Source of the DNA: a virus
Virus record (IMG/VR): IMGVR_UViG_3300037233_000072
Location: 1 to 44,071 of that record
DNA length: 44,071 nt
Reading direction: 5' to 3' (one strand)
Position 1 is the stretch's first letter. Each line of letters opens with the position of its first letter. Under the pieces are notes generated by a model. That model ran no database searches. It was not told the origin of the DNA and saw only the letters and a program-made list of their open reading frames with translations. Positions 1-44,071 of the stretch are shown piece by piece. The translations under genes and the position numbers were made by a program.

Positions 1-201
1 GCCATAAATCTCGCCGATTTCCTTCTGAAGCGCTCCCTTCAGTTCCACATCGCGCAGGTCTGCTACTTTGCCGGCTCGGCCGTCGATTCTTTCTTGAACC
101 TTTTCAAGGAGCCCATTGAACATCATTTTGATGATCCACACGAAAAGCGGGTACAGCGAGAATCGAATCAACTCGAAGTACTGTTCCTGGGTGAAATGCA
201 T
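1..201 (-). CDS. Small membrane-anchored protein, cut by the window edge
   Basis: Starts at ATG 201 and stays open to the left edge (67 codons). Residues 10-32 are hydrophobic and aromatic (LIRFSLYPLFVWII) and look like one membrane segment. The rest is charged and heptad-like, so a short coiled coil facing one side of the membrane is plausible. I do not recognise the family; a holin-like or membrane-tether role is only a guess, prompted by the endolysin and lipoprotein genes upstream in the same operon. If the sequence is circular, the frame continues at 44071 as GCGQKAA and stops at 44050-44048, giving 74 residues. It follows the broken HTH gene by 28 nt on the same strand. Confidence 0.6.
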   Translation of the reverse strand, partial: MHFTQEQYFELIRFSLYPLFVWIIKMMFNGLLEKVQERIDGRAGKVADLRDVELKGALQKEIGEIYG

Positions 202-229
202 TTCGAGCTATTGTACACCGGTTTCTTTT

Positions 230-352
230 TTAGGCGTGGCTTCTCCGGTGGATTACCGACCAGACCGCCGCTTGCGAAACTCCCATCGTGCGTGCAAGTT
301 GCCCCTGGCTCACACCCTGAGAACGTCGTATCGCTTGGGGAATTATATACAT
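230..352 (-). pseudogene. 3' fragment of interrupted regulator: C-terminal HTH
   Basis: The frame encodes a helix-turn-helix (GVSQGQLARTMGVSQAAVW), ending in RRSHA and TAA at 232-230. It is the severed end of the gene at 1368-2000: removing element A and one copy of ATCGCTTG joins NPEQVQA to IRRSQGVSQ in frame. As it stands, an ATG inside the element's terminal repeat (352-350) could start a 40-residue peptide MYIIPQAIRRSQ..., so the fragment may still be expressed as a lone HTH. Whether it is translated is unknown; no clear Shine-Dalgarno is seen. Confidence 0.75.
330..337. repeat. Target site duplication of element A, left copy
   Basis: ATCGCTTG lies immediately outside the left GGGAATTATATA end of element A; the same 8 bp lies immediately outside its right end at 1381-1388. 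An 8-bp duplication is the size known for the IS1595 family. Confidence 0.9.
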
Positions 353-360
353 GATTGCCC
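338..360 (+). repeat. Element A inverted repeat, left
   Basis: GGGAATTATATAC followed by ATGATTGCCC; the inverse of 1358-1380 with a single C/G difference at position 13. Directly followed by TTGACA, which serves as the -35 box of the passenger promoter. Confidence 0.9.
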
Positions 361-389
361 TTGACAAACGCGGGGCAATCAGCTACTAT
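361..389 (+). promoter_or_regulatory. Element A passenger promoter, predicted leaderless
   Basis: TTGACA at 361-366, a 17-bp spacer, and TACTAT at 384-389. The expected start point (7 nt past the -10) is position 396, which is the A of the ATG of the first passenger gene, so the transcript would have no leader. Element B has the same geometry. Confidence 0.7.
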
Positions 390-395
390 AAGTAT

Positions 396-596
396 ATGGA
401 AAACACATTGACCGCTGGTACGAGAATAGAAGTAAAGGTGCTGCCGTTCGACCCCCCACATTCGGGGATCGTACACGATAATCAAGATGGCGTCATGCCC
501 GGAAAGGTCCGCGTCTTTCTCGATGCTAGGCCGGGCTTGGCTGAAGCGTCCCGGATGACGAGCGTGAAAATCAGCACAGTCAAGGTGACTGCGTGA
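396..596 (+). CDS. Element A passenger 1, 66-residue protein
   Basis: ATG 396 was chosen over the ATG at 351 because the promoter predicts transcription starting on 396, and the upstream ATG lies inside the terminal repeat. The protein (MENTLTAGTRIEVKV...) is beta-rich, with GT/GIV/GKV spacing reminiscent of a small SH3-like barrel, but I do not recognise a family. It ends GTGA, overlapping the next start. No counterpart with clear similarity is seen in element B, although B also has two passengers in this position. Confidence 0.65.
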   Translation: MENTLTAGTRIEVKVLPFDPPHSGIVHDNQDGVMPGKVRVFLDARPGLAEASRMTSVKISTVKVTA

Positions 597-778
597 CATA
601 CGGGAAAAGCTCGGCGGGCAACTATGCCGTTGCTCGCGAGAGCAATAAGATCCACGGCACCTGGGACGCGTGCGAAGTGGATGGCGATCTGTATCGTGTG
701 ATTGACGCAGATGAAATCCCGGAATGCGACTGGGATCGAACGGATGCGCTCGAAGAAGCGGCCAAATCCAGCAAATAA
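593..778 (+). CDS. Element A passenger 2, 61-residue acidic protein
   Basis: GTG start overlaps the stop of passenger 1 (GTGA), indicating translational coupling. The product (MTYGKSSAGNYAVARE...) has an acidic C-terminal half (DADEIPECDWDRTD) and no recognisable motif. It is followed within 2 nt by the transposase ATG. Unknown function; its place within a transposon whose passengers differ between copies suggests exchangeable cargo. Confidence 0.6.
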   Translation: MTYGKSSAGNYAVARESNKIHGTWDACEVDGDLYRVIDADEIPECDWDRTDALEEAAKSSK

Positions 779-779
779 A

Positions 780-1241
780 ATGAGTCAATCCACTATCAGC
801 ACCTTTCAACTTTTCGAGATGTTCCCCGACGAAGAGACGGCACGCAAGTACTTAGAGGATCGCCTTTGGCCGATGGGGGCCATCTGCCCTCAGTGCAAAT
901 CTGGCACGCGCGTAATCGTTCGCCCGAATGGCTTCTATCGCTGCAACGGCTGCAAAAAGTTCACATTCTCTGTCCGCACCGGAACCATTTTCGGTCGCTC
1001 CAAGATTCCACTCCACAAGTGGGTCTATGCCATGTACCTGTTGGTCACTTCGCGCAAAGGTATCTCCTCCATGCAACTGGCAAAGGAAATAGGTGTCACA
1101 CAGAAGACCGCATGGTTCATGCTGCAACGCTTGCGCGAGGCGTGCGGCAATGATTCCGATATCGACAAACTGCGGGGCGTGGTCGAGATTGACGAATGTT
1201 TCGTGGGTGGGAAAGAAGCCAACAAAGAGGTGATCGCGTGA
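780..1241 (+). CDS. Truncated IS1595/ISXO2-type transposase, element A
   Basis: 153 residues. A zinc ribbon (CPQC ... CNGC) is followed by FTFSVRTGTIF and a HTH (ISSMQLAKEIGVTQKTAWFML), the conserved N-terminal DNA-binding half of ISXO2-like transposases. The start of the catalytic domain is still present (VEIDECFVGGKEANK, containing the first Asp of the DDE triad), but the protein then ends in EVIA and a stop overlapping the next GTG. The remaining roughly 150-residue catalytic core is absent from the element in every frame. It could bind the element ends as a repressor or accessory protein but should not cut DNA. Its N-terminal 110 residues are very similar to the element B copy. Confidence 0.9.
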   Translation: MSQSTISTFQLFEMFPDEETARKYLEDRLWPMGAICPQCKSGTRVIVRPNGFYRCNGCKKFTFSVRTGTIFGRSKIPLHKWVYAMYLLVTSRKGISSMQLAKEIGVTQKTAWFMLQRLREACGNDSDIDKLRGVVEIDECFVGGKEANKEVIA

Positions 1242-1348
1242 AGGCCCCTGAGATCCTTGACCGGATCGCGGATAAAGTGTTGGCTTACCATCCGCCAAAT
1301 AAGCCACTGAAGCCAAAGCGGAAGCGCAAGCCGAAGAGGAAGGCGTGA
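1238..1348 (+). CDS. Small lysine/arginine-tailed protein coupled to the transposase, element A
   Basis: 36 residues from GTG 1238, which overlaps the transposase stop (GTGA). It contains LDRIADKVLAYHP followed by a strongly basic tail (KPKRKRKPKRKA). The element B gene in the same place carries LDKMVDAVLAYHP plus a basic tail, so the two are homologous. The basic tail suggests nucleic-acid contact. Conservation of the coupling, while the DDE core is lost, argues that this gene and the DNA-binding half form the retained unit. Too short for database-style recognition. Confidence 0.7.
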   Translation: MKAPEILDRIADKVLAYHPPNKPLKPKRKRKPKRKA

Positions 1349-1357
1349 TGTCAAGAT

Positions 1358-1380
1358 GGGCAATCATCTATATAATTCCC
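1358..1380 (-). repeat. Element A inverted repeat, right
   Basis: Ends TATATAATTCCC and is the inverse of the left repeat with one mismatch. Read on minus it gives ATG GGA ATT ATA TAG to the interrupted regulator gene, so the element itself supplies that gene's new stop codon. Confidence 0.9.
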
Positions 1381-2000
1381 ATCGCTTGCACCTGCTCGGG
1401 ATTGAGCTTACTCCTGTGCCCGCGAAACTTACACTGTCCCCGGTGCGATGCTGGGCGGCCGCATTGACACAAATCAGCCGTAAACCCTTTTTCACGCAAC
1501 CAGCGATACGTTTTCAGTACCATCCATTTGGTATATCCGGTTTTCTCTCCGGCTGGGGCTGCTGAAATCCCCTCCGTAAACAACGGTGTGAGAGATTCAA
1601 TCATCACCTGATCCGCATAACGTCCCGGGCAGATTCCATCGTGCTGTGGTTCCAAACCGCACGGGCACGCATCCGCTGTGTAGCCCAAGACCTTTATCAT
1701 GTCGGCCACCTTCTTTACGGTCTGCGGGGCGTGCTCGGTAGCTCTCGCCGTGGCTCGGATGCTGAGCCCGCTCTTGAGGCTGGCGGCGATTTCCGGTAGG
1801 ATAGCGCTGCCGCGCGGTCGGCCATGCTCAGTGAATCGCTGGCCGCATACGCTACACCGGTATCGCTGCTTTCCACCTTCCGTGAATCCAGCTTTGAAGA
1901 TGGCGACGTGTCCGCAGTTTTCAAATCTGGATCCAACAAGATCGGTGGTGAAGTTTATGATTCGATGGGTGCTGTTTTTGTGGACTGCCGCGCGGATCAT
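1368..2000 (-). pseudogene. Zinc-ribbon/HTH regulator, 5' part, interrupted by element A
   Basis: ATG 2000 lies just after the stop of the preceding gene. Residues about 20-90 resemble the IS1 InsA DNA-binding fold: one Cys/His pair, then RYRCSVCGQRF, then a HTH (SIRATARATEHAPQTVKKV). Two further knuckles follow with the pattern CxCGxxxxHxGxC (CPCGLEPQHDGIC and CQCGRPASHRGQC). The C-terminal HTH is separated on the far side of element A (230-352). The visible frame ends QAMGII with a stop donated by the element. Intact length would be about 244 residues. Probably a phage transcription factor; which genes it controlled is unknown. Confidence 0.75.
1381..1388. repeat. Target site duplication of element A, right copy
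   Basis: ATCGCTTG directly abuts the right end of element A; identical to 330-337. Deleting 338-1388 restores one uninterrupted frame on the minus strand. Confidence 0.9.
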
Positions 2001-2002
2001 GA

Positions 2003-2629
2003 CTACTGAACGACTTGCACCGTTCCATTGGTCGCGCAAACGACACCAGCGCAGGCGACGATGGTCTGCCGCAGATACGCCCTTTGGTCGGTCGCGCTCG
2101 CCGGGAGCCATGCGCCGTTTACGGCTTGGAAGTTCCAGAGGAGTATCGACATCGGCGGAGGTGCTGTTCCGGGAACTGCTGTACATCCGCTGCCACATGT
2201 CGCGCCGGTCGTCCCGGTGATGCTGAAGGCGCCAGTCGGGTCGATGTAGGCGTATTCGGAACCTGAGCCGGTTGCGGGCAACGTGATGACGATGGGCGCA
2301 AGCCATGAAAATACGGTGGTGTTGAGCGCGGCGTTGCAGGGCGCGCTGGTGCTGCACGTCGAGCCGATTGTCAGGGTCGCGCCGTTGGCCGCTGCGTCAA
2401 ACGGCATAACTGGGATGGTGGCGCTGAGAACCCCGGCCGGTGACAGCGTCAGGCCGGGGCCGAGCGTGATGCAAACGAACTGCCCAGCCACGAATCCGAT
2501 GAGGCCGGTGGCGTTGGCTGGGCACGTCCAGAAAGCCTGCGGAGGATTGCTCGAAGAGAGCGGCGTCTGAACGGGTCCAGTGCCCTGGCCATACGAAAGC
2601 GCGGCGAGCGCGAACAGCATCAGTTTCAT
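2003..2629 (-). CDS. Exported Ala/Thr/Gly-rich protein, probably virion-associated
   Basis: ATG 2629 (MKLMLFALAALSYGQG) was chosen over the upstream ATG because it begins a signal-peptide-like stretch and overlaps the endolysin stop (ATGA). About 208 residues. The mature part is rich in small residues and has paired cysteines (CSTSAPCN, CGSGC), typical of fibre or appendage proteins. It shares its style (signal-like start, then QGTGPVQTP) with the SGNH hydrolase at 31096. A tail-fibre-like or surface role is inferred. It could also be a lysis-time envelope protein given its neighbours. Confidence 0.6.
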   Translation of the reverse strand: MKLMLFALAALSYGQGTGPVQTPLSSSNPPQAFWTCPANATGLIGFVAGQFVCITLGPGLTLSPAGVLSATIPVMPFDAAANGATLTIGSTCSTSAPCNAALNTTVFSWLAPIVITLPATGSGSEYAYIDPTGAFSITGTTGATCGSGCTAVPGTAPPPMSILLWNFQAVNGAWLPASATDQRAYLRQTIVACAGVVCATNGTVQVVQ

Positions 2630-2961
2630 ACGCCCAGATAGCTCCACAGCGGCTGATTCTCATCGAGGATGCTGGCCCACGATTTCACGTTAGCGATGTA
2701 CGCCGCCGTGTTGTTCTCGGTCGGCGGCGCCCAAATCGTAATCAACTGGGTCAAGGTGTTTCCCTCGGCGATGTGCAGCGCCACCACGTGCGCGATACCG
2801 GCAACGCCTTCGGCTCGGGTCTCAGGATGCCAGAATCCTCCCACGATGAGCGGCTTGGTGAGCCACGGCGCGGCGCGGAGGTTCCCGGGGTTCGAATAGG
2901 ACGGCGACATGCCCTCTTGCCGAATGATTGCAGCGGTGATTCTCTGGATAAGGTCGTTCAT
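2626..2961 (-). CDS. Endolysin, lysozyme-like muramidase or transglycosylase
   Basis: 111 residues starting MNDLIQRI. The segment IIRQEGMSPSYSNPGNLR has the catalytic-Glu plus NPGNLR signature of small phage peptidoglycan hydrolases; Glu16 is the likely catalytic acid. It is followed by AEGVAGIAHVVALHI and LTQLITIWAPPTENN, also typical of this group. No signal peptide is seen, so release would need a holin or the neighbouring membrane proteins. It overlaps the next gene by ATGA and follows a 116-residue helical protein. Confidence 0.8.
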   Translation of the reverse strand: MNDLIQRITAAIIRQEGMSPSYSNPGNLRAAPWLTKPLIVGGFWHPETRAEGVAGIAHVVALHIAEGNTLTQLITIWAPPTENNTAAYIANVKSWASILDENQPLWSYLGV

Positions 2962-3022
2962 GGTTCCTTTAAGAAATCGGGGCCGCGCTGCCAAGCCGGC
3001 CCCAGTTAATCGGAGATGGAAA

Positions 3023-3373
3023 TTACGAACCACTCAGAGGAGCCGGCGGATTCGGAGCGCTGGTGTTGACCGCCAGGGCCTGCTGGTTGAGAGCGCTCGA
3101 CTGCGTGATAATCTGCGTCAACGTCGCCTGGTCGGCGGCGCTCAATGTCGAGCTCGCACCCGAGGACGCGGCTTCGAGTGACTGAATCAGAGTATCGAGC
3201 GCGGTGACGCCCGATCCTAGATTGTTGAGAATGTTACTCGTGTTCGCGAGATTGCTCTGCACGGTGGCGAGCTGAGAAGCGATGGAAGCCATAAGTGTCT
3301 TTATCTCCTTCAAAATGGTTGAGGGTTGAGGTTGCGCACTGACGCTAGATCCGTGCGTTGGCTGCTGATTCAT
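3023..3373 (-). CDS. Ser/Ala/Gln-rich helical protein
   Basis: 116 residues beginning MNQQPTHG. Residues 20-95 form long predicted helices (LKEIKTLMASIASQLATVQ) with asparagine/serine spacing; the ends are proline-rich. No membrane segment or catalytic motif. It overlaps the preceding gene by ATGA and lies just upstream of the endolysin. Family not recognised. It could be a small coiled-coil virion or lysis-control protein. Confidence 0.6.
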   Translation of the reverse strand: MNQQPTHGSSVSAQPQPSTILKEIKTLMASIASQLATVQSNLANTSNILNNLGSGVTALDTLIQSLEAASSGASSTLSAADQATLTQIITQSSALNQQALAVNTSAPNPPAPLSGS

Positions 3374-3669
3374 TTCGTCACGCTCGATATCGAATTGAGC
3401 GCCGTCACGGTGCTGTCGATCGCTGCGCCAAGCTTCACCTGGTCTAGCCCCGGCAACACCGTGTTCACAATCTGAGTCACGGTCGTTTTTTTCTGCTCGC
3501 CAGTTCCTGAAAGAATCAACTGCTCGATCGAGACGATGGAGCCCAGAATGATGCCAAGCATAGACGTAGGCCGCACTGCCGAGAGTGCCATCTGCGCTAT
3601 TGGCTCACTGATGCGGGCCACGCCGACTACATCCTGCTCGATTGCCTTCAGTGCGGAAATGAAGCTCAC
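3370..3669 (-). CDS. Protein with a central hydrophobic helix, possible holin
   Basis: GTG 3669 overlaps the lipoprotein stop (GTGA). 99 residues. A central stretch (MLGIILGSIVSIEQLIL) is hydrophobic enough for a membrane helix, flanked by alanine-rich helices and a hydrophilic C-terminus. Position between a lipoprotein and an endolysin makes a holin or similar membrane role plausible, but there is no family signature. Small alanine-rich helical proteins in phages can also be structural. Confidence 0.6.
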   Translation of the reverse strand: MSFISALKAIEQDVVGVARISEPIAQMALSAVRPTSMLGIILGSIVSIEQLILSGTGEQKKTTVTQIVNTVLPGLDQVKLGAAIDSTVTALNSISSVTK

Positions 3670-4163
3670 TTTTTGATGCGCCCCAGGTTGGTTGTCGCCC
3701 GCTTGTGAATGTCCGCCAGCTTCGCCTTGTCCTTCTTTGAAAGCTTCACTGGCTTCGTTTTGGCGTCGGGCGCAAAACCAAACGCACCAGCTGGCGCCGC
3801 GGCGACCACTTGTGCGCTCGGGACCTTGCTCAAGAAGTTTCCGATTGCTGTTCCGATAGCGTCTATTTCGCCGACGATGATGGCCGGAGTCCCGGCGGGG
3901 AGTGCCGGCTTGATGGCGCCCGCGAAACACGCCGTGAGTCGGGTTGCCTGCACCGCAGCGGAATCACCCGATTGCAGCTCAGTGGAAGCGCAAATCGCCC
4001 CCGTGCTGACTGCGGTCAGATAGGGCGCGGCCGCGGTGGGGATATTGGAATCCGCCGCGGCGACATCTGCGGCCACCTGTACGATGTCTAGTGAGTCGAC
4101 AAGCTGGGAGGTTGAGCACGCCGTCAGCACCACAAGTCCCGCGAGAGCAAATAGTTTTTTCAT
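3666..4163 (-). CDS. Lipoprotein
   Basis: 165 residues from ATG 4163, preceded by GGGAGAAA. The N-terminus MKKLFALAGLVVLTACSTS is a lipoprotein signal with lipobox LTAC, so Cys17 would be lipidated. The mature protein is alanine-rich, with a lysine-rich C-terminal tail (KLSKKDKAKLADIHKRATT). A lipoprotein next to an endolysin suggests a spanin-like or superinfection-exclusion role, but it is much larger than Rz1-type spanins, so the assignment is open. Confidence 0.7.
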   Translation of the reverse strand: MKKLFALAGLVVLTACSTSQLVDSLDIVQVAADVAAADSNIPTAAAPYLTAVSTGAICASTELQSGDSAAVQATRLTACFAGAIKPALPAGTPAIIVGEIDAIGTAIGNFLSKVPSAQVVAAAPAGAFGFAPDAKTKPVKLSKKDKAKLADIHKRATTNLGRIKK

Positions 4164-4176
4164 TTTGGGTTTCTCC

Positions 4177-4398
4177 CTAGACCTTTTCCGGCCAGTGCCA
4201 CGTTCCTGGTTGTGCGCTGTCATTAAGCGAGCGGGATGTGACCCACTCACCGACATTTTGTCCGTCGTCGGTATTGCTGCCGTCATGGAATAGCCGCAAG
4301 TTGACGCATGTGTCGGTCCAGACCGCCGTGACGATCGCGGCTACATGCTTATCTGCCGCCGTCACGTAATGAACGATTCTTCCGATGGATGGCTGCAT
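4177..4398 (-). CDS. Small conserved phage protein with C-terminal WHWPE motif
   Basis: 73 residues from ATG 4398, placed 2 nt after the preceding stop. The pattern IGRIVHYVTAADKHVAAIV ... CVNLRLFHDG ... GTWHWPEKV matches a small protein that I recall from many phages and prophages, of unknown function and usually described only as hypothetical. A compact beta fold is likely. It sits between a candidate structural protein and the lipoprotein. Confidence 0.7.
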   Translation of the reverse strand: MQPSIGRIVHYVTAADKHVAAIVTAVWTDTCVNLRLFHDGSNTDDGQNVGEWVTSRSLNDSAQPGTWHWPEKV

Positions 4399-4400
4399 GG

Positions 4401-4826
4401 TTAGCTCCCCCAGTCCACTTGCACCGCACCAGGCGCGCCGGTTCCGCCGGGTCCTGAGAACGCGATGCCGTCGATGTACAGCTTGGCGTACGGAGGCTGC
4501 CGCATGTTGTTCCACATCGGCCCTTGGCATTTCTGCTGCAACAGAATCCCCGTCGTGGTCACATACGCCAATCCACTGACTGGATCGATGCCGGAGTACA
4601 CCGTGATTTTCCGGCCGTCCGAGCCGTACGTCACCGTGCCCGCCAGAAAGCCCGCGTCGGCGCCGTCAGAAATCTGAACCTTGGGGTCCATGGCCTGCAC
4701 CAGCGGCAGCATTGCAGCGTCTTCGGCTGCGCTCGAAAAGAGGTTGTAGCCTCCCGGTGGTACGGGAAGCGGTTGACCACCCATGGGGTTGGTCATAGTT
4801 GCGTTTGTTGGGGTTGGTTGATACAA
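4401..4826 (-). CDS. Probable virion or accessory protein, 141 residues
   Basis: The start is TTG 4826, supported by AAAGGAG 9 nt upstream; an ATG between them is in another frame. The sequence is proline/glycine-rich at the start (GGQPLPVPPGGYNLF) and then beta-rich (ITVYSGIDPVSGLAYV). The C-terminus (APGAVQVDWGS) abuts the WHWPE gene. No family recognised. Composition fits a minor structural protein. Confidence 0.6.
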   Translation of the reverse strand: MYQPTPTNATMTNPMGGQPLPVPPGGYNLFSSAAEDAAMLPLVQAMDPKVQISDGADAGFLAGTVTYGSDGRKITVYSGIDPVSGLAYVTTTGILLQQKCQGPMWNNMRQPPYAKLYIDGIAFSGPGGTGAPGAVQVDWGS

Positions 4827-5026
4827 AATTCATTCTCCTTTGGGTTCGATGGGAAATTATAACCGGGTTTTCTGAAAATCCACGGCAAGTCTGAAAACTG
4901 TCGCTTGAGAAATCTCCGTAAACGGTTGCGCTGCTTGGCGCTTCGCATTGCCATCACCACACCGCGCCCGGTGATTTGCGCATTTGGAATGTCTCGTAAC
5001 GGGCGGATGTTTCCAAGCTCTGTCAT
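4793..5026 (-). CDS. Small basic protein
   Basis: 77 residues from ATG 5026, overlapping the preceding stop by ATGA and overlapping the next gene by 34 nt. The middle is arginine-rich (SAKQRNRLRRFLKRQF), suggesting nucleic-acid binding. Family unknown. Coupling to the preceding gene supports it being real; the long overlap with the next start lowers confidence somewhat. Confidence 0.5.
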   Translation of the reverse strand: MTELGNIRPLRDIPNAQITGRGVVMAMRSAKQRNRLRRFLKRQFSDLPWIFRKPGYNFPSNPKENEFCINQPQQTQL

Positions 5027-5274
5027 GCTGCCTCCGTCTGCTGTTCGGCTTGCTTCAGAACCTGATCGGCCCAGGAATACCAGTCTTCCGTTCTGCCGGC
5101 AGCTTTGAGATACGCCGCGCGCCGCCGCTCCTGAGCTTCTACTTTCTTCGTCGACCGCGCGCGTGACCGGGAGCCCCCAGCACGTTCGATTTCGTTGTCC
5201 ATCACCAGCCTCGCCAGAGCATGCTCCGACCGGAGCCGCATCTGCCGGGCGTGTTCTTCAAGACGCCAATCCAC
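5023..5274 (-). CDS. Small charged helical protein
   Basis: 83 residues from GTG 5274, immediately after the previous stop (TAAGTG). Almost wholly helical and charged (RSRARSTKKVEAQERRRAAYLKAAG), with a C-terminal WADQVLKQAEQQ. Possibly a DNA-binding accessory of the replication genes next to it. No family recognised. Confidence 0.6.
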   Translation of the reverse strand: MDWRLEEHARQMRLRSEHALARLVMDNEIERAGGSRSRARSTKKVEAQERRRAAYLKAAGRTEDWYSWADQVLKQAEQQTEAA

Positions 5275-5865
5275 TTAGAAATCCCCCTGGTAGTCGTCAC
5301 CGCCCTGCAAAATCTCAAGCGCCGAGCGCATTTCTCCGCTTCGCTTGCCCGCCGCTGTGAGCCCCTTAACGGACTTCGCTGCCAATACCTTCCGCGCCGC
5401 ATTGACGCGCCACGGTGCGCAGCAGCACGCCGGAATCGTATCCGTGGGGCGAAGCTGCGCATTCTTGGTCCGGCATTTTCCTTCGGGACACGAATCGTAC
5501 TCTCGCTCCAGACCGGCCTCGCACCGGCAAAACGCCGCCACGCTGTTCAGGTTCGCGGCATGAATCGATTCCGTAATGCCTGAGTCCCGACACGCCGCGC
5601 AGTGAGCGCGGCCCGAGATCTCCTTCGGTTTTTCGGCTGCGTCATTCTTGCTCCAGACCAGGGACCGCAGCGTTGCCGCAGTGGGAAGTTTTTGCTCTCC
5701 GTACAGCCACTCGTTGATGACCACCACGCCGATAGCATCGTTTTCCGCCGCACTCAGCGCCAAAACCAACTCACGTAACAGGCTCGCCTTTTCGGGGGAA
5801 TCAAGCCAATTATCCAGCGCCTTCAGTCGCATCACCTCTGTGTGGGCCAATTTGGCGTCCATCAT
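5275..5865 (-). CDS. Cysteine-rich protein next to the replication initiator
   Basis: About 195 residues. Starts within the stop of the preceding gene (ATGATG). The N-terminal 75 residues are helical (LLRELVLALSAAENDAIGVVV). Then come several Cys pairs (CAACRDSG, CRCEAG, CCCAPW) likely binding zinc. The C-terminus is basic and helical. It follows the HTH replication protein, so a helicase-loader or primosome accessory role is possible, though no Walker A motif exists. Unrecognised. Confidence 0.65.
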   Translation of the reverse strand: MMDAKLAHTEVMRLKALDNWLDSPEKASLLRELVLALSAAENDAIGVVVINEWLYGEQKLPTAATLRSLVWSKNDAAEKPKEISGRAHCAACRDSGITESIHAANLNSVAAFCRCEAGLEREYDSCPEGKCRTKNAQLRPTDTIPACCCAPWRVNAARKVLAAKSVKGLTAAGKRSGEMRSALEILQGGDDYQGDF

Positions 5866-6320
5866 GCGATTCGGACCTCCGATCTACGTACAGCTTCCGC
5901 GTAGGGCACCCCCGCCGTCATCAACTTGGCGACCGAGTCGTAGTTCAACCAGGTTTCAAGCCAGGGCTTCCGGGCCTTTTCGGGAGGTTTTCTGAGTGGG
6001 GAGGCGCTAACTCCACTATCAGGAGAACTAATAAGAGAGGAGGGGCGCTTCGAGTGGACATTTTGAGGCTCTTGAGTGGACATTCGAGTGGACATTTCCG
6101 GGTCCAACTCGTAGCGCGCCGACGTGCGCCCGCGCCTGACAATCGCCGCGAGCAACCCGGCGCCCTTGAGCTCAGTGAGCCAGCGGCGGACGGTCCGGGT
6201 TGTGACCTTCCACATAGCCGCCAGGGTGCGCTGGAACTTAATCGCGCCATCTCTTAGACTACAAAGGAACTTAAGGTGGTGGAAAAGCCTTTTCGCACCA
6301 CAGGATAAGTTTTGGGACAT
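5862..6320 (-). CDS. HTH replication-type protein
   Basis: 152 residues. The N-terminal half has the winged-HTH pattern of phage replication initiators and DnaD-like proteins: CGAKRLFHHLKFL, then KVTTRTVRRWLTELKGAGLL. A flexible serine/proline linker follows, then a short helical C-terminus (YDSVAKLMTAGVPYAEAVRR). Probably binds the phage origin or the loading complex. No polymerase or helicase gene is present, so it would recruit host replication enzymes (inference). Confidence 0.7.
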   Translation of the reverse strand: MSQNLSCGAKRLFHHLKFLCSLRDGAIKFQRTLAAMWKVTTRTVRRWLTELKGAGLLAAIVRRGRTSARYELDPEMSTRMSTQEPQNVHSKRPSSLISSPDSGVSASPLRKPPEKARKPWLETWLNYDSVAKLMTAGVPYAEAVRRSEVRIA

Positions 6321-6362
6321 GCTATCGCTCGGCCTCCACTGACCAAAATTTGCGGGGTTTGC

Positions 6363-6677
6363 TCATGCGGGGTCAGACCCTGGGTCAAGGGCGGCATCGG
6401 GCAGGTCTTGACCCCGGCGCGGCTCTCCACCTGACTGCATTGTGGTGCTAGCCCCGGATACGCCCACTGTATGCGTTGCCGCCCCTCGGATAGCGGTGTC
6501 AAGTCGCTCCCGAAGCTTCTCTATGCCTAGGTCACCGCGATTAAGCGGAAGGTATCGGTACAAATCTCCGGCAATCTCCAGTGCTCTAGCTAGTTTCTGT
6601 ACGAGGTCATCGCAGCGCCTGCGAAGCAATATGTTCTCCGCCTCATCGCTGCGCTGGGCAGTGATCTCCGCTGCCAT
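6363..6677 (-). CDS. Unrecognised helical protein, 104 residues
   Basis: ATG 6677 overlaps the previous stop (TGATG). The first 70 residues are helical and charged (ENILLRRRCDDLVQKLARALE), a probable coiled coil. The last 35 are glycine/threonine-rich and low in structure. It lies between the RusA cluster and the replication protein. No family recognised. The following 42-bp gap holds a 14-codon frame (MSKPRKFWSVEAER) that may only couple translation. Confidence 0.55.
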   Translation of the reverse strand: MAAEITAQRSDEAENILLRRRCDDLVQKLARALEIAGDLYRYLPLNRGDLGIEKLRERLDTAIRGAATHTVGVSGASTTMQSGGEPRRGQDLPDAALDPGSDPA

Positions 6678-6952
6678 CAGATCCACCGCCGAATCAGCAT
6701 CCGTCCGTTTACGTATGCGGTTTTCATCGCGTTGCTCAACTGGCCGCACGCCTCACACGGGCAGTCTGGGGCGAACCCTAACGCCTGTCGCATCGCCGCA
6801 AGAATGCCATCTGTGAGCGGACTTGCCGAGATTTCATCCAGGATGTCGGTGTATCGCGACGCGCGCTCCATCGCAACCTTAATCGCCGCATCCAATGTGG
6901 GAGAATTCACCGGCGCGCCGCTGGCCATGACTGCCTCTTCGAAGGTTTTCAT
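6677..6952 (-). CDS. Unrecognised protein, 91 residues
   Basis: ATG 6952 overlaps the RusA stop (ATGA). Mostly helical, with a CPCEAC cysteine cluster near residue 70 that could bind a metal. It ends GRMLIRRWI with the next gene starting inside the stop. The position in the recombination/replication block is the only clue to function. Confidence 0.55.
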   Translation of the reverse strand: MKTFEEAVMASGAPVNSPTLDAAIKVAMERASRYTDILDEISASPLTDGILAAMRQALGFAPDCPCEACGQLSNAMKTAYVNGRMLIRRWI

Positions 6953-7335
6953 GCGGGAATCTCCAGCGCGTTCTGTTTCTCCAACACCCAAACGTGTACG
7001 TGCTCTTGCGGTGAAATGTGCGCCGGCAACAGCACCACGGTTCCGTTGCACTGGGCGATGTTGTCGTTGGCAATCACACCGGCTTTTTGCAGTACGTCCA
7101 TGAGCGTCACCAGTTTGTTATCGCGGTCGCCGCGAGCATCCCGCACGTGAAATTCAACGTCTATTTCCGGGTCCTTCATCGAGCGCCGCTTCCATTTGTT
7201 CTGCGCCTGCACAATCAGCGCGTCAATCTGAGCTTTTACTTCATGGTCCAGGAACAAGCGCCCGTCGCGCGAGCGCCGATAAAGATTCTTTTTCGACGGG
7301 CAATGTCCCTGTAAGACCATGTGAATCGCCGGCAT
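6949..7335 (-). CDS. rusA: RusA-like Holliday junction resolvase
   Basis: 128 residues from ATG 7335; the longer upstream start overlaps the previous gene and was rejected. The region DARGDRDNKLVTLMDVLQKA followed by GVIANDN carries the acidic residues of the RusA active site (about Asp70, Asp72, Asp80, Asp91, with Lys74). RusA enzymes are small dimeric nucleases that resolve four-way junctions formed in recombination or at replication forks, and they are common in lambdoid phages. It lies in a run of genes coupled by short overlaps. Confidence 0.85.
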   Translation of the reverse strand: MPAIHMVLQGHCPSKKNLYRRSRDGRLFLDHEVKAQIDALIVQAQNKWKRRSMKDPEIDVEFHVRDARGDRDNKLVTLMDVLQKAGVIANDNIAQCNGTVVLLPAHISPQEHVHVWVLEKQNALEIPA

Positions 7336-7336
7336 T

Positions 7337-7987
7337 TTATTGCACGTCTGCGAGACGTCCGCGCTTCCCAAGTTGGCGAGAGGATGCCAGTGTGTTATCG
7401 CCCAGGTCCTGAACGGCTTCTCGCTGTTCCGGCGATGCCATCACGTCGCTTGGGATGTCCACCTGATTCGCCTCGTCCTGAGCGGCTGCGTCCAGCGGCA
7501 ACTGCTGCTCGATCGGCTCCAGCAAGTACGTCACTTGGAGCACGCCGCGCGCGTTGTCGGTGCGCATCATGTAGTTTTCGAGATTCGCTGCGCCGTCCAC
7601 GCATTTGAATTTCGCCTCGAATCGCAATTCTCGCCGAAAGCCTTTTCCCTTTTTGCCCTCTAATTCGAAGCGATGGCACGCGAATTTCGTGATAGTCGAA
7701 AACTCGATATTCACCTCCGCATCGATGAGCTTGTCCCGCGAGGTGAGAATCAGGTGGCCGCCCTCCAGCTTGCCTTCAAGATTCTCCGAGGTCGTTTTCC
7801 GCCCCGGCACGTCCCAACCCATCGCCGTGAATAAATTCTCGAAGCCCTTTGGCAACGTGCAGTGGAATTTGATATACCCACTGTCCGGCGCGGAGCGGCC
7901 GAAGTCGGCCATCTTGGCGCCCGGGAAAGTAATCTTCCCCATCGGCACGGATTCAACTACAGGGGTAACAGTGCGAGGTTTTGCCAT
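7337..7987 (-). CDS. Unrecognised 216-residue protein, first large gene of the minus operon
   Basis: ATG 7987 with GGAG about 8 nt upstream. Beta-rich N-terminal 170 residues (YIKFHCTLPKGFENLF, HLILTSRDKLIDAEVNIEF) and an acidic, glutamine-rich C-terminal tail (DAAAQDEANQVDIPSD). The fold could be an OB-like or DNA-annealing protein, given the RusA gene next door, but no motif decides this. A strong stem-loop lies between it and the ribbon-helix-helix gene. Confidence 0.65.
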   Translation of the reverse strand: MAKPRTVTPVVESVPMGKITFPGAKMADFGRSAPDSGYIKFHCTLPKGFENLFTAMGWDVPGRKTTSENLEGKLEGGHLILTSRDKLIDAEVNIEFSTITKFACHRFELEGKKGKGFRRELRFEAKFKCVDGAANLENYMMRTDNARGVLQVTYLLEPIEQQLPLDAAAQDEANQVDIPSDVMASPEQREAVQDLGDNTLASSRQLGKRGRLADVQ

Positions 7988-8016
7988 CAAATCTCCAATC
8001 TTTCAAAAAGCGAGGA

Positions 8017-8077
8017 ATCAGCAGCCGGGGAAACCTGGAATCGCTTCGGAGGGGAACGACCCAGGACGGCTGCTGAT
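8017..8077 (-). ncRNA. Structured leader or intergenic stem-loop
   Basis: ATCAGCAGCCG (8017-8027) pairs perfectly with CGGCTGCTGAT (8067-8077). Inside, CCTGG (8034-8038) pairs with CCAGG (8061-8065) and TCG with CGA, giving a stacked hairpin. On the minus strand the outer stem is followed by TCCTCGCTTTTT, so a weak terminator or attenuator before the gene at 7987 is possible. An origin or RNA switch cannot be excluded. No known riboswitch class is recognised. Confidence 0.55.
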
Positions 8078-8087
8078 ACCGCGCTCT

Positions 8088-8243
8088 TTAGGCGGCGTAC
8101 TTCTTGAAATACATCTCCAGGGCGTCGGTAACCACCGCCCGAACCCGCACCTTGCGCTCGCTTGCGAGCTTCCGCGCCGTGCGGACCAATTCGAATCGGA
8201 GACGGACCTGAAGGGACGCCTGCTTTAGCTTCTTGACTTTCAT
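8088..8243 (-). CDS. Ribbon-helix-helix transcription regulator
   Basis: 51 residues, MKVKKLKQASLQVRLR then ELVRTARKLASERKVRVRAVVTDALEMYF. This is the beta-strand/helix/helix layout of Arc/MetJ/CopG-type dimers: SLQVRLR would be the DNA-reading strand. Such phage proteins repress or balance early promoters. It is the first gene of the leftward operon, and a dyad overlapping the divergent rightward promoter lies 75 bp away. The same dyad occurs before two late genes, suggesting that it is the shared regulator (inference). Its own promoter places the start point on or next to the ATG. Confidence 0.8.
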   Translation of the reverse strand: MKVKKLKQASLQVRLRFELVRTARKLASERKVRVRAVVTDALEMYFKKYAA

Positions 8244-8250
8244 CCACCAA

Positions 8251-8280
8251 AGAGTACATGATTAACGATTCGGAAGTCAA
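8251..8280 (-). promoter_or_regulatory. Leftward promoter of the minus operon
   Basis: On minus, TTGACT (8280-8275), an 18-bp spacer and TACTCT (8256-8251). The predicted start is about 8244, next to the ATG at 8243, so the transcript would be leaderless or nearly so. Confidence 0.5.
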
Positions 8281-8318
8281 GAAGTTATTTTGCTTAGGGA
8301 AAAAGTACTAGGGCGTTT

Positions 8319-8331
8319 TAGTTATTGACTA
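8319..8331. promoter_or_regulatory. Operator-like dyad, copy 1 of TAGTTATNNACTA
   Basis: TAGTTATTGACTA, extended to TTTAGT/ACTAAA arms, overlaps the -35 box of the rightward promoter. Its core matches the 18-bp repeats at 30696-30713 and 36070-36087. A repressor bound here would block the rightward promoter. Confidence 0.6.
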
Positions 8332-8353
8332 AACGAGGGAAATAGCGCATTAT
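8325..8353 (+). promoter_or_regulatory. Rightward early promoter
   Basis: TTGACT (8325-8330), 17-bp spacer, CATTAT (8348-8353). The start point would be near 8360, followed by GAGAGGA (8362-8368) and ATG 8374. Drives the plus-strand module. Confidence 0.7.
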
Positions 8354-8373
8354 CAGCGTGTAGAGAGGAACCG

Positions 8374-8787
8374 ATGAGCCAAGCAACCCAAACCGAAAAG
8401 AAACTTGATGTGGCCGCAATCGAGCGCTTCCTGCGCGTTCGCGGCTGGAACATGTCCCAGGATGACTTCCTGACCTGGGAGTCTCCCGACCTCGCCGGCC
8501 ACGGTGTCGGCTGGATTGTCGAACTGGATACCGACGTCAACACCATTGAGATTTACCGGTGCGAGAACGGCTTCCGCGAAGACATCTCCGAGCTGCTCAG
8601 CTTCGAAGAACTAGAGGCCGAACTGGTCAGCCTGGGCGCGATCGCCTGGTCGTGCCCTTACTGCGGCGAGGAGGGCGGCGACCCGGCGGGTGTGGCGTGG
8701 GATGAATACCAGGGCGTCGAAGGGCACGGCGGCATGGTGACGTTCACGGAAGAGCGCTGCACGAAGTGCGTAGGAGGCCGGTCGTGA
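8374..8787 (+). CDS. Zinc-ribbon protein, first early gene
   Basis: 137 residues from ATG 8374 with GAGAGGA upstream. N-terminal 90 residues are acidic and mixed alpha/beta (DVAAIERFLRVRGWNMSQDD). A zinc ribbon follows, CPYC near residue 93 and CTKC near 131. As the first gene behind the regulated rightward promoter, it could be an early host-takeover or regulatory protein, but there is no family match I can name. Confidence 0.7.
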   Translation: MSQATQTEKKLDVAAIERFLRVRGWNMSQDDFLTWESPDLAGHGVGWIVELDTDVNTIEIYRCENGFREDISELLSFEELEAELVSLGAIAWSCPYCGEEGGDPAGVAWDEYQGVEGHGGMVTFTEERCTKCVGGRS

Positions 8788-8951
8788 TTATCATCCTGCT
8801 GGTCGTCGCACTTTTCTTTCTGGCTGAGATGCTCTTTCCGGCACGAGCTGAGAACGGCGGTGAGTTGATGTTTCCTGAACCGCCGGACGCACCGCACCGC
8901 GTTGTGCTTGAAGACGAATCTGATTTAGAGATGGCGCGGAGGCTCCGATAA
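8784..8951 (+). CDS. Small membrane protein
   Basis: 55 residues. GTG 8784 overlaps the previous stop (GTGA), and AGGAGG at 8772-8777 lies 6 nt upstream, which favours it over GTG 8766. The N-terminus VIIILLVVALFFLAEMLF is a single membrane helix, followed by a short acidic domain facing the other side. Function unknown. Confidence 0.65.
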   Translation: MIIILLVVALFFLAEMLFPARAENGGELMFPEPPDAPHRVVLEDESDLEMARRLR

Positions 8952-9178
8952 TGGACGCCGCGCACTACATCGCCCAAGCGCGGATTCGCAAAGCAGAGCA
9001 ACTGGCCTTCATAGCGTGGGGCTACAACTTCACCGCCGCGGAAGTGGAGGGATTCCATGAGTACCAGTGGGCCATGCTCGCAATGCGCGCGCAGGTGAAT
9101 AATCCCGGGCCGGTGACGCGTTTGATGGTGAAGGACAGATTGTACACGTTGGGACACACAAAGGCGGTTGCAGCGTGA
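8951..9178 (+). CDS. Unrecognised protein, 75 residues
   Basis: ATG overlaps the preceding TAA (TAATG). Helical, with aromatic patches (LAFIAWGYNFTAAEVEGFHEYQW). No motif identified. Coupled to genes on both sides within the early module. Confidence 0.6.
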   Translation: MDAAHYIAQARIRKAEQLAFIAWGYNFTAAEVEGFHEYQWAMLAMRAQVNNPGPVTRLMVKDRLYTLGHTKAVAA

Positions 9179-9507
9179 TTGCGCGTACACCCGTAAAGCG
9201 CAAACGAACCGGGAAGCCAAGGCGTGGACCGATGCGTGATCCGAAATATCTGGCTTGGCTGCGCGATCTTTACTGCATTGTGTGTATTCGGCAAGATCAC
9301 GTCGTCGAATGCAACTTAATCGACCCGGCGCACACAGAGAACAACGGCATGGGCAGCAAAGGCAGAGACTCATCGTGCGCCCCACTGTGCCGAAAGCATC
9401 ACCAAGAATACGACGCCGGCCGCGCGGTGTTTGGAGAGAAATACGGCGTTGATATGCCGAAAATCGCAGCAGAGCATTACGCACGATATTTGAATGAGGT
9501 CGGGTAG
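9175..9507 (+). CDS. HNH-like protein with zinc cysteines
   Basis: 110 residues from GTG 9175 (GTGA overlap). A basic N-terminus is followed by CIVC, then PAHTENNGMGSKGRDSS and CAPLCRKHHQEYDAG. This Cys/His pattern with a terminal HH is typical of small phage HNH-type or NinG/DUF968-like proteins linked to recombination. It probably cuts or processes DNA in replication/recombination, but the exact active site is not certain from sequence alone. Confidence 0.65.
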   Translation: MIARTPVKRKRTGKPRRGPMRDPKYLAWLRDLYCIVCIRQDHVVECNLIDPAHTENNGMGSKGRDSSCAPLCRKHHQEYDAGRAVFGEKYGVDMPKIAAEHYARYLNEVG

Positions 9508-9509
9508 CG

Positions 9510-9594
9510 CGGCAGCGGTGACACTGCCGGGCTATCTGAAAGACATGCCTGAGTTCCCCTGGATCAGCAGCATTTTGCGTGTGAGCTGATCCAG
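9510..9594 (+). other. Two hairpins between the HNH-like and SSB-like genes
   Basis: Hairpin 1 is CGGCAG/CTGCCG (9510-9529). Hairpin 2 is a perfect 10-bp stem CTGGATCAGC/GCTGATCCAG (9559-9594) followed by AGGGTTTT. They may weaken read-through or protect the 3' end before the strongly translated gene at 9619 (AAGGAGAGG upstream). The 111-bp gap has no gene. Confidence 0.5.
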
Positions 9595-9618
9595 AGGGTT
9601 TTAAAAGGAGAGGATACC

Positions 9619-10161
9619 ATGCCAATTATTGCGAAGGCTTCCAGTGGGGGTGGTGACTTTGTTCCGTGCCCCCCCGGGCAGCACGCCGCCGTGTGCGTTG
9701 ACGTTGTGGATCTGGGCGTCCTTAACGTCGAATTTGGAGGCAAAAAAAAGATGCAGCATAAGATCCGCATCGTGTGGCAAATCGACGAAGTGATGCCGAA
9801 CAACAAGCCCTTCATCGCGAGTAAGCGTTACACGCTTTCGCTGCACGAAAAGGCCACGCTGCGTAAGGACCTGGAGTCGTGGCGCGGGCGACCGTTCACC
9901 GATGCGGAGTCGGAGGGATTCGATGTTGAAAGCGTCCTGCACGTTCCCGCGTTTCTGAACATCATCGAGGAAAAGAAAGATGGCAAAACGTACTCGAATG
10001 TAGTCGGCATCATGAAGCTCCCGAAACAGATGGGGCCTCCTGTGTCGCGCGATTACATCCGCGTATGCGACCGCGAAGTAGCCCCCACGCAGGCCGATAG
10101 TACGCTTGCTCCGCCGCCAGACTTCGAGGGGATCACGGATGACGACGTGCCTTTTAGTTAG
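9619..10161 (+). CDS. SSB-like single-strand DNA-binding protein
   Basis: 180 residues; AGGAGAGG precedes the ATG. The body is beta-rich, with GQHAAVCVDVVDLGV and KKKMQHKIRIVWQID like OB-fold strands, then YTLSLHEKATLRKDLESWRG. The C-terminus is the acidic tip DDDVPF, closely resembling the SSB tail that recruits host repair proteins. Its place in the early replication module fits coating of single-stranded phage DNA. The fold assignment is inference; the tail motif is direct. Confidence 0.7.
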   Translation: MPIIAKASSGGGDFVPCPPGQHAAVCVDVVDLGVLNVEFGGKKKMQHKIRIVWQIDEVMPNNKPFIASKRYTLSLHEKATLRKDLESWRGRPFTDAESEGFDVESVLHVPAFLNIIEEKKDGKTYSNVVGIMKLPKQMGPPVSRDYIRVCDREVAPTQADSTLAPPPDFEGITDDDVPFS

Positions 10162-10182
10162 CCCCCTCCAGTCGCGAGGGGG
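10162..10182 (+). other. GC-rich hairpin after the SSB-like gene
   Basis: CCCCCTC and GAGGGGG form a perfect 7-bp stem with a 7-nt loop directly after the stop codon. No T-run follows, so an mRNA-stabilising hairpin is more likely than a terminator. Confidence 0.45.
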
Positions 10183-10195
10183 AGCAAGGGAAACG

Positions 10196-10246
10196 ATGAA
10201 AACCTGTTTCAAGTGCGGGGATCGCGCCATTCACAAAGATGCCTAA
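10196..10246 (+). CDS. Possible 16-residue peptide with CxxC
   Basis: ATG 10196 after AAGGGAAACG encodes MKTCFKCGDRAIHKDA and stops 1 nt before the next ATG. The CFKCG half-knuckle may be a remnant of a longer zinc protein or a coupling leader. Very short, low certainty. Confidence 0.3.
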   Translation: MKTCFKCGDRAIHKDA

Positions 10247-10435
10247 ATGCCCAAGAAAGGGGAGTCGGATAAGGTCGCGCTGCACCACTTCATTTTGGAC
10301 CGCGCACTGATGCAATTTCGGTGCGAGTGGTGCAGCGGAGTGATGAATAATTGCCCCGAAGAGTGTCCCGAGTCCCAAAACGTAGTGACCCTAAATCGAA
10401 AGAAGGCCCGAGAGCAAATGGAGATTGACCAGTGA
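10247..10435 (+). CDS. Small Cys-rich protein
   Basis: 62 residues. Four cysteines in CEWC ... CPEEC suggest one zinc site, followed by a basic C-terminus (NRKKAREQMEIDQ). It ends GTGA, overlapping the next start. Function unknown. Confidence 0.6.
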   Translation: MPKKGESDKVALHHFILDRALMQFRCEWCSGVMNNCPEECPESQNVVTLNRKKAREQMEIDQ

Positions 10436-10668
10436 CTGAAACCATACAAATCGCTACAGATTTATGCCTTGTCCACCAGATGCGTAACTTGAACGACATG
10501 CTGGACGCGGACGTGGGCGACCACATTCAGGATGAGGAGCATGCCGCCGTGCGGCGCATCCTACGAAGCTGGGAGAATCGCCTGCAAGACGCACTGCCAA
10601 GTGAGCGGCGCCGGCGGAAAGACGCAGGAACGAAGCGGGAGCCTACCTTGCCGGGGGTGAGCGCGTGA
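10432..10668 (+). CDS. Unrecognised protein carrying the first copy of a 61-bp repeat
   Basis: 78 residues from GTG 10432. The helical body (EEHAAVRRILRSWENRL) is followed by a basic tail (ERRRRKDAGTKREPTLPG). The last 61 bp of the gene are repeated exactly at 11466-11526, marking the left edge of a tandem duplication. Coupled to the next gene by GTGA. Confidence 0.6.
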   Translation: MTETIQIATDLCLVHQMRNLNDMLDADVGDHIQDEEHAAVRRILRSWENRLQDALPSERRRRKDAGTKREPTLPGVSA

Positions 10669-11463
10669 AATCCCCGCAGGAAATAGCCAGCAAGATTGCG
10701 CTTGACCCAGGAACGCACTCACGCCAGGAACAATACGAGAAGATTTATATTGCGATTGAGGAGCGCGACAAAGAGCACGCCGCCGCGCTGGAGGCCATAT
10801 GCGGAAAACACGAGACGGACTGCCTGGAACTTATTGACAATCGCGACGAGGTCCAAGAGGCGTTCGACGAACTGGTAGCCATGTTGGAAGTAGATACCGA
10901 ATATTCCAACATGCGCGGGTTCGCGGAAATACTAGCAGATTGCAGCTCGGCGATTGACCACGGAGTCGGCAAGGAATGGATAGCAAAGCACGGCAACCCG
11001 GCTGAATTGCGTACAGAGGTGGAGCGCCTTAGAGAGGCACTCAACATTCCCGAAATCGAAGACTTTGATAAGGCCATTCCCTTGGAGGCAGCACATCAAG
11101 TGCAACGTTGGGGCGTCGACCATGACTCAGGAAAGCAGCCTGAGGATTGGTTCTGGCTAGTTGGATATCTAGCTGGCAAAGCGCTGTCAGCCATCAAATC
11201 CGACAACGCCGAAAAAGCTAAACATCATTGCATCAGTGCAGCAGCAGCGTTGAGAAATTGGCACGCCCACATTCGGAGCGGTTCGAGTGTGATGCGACCC
11301 GGAATAGCAGATCCGTTTGCGGCCCTTGCGGGAGATAAGAAGGAGCCCAAATCATGAGCCAATCGCTTTATCGAATCCAGCAAGACCTTGAACAGCTCGC
11401 CGCGCTGCGCGAATCCGCGGAACTGGAAGGCGACTCCGAAGCGCTGAAGGTCATCGACCAGCC
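10608..11463 (+). repeat. Tandem duplication, unit 1
   Basis: The unit begins with a 61-bp block (10608-10668) and ends with the first part of a Gp157-like gene (to 11463). Unit 2 begins at 11466 with the identical 61 bp. The last 140 bp of both units are nearly identical, while the interior has diverged. Confidence 0.75.
10665..11357 (+). CDS. Phage protein with C-terminal WG/PEDWF domain
   Basis: 230 residues from GTG 10665. The N-terminal half is a long charged coiled coil (RDKEHAAALE, EVERLREAL). The C-terminal half contains QRWGVDHDSGKQPEDWFWL, then GYLAGKALSAI and HHCISAAAALRNWHAHI. I recall this as a conserved domain of phage and prophage proteins of unknown function, possibly metal-binding through the paired histidines. 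Its paralogue in the second duplication unit has lost this domain. Confidence 0.7.
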   Translation: MKSPQEIASKIALDPGTHSRQEQYEKIYIAIEERDKEHAAALEAICGKHETDCLELIDNRDEVQEAFDELVAMLEVDTEYSNMRGFAEILADCSSAIDHGVGKEWIAKHGNPAELRTEVERLREALNIPEIEDFDKAIPLEAAHQVQRWGVDHDSGKQPEDWFWLVGYLAGKALSAIKSDNAEKAKHHCISAAAALRNWHAHIRSGSSVMRPGIADPFAALAGDKKEPKS

Positions 11464-11518
11464 TAGCGCCGGCGGAAAGACGCAGGAACGAAGCGGGAGC
11501 CTACCTTGCCGGGGGTGA
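11354..11518 (+). pseudogene. Truncated copy of the Gp157-like gene
   Basis: 54 codons. The first 37 match the start of the gene at 12005 (MSQSLYRIQQDLE ... ALKVIDQ). The frame then runs into the 61-bp repeat in a foreign frame and stops at TGA 11516-11518. It is a by-product of the duplication junction at about 11463. It keeps the same ATGA overlap with the upstream gene, so it is probably still translated. Confidence 0.75.
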
Positions 11519-12113
11519 GCGCGTGAGCCAAGCATTGCAGCAATCGCCTTGCCCCGGTGCTGGGTCTTACCCCTGTATTCGCGGTAATCACCCGATATTT
11601 CTGCGAAACAACTTTTCTGTGGTTCCGCATTATGGAGAACTCGGAGAACGATGCGGAGCGAATGAGACAATCTATCCGCCGCACATTGCGCGTGCCTTTG
11701 ACAGGGCTGAGGAGCATGACAAGGAGCACGCCTCCGCGCTGGCAGAGTTGACGAAAACGGCTACGGCTCTTGCGGTGGAGCGGGATGACCTGCGGGAGGC
11801 CCTGTACATCTCAGAACAGCAGGTGGAGCGCCTTAGAGAGGCACTCACGCAGATACGCAACGATGTTGCTAGTCGCTCTTGCAAGTGGGCAAACCCGTTA
11901 CGGCCCGTATTGTCCGACGTTTTGCGCAAGGCTGACGCGGCCCTTGCGGAAAAGACAGGTCCGCCCCGTGCGGCCCTTGCGGGAGATAAGAAGGAGCCCA
12001 AATCATGAGCCAATCGCTTTATCGAATTCAGCAGGACCTTGAATCCCTCGCCGCGCTGCGCGAATCCGCGGAGCTCGAGGGCGACTCCGAAGCACTGAAG
12101 GTGATTGACCAGC
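11466..12113 (+). repeat. Tandem duplication, unit 2
   Basis: Starts with the exact 61-bp repeat and ends with the start of the intact Gp157-like gene. It is about 210 bp shorter than unit 1 because the paralogous gene inside has lost its C-terminal domain and gained a different N-terminus. Confidence 0.7.
11523..12008 (+). CDS. Diverged paralogue of the 10665 gene
   Basis: 161 residues from GTG 11523, which lies in the repeated block. It shares with the upstream paralogue the segments EEHDKEHASALAE, VERLREAL and the C-terminus AALAGDKKEPKS, but lacks the WG/PEDWF domain and has an unrelated first 55 residues. Coiled coil in the middle. It overlaps the Gp157-like gene by ATGA exactly as unit 1 does. 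Confidence 0.6.
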   Translation: MSQALQQSPCPGAGSYPCIRGNHPIFLRNNFSVVPHYGELGERCGANETIYPPHIARAFDRAEEHDKEHASALAELTKTATALAVERDDLREALYISEQQVERLREALTQIRNDVASRSCKWANPLRPVLSDVLRKADAALAEKTGPPRAALAGDKKEPKS

Positions 12114-12637
12114 AGATAGCGGAATATCTGACCAAAGAGGCCGCCAAGGTTACCAGCTACGTTGGATTGATTCGCTGCGAAGAATTGAACGCCGAGGCCT
12201 GCGAGAAGGAAGCCCAGCGATTCTTGGACATCGCCAAGCAGAAGCGGGCACTGGTAGCGCGGCTAAAGGAAACCGCGCTGGAAGTGATGAACCGCTTCGG
12301 CGTGCGCGAACTGAAGGCCACACCGGGCGGCGGATTGCGGATCCAGGGGAACGGCGGATTGCAGCCGCTGGAAATAATCGATACCGATATCTGGGAGAAA
12401 TTGCCACCCACTTTTATCAACCAGCATGTGCACATGACCATCGCCGAGTGGAAGGAAATCGGCTTATGGCTAGGCAAGTACCAGGGCGGTCTGGAGATGT
12501 GGCACAAACTCAGCGCCAAATTAGAGTATGCTCCGATGACTCCAGCGAAGGACGCAATCCGGGAGGCCTTGAAGCGCGGCGAAGTGATAGCGGGGGCGCG
12601 TTTACTGCCCAGGGGTGAGCACGTTCGCGTCCTCTAG
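12005..12637 (+). CDS. Siphovirus Gp157-like protein
   Basis: 210 residues. The pattern fits the Gp157 family: N-terminal SLYRIQQDLESLAALRE, a central helical region with ECEKEAQRFLDIAKQKRALVAR style spacing, then MNRFGVRELKATPGG and a beta region LEIIDTDIWEKLP. Gp157-type proteins are found next to ssDNA-binding and recombination genes in siphoviruses; their role is poorly defined and was once linked to phage resistance. Last gene of the plus module; it meets the tail operon head-on 30 bp later, with no clear terminator between. Confidence 0.75.
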   Translation: MSQSLYRIQQDLESLAALRESAELEGDSEALKVIDQQIAEYLTKEAAKVTSYVGLIRCEELNAEACEKEAQRFLDIAKQKRALVARLKETALEVMNRFGVRELKATPGGGLRIQGNGGLQPLEIIDTDIWEKLPPTFINQHVHMTIAEWKEIGLWLGKYQGGLEMWHKLSAKLEYAPMTPAKDAIREALKRGEVIAGARLLPRGEHVRVL

Positions 12638-12667
12638 TAGCTGTAGTTTGCGGGCCGTCAAGCACAT

Positions 12668-13861
12668 CTAGTAGGAATATGAGCTTCCTCCGCAGTTGAA
12701 CGGCTGCGGAGTCAAGCTGGTTATCTTTTCGAGATTGAATGCCGTGATTCTCTGGTTAACTTCGATGCTTCCGAAACCGAAATTCCCGTTGGTGATCTCC
12801 GCATCGATCCACGTTTGCCCAGTCGCCGGCGAAAGTGGCAGGCACGCCTGCACGGTTTGATAATTGGCAAGCGCCGGGTCCGTGGCGACCGCGCCGATGT
12901 TCACGAGAATCCCTGTGCCGACGCTCTGCGTTCCCGCCGACAGAACCACGATGAAATTGAATTGTTGTGGTGAAAATCCCGAGAGCGGCCGCCCACACAC
13001 GTTGAGCGCGACTCCCAGAACAACGCCGTAGCATGGTGACCTTTGCATTTGGAAGGTCTGATTCGCCGTCGCGACGGCAGAGATGTAGGTGTAGTCGCCG
13101 TCCGGTCCCTCACCGGGGAAACGGCCCACCGTGTCGTTAACCATTGGCGCGCAGGTCGAGCTCGGTACGTCTGGCGACGTCGCGCCGGGTATCCAGACCG
13201 TAGCGGGCGCGTCGGCGATCGGCAAGAGACTGTCCACATGGCACTGGCCGATGTTCGCCAGGCCGTCGTAGAGAATGTAATTGTCGAGCGCGATTCCGGG
13301 AGGCCCGAAACCCGCGTTCCAAAATAACTGCGCGCGGTCCGGCGGATTCGTTCCGAAGTTGCACGGCTCGGACGGCACAGCGAAGCCCTGAACGCCGTTG
13401 ATGAAAATGGAGACGCTGCCTGAAGTTCCAAAGCTCAGCAGGATGACGATATTCTTCCAACCCGCAAACGGCATCGGGACTATCGTGGTGGCGATGAGGC
13501 CGCCCGGCCCGGACACGTCGAGCAGTCCGTCAGTCCTTTGATGGAGTTTCAGAATTACCGTGCCGTCGCCTGCTGTGACGGTGTACCAGTCGTAGGCTCC
13601 CCAGGCTGTTCCACCGAACTGCTGATAGTCCATGTGGATTCCCAAGGTTGAAACGAGTCCGAAGATGCGCGAGAACTGCGCTCCTACTGGATCAAAGGCG
13701 CTGTTGAAAGTCGCGATGGCGTTGCCGCCGCCGTTCCCCGTGATGATGCTTCCTTGGTTGAATCCGTTGACGAAGCCGTTATATTTCAGAAACGCGCGGT
13801 CGTAGTCGATGAGGTCGAAGCCATCGACAAAGTACAGCGTTTGGATGTTCGGAGATGCCAT
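12668..13861 (-). CDS. Tail-tip protein with a lectin-like fold
   Basis: 397 residues from ATG 13861, which overlaps the previous stop (TGATG). Beta-rich, with segments typical of concanavalin/LamG-like domains: VDGFDLIDYDRAFLKY, then VILKLHQRTDGLLDV, GSVSIFINGVQGFAV and IALDNYILYDG. Such domains in distal tail genes bind sugars or the cell surface. The C-terminal 150 residues (GDYTYISAVATANQTFQMQ) resemble a structural plug also seen in tail proteins. It is the last gene of the late operon. Confidence 0.7.
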   Translation of the reverse strand: MASPNIQTLYFVDGFDLIDYDRAFLKYNGFVNGFNQGSIITGNGGGNAIATFNSAFDPVGAQFSRIFGLVSTLGIHMDYQQFGGTAWGAYDWYTVTAGDGTVILKLHQRTDGLLDVSGPGGLIATTIVPMPFAGWKNIVILLSFGTSGSVSIFINGVQGFAVPSEPCNFGTNPPDRAQLFWNAGFGPPGIALDNYILYDGLANIGQCHVDSLLPIADAPATVWIPGATSPDVPSSTCAPMVNDTVGRFPGEGPDGDYTYISAVATANQTFQMQRSPCYGVVLGVALNVCGRPLSGFSPQQFNFIVVLSAGTQSVGTGILVNIGAVATDPALANYQTVQACLPLSPATGQTWIDAEITNGNFGFGSIEVNQRITAFNLEKITSLTPQPFNCGGSSYSY

Positions 13862-16257
13862 CACATTGACCAGTACGCTGAAAGAGTCACACCCGAAGCA
13901 TTTACCGGCGAGCTCCCCGTCAGCTGATACGAGACATTTACATTGAGAATATCATTGGCGAAAAAGTACAGCTGGTTGGCTGCTGGGACTGGAAAGAGAA
14001 TCAGCGTGTTCGCTGCGGTTCCGGCGGGCATGACAATCTGAGCCACGGCGACGTTGTTCCGCGTCAGCACGACGACTAGGTTCTGATCCACTGGCGGGAC
14101 GGATGCCGCGATGCTCATCTGCACAAAGAGCCCGGTTCGCTGCACGGGATACGGATTCGTCAGTGAGTTCCCCGATGAAAGGCTCGAGCCCGCGCCCAAG
14201 ATGAATTTGGCGGTTTCGTACTGCAAAACCGGCAGAGGATTCTCGGTGCGCTGAATCAATCGCGAGAAGTACGTTACCCAGTTAGAGGCGTCATAATTGT
14301 TAATCGCGGTCACGGTGTTCCGGAACCACGAGCCGTACGCCAATACTCCCGTTTGCGCCGTCGCGATGATTTGCGAAACCACCAGCGAAGCGGGCGCGAG
14401 CACCGTTCCGAGTCCCATTGAGGGGAGTACAACAGAGAGCTGCTGGCCGACAGCCAGGCCGGGTTCATCCGTCTCGAAGGTCAGAATAATGGGGATGTCT
14501 CCCGACCTCGCGAGGATGTCCGCGGCGATGTTATTCAGGTCGCTGATGAGCGAAACGTTTTGGACCTGGTCGGCTACTTCGAAGATGCCCGAGCCACAAG
14601 TGCCGAGCTTCGCGCCGCTGGGCGCCGTGGGTGAAATCGCCGTGCCAACGACGACGGAGCTTTGCTGCGTTCCTGATGCGTTGCCGGGGATATAGGTGAC
14701 GATGACCACCGAACCGTCCGGGACTGGGCCGTCCTCCCAATTCATTTCAGATCCGCCCTGGGTCCAGAACCACAGATAATCGTTCGGTCCGGAGCTGGTC
14801 TGCCCATCGAAGCTCCCAAACTCTACGGTGGTCTGGGTGTCGCCGTTCACCGTCATCGAGCTGACGGACTGAATTGGTAGCGACGTGATAATGCCGATCG
14901 CCTGCAGGACGCCGCCAATGTACTGGGTTGCTATGCCCGGCTGCCCAATCGTGAAGATGAACGTTTCCGTGGTCGAGCCGTCGCCAGAGCCCGCGCCGCC
15001 CGTTCCCGAGCCCGGTAGCGTGTTCAGGTTGCTGACGACGTATTCCTTGTTCCTATAGCCGGAAGTCGCACCGCCGCCGCTCAGAGAAGCCTGAACCATG
15101 GCTGTACCGGCTGAGTTGCGAATTCCGGCCGTTTCAGTGATGGGGAACGGCGCTGCCGGCAGAGTTGAGAGGGTCGAGAAGTAGAGGACGCCGTACGGGT
15201 CAATCCACCATACGGTTCCTGAAGCTGTGGCGAGGCTGTCGAAGACGTTGCGGACTGACGTGTAGTTGGTGGTCAGGTCGCTGTCGAGCGTTCCCAGGCT
15301 GCCCAGGGGCGGAACGCCTTGGGTTGTGATGCCCTCCCCGTTCAAATAGTTCTGAACCACGTCAAGAATGTCGCCGACCACGTCGGTTCCCGCCGCATAG
15401 GTCGCCGAAGTCACAACGCGGTGGTCACAGATGGATGTCTTATCGAGCGCTGTAATGTGATAAACGATGATCGGCGCATCCTTGAACGGCATTTCGCGAT
15501 CTGCCGCGCATGTGTCGATACAGCCCGCGAAAAGCGTTGCGCCCAGCTCGGTAACAATTACCGTCAGGCCGCACATCGCCAATGGGCTTGAGAAGGTGCC
15601 TGAAGCGCCCACCAGCACGCCGCCGATATCGACCATATCGAGCGTCATCGTCGCCCGGCCAATCGCCTGTGACGTTATCTGTGAGGCACTGGCGTTCGTC
15701 CCGGCGCCCATCGGCGAGAGTCCGCCACCTACGTAGATTGTGACGTTCGTGCCGCCAATCCAGATTTGCAGTGACGTGTTCCCGCCGGTGATGCCCGGCG
15801 TTGGCCAGCTTTCCCCAGATGGAATAGACGACGCGTTGATGAACTGCGTCGAGCCGCGTATCGTCGGCGTCGGCCAATTCTCCCCGCTTGGAATCGGCGT
15901 GGGAATAATGTCGGTCGTCAGCGCTACGTCGGGCGTCGGCCAGTGCTCCCCTGTCGGAATCGAGGCCGGAAGGATGCGCTGTTCCAGATTGATGAACGGC
16001 GTTGGCCAATGTTCACTGGTCGGGATGCTCGCCGAGATTTCCTGGTTCCCAACTACCGATGGCGTTGGCCAAGCTTCCGCGCTGGGGATTACGCCGGGAC
16101 TGACGGTCTGTGCTGAGTGAGTAACCGAAGGCGTCGGCCAGCTCTCCCCGGACGGGATCGGCGAAGGGATAACGGTTTGAAGGTGAGGGTATTGGAATAC
16201 CGCCGCCCTTCTCCGTCCCTCCGCCGGTAGCTCGACATGAACGTCGACACTGCGCAC
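13861..16257 (-). CDS. Tail hub/baseplate protein with six IPSGExWPTP repeats
   Basis: 798 residues from GTG 16257, directly after the preceding TAA. Residues about 30-155 hold six repeats of some 22 residues built on IPSGESWPTP (variants IPSAEAWPTP, IPTSEHWPTP, IPTGEHWPTP, IPSGENWPTP). A hub-like domain follows (LFAGCIDTCAADREM, YHITALDKTSICDHRVV, VVQNYLNGEGITTQG), as in tail proteins that cap the tube. The C-terminus is a beta domain. The repeats recall I-S-x-E-A-F-G-x-P repeats of other phage tail proteins. Likely a baseplate hub carrying a flexible extension. Confidence 0.75.
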   Translation of the reverse strand: MRSVDVHVELPAEGRRRAAVFQYPHLQTVIPSPIPSGESWPTPSVTHSAQTVSPGVIPSAEAWPTPSVVGNQEISASIPTSEHWPTPFINLEQRILPASIPTGEHWPTPDVALTTDIIPTPIPSGENWPTPTIRGSTQFINASSIPSGESWPTPGITGGNTSLQIWIGGTNVTIYVGGGLSPMGAGTNASASQITSQAIGRATMTLDMVDIGGVLVGASGTFSSPLAMCGLTVIVTELGATLFAGCIDTCAADREMPFKDAPIIVYHITALDKTSICDHRVVTSATYAAGTDVVGDILDVVQNYLNGEGITTQGVPPLGSLGTLDSDLTTNYTSVRNVFDSLATASGTVWWIDPYGVLYFSTLSTLPAAPFPITETAGIRNSAGTAMVQASLSGGGATSGYRNKEYVVSNLNTLPGSGTGGAGSGDGSTTETFIFTIGQPGIATQYIGGVLQAIGIITSLPIQSVSSMTVNGDTQTTVEFGSFDGQTSSGPNDYLWFWTQGGSEMNWEDGPVPDGSVVIVTYIPGNASGTQQSSVVVGTAISPTAPSGAKLGTCGSGIFEVADQVQNVSLISDLNNIAADILARSGDIPIILTFETDEPGLAVGQQLSVVLPSMGLGTVLAPASLVVSQIIATAQTGVLAYGSWFRNTVTAINNYDASNWVTYFSRLIQRTENPLPVLQYETAKFILGAGSSLSSGNSLTNPYPVQRTGLFVQMSIAASVPPVDQNLVVVLTRNNVAVAQIVMPAGTAANTLILFPVPAANQLYFFANDILNVNVSYQLTGSSPVNASGVTLSAYWSM

Positions 16258-16731
16258 TTACCCTCCGGTTTCCTCAACCTCAACCGTGCCGCTGAGAATC
16301 CACGTTCCCGAACTCGCTGGAGCCGTAATCAGCTCAACCACGATGCTTTCGCTCGGGCCAAAATATCCGAAAGTCTGCCGAACGTCGTAGCCGCCATAGA
16401 GGAAAGCTCCGTTCTCTTCGAGCACGACTGCCGTTCCGCCAGTGGTCGCCTTCGATGTGCTGTTGGCCTTGGCTGTGAAACTGGCGGCCGCGTCCCCCGG
16501 GTCCTTCGGTTGCGGTGTTGGCGAAGATCCGCCCGATCCGTTGCTTACCGTTGCGGGGAGAAACCGGACCCGAAGCGCCATCTGTTGCGCTGCGGGAAGG
16601 GTCGAATCAACGTCGGCGATGGCCACACGCGTCAGCTTGCACATTTTTCCTGACGCGCCGATGAGCTGGAACAAGTCCTGAACAGCCGTGACGCTGACCT
16701 TCTCGAAAGAAACCGTGTAGATGCGTGGCAT
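16258..16731 (-). CDS. Tail or tail-tip accessory protein
   Basis: 157 residues; ATG overlaps the previous stop (TAATG). The start MPRIYTVSFEKVSVTAVQDLFQ and the end FGPSESIVVELITAPASSG are characteristic of a small phage structural protein found near tail genes. The middle is serine/threonine-rich. Probably part of the tail tip; the exact family name is not certain. Confidence 0.65.
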   Translation of the reverse strand: MPRIYTVSFEKVSVTAVQDLFQLIGASGKMCKLTRVAIADVDSTLPAAQQMALRVRFLPATVSNGSGGSSPTPQPKDPGDAAASFTAKANSTSKATTGGTAVVLEENGAFLYGGYDVRQTFGYFGPSESIVVELITAPASSGTWILSGTVEVEETGG

Positions 16732-18209
16732 TATGCGCGCTCCTCAATTAAATTCGTGGTGTTTTTGTTGATGACGTAAGTTACTGAACTTCCGCCAGAG
16801 TCCTGATGCTGCAATGCGCCGATGTCCAGGTAACCGGTTCCACCTGAAAGGAGTGCGCCGGGGAAACCTGCCGCACGGCACAATGCACCCTCGCCCGCCG
16901 TGTTGTTGAGCGTAAAATCATTTGATCCAGGCGCGTTTAGCGGGTCGCCGGACAGGGTGACATCAGAGGCCAGCCCGTAGCTGAAATTCACGCGGACTGT
17001 CGTGTTGCCATAAAATGCGTTGCCGGATGCGAAGCCGGACAGGCCCGTAGCGCTAGCAAGAGGCTGAGCTGTGATTGCAACTCCATTACTCACAAAGATG
17101 TTGTTTCGAATCGTTGCAAGCACCGGACCCGCCAAGTGATTTATACCGGCTGTCGTGTTGTTATAGAACACATTTCCGCACACATTCGCGTAGGTGAAGA
17201 TCGATGAGGCGTCCAGACCGACTCCGTTTGCGCCGTTGCTGTCGAAGATGCATCCCCGAATAGTGATGACGCCGGATATGTTGCCTGCCGATGAGCGGAG
17301 GCCGCTATTCGTGTTCGACGAAAAGCGGGTATTCAGAAATGTGCAGCCGTTGTCTACATCCACGGCGTAGGTGGCAGAACAGCTTGTCACTAGGCAGTTA
17401 TCCAGGACAAGTGTGGCAAGCGTACTTGCCGATGCACTGGTTCCTAAGATCGCATTCGTAAACCCCGTGAACTTGCAATTTACGAACATCAAATTTCCGG
17501 CTCCGGATGTATTCGCGTTAAAGCCTATCGAGCGCGTTGAAGCCGTATTCGAAAAAACAAAATTCTGCCAAATCTGATTAAAGGCAGAATCGCCAGCAAA
17601 GCCAAGATCGAACAGGTGGGTGGAGTTGGTCGCCGTCGTAATCGTGACAGGACCACCGTCACCGCGCGTTGAGTTGTATCCGATGATACTAACCGCAGCC
17701 CCAAAATGAGTAGATTGATTAAATCCAGCAGCAGTAGTAAGTACATAATTTGCCGTAGCTTTTAAATAAATAATCTGTCCCCCAGTTGGAGATAGCGCAC
17801 TATTGAACCCGTCCGAAAGCAGCGCCGTGAGATTGGCGATGCTGGCCAGCGCGCCGCCTTCGGCCCATGTGCCACTGGATAATGTGCTCGCCGAGCCGCA
17901 CGCACGATCAAGAACGGCCGCGCCCGCCGATACGGAGGTAATGCAGTAGATGCCGGCCGTCCAACTTGTGCCGGACGAGACCTGAATGAAGTTGCCCACG
18001 TCTGCCGACACGAACGAGTGCCCCGCCGAAGTTACGGACGGAGTTCCGCTTGTGCCGTTAGAAGACGCCAGGTCAGTACCGGAAAACTGCGCACTGTCCT
18101 GTTGTGAGTAGTCTGTCCCGGGAGACGAAACGCCATCATCGAATCCGCCGCCGTTCGTCGCGGAGCCGGTAGTTCGGATCTCGAAGATTGCCGTGGAGCT
18201 GAGCGCCAT
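16731..18209 (-). CDS. Tailspike-like right-handed beta-helix protein
   Basis: 492 residues. Repeated short strands with Asn/Ser turns (IRGCIFDSNGANGVGLD, ICGNVFYNNTTAGINHL style rungs) indicate a parallel beta-helix, the fold of tailspikes and surface-polysaccharide-binding proteins. The N-terminal 60 residues are Ser/Thr-rich and may attach to the tail. No catalytic residues can be assigned. Local base composition drops in GC around 17700-17790, which may mark acquired sequence. Likely receptor-binding. Confidence 0.75.
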   Translation of the reverse strand: MALSSTAIFEIRTTGSATNGGGFDDGVSSPGTDYSQQDSAQFSGTDLASSNGTSGTPSVTSAGHSFVSADVGNFIQVSSGTSWTAGIYCITSVSAGAAVLDRACGSASTLSSGTWAEGGALASIANLTALLSDGFNSALSPTGGQIIYLKATANYVLTTAAGFNQSTHFGAAVSIIGYNSTRGDGGPVTITTATNSTHLFDLGFAGDSAFNQIWQNFVFSNTASTRSIGFNANTSGAGNLMFVNCKFTGFTNAILGTSASASTLATLVLDNCLVTSCSATYAVDVDNGCTFLNTRFSSNTNSGLRSSAGNISGVITIRGCIFDSNGANGVGLDASSIFTYANVCGNVFYNNTTAGINHLAGPVLATIRNNIFVSNGVAITAQPLASATGLSGFASGNAFYGNTTVRVNFSYGLASDVTLSGDPLNAPGSNDFTLNNTAGEGALCRAAGFPGALLSGGTGYLDIGALQHQDSGGSSVTYVINKNTTNLIEERA

Positions 18210-18212
18210 AGA

Positions 18213-18746
18213 TTACCCCAGAACGATGGAGGGCTCAGGAAGCCAGATATCCCCGTTCGTCTTCCACTTCTTGCCCTTGATTGCCGCCCACAAGTCGCGA
18301 ATCCGCTCTTTGACGCGCCAGTCGTCCCGGTCTTCCGCAAGCCCTTCGAACAGCGTGAAGACTTGGCCGCCAGACCACGCCACGGTGATATTGCCGCCGT
18401 TCGGAGTGACGGGCAGACCCGTTGCGACGTTGATGTTTCCGATGAGCGGCGACGTGCTGCCGGTGCCGGTGTTTTTGAACAACACCACCTGGGACGCCGC
18501 CGTTCCTGTAACGCTGCTGAAAATGGTATTCGCCGCGCTCAGCGTTCCACCTGAGCCGGTCACCGATGTCAGCGTCACAGGCCCGGCGACAATCGCGCCG
18601 CCGGAAATGATGCTGTAAAACTGGTCGGTCGACAGATTCGCCGTATACGCCGACGTCACAAGCGAAATCGCCAGTGTGTCGGTCAGCGCATCGATTCCGC
18701 CTTCGAGAAAAGCTTCGCGCCCAAGCGCGTACATTGCGTTAGCCAT
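18213..18746 (-). CDS. Tail-associated structural protein
   Basis: 177 residues, GGAGG upstream of the ATG. Starts MANAMYALGREAFLEGGID, continues with DTLAISLVTSAYTANLSTD and a glycine-rich beta region. This arrangement is common in short phage structural proteins of unknown exact role. The last 45 residues are charged (DDWRVKERIRDLWAAIKGK). Between tape measure and tailspike, so tail tip or distal tail is likely. Confidence 0.65.
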   Translation of the reverse strand: MANAMYALGREAFLEGGIDALTDTLAISLVTSAYTANLSTDQFYSIISGGAIVAGPVTLTSVTGSGGTLSAANTIFSSVTGTAASQVVLFKNTGTGSTSPLIGNINVATGLPVTPNGGNITVAWSGGQVFTLFEGLAEDRDDWRVKERIRDLWAAIKGKKWKTNGDIWLPEPSIVLG

Positions 18747-18983
18747 TTATCGGCCTCCTAAGTTCACGCCTACAACTCCGGGATTGAGCACGATGGACGG
18801 CTTGCCCGCGTTCGCGATGGCGTCCGCTCTTTGCTTCTTGAGAATCAGCGGCTCCATGAGTGCGCGGATTTCGCGCTTCTCGCCGCGTAAAGCTTGAATC
18901 TGCTGGTCGCGAGTTTGGTTCTCTTGATCCAACTCATCGAGTTTTAATGTGAGCTGATTCGTTCGTATTTCCTGAATAGTCAT
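18747..18983 (-). CDS. Small coiled-coil protein
   Basis: 78 residues from ATG 18983 after AAGGAGCG. Residues 8-55 form one continuous coiled coil (LTLKLDELDQENQTRDQQI). The tail is glycine-rich (GVVGVNLGGR). It follows the tape measure gene and may assist tail-tip assembly. Confidence 0.6.
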   Translation of the reverse strand: MTIQEIRTNQLTLKLDELDQENQTRDQQIQALRGEKREIRALMEPLILKKQRADAIANAGKPSIVLNPGVVGVNLGGR

Positions 18984-18993
18984 AAAGCGCTCC

Positions 18994-21900
18994 TTAAACC
19001 TTCGCTCCCGCTTGTCTTAAAGCTGTCACCATTTGCGGCATCATCATTTGCGTAAACTGCTGCATTCCACCGGTGCCCACCACCATTCCGCCGTTCAGGT
19101 TCACATTGAGCGTCAACGCCGGTGTAGAACTTGAGCTCTGGCCGCCAGGCGTGAGTGGGACGATTCCAGAGATGGGAATGTCGCTCAAGCCAGGCAGTCC
19201 CGTTGGATAACCCGCATAGGGAGGAATGACGGTAACAGGGCCTGAGTACGTGGCAATGGGCGTTGGCGATCCGGGTGTCCCAGGAGCGCCCGGCGTACTC
19301 GACTTAGAAACCTCCAGCGCGGAGTTGAACTGGCCGAGCGCGGTTATCGCGTTCCCCAGTGCCGTCGTGAGGCTTCCCGTCGCTGTGGTTTCATTGCCAA
19401 GCGCCGTCACTTCGTTATTTATGGCCGTGCCCAGGTTTCCGAGGTCCGTCGTCACGCCGTTCATCGACGTATCGAACTTGCCGAGGTCCGTCGTCAGCGT
19501 TGTAACTGCGGTGTCGAATGTAGCGAGGTCCTTCGTGATTCCCGTGAATGCCGTGTCGGCCGCGCCCAAGTCCTTCGTGACGGCGGTGACTGCGGTATCG
19601 AGCGCACCGAAGTCTTTGGCGAGCGTGTTCGCCGCCCCATCCAAAGACCCGACATCCGTGGTGATTGCCTTGATCGCTGTATCGAGTGCGCCCAGGTCCT
19701 GCGTCAACGTGCCCGCTGCGGTGTCGAACGTTCCGAGGGCGGTATTGGCAGATCCGAGGTCAGTAACGACGCTCTGCACGGCTTGGGCGAATTGGTCAGA
19801 GGCCTGCGTATCTGCTGTCGTGGCTGCCGTGCTGTCTGTCGTCGCGGCCGTGTCCGCTGCCGTGGCGGAAGTGCTGGCAACCGTCGCCGCTGTGTTTGCG
19901 GCTGTCGCTGCGGCTGCCACAGTCACAGGCCCATTGCCGGCTGCGACTGTGTTCTGATTCGCCTGCAAAGCTGCCGTGACGGCTGTTACCGCTGGCGCGT
20001 TGGAGGACGCCGCCTGCTGCAGGGCCTGCAGCGACTGAACCGCCGCTGTCACAGCCGGAGTTACTTCAGCAGTGGCCGCCGCTGCCTGAGTGGCTGCCGC
20101 GCCCAATCCTGATACCGCCGGAGTCGTGGCCGCCGTCGCTGCGGTTGCTGCTGTCGTTGCCGCTGCCGCTGTGGTTGCGGCGGATGTAGTTGCACTCGCT
20201 GCCGTAGTGGCTGCGGTGCCCAGCGCTGCTACTGCCGTGGTCGCTGTAGTCGTCGCCGCTGCTTGCGTGCTCGTCGCTGTGGTGTCCGATTTGAGCGGAG
20301 GACCCAGCGCGTCAAGCGTGTTTCCAAACGCATCGAGCGACGTGATGACCGAATCGTTCAGCTTGGCCGCGAGTGCGGTGATGGACGCGTTGTAGTCCGA
20401 GACGCTCTCATAGTTGGTCCCCGCGCCGCCGGATCCACCGATACCAGTTTGAACCAGGCCCGAGGCTCCCAGCATGGCGCTGATGGTGCTTCCGCCCGCG
20501 CCCAGCATTTCCATCATCGAGGCGATGTCTCCGGCGGGATTGGAGCTTGCTCCCGCTACTCCGGAGGTGGACGATGCGGTTCCGAATCCACCAGAAATCG
20601 CGTTGTTAAATCCAGATACCGCCGCCGCCGCGGAGCTGGCCGCGCTCGCGACATTTCCAAGTGCGGTAGCTTCGTTGTTCAGGGCGTCGGTGAAGGTGAT
20701 GACGGTGGACGTTCCTACCTGAGTGACGGTGTAGAAATGCCCGGCATCGCCAGAGAGCGCCAGGACGCCCTGGTCCGCTGCATTCGCCGCCGTCTGCAAT
20801 CCCTGGAGTGTCGTGTTGACCGCCTGGGTCGCTTCTTTGAAATTGGTGACCTTGACGCCCGATACGTCGAAGTTCTCGCCCGCCTGAAGTGCGGACTGCC
20901 CCATCTGACCGACGGCTGCACCGGCATCCTGCGCCGAAACAGTTACATCGTGAATCGCCGGAATCGTGTTGTTGCTCGCAGTATCCGCCAAGCTTTGCAG
21001 TGTCTCGACAACCTTTCCGTTTACGGTGACGAAGTCGACACCGCCAGAATTGGACTGTGTTAGCTGATCCGCGTACGCCTTCAATTGCGGCGTGGCTGTG
21101 TTCGCGTTGGTCGCCGTGAACAGCAGGCCGTTGCCGACCTTCTGAACACTGATTCCCATCGCCGCGGCGTCGGTCGTGACCTGTTTGAATGCCGCGTCCA
21201 GATCCTGCTGCTGCGTTTCGGTCTTCGTTCCCAATCCGGCCAGTGTGGTGTACGTATTGGCGACATCGTTCAACGCGTCCTGCTGCTTGGTCGCGCCCGC
21301 TGTGAGTGACAGCATCGCCGCGGTGGCGTCGTAGAATGACGTTCCCAGTTTGACCGCATCGCCCTGCAAGGTGCCGTACAGCGTGATGATGTTCTGGGTG
21401 ACCTGGGCCTGCTGCTGAGCCGTCAGATTTCCCGAAGTGAGTTGATTCTCGTAATTCGCCAGCGCCTGAGTGTCGGCGTCGTAGGTCGCCTGGAGCTTCG
21501 CGTTGCCCTGGTCAATCAGCGCCATCTGCCCCGCCGCGGTGGCGAAGGCCTGCCCGGCGTTGGTGGCCGCGGTCTGCGCTTTTTTGTACGCTTCCGCGAG
21601 CGTCCCGAGACTCGTGGTCCCGTTGTCAAACTGCTTATTCAGGTTCGCGTAAACAGTCTCAGATGAAGTTGCTTTCTCCTGAGCCAGCGTCATCTGCTGA
21701 GTGATACCCGCAACGGAATCGGCGAAGTCCTTCCCGTGCGGTGTGGCGGCGAGAACTGCCTTGTCATATGCAAGCAGCGCCAGATTATAGGTGCCTTGGC
21801 TGATTGTCCCCGCATCGAGCGCGGCCTTGGCGTCTGCGAGCGCCTGCTTTGCCTGGCTCACCGCCAAGTTGGCCGCCTGTTGCTTCGTGACGAGCGCCTG

Positions 21901-23586
21901 CAATCCCGCAGAGAATCCGGCCACGCTGATCGTGCTGTTGCCAAACGCCGGAGGCAACGGGGTTAGACCGCTCAGCATCGACGCCAGCGCTTTGTTCATA
22001 AGCGCCATCTGGTTCGTAGCGGAGTCTTGGTTCGCTTCGCCAAATGCCTTCAGCGCCACGGTAATTGTCGAGATGTTTACCGGGATGCCAAGGAGTCTCT
22101 CCCCAAAAGACTGAAGCGCAATCGCAGCGGCTGCGGAGAATCCGCCTGCTTGCTGAAAATCCGCACTCAGCGTTTGCAGCGGCCCGTGCGTGGTACCGAG
22201 CGCGGAAGTGATCAAACCTAAAGCCTGCGGTATGGCCTCAAACGCCAAGCTCGCGCCTGACGATATTTCATCGGTCGCTTGGGTGACTTCCGCCTTAAAG
22301 GCGTCCCACGGGCCGCCCTGCTCGGTAACAGCGGCGCCCAGGTCCTTCAATTCCTGCGTGACGCCGGTGAAGTTGGCAATCGCAACCGCCGCGACCACCG
22401 CCGCGATGCCGGCGGCCACGGGTCCAAGAGTCAATCCGAGCCCCGCGAACCCGGCACCGGCGGCTACCGCGCCCTCTCCAGCCGTTGCCGTTGCCGCAGT
22501 GAGAGCTTCGGTCGCGACCGCCGCGGTTGTTTCTTCCGCCGCGGTTGTGCTCGCGACAATTCCGAGCGTGGTTAAAAGTTCGATCCCGGCCGGGAGCAAT
22601 GAGGATAACGCACTCACGCCGAGAACCAGTGCGCCGAGTCCCGCCGTCAACGGAGCGATCGCCGCGACAAGGATTCCGGCTGCCACCGCCGTGTCCTTGA
22701 TCGGAGCCGGCAACTGGTTAAACCAGTCGATAGCGGACTGCGCTTCCGTGAGGACCGTCTCGCCGAATTTAAGAATGTCGGCGACAACAGGCGCCAGCGC
22801 CTGGCCGACGCCGACCATGACTTCCTCGAATTGGTTCTGAAAAATCTGCCACTGCCCGGCAATACCTTGCGCTTGCGCTTCCGCCGATCCGGCGAACTTC
22901 TCAAGCGCCGTGGTCAGAACATCCAACCGCTGCGACTGATCTAGCGCCTTAAACGCCGTCGTCACCTGGCCGGCAGTGACACCCATCGCCGTTCCCAGGT
23001 CCGTCGTGCTGATGCCAAGCTGAGTCAACTGGCGGGCACCTACCGTACCCGAGAGCGACATCCTGTCAAGCGAGTTCGCAACCTGGCTGAATTGGTTACC
23101 CGTCGCGGCTGAAGCATCCGCCACGGCCTGCATGACACTGGGGAGTTGATCGGCGGAGACTCCCAACGCGACCATTTTCTGAATCGTGGGCGCGATTTCA
23201 GGGAACGCGAACGGCTCAGTCGCCGCGAGAGTCTTGATACTCTCGATGGCTTCGTTGGCGGTATCCGCTGAGCCCGTCAACTGAGTCAAGCCAATGGTGA
23301 CCGACTGCACGGTGCCGTAGGCGTTCAGGGCTTCCTGGCCGAATTCCTTGAGGCCTTCGGTGATCGCCAGGGCCTCCCCGATCCCCGCCAAGGCCTCGGC
23401 CATCTCCGCGAACTTGCCGCTTGCCTCATCCGCTGACGCGCCCGCGGTGTTGACCGCATCGGCGATGGACTGACTTCCCGCGGTCGCGGCAGTTTGCGCG
23501 TCGTTAATCGCCGCGATGAGCTCGGAGTAATCCCCTGTGATGGTGACCGAAAGAGCGCCCAGGCTCCCGCTATCGCCCGCTGCCAT
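18994..23586 (-). CDS. Tape measure protein
   Basis: 1530 residues, the largest gene in the window. N-terminal region is the tape-measure pattern: a helical start, then EFGQEALNAYGTVQSVTIG and LTQLTGSADTANEAIESIK with conserved PFAFPEIAPTIQKM. A hydrophobic stretch at about 300-400 (AAGILVAAIAPLTAGLGAL) suggests membrane insertion on ejection. Alanine/threonine-rich helices follow, and 7-8 tandem 14-residue units of DLGxxDTAxxxxTx lie at 19420-19765. Length sets tail length; roughly 0.15 nm per residue would give a tail near 230 nm. Placed directly after the G/GT chaperones and gp10-like genes. Confidence 0.9.
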   Translation of the reverse strand: MAAGDSGSLGALSVTITGDYSELIAAINDAQTAATAGSQSIADAVNTAGASADEASGKFAEMAEALAGIGEALAITEGLKEFGQEALNAYGTVQSVTIGLTQLTGSADTANEAIESIKTLAATEPFAFPEIAPTIQKMVALGVSADQLPSVMQAVADASAATGNQFSQVANSLDRMSLSGTVGARQLTQLGISTTDLGTAMGVTAGQVTTAFKALDQSQRLDVLTTALEKFAGSAEAQAQGIAGQWQIFQNQFEEVMVGVGQALAPVVADILKFGETVLTEAQSAIDWFNQLPAPIKDTAVAAGILVAAIAPLTAGLGALVLGVSALSSLLPAGIELLTTLGIVASTTAAEETTAAVATEALTAATATAGEGAVAAGAGFAGLGLTLGPVAAGIAAVVAAVAIANFTGVTQELKDLGAAVTEQGGPWDAFKAEVTQATDEISSGASLAFEAIPQALGLITSALGTTHGPLQTLSADFQQAGGFSAAAAIALQSFGERLLGIPVNISTITVALKAFGEANQDSATNQMALMNKALASMLSGLTPLPPAFGNSTISVAGFSAGLQALVTKQQAANLAVSQAKQALADAKAALDAGTISQGTYNLALLAYDKAVLAATPHGKDFADSVAGITQQMTLAQEKATSSETVYANLNKQFDNGTTSLGTLAEAYKKAQTAATNAGQAFATAAGQMALIDQGNAKLQATYDADTQALANYENQLTSGNLTAQQQAQVTQNIITLYGTLQGDAVKLGTSFYDATAAMLSLTAGATKQQDALNDVANTYTTLAGLGTKTETQQQDLDAAFKQVTTDAAAMGISVQKVGNGLLFTATNANTATPQLKAYADQLTQSNSGGVDFVTVNGKVVETLQSLADTASNNTIPAIHDVTVSAQDAGAAVGQMGQSALQAGENFDVSGVKVTNFKEATQAVNTTLQGLQTAANAADQGVLALSGDAGHFYTVTQVGTSTVITFTDALNNEATALGNVASAASSAAAAVSGFNNAISGGFGTASSTSGVAGASSNPAGDIASMMEMLGAGGSTISAMLGASGLVQTGIGGSGGAGTNYESVSDYNASITALAAKLNDSVITSLDAFGNTLDALGPPLKSDTTATSTQAAATTTATTAVAALGTAATTAASATTSAATTAAAATTAATAATAATTPAVSGLGAAATQAAAATAEVTPAVTAAVQSLQALQQAASSNAPAVTAVTAALQANQNTVAAGNGPVTVAAAATAANTAATVASTSATAADTAATTDSTAATTADTQASDQFAQAVQSVVTDLGSANTALGTFDTAAGTLTQDLGALDTAIKAITTDVGSLDGAANTLAKDFGALDTAVTAVTKDLGAADTAFTGITKDLATFDTAVTTLTTDLGKFDTSMNGVTTDLGNLGTAINNEVTALGNETTATGSLTTALGNAITALGQFNSALEVSKSSTPGAPGTPGSPTPIATYSGPVTVIPPYAGYPTGLPGLSDIPISGIVPLTPGGQSSSSTPALTLNVNLNGGMVVGTGGMQQFTQMMMPQMVTALRQAGAKV

Positions 23587-23990
23587 TACGAGATCCCTGT
23601 GCTGATGTTCGAGCGGAACAAGTCAAGAATTGAGCCCTTGCTGGTATCCAACGCGGGCCGCATGTACGGTTGAGGCTTCATTCCCGGCCACGTCTCCACG
23701 TGCCCATACGGCGCCGCCGGGTCGCCCAGCTTGCCAGTGCCGTACTCTACGTAATCGGCGTACGGCATATGTGGCCCAACGTTGCCGACTACTGTGGATC
23801 CAGATTCGTTAACCTCTGCCGTGATGGAATCGCGAAGTGCTCCCGTATCCACGGGACAGAGAATCTGTGCGCTCTGCTGAATGAGATTTACAGATGCTTG
23901 AACCGATGCGACAACGCCGGGCACAACCTTCACCTTGACGAACTGTCCGAGGTCGTTTCGAGGCGTGAATTGTGCGCGCGCTGAAATCAT
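23586..23990 (-). CDS. HK97 gp10-like head-tail/tail completion protein
   Basis: 134 residues, overlapping its neighbours by ATGA and TAATG. The core CPVDTGALRDSITAEV and PYADYVEYGTG, with QPYMRPAL near the C-terminus, is the classic gp10 family signature. Such proteins normally lie before the tail tube gene as a neck component; here it lies between the GT chaperone and the tape measure, an unusual position. Confidence 0.85.
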   Translation of the reverse strand: MISARAQFTPRNDLGQFVKVKVVPGVVASVQASVNLIQQSAQILCPVDTGALRDSITAEVNESGSTVVGNVGPHMPYADYVEYGTGKLGDPAAPYGHVETWPGMKPQPYMRPALDTSKGSILDLFRSNISTGIS

Positions 23991-24487
23991 TTCTTAAAAA
24001 GCTCCGGGTAATCTTCCGGATTCCACTTGCGAACCGCCCACGCCGGAAGCTCGGGATGCTCCCCCGGTTTCGATGTACTGGTGATCGCACCCAGCGCCCG
24101 CTGCATTCTGGTAGTCATCACCTTTTGCTGTAATGCTTCGGATTGGTGCTCCCGGGCCCGCTGCGCGCGATCGCCGCCAGTGAAGTCCGAGAGCTGCCAC
24201 GGTATGCCCTCTTCGCCGAACATCTGATTGGCGTTGCGAAACTCCGCGCGCTCGATCGCCCAGCGGTGAAAGCCTTCCGTAAGTACTTGCCGGCGAACCT
24301 TCGCCAAGGCTTCTAACTCGCGCGGTGTGTATTCCCAGCTCTGGGCGGTCGAAAGGCTCAGACCGTACGGCGAAACGGCGAACGCCCACGAGTTGAGCCA
24401 AGCATCCTCCGCTACTGGACCTGTTGAATCGGTGCTGCCGTCTCTTTGGCCCGAAGCTTGAGTGACGGCAGCACAAGATTTCCCCAA
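23987..24487 (-). CDS. Tail assembly chaperone T part, reached by -1 frameshift
   Basis: The frame opens without its own Shine-Dalgarno and overlaps the G-like gene by 76 nt in the -1 frame. The heptamer GGGAAAT lies at the switch. The fusion would read DAWGN followed by SCAAVTQASG. The T part is helical (TPRELEALAKVRRQVLTEG, RAQRAREHQSEALQQ). In lambda-like phages G and GT bind the tape measure and guide tube assembly. The gene order G, T, (gp10-like), tape measure supports this. Confidence 0.75.
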   Translation of the reverse strand: MGKSCAAVTQASGQRDGSTDSTGPVAEDAWLNSWAFAVSPYGLSLSTAQSWEYTPRELEALAKVRRQVLTEGFHRWAIERAEFRNANQMFGEEGIPWQLSDFTGGDRAQRAREHQSEALQQKVMTTRMQRALGAITSTSKPGEHPELPAWAVRKWNPEDYPELFKK

Positions 24488-24756
24488 GCATCGACCAGTA
24501 ACCGCAGAGCTTCGTCGCGCTGGTCGAAAAGCATCTCGGCCAGCTCATCCGATGAGCCCGTGAACCCGATGGCCAGCTTCATTACATCCACGAGAACGTG
24601 GAAGTCGATTTTCGCGGTGTTGCCGTTGAAAACCGGATTGAACTGGATACCGGCTTTTCCCATGCGGTAGAACATCGCGCGCGTGAATTTGATGGTGTGA
24701 ACGGTGCCGTTCAGTTCGATGGTGGGGTATTCAACCCCGGTAGATTTATCTTCCAT
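24412..24756 (-). CDS. Tail assembly chaperone G part
   Basis: 114 residues from ATG 24756 with AAGGGAG upstream. The pattern YPTIELNGTVHTIKFTRAM then LVDVMKLAIGFTGSSDELAEML is typical of the short chaperone located between tail tube and tape measure genes. It ends IQQVQ with TAG at 24414-24412 after the slippery site, so most ribosomes make G and a minority GT. Confidence 0.8.
   Translation of the reverse strand: MEDKSTGVEYPTIELNGTVHTIKFTRAMFYRMGKAGIQFNPVFNGNTAKIDFHVLVDVMKLAIGFTGSSDELAEMLFDQRDEALRLLVDAWGNLVLPSLKLRAKETAAPIQQVQ
24478..24484 (-). promoter_or_regulatory. Programmed -1 frameshift site
   Basis: On minus, G GGA AAT is read in the G frame. It fits the X XXY YYZ rule (G, A, T) and differs from the lambda G/T site GGGAAAG only in the last base. 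Slipping back one base enters the open T frame. A downstream stimulatory structure was not assessed. Confidence 0.75.
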
Positions 24757-24766
24757 GGTGTCTCCC

Positions 24767-25222
24767 TTAGCAGAGCGTCGGCGCGCCGCTGTTGGCCAGA
24801 TCGATCGATGCTTCCCATGCCTTCCCAACCCCCCCGGAGGCCGAGAACCCGACTACGTACGCCGGGAAAACATCCTGCGAGCTCGCCGCATCGGGATAGA
24901 TGATCTTGAAGATGCGCAGCGGCGATGGGTAGGTGACTAGGCAGAAGCGCAACCCGAACGGCGAGCTGTTGTTCTGAGTCGAGTCGGCCATCTGCCAGAA
25001 AATCTTTAGCGAGATTTTCCCCATGTCCTTGAGCGTCGGGACGGTGCGAACCCAGTTGTCACCGATGTTGGTTACATCGATGGTCTTCTGAATCGTCGGC
25101 AGCGTGATATCGGAAACGTTGGAGACCGCCTCAAACGTGTCCGGCGACAACCCGTTGTCGATATAAAATACTGTCCCTTCAACCGGAACATACGGCCCTA
25201 AGGGCGAAGTGCTAGCGGGCAT
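24767..25222 (-). CDS. Major tail tube protein
   Basis: 151 residues with AAGGAGG before ATG 25222. The sequence (VEGTVFYIDNGLSP, VSNVSDITLPTIQKTIDVTN, DNWVRTVPTLKDMGKISLKI) has the layout of lambda gpV-like tube subunits: a beta sandwich with a TID/VTN stretch near residue 48. Next to the terminator and chaperone genes, it should form the tail tube. Confidence 0.85.
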   Translation of the reverse strand: MPASTSPLGPYVPVEGTVFYIDNGLSPDTFEAVSNVSDITLPTIQKTIDVTNIGDNWVRTVPTLKDMGKISLKIFWQMADSTQNNSSPFGLRFCLVTYPSPLRIFKIIYPDAASSQDVFPAYVVGFSASGGVGKAWEASIDLANSGAPTLC

Positions 25223-25234
25223 TGTGAGCCTCCT

Positions 25235-25654
25235 TTAAACCAGTTCGTCGTTCAAAATCATTACGTCGAGCACGCGTTGATACGTCAGCGGCTGCGTGGC
25301 TGCGATTCCGAAATCCCGGTCGCCTACGATGGTGTTTGCGTTCGCCGGCGGATTCAGTCCGTAGGCGTTGAACCCCAGCAGAAAGGCCTGAAGCGCATTC
25401 ACTACCGCGTCGGCGTTCTGCGAGTCGTTTCCCGTTCCGTACACCGTGAACTGGACTCGCGCCCAGCTGGTCGACATCTGGCCGGTGATGACGTAATCCC
25501 TCGGATTCGAGACGATGAACACCACCACCGCCGGGAACGCGGAGGACTGGTTGAGCTGCGAATCGTACCAGCGAAACGGGTTGGTCCCCAGGAGTGCCTG
25601 GAGCCCCGCATTCGCTGAGGCCGCGGTAAACAGTTTGGCTTTTAAACTTGGCAT
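25235..25654 (-). CDS. Tail terminator/completion protein
   Basis: 139 residues. The start MPSLKAKLFTAASANAGLQALLG, followed by NPFRWYDSQLNQ and SAFPAVVVFIVS, is typical of tail terminators of the DUF3168 kind. RVQFTVYGTGNDSQNADAVV fits the later strand-helix. It would cap the tail tube and join it to the head. Directly upstream of the tube gene, as usual. Confidence 0.75.
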   Translation of the reverse strand: MPSLKAKLFTAASANAGLQALLGTNPFRWYDSQLNQSSAFPAVVVFIVSNPRDYVITGQMSTSWARVQFTVYGTGNDSQNADAVVNALQAFLLGFNAYGLNPPANANTIVGDRDFGIAATQPLTYQRVLDVMILNDELV

Positions 25655-25658
25655 TCAT

Positions 25659-26066
25659 TTAGAGCTGCACCAACTGCAAATCAACGCGCGTCTGGATCAG
25701 GTCCGAATCATTCTCGGCGCCCATCACTTCGTAGGTGAACCCGTCTATCGTCATCCGCGCGGTCATCGCGGCCCAGTTCGGCGCATTGACGAAGCACTGA
25801 TTCAGGAGGACGTGACGAAGCCCCTTGGCCATGATCTCCGCAACATCTTTCATTTCCGTGGCCTGGATTCGCGCGACCGATGCCGGCGCGTCCTTGCACG
25901 GGATATTCACCACGCCGTCGACGTTCTGCCATGTGCCCGTGGGATTGCCGGTTGGCCCTTGGTCCTGCACCATCGTCTGAAGAGTCGCGACAGACGGGAA
26001 CCATCCACCGGCCATCGCCTGCGGCATGATTTGCGAAAAGGGATAATTGAGCGCGGCCTGGTTCAT
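25659..26066 (-). CDS. Head closure or neck protein
   Basis: 135 residues, ATGA overlap with the connector gene. The sequence (PSVATLQTMVQDQGPTGNPTG, GVVNIPCKDAPASV, LLNQCFVNAPNWAAMTARM) resembles short head-tail stoppers. It lies between the connector and the tail terminator, the normal position of the stopper. Assignment rests on position plus general pattern. Confidence 0.65.
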   Translation of the reverse strand: MNQAALNYPFSQIMPQAMAGGWFPSVATLQTMVQDQGPTGNPTGTWQNVDGVVNIPCKDAPASVARIQATEMKDVAEIMAKGLRHVLLNQCFVNAPNWAAMTARMTIDGFTYEVMGAENDSDLIQTRVDLQLVQL

Positions 26067-26551
26067 GGCACAGACCCCGCGCTCTGACGTGCGACGGTTT
26101 TCCAGTAGCGATCCGTAAAACTCCAGTAGTCGTTAACCTGCTCGACAATCGCGAACGCGCCGGAGTTGTCATCCGCTTCACGAAGGGCGGCTGCTTGCGC
26201 CTGCATGTCCTTCACCGCCCCGGGATTTAATTTCGTATCGAGCTGCTGAGAGATCAGTCCGATACGCGCCTGGTTCGAAGCCAGCGCGTCGATCAACGTC
26301 GCGGCAATCCGGCGCCACGGCATCGGGATGTTTCCGAGGTTCGCATTGCCCAAAGGACCAGACCAGAACTGCGACGATTGCCACACCGCCAACTCGATCT
26401 GAGTTGCTGCTTGAATCTCCTGGTCCCAGAACGCGAAGACAGGCGTGGTTCCGTCTGCCGCAAACTGCACCGTATCAGCGACCAGCATTCGCGGATAGTC
26501 GATTGGCGGGTTCGCCCCGCCCTGGTACGTGAATGTGCCAACGTAAGCCAT
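26063..26551 (-). CDS. Head-tail connector (adaptor)
   Basis: 162 residues if started at ATG 26551; MAYVGTFTYQGGANPPIDYPR looks like the usual beginning of adaptor proteins (a short Y/T/F strand, then DxxRxLVAD). A GTG at 26605, with AAAGG 6 nt upstream, would add 18 residues including a hydrophobic stretch, so the exact start is open. The body is helical (AFWDQEIQAATQIEL, RRIAATLIDALASNQARIG). Probably the ring bound under the portal. Confidence 0.7.
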   Translation of the reverse strand: MAYVGTFTYQGGANPPIDYPRMLVADTVQFAADGTTPVFAFWDQEIQAATQIELAVWQSSQFWSGPLGNANLGNIPMPWRRIAATLIDALASNQARIGLISQQLDTKLNPGAVKDMQAQAAALREADDNSGAFAIVEQVNDYWSFTDRYWKTVARQSAGSVP

Positions 26552-26614
26552 AAAAAGAACAGCGGCGCACCAGAGAAGGGCACGCCGCTGAGTCACTCGC
26601 TTCACCCTCTACCT

Positions 26615-27133
26615 TTAGCCAACCGGACCCGCCGCCGGAATCGGATTGCCGAACTGATCGACATTGCCGACCGCCCCAACCGTAGCCGGCGAATTCTGGA
26701 CTGCTGTCCCCACCGGATTCGGCGAATTCAGATTGCCGAACTGATCGCGACCGACTCCCTCATTCAAGCGGTTATCGAAGCGGTCGTCAGCTAAGCCTTC
26801 ATTCGGCAAACGATTGCCGAACTGATCGACCCTGGCATTCCGCAAACGGTTAAGCCGCTCGCGTTCCCCCTCGGCCCGCTGCTGGTCCTGGTTTCGCAGT
26901 GGCTGATTGCTGACCTGGGGGAATTGGTTCGGCCCCGTCGCCGACAGCAAGTCCAACCCGTGTTTGGTGACGGTCGGTTGGTCGTAGAGGTGCGGGTAGA
27001 TATCCCCGACCACCACTTCCGAACCTACCTCATCTTCCCCGTTCCGGCCAACCGTCTTCACGGTTCCGGTGTGGACACCGTTTCCGTGTTTGAATTGCAC
27101 GATCTGGCCAGGCCTTACAAGATTCGTTCTCAT
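26615..27133 (-). CDS. KOW/SH3-like protein with DQFGN repeats
   Basis: 172 residues, AAGGAGGG before ATG 27133. N-terminal 50 residues (RPGQIVQFKHGNGVHTGTV) look like a small SH3/KOW barrel. The rest is low-complexity and Asn/Arg-rich with DQFGN three times and DRFDN once; the repeats also show at DNA level (ATTGCCGAACTGATCG three times on plus). It lies between major capsid and connector, where head-fibre or neck-passage proteins occur. Function unknown. Confidence 0.6.
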   Translation of the reverse strand: MRTNLVRPGQIVQFKHGNGVHTGTVKTVGRNGEDEVGSEVVVGDIYPHLYDQPTVTKHGLDLLSATGPNQFPQVSNQPLRNQDQQRAEGERERLNRLRNARVDQFGNRLPNEGLADDRFDNRLNEGVGRDQFGNLNSPNPVGTAVQNSPATVGAVGNVDQFGNPIPAAGPVG

Positions 27134-27185
27134 GAGATTAGCCCTCCTTTGGGCTGCACTCTTGCGAATGCACTCGAAGCACCAA

Positions 27186-28598
27186 TTAAGCGCCCGCGCC
27201 GGTCGAACCGACCATCGAGCGCCCGTCGATCACCGTGCCGCCCATTACTCCGATGATCTTCATCTCCTGATCCATCGAATAGTAATCGCCCATCATCGGG
27301 TCGATTCCACCACCGACACGCATGGTGTTCGGCGCTTTCTGGAAAATCTGCGGAGTCTCAAAGCCGTTCAGGAAGCCGATCTCGACGCCAGGCCGCTCCT
27401 GTTCGTTCGGATCGCACACCAGCGCCCATGCGGTCTGCGCAATGTTCCCGGCAGCTCCGGCCATCACCAGCGGCATGTACGGGTCCATGATCGGCGTGAT
27501 GTTGTTCGCGACCCAGTTGGGGACTTGCAGCATCTGCTGGATGAAGGAATTGCTCGTGGTCTGCGTGCCGCCCTCGTTCGTCACGAACATGTTGACGGCC
27601 TTGATGGCGTTGTTCGCCGCGGCCATCTGCGAAGGTCCGTGAACCAGATACATTTTCCCGGAGATCATGATCGGGTTGCCGCTCGAATCGAGCATCCCGG
27701 CCAGGACTTTCAGCGCGTCCATCAGTCCCTGCGAAGAGATGGGCGGGTTGGTTGCCAGCGCTCCGTACGTTGGAGTGATGAGGTTCTTGTAACCGGCCTT
27801 GAACAGCGCCGGATTTAGACCCGCCGACGTGAAGAAAAATCCCGTGATGAACTGCGAGATGCCGCGGTTGCCCTGAATGGCGAGACGCTTCGGAAGGTCC
27901 TGAAAGATGCCCAGGTCATCGTTCACGAACGCCGCCCAGTTGACCGAGGTTCCCGAACCGTACGCTTCCGGCTGATACTGAATCGGCGCGGTGTTGGTGG
28001 TCGGGAAGGTCGAGCCATCCTGCGGAACGGGGCCGCTCAGCGCGGTCTGGTTAATCGGGCCAGCGGGTCCGCCGCCTGAGGTTTGCGTGCTCTTGTTGCG
28101 GCCAATCGGCAGGTACGGAGACACTGCACCGTCGAGCAGATAGCGTGAAACCACGCGGAAGTCGCGCAGCGGGTGAACCTTGACCAGCGGTTTGTTGACG
28201 ATCGGGTAGGCGTTGTAATAGCCGTAGTACTGCCGATCGAGGACGTCGACGTAGAGCGCCTGGTAATCCGTGACGCTCATCGTTTCGCGCAATCCCAGGG
28301 TGTGACCGCTGCTGTCGTCGCGGTAGATGTTCCCGTAATTCTCCATCAGGTGCGCGACGAAGACGGGATTGCGCGGCATGATCGCCTCGCGCAAAAAGAC
28401 TGGGTCCAGTTTGCCGAGCAGCACATCGCTGTAGAGGCGAGCCGCTTCCGTGACGCGCCGCTTCCGCACTATACTCGCGTTGCGCTGTGCGGCGACAAAT
28501 TCACCGAGCCCCTGCGAGCGCAGAAAGCCCTGCACGCCATTCGCCGGGCCAATCAGGCGACCGTCAATGACCTCTCCGTAGTTACCTAGTTTTTCCAT
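27186..28598 (-). CDS. Major capsid protein
   Basis: 470 residues, AGGGAG before ATG 28598. The gene lies after protease and decoration genes, as in HK97/Mu-like heads. Recognisable features: N-terminal helix-rich arm (LYSDVLLGKLDPVFLREAI), MSVTDYQALYVDVLDRQYYGY, KLVKVHPLRDFR-type strand, and a long C-terminal domain with NWVANNITPIMDPYMPLV and TAWALVCDPNEQERPGVEIG. The segment VEIGFLNGFETPQIF resembles the C-terminal strand of Mu gpT-like capsids. HK97 fold is inferred. Confidence 0.85.
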   Translation of the reverse strand: MEKLGNYGEVIDGRLIGPANGVQGFLRSQGLGEFVAAQRNASIVRKRRVTEAARLYSDVLLGKLDPVFLREAIMPRNPVFVAHLMENYGNIYRDDSSGHTLGLRETMSVTDYQALYVDVLDRQYYGYYNAYPIVNKPLVKVHPLRDFRVVSRYLLDGAVSPYLPIGRNKSTQTSGGGPAGPINQTALSGPVPQDGSTFPTTNTAPIQYQPEAYGSGTSVNWAAFVNDDLGIFQDLPKRLAIQGNRGISQFITGFFFTSAGLNPALFKAGYKNLITPTYGALATNPPISSQGLMDALKVLAGMLDSSGNPIMISGKMYLVHGPSQMAAANNAIKAVNMFVTNEGGTQTTSNSFIQQMLQVPNWVANNITPIMDPYMPLVMAGAAGNIAQTAWALVCDPNEQERPGVEIGFLNGFETPQIFQKAPNTMRVGGGIDPMMGDYYSMDQEMKIIGVMGGTVIDGRSMVGSTGAGA

Positions 28599-28610
28599 TG
28601 ATGATCTCCC

Positions 28611-29033
28611 TTACATGCCCTTGTCGAGCAGAACTGAGGCGTTGGTGTCCGTCGAACCTGCCGCGATGGAAGGCGACTGCGGGTCGAGCCATCCAAAGAG
28701 CGTGTTGCTGGAGTTCGCGTCGAGCGTGAGGTTGTAGGTCACGTTCGTAGTCGTGTCCAGAGTTCCCGTGGCGTAAAGCTTGTCGCCGGGGTTGATCTTG
28801 TGCGTGGTGACGGGCGATTCCGCCGATTGCCCGATAACAGTCAAGTCGAAGGACCCCCCGAACAGGCAGACCACGGAAGGCGCGCCGACCGCGAACTGAT
28901 TGCCGTCGAGCGTCACGCAAGGCAAGCCGCCGATGAGCAGCGGTGTGCCGGGAGGAATGACCACAGTGGTAGTCGCCGGGAGCACCACATTTCGCCGGCT
29001 GGTTTGAGTGCCGGTATTTTGCTGGTTAATCAT
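28611..29033 (-). CDS. Capsid decoration protein
   Basis: 140 residues; ATG overlaps the protease stop (TAATG). The beta-rich sequence TTTVVIPPGTPLLIGGLPCV and DLTVIGQSAESPVTTHKI ... GDKLYATGTLDTTTNVTY matches the DUF2190-like or gpD-like pattern of small head decoration proteins. It sits between protease/scaffold and major capsid as in many siphoviruses. Confidence 0.75.
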   Translation of the reverse strand: MINQQNTGTQTSRRNVVLPATTTVVIPPGTPLLIGGLPCVTLDGNQFAVGAPSVVCLFGGSFDLTVIGQSAESPVTTHKINPGDKLYATGTLDTTTNVTYNLTLDANSSNTLFGWLDPQSPSIAAGSTDTNASVLLDKGM

Positions 29034-30646
29034 TAGGCTGCCCGTCCTTTCGCGGCCAACTTCGCCGCATCCGAAGGCATCCCGAGAGACTCAAAGATGA
29101 GAACCGAATTTGCCTCTTCGTCCTTCTCGCTCTGAAGCTGTGCTTCGCGCAGTTTGGGGTCGATGACTACCGGCTCCGCAACGCCCATTCCGCGGACGCC
29201 GGATTGACCGAGCACCGCGCCGACGCGCTTGGCTTCCGCGGTGACCAGTTCGCCTAACTTGGCCTCATCCAAATCACCTTCTTTCAGCGGTAAGGAACCG
29301 CGCAGAACGTTCTCGATGACGAACTGTTTGGCGGCCTCGCTCAACGCCAGAGGCGCGAGAACACGGTTCGCGGCCACGATGGCATCGCCTTTTACGGCAC
29401 GCTCCCGTAACGGCGAAGTGGCGGCGGTAACCGCGCTTTCTACGAGCCGTTTAACATCGGCTTCGGTCATTTCGACCTCCTGTGGATTTGCGGCAGATTC
29501 GGACAAAATCATTCCGCCAGCTCCGGCCCGGGTGACAACGTCCACCGATTCGGCACTGGTCAGTTCTTTTAGGACCGGGCGACCTTCGCGCGTCTTGCCG
29601 GATTCCGCAACGCCCGAAGCGCGGATCGACATTCCCACGTGCGGGGCCTTCTCTTCAACGGTCTGCGCATGGTCCTGGAAAACCTTCATGCGCGCATACA
29701 GGCCCGGGCCTTTTGCGTGCGCTTCGTGATAAACCGCGTTCGAGCTCAGCACGCCCGCGAGGTTCTTTACGTCGCCCTCCGGCCGCGCGGCTTCTTCAGC
29801 GGCGGTTGCATGGTTCAGGTAAACGTGCGTCCCCGCCTTGAAGACCTTGGGACCGTCACGCTGCAAGACTTCCTTGGGATAGAAGGCTGAGGAGCCCGCG
29901 CCGGGCGCGATCAGCTTGATTTCGTAATCTGCCTTGGCTTCGGTGAGCTTGATGCTTTCGAGCGTTGAGGCCGACTCGAAAAGCTTCAACGCGCCGCCCG
30001 CATGAGTCGCGGATTCCTTCGTGGTCGCGTCGGCACCCTGCCACGCCTTGGGTAGTTCGCTCGTGAAGCCTTTGGCTTTCGCGATGCGGATAATGTTGGC
30101 CTTCAGCTGCGCCGGTCCGTAATTGTCGGAGCCCGCGCGTCCCATCGCATGGACAGCCGCGGATACGTCCGAAGCTTTCAGGATCGGGAAGGACTTGTTT
30201 TTGCCGGCGAAACTATCCGCGTCCGCATTGGCGCGCTCGTCTTTCGAGATAAACCGTTCATACAGCGGAAGATCCGTATAGATGTTCGAAGCCTTGAAGG
30301 CCTCGGACATCGCGGTGTACTGGTCGTCATCGTCGGCCAACTCGTCGTAGCTCACTGTCGGCGTAACATCCACGGCGTTGCTGGAATCTACGTTTGTCGT
30401 TGCCTTTCCACCGACCGTGGAGATTTCGTACGGCGCTTTCTTCATGCCGCCGTTGCTGGAATAAATCACGTCGCCAGATTCGCCGTCCCCCGTGTGGTCG
30501 ACGTAGCCGCCGTATGTCCCCGAGGCCTTGTGGGTCGCGTCAACCGCACTCGAAAGCTTGGAGCGCACGTCGCTGTGCGCCATATCCGAAGCTTCTTGGA
30601 TTTTGAGCGCTACAACCTGAATTCCGGACCTCAGACTGGCTGCCAT
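29033..30646 (-). CDS. Prohead protease fused to scaffold
   Basis: 537 residues from ATG 30646. Residues about 145-200 hold SFAGKNKSFPILKASDVSA and GPAQLKANIIRIAKAKGF, a module that I recall from phage head proteases. The protease core follows: AGTHVYLNHATAAEEAAR (catalytic His) and PHVGMSIRASG (catalytic Ser), then a C-terminal helical, charged scaffold (KRLVESAVTAATSPLRERA, LREAQLQSEKDEEANS). The protein would scaffold prohead assembly, cleave itself and the capsid, then leave. A dyad operator candidate lies 50 bp upstream. Confidence 0.8.
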   Translation of the reverse strand: MAASLRSGIQVVALKIQEASDMAHSDVRSKLSSAVDATHKASGTYGGYVDHTGDGESGDVIYSSNGGMKKAPYEISTVGGKATTNVDSSNAVDVTPTVSYDELADDDDQYTAMSEAFKASNIYTDLPLYERFISKDERANADADSFAGKNKSFPILKASDVSAAVHAMGRAGSDNYGPAQLKANIIRIAKAKGFTSELPKAWQGADATTKESATHAGGALKLFESASTLESIKLTEAKADYEIKLIAPGAGSSAFYPKEVLQRDGPKVFKAGTHVYLNHATAAEEAARPEGDVKNLAGVLSSNAVYHEAHAKGPGLYARMKVFQDHAQTVEEKAPHVGMSIRASGVAESGKTREGRPVLKELTSAESVDVVTRAGAGGMILSESAANPQEVEMTEADVKRLVESAVTAATSPLRERAVKGDAIVAANRVLAPLALSEAAKQFVIENVLRGSLPLKEGDLDEAKLGELVTAEAKRVGAVLGQSGVRGMGVAEPVVIDPKLREAQLQSEKDEEANSVLIFESLGMPSDAAKLAAKGRAA

Positions 30647-30695
30647 TTACAGGCAAGCGTACGAGGAAGGCTTGATTCGGCAAAGAAAAGTGCCG

Positions 30696-30713
30696 AAATA
30701 GTTATAAACTATC
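30696..30713. promoter_or_regulatory. Operator-like dyad, copy 2
   Basis: AAATAGTTATAAACTATC, identical over all 18 bp to 36070-36087, with the core TAGTTATNNACTA shared with 8319-8331. It lies 50 bp upstream of the protease gene on minus, where it contains the -10-like TATAAC, and a few bp upstream of the plus gene at 30716. Confidence 0.6.
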
Positions 30714-30715
30714 TC

Positions 30716-31042
30716 TTGCCCGACAATTCAAAGAGTGCTGCCCATGTTCCACATGGAACACTCGGGCGCTGCCCAAGGTGCAAGCTTCGCCCAGCTACGC
30801 CTGGTCGGAATCGCTGGTGCAATGAATGCAACGCGGAGTATCAGCGCGATTACCAGAATCAGAAAGTCGATATCGCCAGAGACAAGGGATTTCGCGAAGG
30901 CTATCTGAAGGGTGCGGAGGCGATGAGATCCGCACTGCTAGGGTCGATGCTGAATGCTCACCCGAACGGCAGACTGCTGGTGCATGAGGTCACCGACTTC
31001 ATAGGGAAGTTCGAATCTCCGGCGACGAAGCGCAAGGATTAG
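30716..31042 (+). CDS. Zinc-ribbon protein, lone plus-strand gene in the late operon
   Basis: 108 residues from TTG 30716, the first acceptable start after the dyad; no Shine-Dalgarno. An 18-residue lead is followed by CPRCKLRPATPGRN and CNECNAEYQRDYQNQK, a four-Cys ribbon with basic helix as found in small phage endonuclease VII-like and HNH-associated proteins, but no HNH residues are seen. The C-terminal 50 residues are helical. Transcribed against its neighbours, so probably a moron-type insertion; the dyad may regulate it. Confidence 0.6.
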   Translation: MPDNSKSAAHVPHGTLGRCPRCKLRPATPGRNRWCNECNAEYQRDYQNQKVDIARDKGFREGYLKGAEAMRSALLGSMLNAHPNGRLLVHEVTDFIGKFESPATKRKD

Positions 31043-31086
31043 CCGAGCGCGGCGAAAACAAGAAAGGGAAATACCAGTCTTTTCAT
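31039..31086 (-). pseudogene. Signal-peptide stub (15 codons), remnant of a lost gene
   Basis: Minus frame MKRLVFPFLVFAALG then TAA, preceded by GAGGAC 5 nt upstream of the ATG. It reads as the start of an exported protein that breaks off where the plus gene ends. It may mark the point where the 30716-31042 segment entered and truncated a gene. Very short, so chance is possible. Confidence 0.3.
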
Positions 31087-31095
31087 TTCACGTCC

Positions 31096-32853
31096 TCAGT
31101 ATCCTTGACACGAGAAACGAACCACGTCGCCGCTTACCGTTGTCCCTGTAATTGTTGCTGTGGTGGCCGATGTTGCGGTTTGCAGTTGGGCATCCGCAGT
31201 GGTCGTTGTATCGAACGCAGAGCAAGCCCATCCGTTGGGGGCCGTAATGCTTGTGCCTCCGTTTATTGTGATTACGACCGTGCACGTTCCAGTTGTGCCA
31301 CTCGTGTAGGTCCCGGTACTCCCGCCGCCTACCGTAGATGAAGCCGAGCATCCCGAAATCGTGAATTTAGTGCCTGCGCTAACAACTCCACCAGCCGCCA
31401 CGTACTGGTAGGCGTGTCCTGCAAGTCCTAGCGTTTGCCCGTTATTGGAATATGGAATTAGGCCCGACCCTCCCGTATTGATATAAGATCCATCTCCACT
31501 AGGGCTAAGAAATGCAGTGCCCGCCCCATTTGGAGTTCTAAAGTTCATAGAAACTCCCGCGAATAAAGCGCCGCCCGTAAATACCGGAACACCTGAAAAT
31601 GTGGGGTTGCCACTAAAGGTAGGGTTGCCAATCAACATATTCTGCACGTATGAGTTTTGCGGCACACTCCACGCTTGCATTGACGCTAGGAAGGTGTTAG
31701 CAACAATTGCCTGTCCCGCATTGTTCGGATGCACCGCGTCGAAGGCTAAGGCCGGATTGACTGTCAAATCTAAATTGGCCGAAACGTCTGCTAGTTGGAT
31801 GCCGAGAAAATCTGACGCCAACAGCCCAAATATGGTGCGGCAAATTACCGCCTGCGCGGAGTAAGTGTAGGGCTGGGCTTGGTTAGTGTGGTACGGCGTG
31901 GCAAGAAAAAAGAACGGTCCCGTTCCCGACACGGCCCCCCCATTTCCTAGAACAGCGAGGATTTCGCATCCGTTCGTTCCGGGCGTAACAGTTGAGATAA
32001 CCACGGAATGCTGAGAAAAGGTGTTCAATCCCGTAACTCGAATGGCTTCCGCTATGTAAGTAAGCGAGCCGCTACCCGACACGTAGGTCATGGCCTGGGT
32101 GTAATTCACGGCGGACGAACCATCGACCGCCACGCTCAGCGTGCAGTTCACGCTCGACGTACTGCGAACCAACTGAAGGACGTAAATTGCCGACCCTGGC
32201 ACGCTCGCGGTCAGGGTGTCGCCAATGGTAGTACTCTTGCTTCCGAGCGCACCGCCGTACTCCGATACATTTGTCCACGTTCCGGTTTTCGCCGCACTCT
32301 GAGCCGCAACCTTTTGCGGATTGCCGCTCGGCGTCGTGACTGGAATGGAAAGCCACAAAGAAGCTGCTGTGACTGCCGCTTGATACTGCAATTGGTTGGC
32401 TGTGCTGCCTATCGCAGTCCCGGCAGTGAATGAACTTTCGTTTTGGCCAATAAGCAAAGAAGAAAAGCTCGATTGGGTTACTGAAGTAGCCAGAATTGGT
32501 GCCATTTGATCGGCCATGGTCGCTGCGCCAGCAGCTTGATTGGTTACCGTTAGACTTTTTGCAGCGGCAATCAGAGGAACGAAGCAGGCAGATGTCGGCG
32601 AGCATCCGGTCCCGGCTGTGATTGAGTCTCCGAAAGCTGTATAGGTAATTGGAAAAGAGAAACCATTGTTAGTGGGGATATTCGCAGCGTTTATTGGTTC
32701 CCACGCGCACGTTGAGCTTCCAGTCCCAACGATGATAGATCCACTGGCCTGAGTCCCTGAACAGGTAGGCAAGCCTCCCGGCGGCCTGTACTGCGCCATC
32801 AAGCCTACCGAGCACAGCAAAGCCAAGCCAGCGAGCGTTGCGATTTTAGGCAT
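31096..32853 (-). CDS. SGNH/GDSL hydrolase fibre with signal-like start
   Basis: 585 residues. N-terminus MPKIATLAGLALLCSVGLMAQ looks like a signal peptide. Catalytic blocks: GDSITAG near residue 75 (nucleophile Ser), LLIGQNES (block III-like), and DAVHPNNAG near residue 370 (Asp/His). Such domains deacylate surface sugars. The C-terminus (FTISGCSASSTVGGGSTG, GTCTVVITINGG, NGWACSAFD) matches a module that I recall from tail fibres. It lies in the head gene region, so it could be a head fibre. A phage virion protein with a signal peptide is odd. Confidence 0.75.
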   Translation of the reverse strand: MPKIATLAGLALLCSVGLMAQYRPPGGLPTCSGTQASGSIIVGTGSSTCAWEPINAANIPTNNGFSFPITYTAFGDSITAGTGCSPTSACFVPLIAAAKSLTVTNQAAGAATMADQMAPILATSVTQSSFSSLLIGQNESSFTAGTAIGSTANQLQYQAAVTAASLWLSIPVTTPSGNPQKVAAQSAAKTGTWTNVSEYGGALGSKSTTIGDTLTASVPGSAIYVLQLVRSTSSVNCTLSVAVDGSSAVNYTQAMTYVSGSGSLTYIAEAIRVTGLNTFSQHSVVISTVTPGTNGCEILAVLGNGGAVSGTGPFFFLATPYHTNQAQPYTYSAQAVICRTIFGLLASDFLGIQLADVSANLDLTVNPALAFDAVHPNNAGQAIVANTFLASMQAWSVPQNSYVQNMLIGNPTFSGNPTFSGVPVFTGGALFAGVSMNFRTPNGAGTAFLSPSGDGSYINTGGSGLIPYSNNGQTLGLAGHAYQYVAAGGVVSAGTKFTISGCSASSTVGGGSTGTYTSGTTGTCTVVITINGGTSITAPNGWACSAFDTTTTADAQLQTATSATTATITGTTVSGDVVRFSCQGY

Positions 32854-33139
32854 ACATCACCGAGAACGTATCGCCACTCGCGGCGAAGTACTTCATGGTG
32901 GATAGGTCATAGAAATTGAATCTGTCGGTCGTGTCCTGTGGAAAGAACTGTGCCGACGTCGCCGCGCCGAGCGGGATTCCCTCCGTCGAGCTTACCCCGG
33001 TTCCTCCGATTCGGATCGGCGTACCGGCACTCGCCACCGATTCGGCTACGATCTGCACCCATCGGGCAGCCAGCGGCGTAGCAGACAGCGCATGGACGCT
33101 TCCATCGCCGGTAAACTTTGGTAGGTTGGTCGGTTGCAT
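32846..33139 (-). CDS. Small structural protein, 97 residues
   Basis: Overlaps the SGNH gene by 8 nt. The sequence HALSATPLAARWVQIVAESV, then GTPIRIGGTGVSSTEGIPL and AAQFFPQD-type turns, is a beta fold typical of small decoration or fibre-base proteins. It might anchor the SGNH fibre to the capsid (inference from adjacency and overlap). Confidence 0.65.
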   Translation of the reverse strand: MQPTNLPKFTGDGSVHALSATPLAARWVQIVAESVASAGTPIRIGGTGVSSTEGIPLGAATSAQFFPQDTTDRFNFYDLSTMKYFAASGDTFSVMYA

Positions 33140-33145
33140 TCGGAA

Positions 33146-33805
33146 TTATAACCCCTCTTCTTCGTCTGAACTGTCTCTTGTTTCGATATCGCAATCGCAA
33201 TGAGGGTGAGCCGGTGGTTCGTCATCGCCACTCGGGAACGTGTCGTCCATATCAATCCACCCGGCATCGGCGTTTTCCTGACACACGTCGCAGGTCCCGC
33301 CCACCCATGATTTCTCTGTGTCTCCTGAGTCGGCGGCCTCGCGCAACTTCTTTGAACGCTTGGCCTTTTGAGATTCTGAAACCGGTAAGGGCGCGAACAT
33401 GTTGACCAGCTTGCGTGCGGACTCGATCACAACTTTGTCTTTGAGCACAATGGCGGGCGTGACAAGCCAGCACACCGTTCCGCCGCTGGTGAGCATGGCG
33501 ATGGCGCCGGGCTCGAACGTCGCCGCGATGTGGAAGCCCCAAGCTTCGGGCAACGCTGCGGGTGTCGAAGTGACCACCGCGATATCGGTGCTCTGCTGCG
33601 CCAATCGTTGAATCTCGCCCCACTGTTCGGGTAACGCCGTATCCGCGATATGCGAACCGAGCGCCTTAGCCAAAGCTTTCGCGGTGATGAGCGACTCTTC
33701 GTCGGGCTGGTAAATCACCACGCCAACGTGCCCGATGTGACCGCAGAGCCACGCCGCCATATCGTCGGCGGTCTTCGAGTCGGCTTTCATCAGGTAGATG
33801 TTCAT
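33146..33805 (-). CDS. MuF-type minor head protein tail fused to a degenerate SixA-like domain
   Basis: 219 residues from ATG 33805 (ATGA overlap). Residues 1-140 follow the histidine-phosphatase (SixA) layout: MNIYLMK strand, LITAKALAKALG helix, DIAVVTSTPAALPEA strand, FEPGAIAMLTSGG. The catalytic RHG is replaced by KAD and the second His by Ser, so it should be inactive. Residues 165-210 (CDVCQENADAGWID, FPSGDDEPPAHPHCDC) are the zinc-like C-terminal motif of MuF/SPP1 gp7 minor head proteins. Position right after the portal fits MuF. The N-terminal replacement is unusual. Confidence 0.7.
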   Translation of the reverse strand: MNIYLMKADSKTADDMAAWLCGHIGHVGVVIYQPDEESLITAKALAKALGSHIADTALPEQWGEIQRLAQQSTDIAVVTSTPAALPEAWGFHIAATFEPGAIAMLTSGGTVCWLVTPAIVLKDKVVIESARKLVNMFAPLPVSESQKAKRSKKLREAADSGDTEKSWVGGTCDVCQENADAGWIDMDDTFPSGDDEPPAHPHCDCDIETRDSSDEEEGL

Positions 33806-33987
33806 GCTCTGACCAGGGAAACGTAAATGTGAGCAACCCAGTTTCGAACGGGGCCGACCATCACAGGTTGGTATTCTACGCCACATTTCGGACAAGTCCA
33901 CGATTTCGCGCTATCTAACTTGTCAGCTTCCTTCGCAAACCGCTTTAGGCAGCAGCCTTCCGACTCGATGACATTGAGCGTACTCAC
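33802..33987 (-). CDS. Small zinc-ribbon protein
   Basis: 61 residues, overlapping portal and MuF genes by ATGA on both sides. CPKC with an upstream CC pair (EGCCLKRF) suggests a metal site. The C-terminal VRNWVAHIYVSLVRA is hydrophobic. Role unknown; the tight coupling suggests that it is made with the portal. Confidence 0.6.
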   Translation of the reverse strand: MSTLNVIESEGCCLKRFAKEADKLDSAKSWTCPKCGVEYQPVMVGPVRNWVAHIYVSLVRA

Positions 33988-36023
33988 GCGGCCTTCTTTC
34001 GAACGGCCTCGATCAGTGCCGCGAGACGCTTCACGAATGCGCTCTCCTGGGCCGGTTGCGCTCCTGGTGCATTCGGGACGCCACCGGGAGGCGGCGGCGC
34101 AGCGGTGGATTGCTGCGGTTGCTGACCTCCCGGCAATTGAGGTTGGCCACCAGGATTAGGCAATGCCTTACCAATCGGCGGCGGTAGCGGCGTCTTCGTG
34201 CGGTTCGGGTCGTACTTCGGCGTATACCCAACCGTTCCTTTCACACCATTTGCGCTCAATGGATACTGCTCATCGAGGATTTCTTCCGGCTCCTCAACGC
34301 CTAGAGTCTCGTAAAGCAGCCGGACGCCTTCCCGCTCATCGATACCGACGATTTGGCCGCCCTTATTGTCCAGCGTCATCGATGCGACGATGGCGCCGAT
34401 GATAGCGGGCATGTCGCCCTCGCGAATAGCGGGGAACGTCACCCGAACGTGGATTTCGTCATCCTTGGGCTTCGCCGCTTCGTCGTAAACCCGCAAGCCG
34501 TTCGGCAGGGTCTTCCGCGGCGCTTCGATACAAACCACTTTCTCGATACTGCGCGCGCGAAGCGCCTCTCGTAACTTGCCTGACGCGGCGCCGGCGGAAA
34601 CCTCAAGCACGAACTTGGCGATTACCGTTAAATCGTCTTCCCATTCAGTCTGACGACAGCGCATGCCCAGCTCGGTAGGCCGGTCAAGCGTGGTGGCCGT
34701 CGACAGGTTCGAGGTTTCCATGTCACCCAACCAGGTCGGCGGAATACCAAAGACGTTGCCGACGTAGACGTTGTACGTCAGGCCTTCTTTCGGGTCCAAC
34801 CCTTGCCCGCGGGAGTTGACCATCTTCCATTCAGATCCTGGTCCCTTGACCAGCATGGACGCGTTTACCGGCGTCGGGTTGTTGTCCCAAATCTGACTAC
34901 CTGGCTGAGCGTTCACCTGCGTTTGAATCTGCTGCTTGGTGCCCTCGATCGCCGCTTGACCGCCTTTCGTGGTCACATCCCAAGCGATTTGAGCGTGACT
35001 TGCCGCGAGAGTGGCGCAGGACTGCATGTACCGCGCCGCTGTCTTGATCCATTCGAGGGCTGGGTAGCCTTCAGGACACCCAAAGCTCCACTTCGCTACA
35101 GCGCCGTGCTTGCGATGTAGAACCGGGCGCCCCCAGTGAACCGGATCTGTGCCGATGGTCAAAGGCTTTATTGGCGGGTCAAATCCGAGAGCGGGATACC
35201 AGCACGTCTGCGGCTTGGTTTCGTAGGAGCCCGTCACCGGATTGAAGACTCTCTGTGTCCATGTGCGTTTGAAGAACTGCTCTTTGTCTGAATCGTCCGG
35301 GTCGCTCGCGATTTCCTGAATCTCGGTTGCGTCCAGGCGCCGCGCGTCGACCAACCCCTTATCCGTCGTGTCGGCGAAGAACACCCAGAACAGATTGCCG
35401 TCCATCGACTTAGCGCGTTGACTCGCGACCATGGCGGTCGGCCCGAACGTCCCACGATTGCGTTCGAAGAACTCATTCAGGACGTCGTTTGCATCGTCAT
35501 CCGTGCTCGAGATTTCAACACCCCGCCCGAAGACGTACGCCGCGACCACATCGATAGCGCGGCGCATGAGCGGCTGCTTGATGTAGTAAAGCCGTGAAAT
35601 CAGAATGATTTGCTGGATTCCCCATCGCGAGAACTCCAACCAGCTCATGTTTATCTCGCGGCGCCAGTCGATGTTCTGCAAGGCCAGTTCGATATCGCCG
35701 AACGCGCCGACGCCAGAAACAGGAACGGTTTCGCGAAGTCCTTTTAGTGCCGCTTCCTGAATGCGAACCATCGCGTGATTCGCTTCGGTCAGCATCTCAG
35801 GACCAGGCGAACACATGGACGGTCCGCCGCCGCACATCATCCGCGCCTCGATTAGTTCGGAGGCCATCTCGCGGAAACGGTAGAAGTTGGTCGATTCATC
35901 CGGGCTCAAGCGGCGTAGAAGCTCTTTGAGGACATGGTTTTCCGCGGCGTAGTTGGTGACCGGCGGTGGGGTTAAGGCGCGCGTCCAGCGGATGAGGAGG
36001 GCGCGCAGGAAGCGCTTGACCAT
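33984..36023 (-). CDS. Portal protein
   Basis: 679 residues from ATG 36023 (TTG 36029 also possible). The long stretch from about 150 to 450 has the portal pattern: RRAIDVVAAYVFGRGVEIS, MDGNLFWVFFADTTDKG, WYPALGFDPPIKPLTIG, EWIKTAARYMQSCATL, and later GNVFGIPPTWLGDMETSNLS. The C-terminus is proline/glutamine-rich (PGGQPQLPGGQQPQQ) and disordered. It follows terminase after the glycosyltransferases and element B. A dyad operator candidate lies 47 bp upstream. Confidence 0.85.
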   Translation of the reverse strand: MVKRFLRALLIRWTRALTPPPVTNYAAENHVLKELLRRLSPDESTNFYRFREMASELIEARMMCGGGPSMCSPGPEMLTEANHAMVRIQEAALKGLRETVPVSGVGAFGDIELALQNIDWRREINMSWLEFSRWGIQQIILISRLYYIKQPLMRRAIDVVAAYVFGRGVEISSTDDDANDVLNEFFERNRGTFGPTAMVASQRAKSMDGNLFWVFFADTTDKGLVDARRLDATEIQEIASDPDDSDKEQFFKRTWTQRVFNPVTGSYETKPQTCWYPALGFDPPIKPLTIGTDPVHWGRPVLHRKHGAVAKWSFGCPEGYPALEWIKTAARYMQSCATLAASHAQIAWDVTTKGGQAAIEGTKQQIQTQVNAQPGSQIWDNNPTPVNASMLVKGPGSEWKMVNSRGQGLDPKEGLTYNVYVGNVFGIPPTWLGDMETSNLSTATTLDRPTELGMRCRQTEWEDDLTVIAKFVLEVSAGAASGKLREALRARSIEKVVCIEAPRKTLPNGLRVYDEAAKPKDDEIHVRVTFPAIREGDMPAIIGAIVASMTLDNKGGQIVGIDEREGVRLLYETLGVEEPEEILDEQYPLSANGVKGTVGYTPKYDPNRTKTPLPPPIGKALPNPGGQPQLPGGQQPQQSTAAPPPPGGVPNAPGAQPAQESAFVKRLAALIEAVRKKAA

Positions 36024-36069
36024 GCGCAATTATTAGAAGGCTTCCGGGAAAGGCGGGAGGGAAACGGCA

Positions 36070-36087
36070 AAATAGTTATAAACTATC
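36070..36087. promoter_or_regulatory. Operator-like dyad, copy 3
   Basis: The same 18 bp as 30696-30713, upstream of the portal gene. On minus it reads GATAGTTTATAACTATTT and contains a -10-like TATAAC. It lies just after a terminator-like hairpin, so a fresh late promoter here is plausible. Confidence 0.6.
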
Positions 36088-36092
36088 GCCTG

Positions 36093-36124
36093 AAAAGCGA
36101 AACGCCCACCGTTGCCGATGGGCG
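36093..36124 (-). terminator. Terminator-like hairpin upstream of the portal gene
   Basis: On minus, CGCCCA and TGGGCG form a 6-bp stem (36124-36103) followed by TTTCGCTTTT. It could end transcripts from element B and the glycosyltransferase genes before the dyad and portal gene. A second stem, CCTCGC-GAAA-GCGGGG with a GNRA loop, lies at 36185-36170 and has no T-run. Confidence 0.5.
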
Positions 36125-36195
36125 TAGAAAGGTAACTTTTCGAGACAGTAACTTTGTTGGGTTGTATTACCCCGCTTTCGCGAGGCCCCGGTGAA

Positions 36196-36203
36196 AAGAT
36201 TAT
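36196..36203. repeat. Target site duplication of element B, left copy
   Basis: AAGATTAT abuts the GGGAATTATATA end of element B. The other copy is at 37465-37472 and overlaps the stop codon of the glycosyltransferase gene. Confidence 0.9.
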
Positions 36204-36247
36204 GGGAATTATATAGGTGACTACATCCATCGTTAAGCCTCATCGGG

Positions 36248-36436
36248 TTAGCCTTTCGCCTTCTTCGTGGCCTTGCGACGGCGTTTCTTCGCCGCCTTGG
36301 ACTTCGGTTTGGGGTGGTAGGCCAGCACTGCGTCTACCATCTTGTCGAGCATACATCGATGACTATGATAGCCGTCCATTCCTCCGCAAGACGCGCACGG
36401 TGGATTCTCTGAGCGCACTGTCACTTTGCCGATCAT
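36248..36436 (-). CDS. Basic-tailed zinc-knuckle protein coupled to the transposase, element B
   Basis: 62 residues; ATG overlaps the transposase stop (ATGA). A Cys/His cluster CASCGGMDGYHSHRC is followed by LDKMVDAVLAYHP and a tail of lysines and arginines. The element A homologue keeps the LAYHP and basic tail but lacks the zinc knuckle. Likely nucleic-acid binding. Retention with coupling in both elements, while the DDE core is lost, is notable. Confidence 0.7.
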   Translation of the reverse strand: MIGKVTVRSENPPCASCGGMDGYHSHRCMLDKMVDAVLAYHPKPKSKAAKKRRRKATKKAKG

Positions 36437-36831
36437 GCGATGAGCCTCTTGTACGTCAGCCGCAGGCGACCGAGGATAAACCACGCCGTCTTTTGGGTGA
36501 CGCCGATTTCCTTGGCGAGCTGGAGGCTGCTGATACCCTTCCGCGCCGTCACCAGCAAGTACATGCCGTAAAGCCACTTATGCAGCGGGACCTTAGACCG
36601 CTCGAAAATGGTGTTCGTACGGATCGTGAAGTCGAAGTTGCAAGTCAGGCAGCGGTAGAAGCCAGCCTTGCGCGTGGCGCACGTCCCCAGGGCGCTCACG
36701 CGCTCACCAGACTTGCAGTCGGGGCAGACCGGACCCTTGGGCCAGAGCCGATCTTCCAGGTACACACGGGCCGTCTCTTCGTCGGGGAACAGCGCAAACA
36801 GTTGGAAGGTGCTGATAGTGGAGCGCGACAT
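36433..36831 (-). CDS. Truncated IS1595/ISXO2-type transposase, element B
   Basis: 132 residues. Zinc ribbon CPDC ... CLTC, then FDFTIRTNTIFERSKVPLHKW and the HTH ISSLQLAKEIGVTQKTAWFIL. It then jumps to LTYKRLIA and stops, so even the first catalytic Asp kept in element A is missing. LTYKRLIA may be the original C-terminus of the full protein, which would imply an internal in-frame deletion of the DDE core. Should bind DNA but not transpose by itself. Confidence 0.88.
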   Translation of the reverse strand: MSRSTISTFQLFALFPDEETARVYLEDRLWPKGPVCPDCKSGERVSALGTCATRKAGFYRCLTCNFDFTIRTNTIFERSKVPLHKWLYGMYLLVTARKGISSLQLAKEIGVTQKTAWFILGRLRLTYKRLIA

Positions 36832-37044
36832 TTACTTTGCCCCCACTGGCGAAGTGATGTCATAGGAATAGCTCTTCCAGGCCGAGCCACTGTTGCGGCG
36901 TGCGTCAATACGCTTGTGGGAGTCTTTGACCGTTCCGGTTCCAGTCTTTCGGACTACTACGTCGCCGATCCGAGCGACACGGTAGGCCCGAATCAGAAAA
37001 CCTTGAAGCGATTCCATTTCGCCCTGCATAAGTATATGTTTCAT
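36832..37044 (-). CDS. Element B passenger 2, 70-residue basic protein
   Basis: ATG 37044 lies 3 nt after the preceding stop; GAGAGG is about 11 nt upstream. It contains IGDVVVRKTGTGTVKDSHKR, a basic beta-strand region, and ends SYDITSPVGAK. No family recognised. The next ATG (transposase) follows its TAA directly. Confidence 0.55.
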   Translation of the reverse strand: MKHILMQGEMESLQGFLIRAYRVARIGDVVVRKTGTGTVKDSHKRIDARRNSGSAWKSYSYDITSPVGAK

Positions 37045-37047
37045 GGC

Positions 37048-37362
37048 CTAGATCCTCTCCGTGTCGGATACCATCGCTTCGGCTTCAATTTCGCGCTCGT
37101 ACTGCGTCCGGTAGCCAGCGGGCCTCAGTTCGTAGCGATAGACACCGTTGCCCCAAACCTTTCGCAGTTCGGTATTAGCGGGCTGGACGAACCCGACCCG
37201 TTCTACCTCTCCAGCCGAAAGGCTTACGATTTTCAGAGCCGCTTTCGCGCAAGCCGATTGCGGGAGCGGGCCATTTGGGTCCAATTCACAGGCACAGTCA
37301 TCACCGGGACGGTCGCATACGTAGCACCAGTCTGGATCGGGGTTTGTTTTTGTGTTATCCAT
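37048..37362 (-). CDS. Element B passenger 1, 104-residue protein
   Basis: ATG 37362 is chosen over 37377 because the promoter predicts transcription starting there. The N-terminus has CYVCDRPGDDCACE, a compact Cys cluster (probable zinc). The rest is mixed alpha/beta (VYRYELRPAGYRTQYEREI). No counterpart in element A by sequence. Function unknown. Confidence 0.6.
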   Translation of the reverse strand: MDNTKTNPDPDWCYVCDRPGDDCACELDPNGPLPQSACAKAALKIVSLSAGEVERVGFVQPANTELRKVWGNGVYRYELRPAGYRTQYEREIEAEAMVSDTERI

Positions 37363-37368
37363 ACCTGT

Positions 37369-37397
37369 ATGATACATGGCTACACCGATGTAGTCAA
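37369..37397 (-). promoter_or_regulatory. Element B passenger promoter, predicted leaderless
   Basis: On minus, TTGACT (37397-37392), 17-bp spacer, TATCAT (37374-37369). The expected start is 37362, the A of the passenger ATG. A second TTGACTACAT occurs beside the terminal repeat about 50 bp upstream. Confidence 0.7.
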
Positions 37398-37464
37398 GTA
37401 CAAACCGAGGCTCGATGAAAGATTTGTGTAGAGAAGGCGAATGTAGTCAATGTATATAATTCCC

Positions 37465-37472
37465 AAGATTAT
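37465..37472. repeat. Target site duplication of element B, right copy
   Basis: AAGATTAT outside the TATATAATTCCC end. Read on minus it includes the TAA stop (37471-37469) of the adjacent glycosyltransferase gene. Confidence 0.9.
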
Positions 37473-38347
37473 GCCACAACTCCGAATAAATCCAAGCCGG
37501 CGAACTTTTCGCGACCGTGCTCAGCGACCAATCGCTTAACCTCAGCCTCCTGCCACGGCTCCTTGTCTTCGGTAAGGTCGAGATACTGCATCAGATGCGC
37601 ATACGGTGCCCACCACTCAGCCGGAACCGGCGCGCTAGCCACGTTAACACTGTCATAAACCGCGCGTCCGTACATCGTGGCCAGCTCGGCAGGTGCTTTT
37701 CGTCCGGGCCACCTCAGAACCTCGGTGAGCTGGTAAAGGGCCTGCTTAGCTCGGAGCCTCCGCTCGCTCAGGAATTGCAGGTGCATCAGGCCGCCTTCGT
37801 GAGCCTTCAGTGGTGCGGAGAATCGGCCGGGCAATCCCATCGGGTTACGGTGGTGGAAGTCGTAACCGTTGCGAGCCGCCCAATGCGCTTCGGGTTGGTC
37901 TTTGAACGCCATCGAGACTTGCTGACCAGCCCCCCAGATGCCTTCTACGATGTAGCGGTCTGTCGCTCGCGCCAATGCCAACCAGGGCAGTTGTAGCGTG
38001 AAGCCGTCGCGCGATGCTTCGACCAGTTCCCGGGCTTTGCTGATGATGAGGTTGCCAGTCAGGATTTCGTCGGCGTCGATGATGGCGATGTGGGTGGCTC
38101 GGCATTCGCGGGCGTAATTTAGAAGTCTCTGTCTGTGACTCATCTCGCGCCATTCCAATTGTGGCTCGGTGAGCCAGCGTAGGCGCCTACCCCATGCCGT
38201 CCCCACTTCATCGATGATGTTGGCCGTCTGGTCGGTGCTCGCGTGATCGAGCACCACCACTTCGTCGCACCACATGAGCGCGGCGCGGAGCGTCAACCCG
38301 AGGCACCAGTCCTCATTCCGCACCGGCATAATCCCAACGATTTTCAT
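37469..38347 (-). CDS. Glycosyltransferase family 2-like protein
   Basis: 292 residues. GT-A fold: MKIVGIMPVRNEDWCLGLTLRA at the start, EVVVLDHASTDQT near residue 30, and DADE at 91-94 as the metal-binding DxD. Later LQFLSERRLRAKQALYQL. It is last of a five- or six-gene block between terminase and element B. It might glycosylate virion proteins or phage DNA. The donor sugar cannot be told. Confidence 0.85.
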   Translation of the reverse strand: MKIVGIMPVRNEDWCLGLTLRAALMWCDEVVVLDHASTDQTANIIDEVGTAWGRRLRWLTEPQLEWREMSHRQRLLNYARECRATHIAIIDADEILTGNLIISKARELVEASRDGFTLQLPWLALARATDRYIVEGIWGAGQQVSMAFKDQPEAHWAARNGYDFHHRNPMGLPGRFSAPLKAHEGGLMHLQFLSERRLRAKQALYQLTEVLRWPGRKAPAELATMYGRAVYDSVNVASAPVPAEWWAPYAHLMQYLDLTEDKEPWQEAEVKRLVAEHGREKFAGLDLFGVVA

Positions 38348-38574
38348 TTGGCCTTCTTGCGCGGACGCTTCTTTGCCGCTGCCTTAATCGGAATCTTCAC
38401 CAGTTCAGAGCAATGCAGAGTCAACACGTCGCCGTCGTCATATTCCATAGATACCGTCATCGCCACAACGGACGGAGGAACGCCGACGAAAGAGGTCCAT
38501 AGATCGACGAAGCGGTCTGCCATCGCCTCGCGCTCCTGTCGCAGTAATGCCCTGTGCTGTTCCTCGCTTCTCAC
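38344..38574 (-). CDS. Small basic-tailed protein in the glycosyltransferase block
   Basis: 76 residues from GTG 38574 (GTGA overlap). Helical start (EEQHRALLRQEREAMADRF), a beta middle (VAMTVSMEYDDGDVLTLHC) and a lysine/arginine tail (AAAKKRPRKKAK). Unrecognised. Coupled to both neighbours. Confidence 0.6.
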   Translation of the reverse strand: MRSEEQHRALLRQEREAMADRFVDLWTSFVGVPPSVVAMTVSMEYDDGDVLTLHCSELVKIPIKAAAKKRPRKKAK

Positions 38575-38819
38575 TTGATCTGCCTGAAGATTCCATCGCA
38601 CCGGTCCATCTCGGCAAACCACGGCGAGATGTGCCGCACGGTGCCTATCTTCACGCCATTCGGCTCTCCAGACTTCGGCATCGACAACGCCACCAGCCCC
38701 AGCTCGAAGGCTCCGCGGTTTTGCGCGACCAGCGTCATGTTGTACTTTTCGCACAACTCCCTGACGTGGTGAATGAACTCTTCCGCGTCTTTTGCCGTTG
38801 CAATTATTGGTTCAATCAT
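38571..38819 (-). CDS. Unrecognised protein, 82 residues
   Basis: ATG 38819 overlaps the stop of an out-of-frame extension of the previous gene (ATGA). Mixed alpha/beta (DAEEFIHHVRELCEKYNMTLV, NGVKIGTVRHISPWFAEMD). No family assignment. Expected to be co-translated with the adjacent glycosyltransferase genes. Confidence 0.6.
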   Translation of the reverse strand: MIEPIIATAKDAEEFIHHVRELCEKYNMTLVAQNRGAFELGLVALSMPKSGEPNGVKIGTVRHISPWFAEMDRCDGIFRQIK

Positions 38820-38935
38820 TCAAGAATCTCCCATGGTTTTCTAAACGTAGCGTCCTTGTAGTTTCGATTACCCAGGGAGCGCGCGTACTTGTGATAAAAA
38901 AGCTTTCCCGTGGTCGGCAGCAGCTCGGCATCACA
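38816..38935 (-). pseudogene. Out-of-frame C-terminal extension of the glycosyltransferase
   Basis: The +1 frame after the stop of the 38931 gene reads on without a stop for 40 codons: LLPTTGKLFYHKYARSLGN ... KPWEILE, ending in TGA that overlaps the next ATG (ATGA), the coupling used throughout this operon. It contains no ATG, GTG or TTG start of its own. It therefore looks like the true end of the glycosyltransferase, displaced by a one-base frameshift (natural, programmed or sequencing). Confidence 0.55.
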
Positions 38936-39647
38936 TGCCCTCTATCGTTAGAACGGTACTTTCATCCGGTGGAATTCCGTAGCCGGTCACAAAGCGCGGC
39001 CACTTGATTAAATCGTCCATGCCCATCTGATGCGCGATGATCGACAGCGCCGACTGGTCCTGTCGATGCCCTGAACATCTCGGATCATACGAAACGAAAC
39101 CAACATTTCGGTAATGGTGCTTTTTGTCGGCCGCCAAAGAGTTGGAATGCGGCGCCGCGAAGCTCGGCCAGTTCGTCATCGCGCACCACCGCGTGACCAC
39201 TTCGCGATTAGTCGGCGTGTTTGCCAGCCCCACGATGCCGCTCGCGACGTCGGGAATCTTCAGTGCATGGTCGCGGTCGAGCCCAGCACCGGCCAGCATG
39301 GAATCGTTGGTCCATTCGCCGATCGTGAATCCTGCGGGTGCCAAATAATAGCCGTGTCCGTTGATGAAATCGAGCAGCGGCTCGATGTGCTTGATTGGGT
39401 AGATGCTCGCATCAAGTAGCAGGGCGACGTCAGCGGTTTCGAGCGCGTGCTTCAAGGCCCACGGCTTGGCAGCATAGCCGGTATAGGTCACGCCGTCCTT
39501 TTCGACCGTGGGCGTTCCTGGTGGCAAGATGTTGACCCAGGCTTGTATTTCGTAACCCGGCGAGACTTTCTCGAACTCCTGAATCATTCGCGCGACACCG
39601 CGGCGATACCAGCCCAAATAGGCGACCGTGCAGATGACTACACGCAT
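38931..39647 (-). CDS. Glycosyltransferase-like protein, probably frameshifted at its end
   Basis: 238 residues from ATG 39647, overlapping the previous gene by 10 nt. Begins MRVVICTVAYLGWYRRGVARM; DVALLLDASIYPIKHIEPLLDF holds an LDAS that may stand for the DxD. GYYLAPAGFTIGEWTNDSML and DPRCSGHRQDQSAL resemble GT-A enzymes that act on sugar nucleotides. The tail seems lost to a frameshift at about 38935. Confidence 0.65.
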   Translation of the reverse strand: MRVVICTVAYLGWYRRGVARMIQEFEKVSPGYEIQAWVNILPPGTPTVEKDGVTYTGYAAKPWALKHALETADVALLLDASIYPIKHIEPLLDFINGHGYYLAPAGFTIGEWTNDSMLAGAGLDRDHALKIPDVASGIVGLANTPTNREVVTRWCAMTNWPSFAAPHSNSLAADKKHHYRNVGFVSYDPRCSGHRQDQSALSIIAHQMGMDDLIKWPRFVTGYGIPPDESTVLTIEGM

Positions 39648-40456
39648 GGTTCGTGTCCTGGAAATCCGCGATCGCGCCGACTGAAGTACAGCGCCTCCGA
39701 TTCCCGCCAATGCTTCCCGCCCTCTTCGCCGACCGTCCATTTCTTGAGATGGGGCGGAATCATCGCGCTCGTGTAGTTTGGAACTCGCCCAGCATGCGCG
39801 TGATGATGCGTCAAGTCTCTGCGCTCCCAATACAGGCCCAGCTTCACGGCTACATCGCGTAGCTCTTGATCAACCCACATATGCTTGTACTCGGGCCACA
39901 GCGGCCCCTTGCCGCCGTAGGCTCGTTTGCAGAACTCCCGGCCGAGCCATGCGGACCCGGCAACGCGGTCGATGTAGGCTGAGCGCATGTCGGGACGTAC
40001 GTGATTTGGTGACTCGCCCCAGCGATCGCCGGTCGGCTGCATCACGCCGAACGTGCTCAGGCGCTTATCTAGTCCGGCGGTTCCATCTTGCAGAATGTCG
40101 ACCGCTATATCGCAACTCAACCGCTCAAAATAAGTTCGGCACTGTTCCGCGATTTCTTCGGCTGAGTGGTTCGGGTCTGGCTGTACATCGTCTCCTCCGA
40201 TTACAAACCACTCCGCGTCTTGATCTGTTTTCATCACAACATCTACCAAGTGATTTACAGAGACAGCGTATCCGGGATAACCTCCACCGCCAATGCCGCA
40301 CAGGCCATCACACGCCAAGTCAACAGAGGCCGGACTGGATGTTCCCGAATCGCGCCAGAGCGCAATCTTATATCCGCGTTCCCGCCACAGCTTCAGACAC
40401 TTCTCGGCTTCTTCGGGTGGCCGCGCACTCGGAATTGTTAACCAGACAGAGCTCAT
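39638..40456 (-). CDS. Glycosyltransferase-like protein
   Basis: 272 residues, ATGA overlap upstream. The sequence EWFVIGGDDVQPDPNHS has DD at 89-90 as the metal site; RLSTFGVMQPTGDRWGE and AGSAWLGREFCKRAYGGKG fit acceptor/donor loops. The start MSSVWLTIPSARPPEEAEKCLK is an alternative to the usual GT-A first strand. Specificity unknown. Confidence 0.75.
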   Translation of the reverse strand: MSSVWLTIPSARPPEEAEKCLKLWRERGYKIALWRDSGTSSPASVDLACDGLCGIGGGGYPGYAVSVNHLVDVVMKTDQDAEWFVIGGDDVQPDPNHSAEEIAEQCRTYFERLSCDIAVDILQDGTAGLDKRLSTFGVMQPTGDRWGESPNHVRPDMRSAYIDRVAGSAWLGREFCKRAYGGKGPLWPEYKHMWVDQELRDVAVKLGLYWERRDLTHHHAHAGRVPNYTSAMIPPHLKKWTVGEEGGKHWRESEALYFSRRDRGFPGHEPCV

Positions 40457-41232
40457 CCGAGAATCCCTCTCACTTTGTCATCCCACTCAGGAACGCGTTG
40501 CCATTCTTTCGAGCCCCTGGAGACATACTCTTCGAGCTTGTATCCGTTTGAGGTGTTTCCGCCGTGAATCCTCGCCACCATGCGCGGCTGGGCGTTGCCC
40601 ATCTGGAGACAATAACTGCCGTCCTGCGCTCGAACATCTCCACCTAGCGACGTCACACTGACCAGTTTCTTTTCTCTTAGCCAGTGGTCTTCAACGCCTT
40701 GCGTCTCGTGTGCGAATTGATGGCGCTCCCAAGTTTTGCGCCAGAAACACAGTGACGTGCCAAGCGCGTAAGCTGGCGGTTTGGTGTTGCTGTACAGCCA
40801 CGCTTCGCCGAAGCCGTCATCTGCTATCAGTGTGGGCTCATCGGCTTTCTGCAAAGTCACGATGCGCGGCTCGCGCCAGAACAGCATTTCGTTGTAGCCC
40901 ACCACGTCAGCGCCGCTGCTTTGCAAGAGTGCGACTTGCTCCGCGATGCGGTTAGGATGCGACCAATCATCATCGTCCCAATGCACAACGATATCCGCGT
41001 GTGTCCAGAACATCGCCGCATTGCGAAGTGAACCGATGGGTTCAGGATGGAACTGTGGATGACGCTGCCAGTCCTCATTCGCGAGATGATCCATCTCCAG
41101 ATTGTCGAGGCCGGTATCCAACACGAGTAGCGATTTATTGTCATAGGTCTGCGCGCGAAAGCACTGAACCGCCTTCTTGGCCAGTTCGTGACGATCACTC
41201 GTAAGCATCAACGCGCCAACGGTTGGATTCAT
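40453..41232 (-). CDS. Glycosyltransferase family 2
   Basis: 259 residues; AGAGGAACC before ATG 41232. MNPTVGALMLTSDRHELAKK, SLLVLDTGLDNL, and HWDDDDW at 85-90 are the GT-A nucleotide-binding and DxD elements. The sequence continues with GADVVGYNEMLFW. First gene after the terminase and its stem-loop. Typical of phage-encoded glycosyltransferases that modify capsid, tail or DNA. Confidence 0.85.
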   Translation of the reverse strand: MNPTVGALMLTSDRHELAKKAVQCFRAQTYDNKSLLVLDTGLDNLEMDHLANEDWQRHPQFHPEPIGSLRNAAMFWTHADIVVHWDDDDWSHPNRIAEQVALLQSSGADVVGYNEMLFWREPRIVTLQKADEPTLIADDGFGEAWLYSNTKPPAYALGTSLCFWRKTWERHQFAHETQGVEDHWLREKKLVSVTSLGGDVRAQDGSYCLQMGNAQPRMVARIHGGNTSNGYKLEEYVSRGSKEWQRVPEWDDKVRGILG

Positions 41233-41248
41233 CGGTTCCTCTTTTCAG

Positions 41249-41314
41249 TGTCCCCAAGCGCTGAAACGAAGCGGCAACCGATGAAAGAAGCACAAAGCCC
41301 AGCGCCTGGGGACA
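41249..41314 (-). other. Stem-loop between terminase and glycosyltransferase genes
   Basis: On minus, TGTCCCCAGGCGCT pairs with AGCGCTTGGGGACA over 14 positions with a single G-U pair, around a 38-nt loop. It fills the 94-bp gap and has no T-run. It might be an RNA-processing site that decouples terminase from the glycosyltransferases, or a weak terminator. Confidence 0.5.
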
Positions 41315-41326
41315 GTTGAGAGTATA

Positions 41327-42697
41327 TCAGAACCAGTTCGCCGGCGGATTCGCATCGAGCACCACCGTGTAATTCGTTTCTTCCTGATCGATTAGCAACT
41401 CCGTTACGGCCCACACCAGGGCATCCATGCGGTCTGGAGACTTCTGTCCACTCCCCGGAACAAAACCGCACATCTGATCTTCCATCAACGGAAAGGTCCC
41501 GACATGATGCACCCGCCCCTGTTCATAGAGTGCGGCGACGGGCTCCGCGCGAATTGATTTCCCGCGCGATGCGTGCACCGCTCGAAACGGAACATTGGGA
41601 TCGACACCGCGGATGTTGGCGCCCACCAGGTCGCCGCCGTTGTTCACCTCGCCGACGATTCGATCCGCCCGGTGATTGCGATACGCGCGTAATGCGATGT
41701 TCGCCCAACCAAGTGGAGACTCGCGGCAGCTGAGATCATCCAGGATGATAACGTGTCCGCTGACGGTGCGCCCAGCCACCACGATCCCGGTCTCGTCGGA
41801 GTCTTCCCCGACCGATACTGCGGGATCGATCGCCACCACCACCCGCGTTATCAGGTTCCACCGGATATCGATGTACCTTACGCGATGCGCCTCGATGACT
41901 TCTCGGTTCCACAATGCCCCTGGAACGTCATCGAGAATCTCCGCATTGATTTCCTGCCGGCCGAGCCGCGTCCCCTCGTACGGCTTGATGACCTTTCGAT
42001 AATACGTTTCCGACAGGTTCGCCGAGTTGTCATAGCTGGAGCCCTGCGTAACAACCGTCGCGACCTCTGCGATGATTTCCTTGAGAACCGGTATCGGCTT
42101 GGGCGTGGTCGTGATGACGCCCTGCAAGGACTTCCCTGGGAGGCGAAAGCCGAACATGATCTGGTCCCAAGCTTCCCGTGCAAAACGCCAGCTGCATAAT
42201 TCATCTGCCCAAAACTTGGTGAACTGGGGACCCCGTAAACGCTCCGGCTCATCCGCTGAGCGTGTCATCGCGATTGCACCACTTGGGAACGTCACAAGAT
42301 GGCGCGAAGGATTGTACTGAGGCCTTTGTCCCTGGGGATAACAGGAAAGTAAACCGCTGGGCCCCTCGATCATGACCTCGCGAACATCCGCCGCGGTCGG
42401 CGCGATCATCAGGATACGTTCATTGGAATTGTTCGCCCAGTCGCGCACGGCTTCCGCGCCCGTTCGGGTCTTGCCCCAACCGCGCCCCGCGAGCACCAGC
42501 CAGAACAACCAGCCGCCGTCAGGGAGGATTTGATCCGGGCGCCCACACCAGCGCCAGTCGTGGTTCAGTTCCTCGAGTTGGCTGTCCGAGAGCCCGTCAA
42601 GCGCTTCCGCTACCACTTCGTCGCTCTCGAATGCGAGCAATTCGAGTCGCGATAATTTCTCTTGAGGGGACATTTGAGATTTCGATTGGTCCACCAT
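41327..42697 (-). CDS. terL: Terminase large subunit
   Basis: 456 residues. Walker A LAGRGWGKTRTG at about 69-80, LMIAPTAADVREVMIEG as the adenine-binding side, Walker B WADEL near 167, and the nuclease core VVVAIDPAVS near 290 with a later DALVWAVTELL. It pumps DNA into the prohead and cuts it. The start could also be ATG 42673, which would shorten the 101-nt overlap with the small subunit. Confidence 0.93.
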   Translation of the reverse strand: MVDQSKSQMSPQEKLSRLELLAFESDEVVAEALDGLSDSQLEELNHDWRWCGRPDQILPDGGWLFWLVLAGRGWGKTRTGAEAVRDWANNSNERILMIAPTAADVREVMIEGPSGLLSCYPQGQRPQYNPSRHLVTFPSGAIAMTRSADEPERLRGPQFTKFWADELCSWRFAREAWDQIMFGFRLPGKSLQGVITTTPKPIPVLKEIIAEVATVVTQGSSYDNSANLSETYYRKVIKPYEGTRLGRQEINAEILDDVPGALWNREVIEAHRVRYIDIRWNLITRVVVAIDPAVSVGEDSDETGIVVAGRTVSGHVIILDDLSCRESPLGWANIALRAYRNHRADRIVGEVNNGGDLVGANIRGVDPNVPFRAVHASRGKSIRAEPVAALYEQGRVHHVGTFPLMEDQMCGFVPGSGQKSPDRMDALVWAVTELLIDQEETNYTVVLDANPPANWF

Positions 42698-43094
42698 CCG
42701 AACCGCTGAGCTGGGAATCGAGATTGTCGCGCTGTCCCAGGTGCTGCTTGCCCAGCCAGATTAGCATAGTCGGATTGCCCTCAAGCGCAACCTCCATCTG
42801 CTTACGCCGCAGACTGGACCAGCCCCCACAATAGCCGCGCTCCATCGCAGCAGCGAAGGCTGGATCATCCTTCGCGCGATTCTGAATAGTGTCCACTGAG
42901 CATCCAAAAAACGCCGCCAACTCCCGCTGAGTGGCGTTGATATGACACATTTTCTCCAGTTGGATCAAATCAATCTGAACCGGTGGACGCCCGCCCTTTT
43001 CAGAGGACCGATCAACCTTTTCACTCAAAGGAGTTGAGCCACTCGCCCCGCCAGACTCCGCACGCTCGCGAGGACCATTATCTGTGTTTTCCAT
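42597..43094 (-). CDS. terS: Terminase small subunit
   Basis: 165 residues from ATG 43094. The central HTH (INATQRELAAFFGCSVDTIQN) and DDPAFAAAMERGYCGGWSSLRR are typical of small subunits that recognise the packaging site. The charged, serine-rich N-terminus is flexible. It overlaps terL by about 100 nt and the preceding gene by 70 nt, long overlaps for this operon. Confidence 0.85.
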   Translation of the reverse strand: MENTDNGPRERAESGGASGSTPLSEKVDRSSEKGGRPPVQIDLIQLEKMCHINATQRELAAFFGCSVDTIQNRAKDDPAFAAAMERGYCGGWSSLRRKQMEVALEGNPTMLIWLGKQHLGQRDNLDSQLSGSDGGPIEISNVPSREIIATRIARIRERRSGSGSA

Positions 43095-43474
43095 CGTTTG
43101 CCTTGCTTCATTTCCCCGATGCTCACGTAACCGCATCGTTCAAAAAACGGTACAGCCGATTCTATCACCCGCGCGAAGTTGACCGCGAGATACGCAAGAA
43201 CGCTCTGCCCGAGTCCCAGGTTTCTAAACTTGGGATGTACGCACAGCACCAGGAGGCAGTTGGTCCGTGGCTGCACGATCGCCACAGCCGCATCGACACC
43301 GTCAACCTGGAAAAACGCCACGCCGCCATTTCTGGCCGCGGTCGAATAAAGGCTCCTGCCGATGAAGGTCGGGTGTCGGCCTGCGTTCAGGATTCGCTTC
43401 GCGCGGACGTATTCTCCCGAGCGCCCCTGAAGCGCTACGAAGTCTGGGCAACGTGGCGATGTCCGCACTTGCAT
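43025..43474 (-). CDS. GNAT-like acetyltransferase
   Basis: 149 residues. VHPKFRNLGLGQSV at 79-92 follows the acetyl-CoA-binding loop pattern of GNAT enzymes (R/Q-x-x-G-x-G). VAFFQVDGVDAAVAIVQ and the C-terminal ERCGYVSIG fit the flanking strands. Gene context (between ParB-like and terS) suggests an auxiliary role, perhaps modifying a host or virion protein; unproven. Confidence 0.65.
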   Translation of the reverse strand: MQVRTSPRCPDFVALQGRSGEYVRAKRILNAGRHPTFIGRSLYSTAARNGGVAFFQVDGVDAAVAIVQPRTNCLLVLCVHPKFRNLGLGQSVLAYLAVNFARVIESAVPFFERCGYVSIGEMKQGKRWKTQIMVLASVRSLAGRVAQLL

Positions 43475-43971
43475 ACACAGTTGGGTATTGAGTTTACCGG
43501 AGATTTGCCGTCCAGGGCGTCGGGAATCTGAAATGCCGCCAGGCGATCACGCAGCACGCCGTCGAATGTTTTGATCTCCTGGAGCATCGTATCCGGCAGA
43601 TAAATTTCCTTGAGCGTGGAATCGTCCAGGAGCGCCAGGAACGGGGCGATTAGTTCCACGTTGGGGTCGCCATGCACCGTGTTCATATTCATCGCGATTC
43701 GGCCGGCCCGCGCATCGTCGCAGGGATGGACCAGCACACAGGCGATTTCAGTGTGTCCCAGCTCGCGGCACGCCATGACGCGGTGATTGCCACTCAGAAT
43801 TTCATACTGCCCCTTGGGCCGCTTGCGCACGACGATCGGCGCGATAAAGCCATCCCGCTCGATGGAGCGCTTCAGCCCGTCCATTTGAGCTTCGGTAAGA
43901 TACTGCGGATTGCGCCGGAGGGCCACCAGGGAAGCCAGGGGAAGTGTGACAAGCTTGGCCTTTGTTTTCAA
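43435..43971 (-). CDS. ParB/Srx-type nuclease-domain protein
   Basis: 178 residues from TTG 43971. Residues 12-75 follow the ParB N-terminal fold: LASLVALRRNPQYLT, IERDGFIAPIVVRKRP, YEILSGNHRVMACRELG with the GNHR motif. ParB-like proteins next to terminase genes are common in phages, possibly processing DNA ends or regulating packaging. The C-terminus is CKCGHRH, a possible zinc site. No ParA partner is seen. Confidence 0.8.
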   Translation of the reverse strand: MKTKAKLVTLPLASLVALRRNPQYLTEAQMDGLKRSIERDGFIAPIVVRKRPKGQYEILSGNHRVMACRELGHTEIACVLVHPCDDARAGRIAMNMNTVHGDPNVELIAPFLALLDDSTLKEIYLPDTMLQEIKTFDGVLRDRLAAFQIPDALDGKSPVNSIPNCVCKCGHRHVAQTS

Positions 43972-44051
43972 AGCAGTACTATCGTACTACGAAACTTTCT
44001 AAGTGTTTCGTACTCTTGTGCCGTTCTGGGCGGCATCCTACGATTGTTCAT
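43968..44051 (-). CDS. 27-residue peptide linking the operon across the window edges
   Basis: ATG 44051 overlaps the TGA (44050-44048) that would close the left-edge frame if the sequence were circular (ATGA). Its own stop overlaps the parB-like TTG start (TTGA). The peptide MNNRRMPPRTAQEYETLRK is basic. The double overlap is what one expects of a coupled small gene. Length is short, so translation is not certain. Confidence 0.4.
   Translation of the reverse strand: MNNRRMPPRTAQEYETLRKFRSTIVLL
43988..44012. promoter_or_regulatory. Inverted repeat upstream of the ParB-like gene
   Basis: TACGAAAC (43988-43995) and GTTTCGTA (44005-44012) are perfect 8-bp arms around 9 bp. AGTAC-TATC-GTACT lies next to it, closer to the gene. 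Both overlap the small peptide frame. They could be operator or binding sites for the ParB-like protein; no function shown. Confidence 0.45.
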
Positions 44052-44071
44052 GCTGCTTTTTGTCCGCAACC

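Follow-up and report, generated by a model that had tools for sequence, protein, structure and literature searches.

Transposons in phages are generally thought to be purged. The described elements most similar to the two analyzed here, A and B, are the IS1595 insertion sequences (ISXO2-like transposases), whose founding paper is reportedly Siguier 2009. Zinc ribbon, HTH and DDE domains are shared by their transposases and the full-length relatives of A and B, and the likeness extends to inverted repeats starting with GGG, 8-bp A/T-rich target duplications and passenger genes. A and B differ in having no DDE core, and in a coupled basic gene and a copy of the end motif in the promoter, neither of which is described in the open literature searched. 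Our literature searches, made among open papers, likewise turned up no account of this phage family.

Three other systems offer partial parallels. InsA of IS1 consists of a zinc finger and HTH only; the IS1 promoter lies partly in the IRL, and InsA acts as a transcriptional repressor and prevails over the transposase in competition for both repeats (PMC12428005). A and B likewise encode a zinc finger and HTH without a catalytic domain, and their promoters overlap the predicted end-binding sequence. However, InsA is made from every intact IS1 when frameshifting fails, whereas the fragments of A and B arise by deletion in separate elements and not by programmed frameshifting, and the likeness therefore concerns only how the proteins would work. 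The KP elements of Drosophila are internally deleted P elements that encode a repressor (PMC7776569, PMC12393704). As in A and B, the deletion removes catalysis but spares the ends and the DNA-binding domain, leaving the element non-autonomous. The transposases are unrelated, however, and repression has been demonstrated for KP, whereas for A and B it is a prediction; KP has also spread in populations, whereas the junctions of A and B each occur just once in IMG/VR. Mobile insertion cassettes (MICs, e.g. MIC231 of Bacillus cereus) similarly place passengers between insertion sequence ends, are mobilized in trans and are modular. They contain no part of a transposase, whereas A and B retain 153 and 132 codons. 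The absence of transposase coding sequence that defines a MITE or MIC characterizes 45 other elements of this family, which the MIC description suits better than A and B.

In this study, we examine a 44,071-bp virus record from IMG/VR, analyzed at full length and referred to as the window, which encodes a phage portal protein (PHROG 10963, 3.4e-52). Elements A and B (Table 1) both have the matching inverted repeats and 8-bp target duplication of IS1595-type elements. The end sequence GGGAATTATATA occurs four times when one mismatch is allowed, and all four occurrences are exact (chance expectation 0.06). An initial annotation had proposed that the two elements share a promoter, two passengers, a zinc-ribbon/HTH fragment and an overlapping basic gene. 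Every part of this layout was confirmed, and the gene order is the same in both: sigma70-like promoter, two small passengers, truncated transposase, basic gene. Positions 780-1348 comprise exactly the truncated transposase and basic gene of A.

Table 1. Features of elements A and B in the window.
Feature	Position	Strand	Description
Element A, 1043 bp	338-1380	+	Non-autonomous IS1595-type; exact GGGAATTATATA inverted ends and target duplication
Target duplication of A, 8 bp	330-337 and 1381-1388		ATCGCTTG twice, exact
Promoter of A	361-389	+	Predicted by consensus scan; sigma70-like, TTGACA-17-TACTAT
Putative operator of A	373-382	+	Inverted 9/10 copy of subterminal motif ATGATTGCCC, between -35 and -10
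Passenger 1 of A, 66 aa	396-596	+	ORF
Passenger 2 of A, 61 aa	593-778	+	ORF; overlaps stop of passenger 1 of A
Truncated transposase A, 153 aa	780-1241	+	ATG 780, stop TGA 1239-1241; zinc ribbon and HTH, first DDE residues, tail EVIA
Basic gene A, 36 aa	1238-1348	+	GTG start 1238 inside transposase stop; stop 1346-1348; overlap GTGA
Element B, 1261 bp	36204-37464	-	Non-autonomous IS1595-type; exact GGGAATTATATA inverted ends and target duplication
Target duplication of B, 8 bp	36196-36203 and 37465-37472		AAGATTAT twice, exact
Promoter of B	37369-37397	-	Predicted; sigma70-like, TTGACT-17-TATCAT
Putative operator of B	37388-37397	-	Direct copy of repeat motif TGACTACAT, covering -35
Passenger 1 of B, 104 aa	37048-37362	-	ORF; cysteine-containing
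Passenger 2 of B, 70 aa	36832-37044	-	ORF
Truncated transposase B, 132 aa	36433-36831	-	Zinc ribbon and HTH joined to LTYKRLIA; junction near 36459
Basic gene B, 62 aa	36248-36436	-	Cysteine/histidine N-terminal extension; ATGA overlap with transposase

The passengers of A show no relatedness to those of B. Neither A passenger, nor passenger 2 of B, has a Pfam or PHROG match or a relative among the fetched loci, and the sole similarity of B passenger 1 is over 19 residues to one passenger of the element in locus L299. Across the family, clustering of 168 passenger ORFs gave 136 groups, which bears out the suggestion that the cassette is modular.

Some features of the surrounding DNA were also recorded. 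A splits a phage gene at its 3' end (window 1368-2357 on the minus strand and about 230-337), and its flanks, when joined, restore an HTH-like tail, IRRSQGVSQGQLARTMGVSQAAVWSVIHRRSHA, behind a zinc-ribbon-containing protein. B lies immediately downstream of a glycosyltransferase-like gene whose stop codon is overlapped by the target duplication at 37465-37472 and left intact. Direct repeats at 10608-12113 (145 bp at 11318/11969, 92%; 61 bp at 10608/11466, 100%) suggest that a region of small genes was partly duplicated in recent times.

Both transposase fragments matched the IS1595 zinc ribbon (Pfam PF12760) above the curated cut-off, at 4.6e-9 in A and 1.2e-7 in B. The DDE domain PF12762, which matched a related full-length protein in L003 at 1.7e-37, is represented in A by positions 1-33 of 153 only, below the cut-off, and in B not at all; no match above the cut-off was found anywhere in the 44,071-bp record. 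The catalytic core is thus missing from both, as first described, and A and B are derivatives of the IS1595 family rather than complete members. The short tails EVIA in A and LTYKRLIA in B preserve the overlap with the next gene, as had been noticed, and in the full-length transposase they form the native C-terminus (consensus GKRLTYxxLxA). Because this native tail is kept, the DDE core was lost by internal deletion.

In A, the junction runs from GGKEANK to EVIA across a 5-bp repeat, ACAAA, at 1222-1226; it was placed from A itself and conserved family residues, since none of the full-length relatives found is close to A. The nearest relative, L299, is 98% identical in amino acid sequence over 121 residues, carries a different deletion and ends in YKEVIA. 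Residues 1-124 of B are 98% identical to the full-length protein of L002/L143, after which B switches to LTYKRLIA. A quick tree with open forks placed A and L299 as sisters without a close full-length relative and clustered B with L143. AlphaFold2 modeling ended the HTH helices at residue 126 and began the first DDE strand at 143, and the B fragment alone gave a confident model (pLDDT 82.8, pTM 0.72). In INPHARED no close relative was found (best 38%). PDB searches with the binding domain returned weak resemblances only, to HTH regulators and zinc-ribbon subunits. The unnamed family PHROG 25593 matches the transposase and probably contains IS1595-type phage transposases.

Scans of viral records in IMG/VR, which are fragments in which assembly errors could imitate some junctions, identified 146 different elements flanked by matching target duplications. 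Of these, 86 are full-length, 12 retain just the binding domain, 3 retain just the C-terminal part and 45 have no transposase. Full-length copies lie in related phages. Target duplications in a first set of 120 elements averaged 80% A+T, as compared to 42% in the loci, and 1561-bp elements, identical or nearly so, occupy different target duplications in L026, L028, L029 and L045, indicating that the family has moved recently. Loss of the DDE core is convergent and widespread in this family. Retention of the binding domain is not the rule, however, since sampling by repeat pattern gave 44 transposase-less elements versus 8 with the binding domain (plus 42 full-length and 3 C-terminal-only); a claim that the domain is always kept was dropped after this sampling.

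Three frames were read after every non-full-length N-terminus, and the deletion junctions were sorted by eye after the data were seen. The native-tail frame is kept at ten (A, B, L299, L159, L324, L064, L037, L352, L338 and L449), while at four (L284, L056, L044 and L119) the frame is lost before the basic gene. Where the junction lies inside the basic gene, it is in frame with it in 4/4 cases (L007, L306, L079 and L450); the shifted frame of L284 also enters the basic gene, a fifth fusion of binding domain and basic protein. In total, 14 of 18 independent junctions keep frame or fuse in frame, the expectation being 1/3 (p=1.4e-4), with 10/14 on the tail side only (p=0.004). Without L037, whose native tail is not established, and L338, a small deletion inside the DDE domain, the counts are 12/16 (p=8e-4) and 8/12 (p=0.019). 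The test left out L055, which has two junctions, L011/L186 and L467, in which foreign sequence intervenes, and also copies without the native 3' side and frameshifted copies without a deletion. Independent in-frame deletions that keep the binding domain and basic gene, as postulated for A and B, thus recur across the family; A and B are not the only truncated copies, nor are their frames broken.

Ordinary decay, in which competent elements undergo recent internal deletions and the functionless fragments are soon lost, is a rival explanation that we consider quite possible, if short of probable. Every truncation is a singleton: at the codon level, the A and B junctions have no second copy across IMG/VR (one chance match to the unrelated L376, and none, respectively), and a spreading truncated lineage is unsupported, no truncated junction having been seen twice. 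All kinds of deletion occur, including transposase-less, C-terminal-only and out-of-frame ones, and the 5-bp repeat at the A junction is typical of replication slippage. The median dN/dS of fragments against their nearest full-length copies (0.087) equals that of full-length pairs (0.090), as a young truncation would give; the truncated set also included contig-end and broken copies, and the comparison therefore does not discriminate function from youth. Low dN/dS is also seen in plainly broken copies, and the ratio serves only to bound neutral drift (A vs L299: dS 1.67, dN 0.027). What speaks against decay is that frame or fusion is kept at most junctions, that the piece lost is nearly always just the DDE core, and that binding domain, operator and basic gene are retained together.

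The basic gene, recognized by the motif LDxIADxVLxYRPKPKxK followed by a K/R-rich tail, is a trait of the whole family and not peculiar to truncated elements. In the first set it was present in 72 of 80 full-length elements, in 9 or more of the 11 with the binding domain, in all 3 C-terminal ones and in none of the 26 lacking a transposase; in the larger set, under a looser rule, the respective counts are 81/86, 11/12, 3/3 and 3/45. Truncated IS1595 transposases with this neighbor, which the initial annotation had suggested seeking, were found, as were full-length relatives that have matching ends, the tail and the coupled basic gene. Selection might instead act on the basic protein and not on the DNA-binding fragment, which would be kept only as an in-frame leader that brings ribosomes to the overlapping start codon. 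The precise retention of the tail and of the GTGA/ATGA overlap agrees with this, as does the presence of the basic gene without the domain in C-terminal-only elements and its coupling to a passenger in L177. But the near absence of the gene from transposase-less elements, the whole binding domain kept in the fusions L007, L306, L079 and L450, and the fact that a short leader would do as well as an intact 120-residue domain make this explanation unlikely.

For each element, the 10 bases at positions 14-23 of the right end, inside the repeat, were sought in bases 24-110 of its own left end, allowing up to two mismatches. A motif copy was present in 38/73 non-redundant elements, as against 14.7% for foreign motifs and 4-6% for interior windows (Wilcoxon p=1.1e-5), and the copies co-vary with the repeat of their own element across the family. 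They usually lie either inverted, 12 bases past the -35 start and abutting the -10, or direct, on the -35. Only about half of the elements have such a copy; in many others the -35 sits inside the repeat itself. With an end motif in the promoter, or the -35 in the repeat, a domain that binds the ends should also occlude the promoter. The operator is kept in 8/11 binding-domain versus 1/26 transposase-less elements (Fisher p=3.5e-5), an association that could reflect the mere extent of the left end deleted.

From the co-occurrence of the binding domain and the promoter motif, we infer repression of the promoter and competition for the ends. The best explanation, held with about as much confidence as doubt, is that A and B are internally deleted, non-autonomous members of an IS1595-type family frequent in environmental phages, making an InsA-like protein that represses its own promoter and competes for ends. 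Promoter, passengers, binding domain and basic gene would form one operon in each. The zinc-ribbon/HTH domain is predicted to bind the subterminal motif of its own ends, and would in this way repress its own promoter, i.e. the cargo operon, and, like InsA, compete against full-length transposase at the ends that related elements carry. The basic protein probably acts on DNA alongside the fragment, for example by adding non-specific affinity; in five relatives it is fused to the domain. A and B probably entered the phage in trans, or shortly before the deletion.

A domesticated regulator, controlling phage genes rather than the transposon, is a far less credible role. The fragment is indeed found in phage genomes, and BFVD contains a 125-aa viral protein that shares the fold of the B fragment from end to end (TM 0.82-0.87). 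A and B are marked as mobile and recent, however, by their perfect repeats and target duplications, the promoter-operator pairing is internal to the element, and the phage genomes showed no conserved location for it. The initial view that fragment and basic protein form a useful unit is partly supported: recurrent truncation, the kept frame and the end motif in the promoter speak for it, and the basic gene of most full-length elements, the lack of spread of any truncated lineage and the excess of transposase-less over binding-domain elements speak against it. Domestication is unproven.

Other members of the family vary widely in content. Among 40 passengers scanned from other elements (e.g. 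L027, L031, L061, L062, L292 and L350), recognizable domains are mostly for DNA modification: C5 methylase (6), N6/N4 methylase (2), Dam (1), Mom (1), PAPS reductase domain (3) and PTPS/QueD-like (1). The IS1595-type phage family may thus shuttle anti-restriction genes among phages. Transposase-less elements (L183, L168, L170, L100, L097 and L123) span 190-1500 bp, mostly without promoter and operator, and several have a ribosome-binding-like sequence and start codon immediately following the repeat, resembling promoterless gene cassettes that depend on phage transcription. At L040 (1727-6070) and L083, one element is apparently nested in or beside another, and a 341-aa protein joins a full-length transposase to the basic protein. 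Relatives also occur in seven bacterial genomes (L201-L217, G047-G053), at most one element in each, with chromosomal, plasmid-like (replication initiation, ParA) or integrase genes as neighbors in the loci inspected; these single copies rule out a phage-only habitat.

A possible but doubtful extension is that transposons of this phage family become self-limiting cargo operons time and again, in which the operator-linked domain left by DDE loss and the coupled or fused basic protein are a trans-acting immunity unit against new insertions of full-length relatives, carrying passengers (in relatives often DNA-modification genes) between phages. If the repression and competition proposed here hold, A and B would parallel the KP element in prokaryotes, as deletion derivatives policing their own transposon family, in phages. 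The binding domain and coupled basic protein would constitute a two-protein repressor, fused in five relatives, and the transposon family itself may be a vehicle that passes DNA-modification genes from phage to phage.
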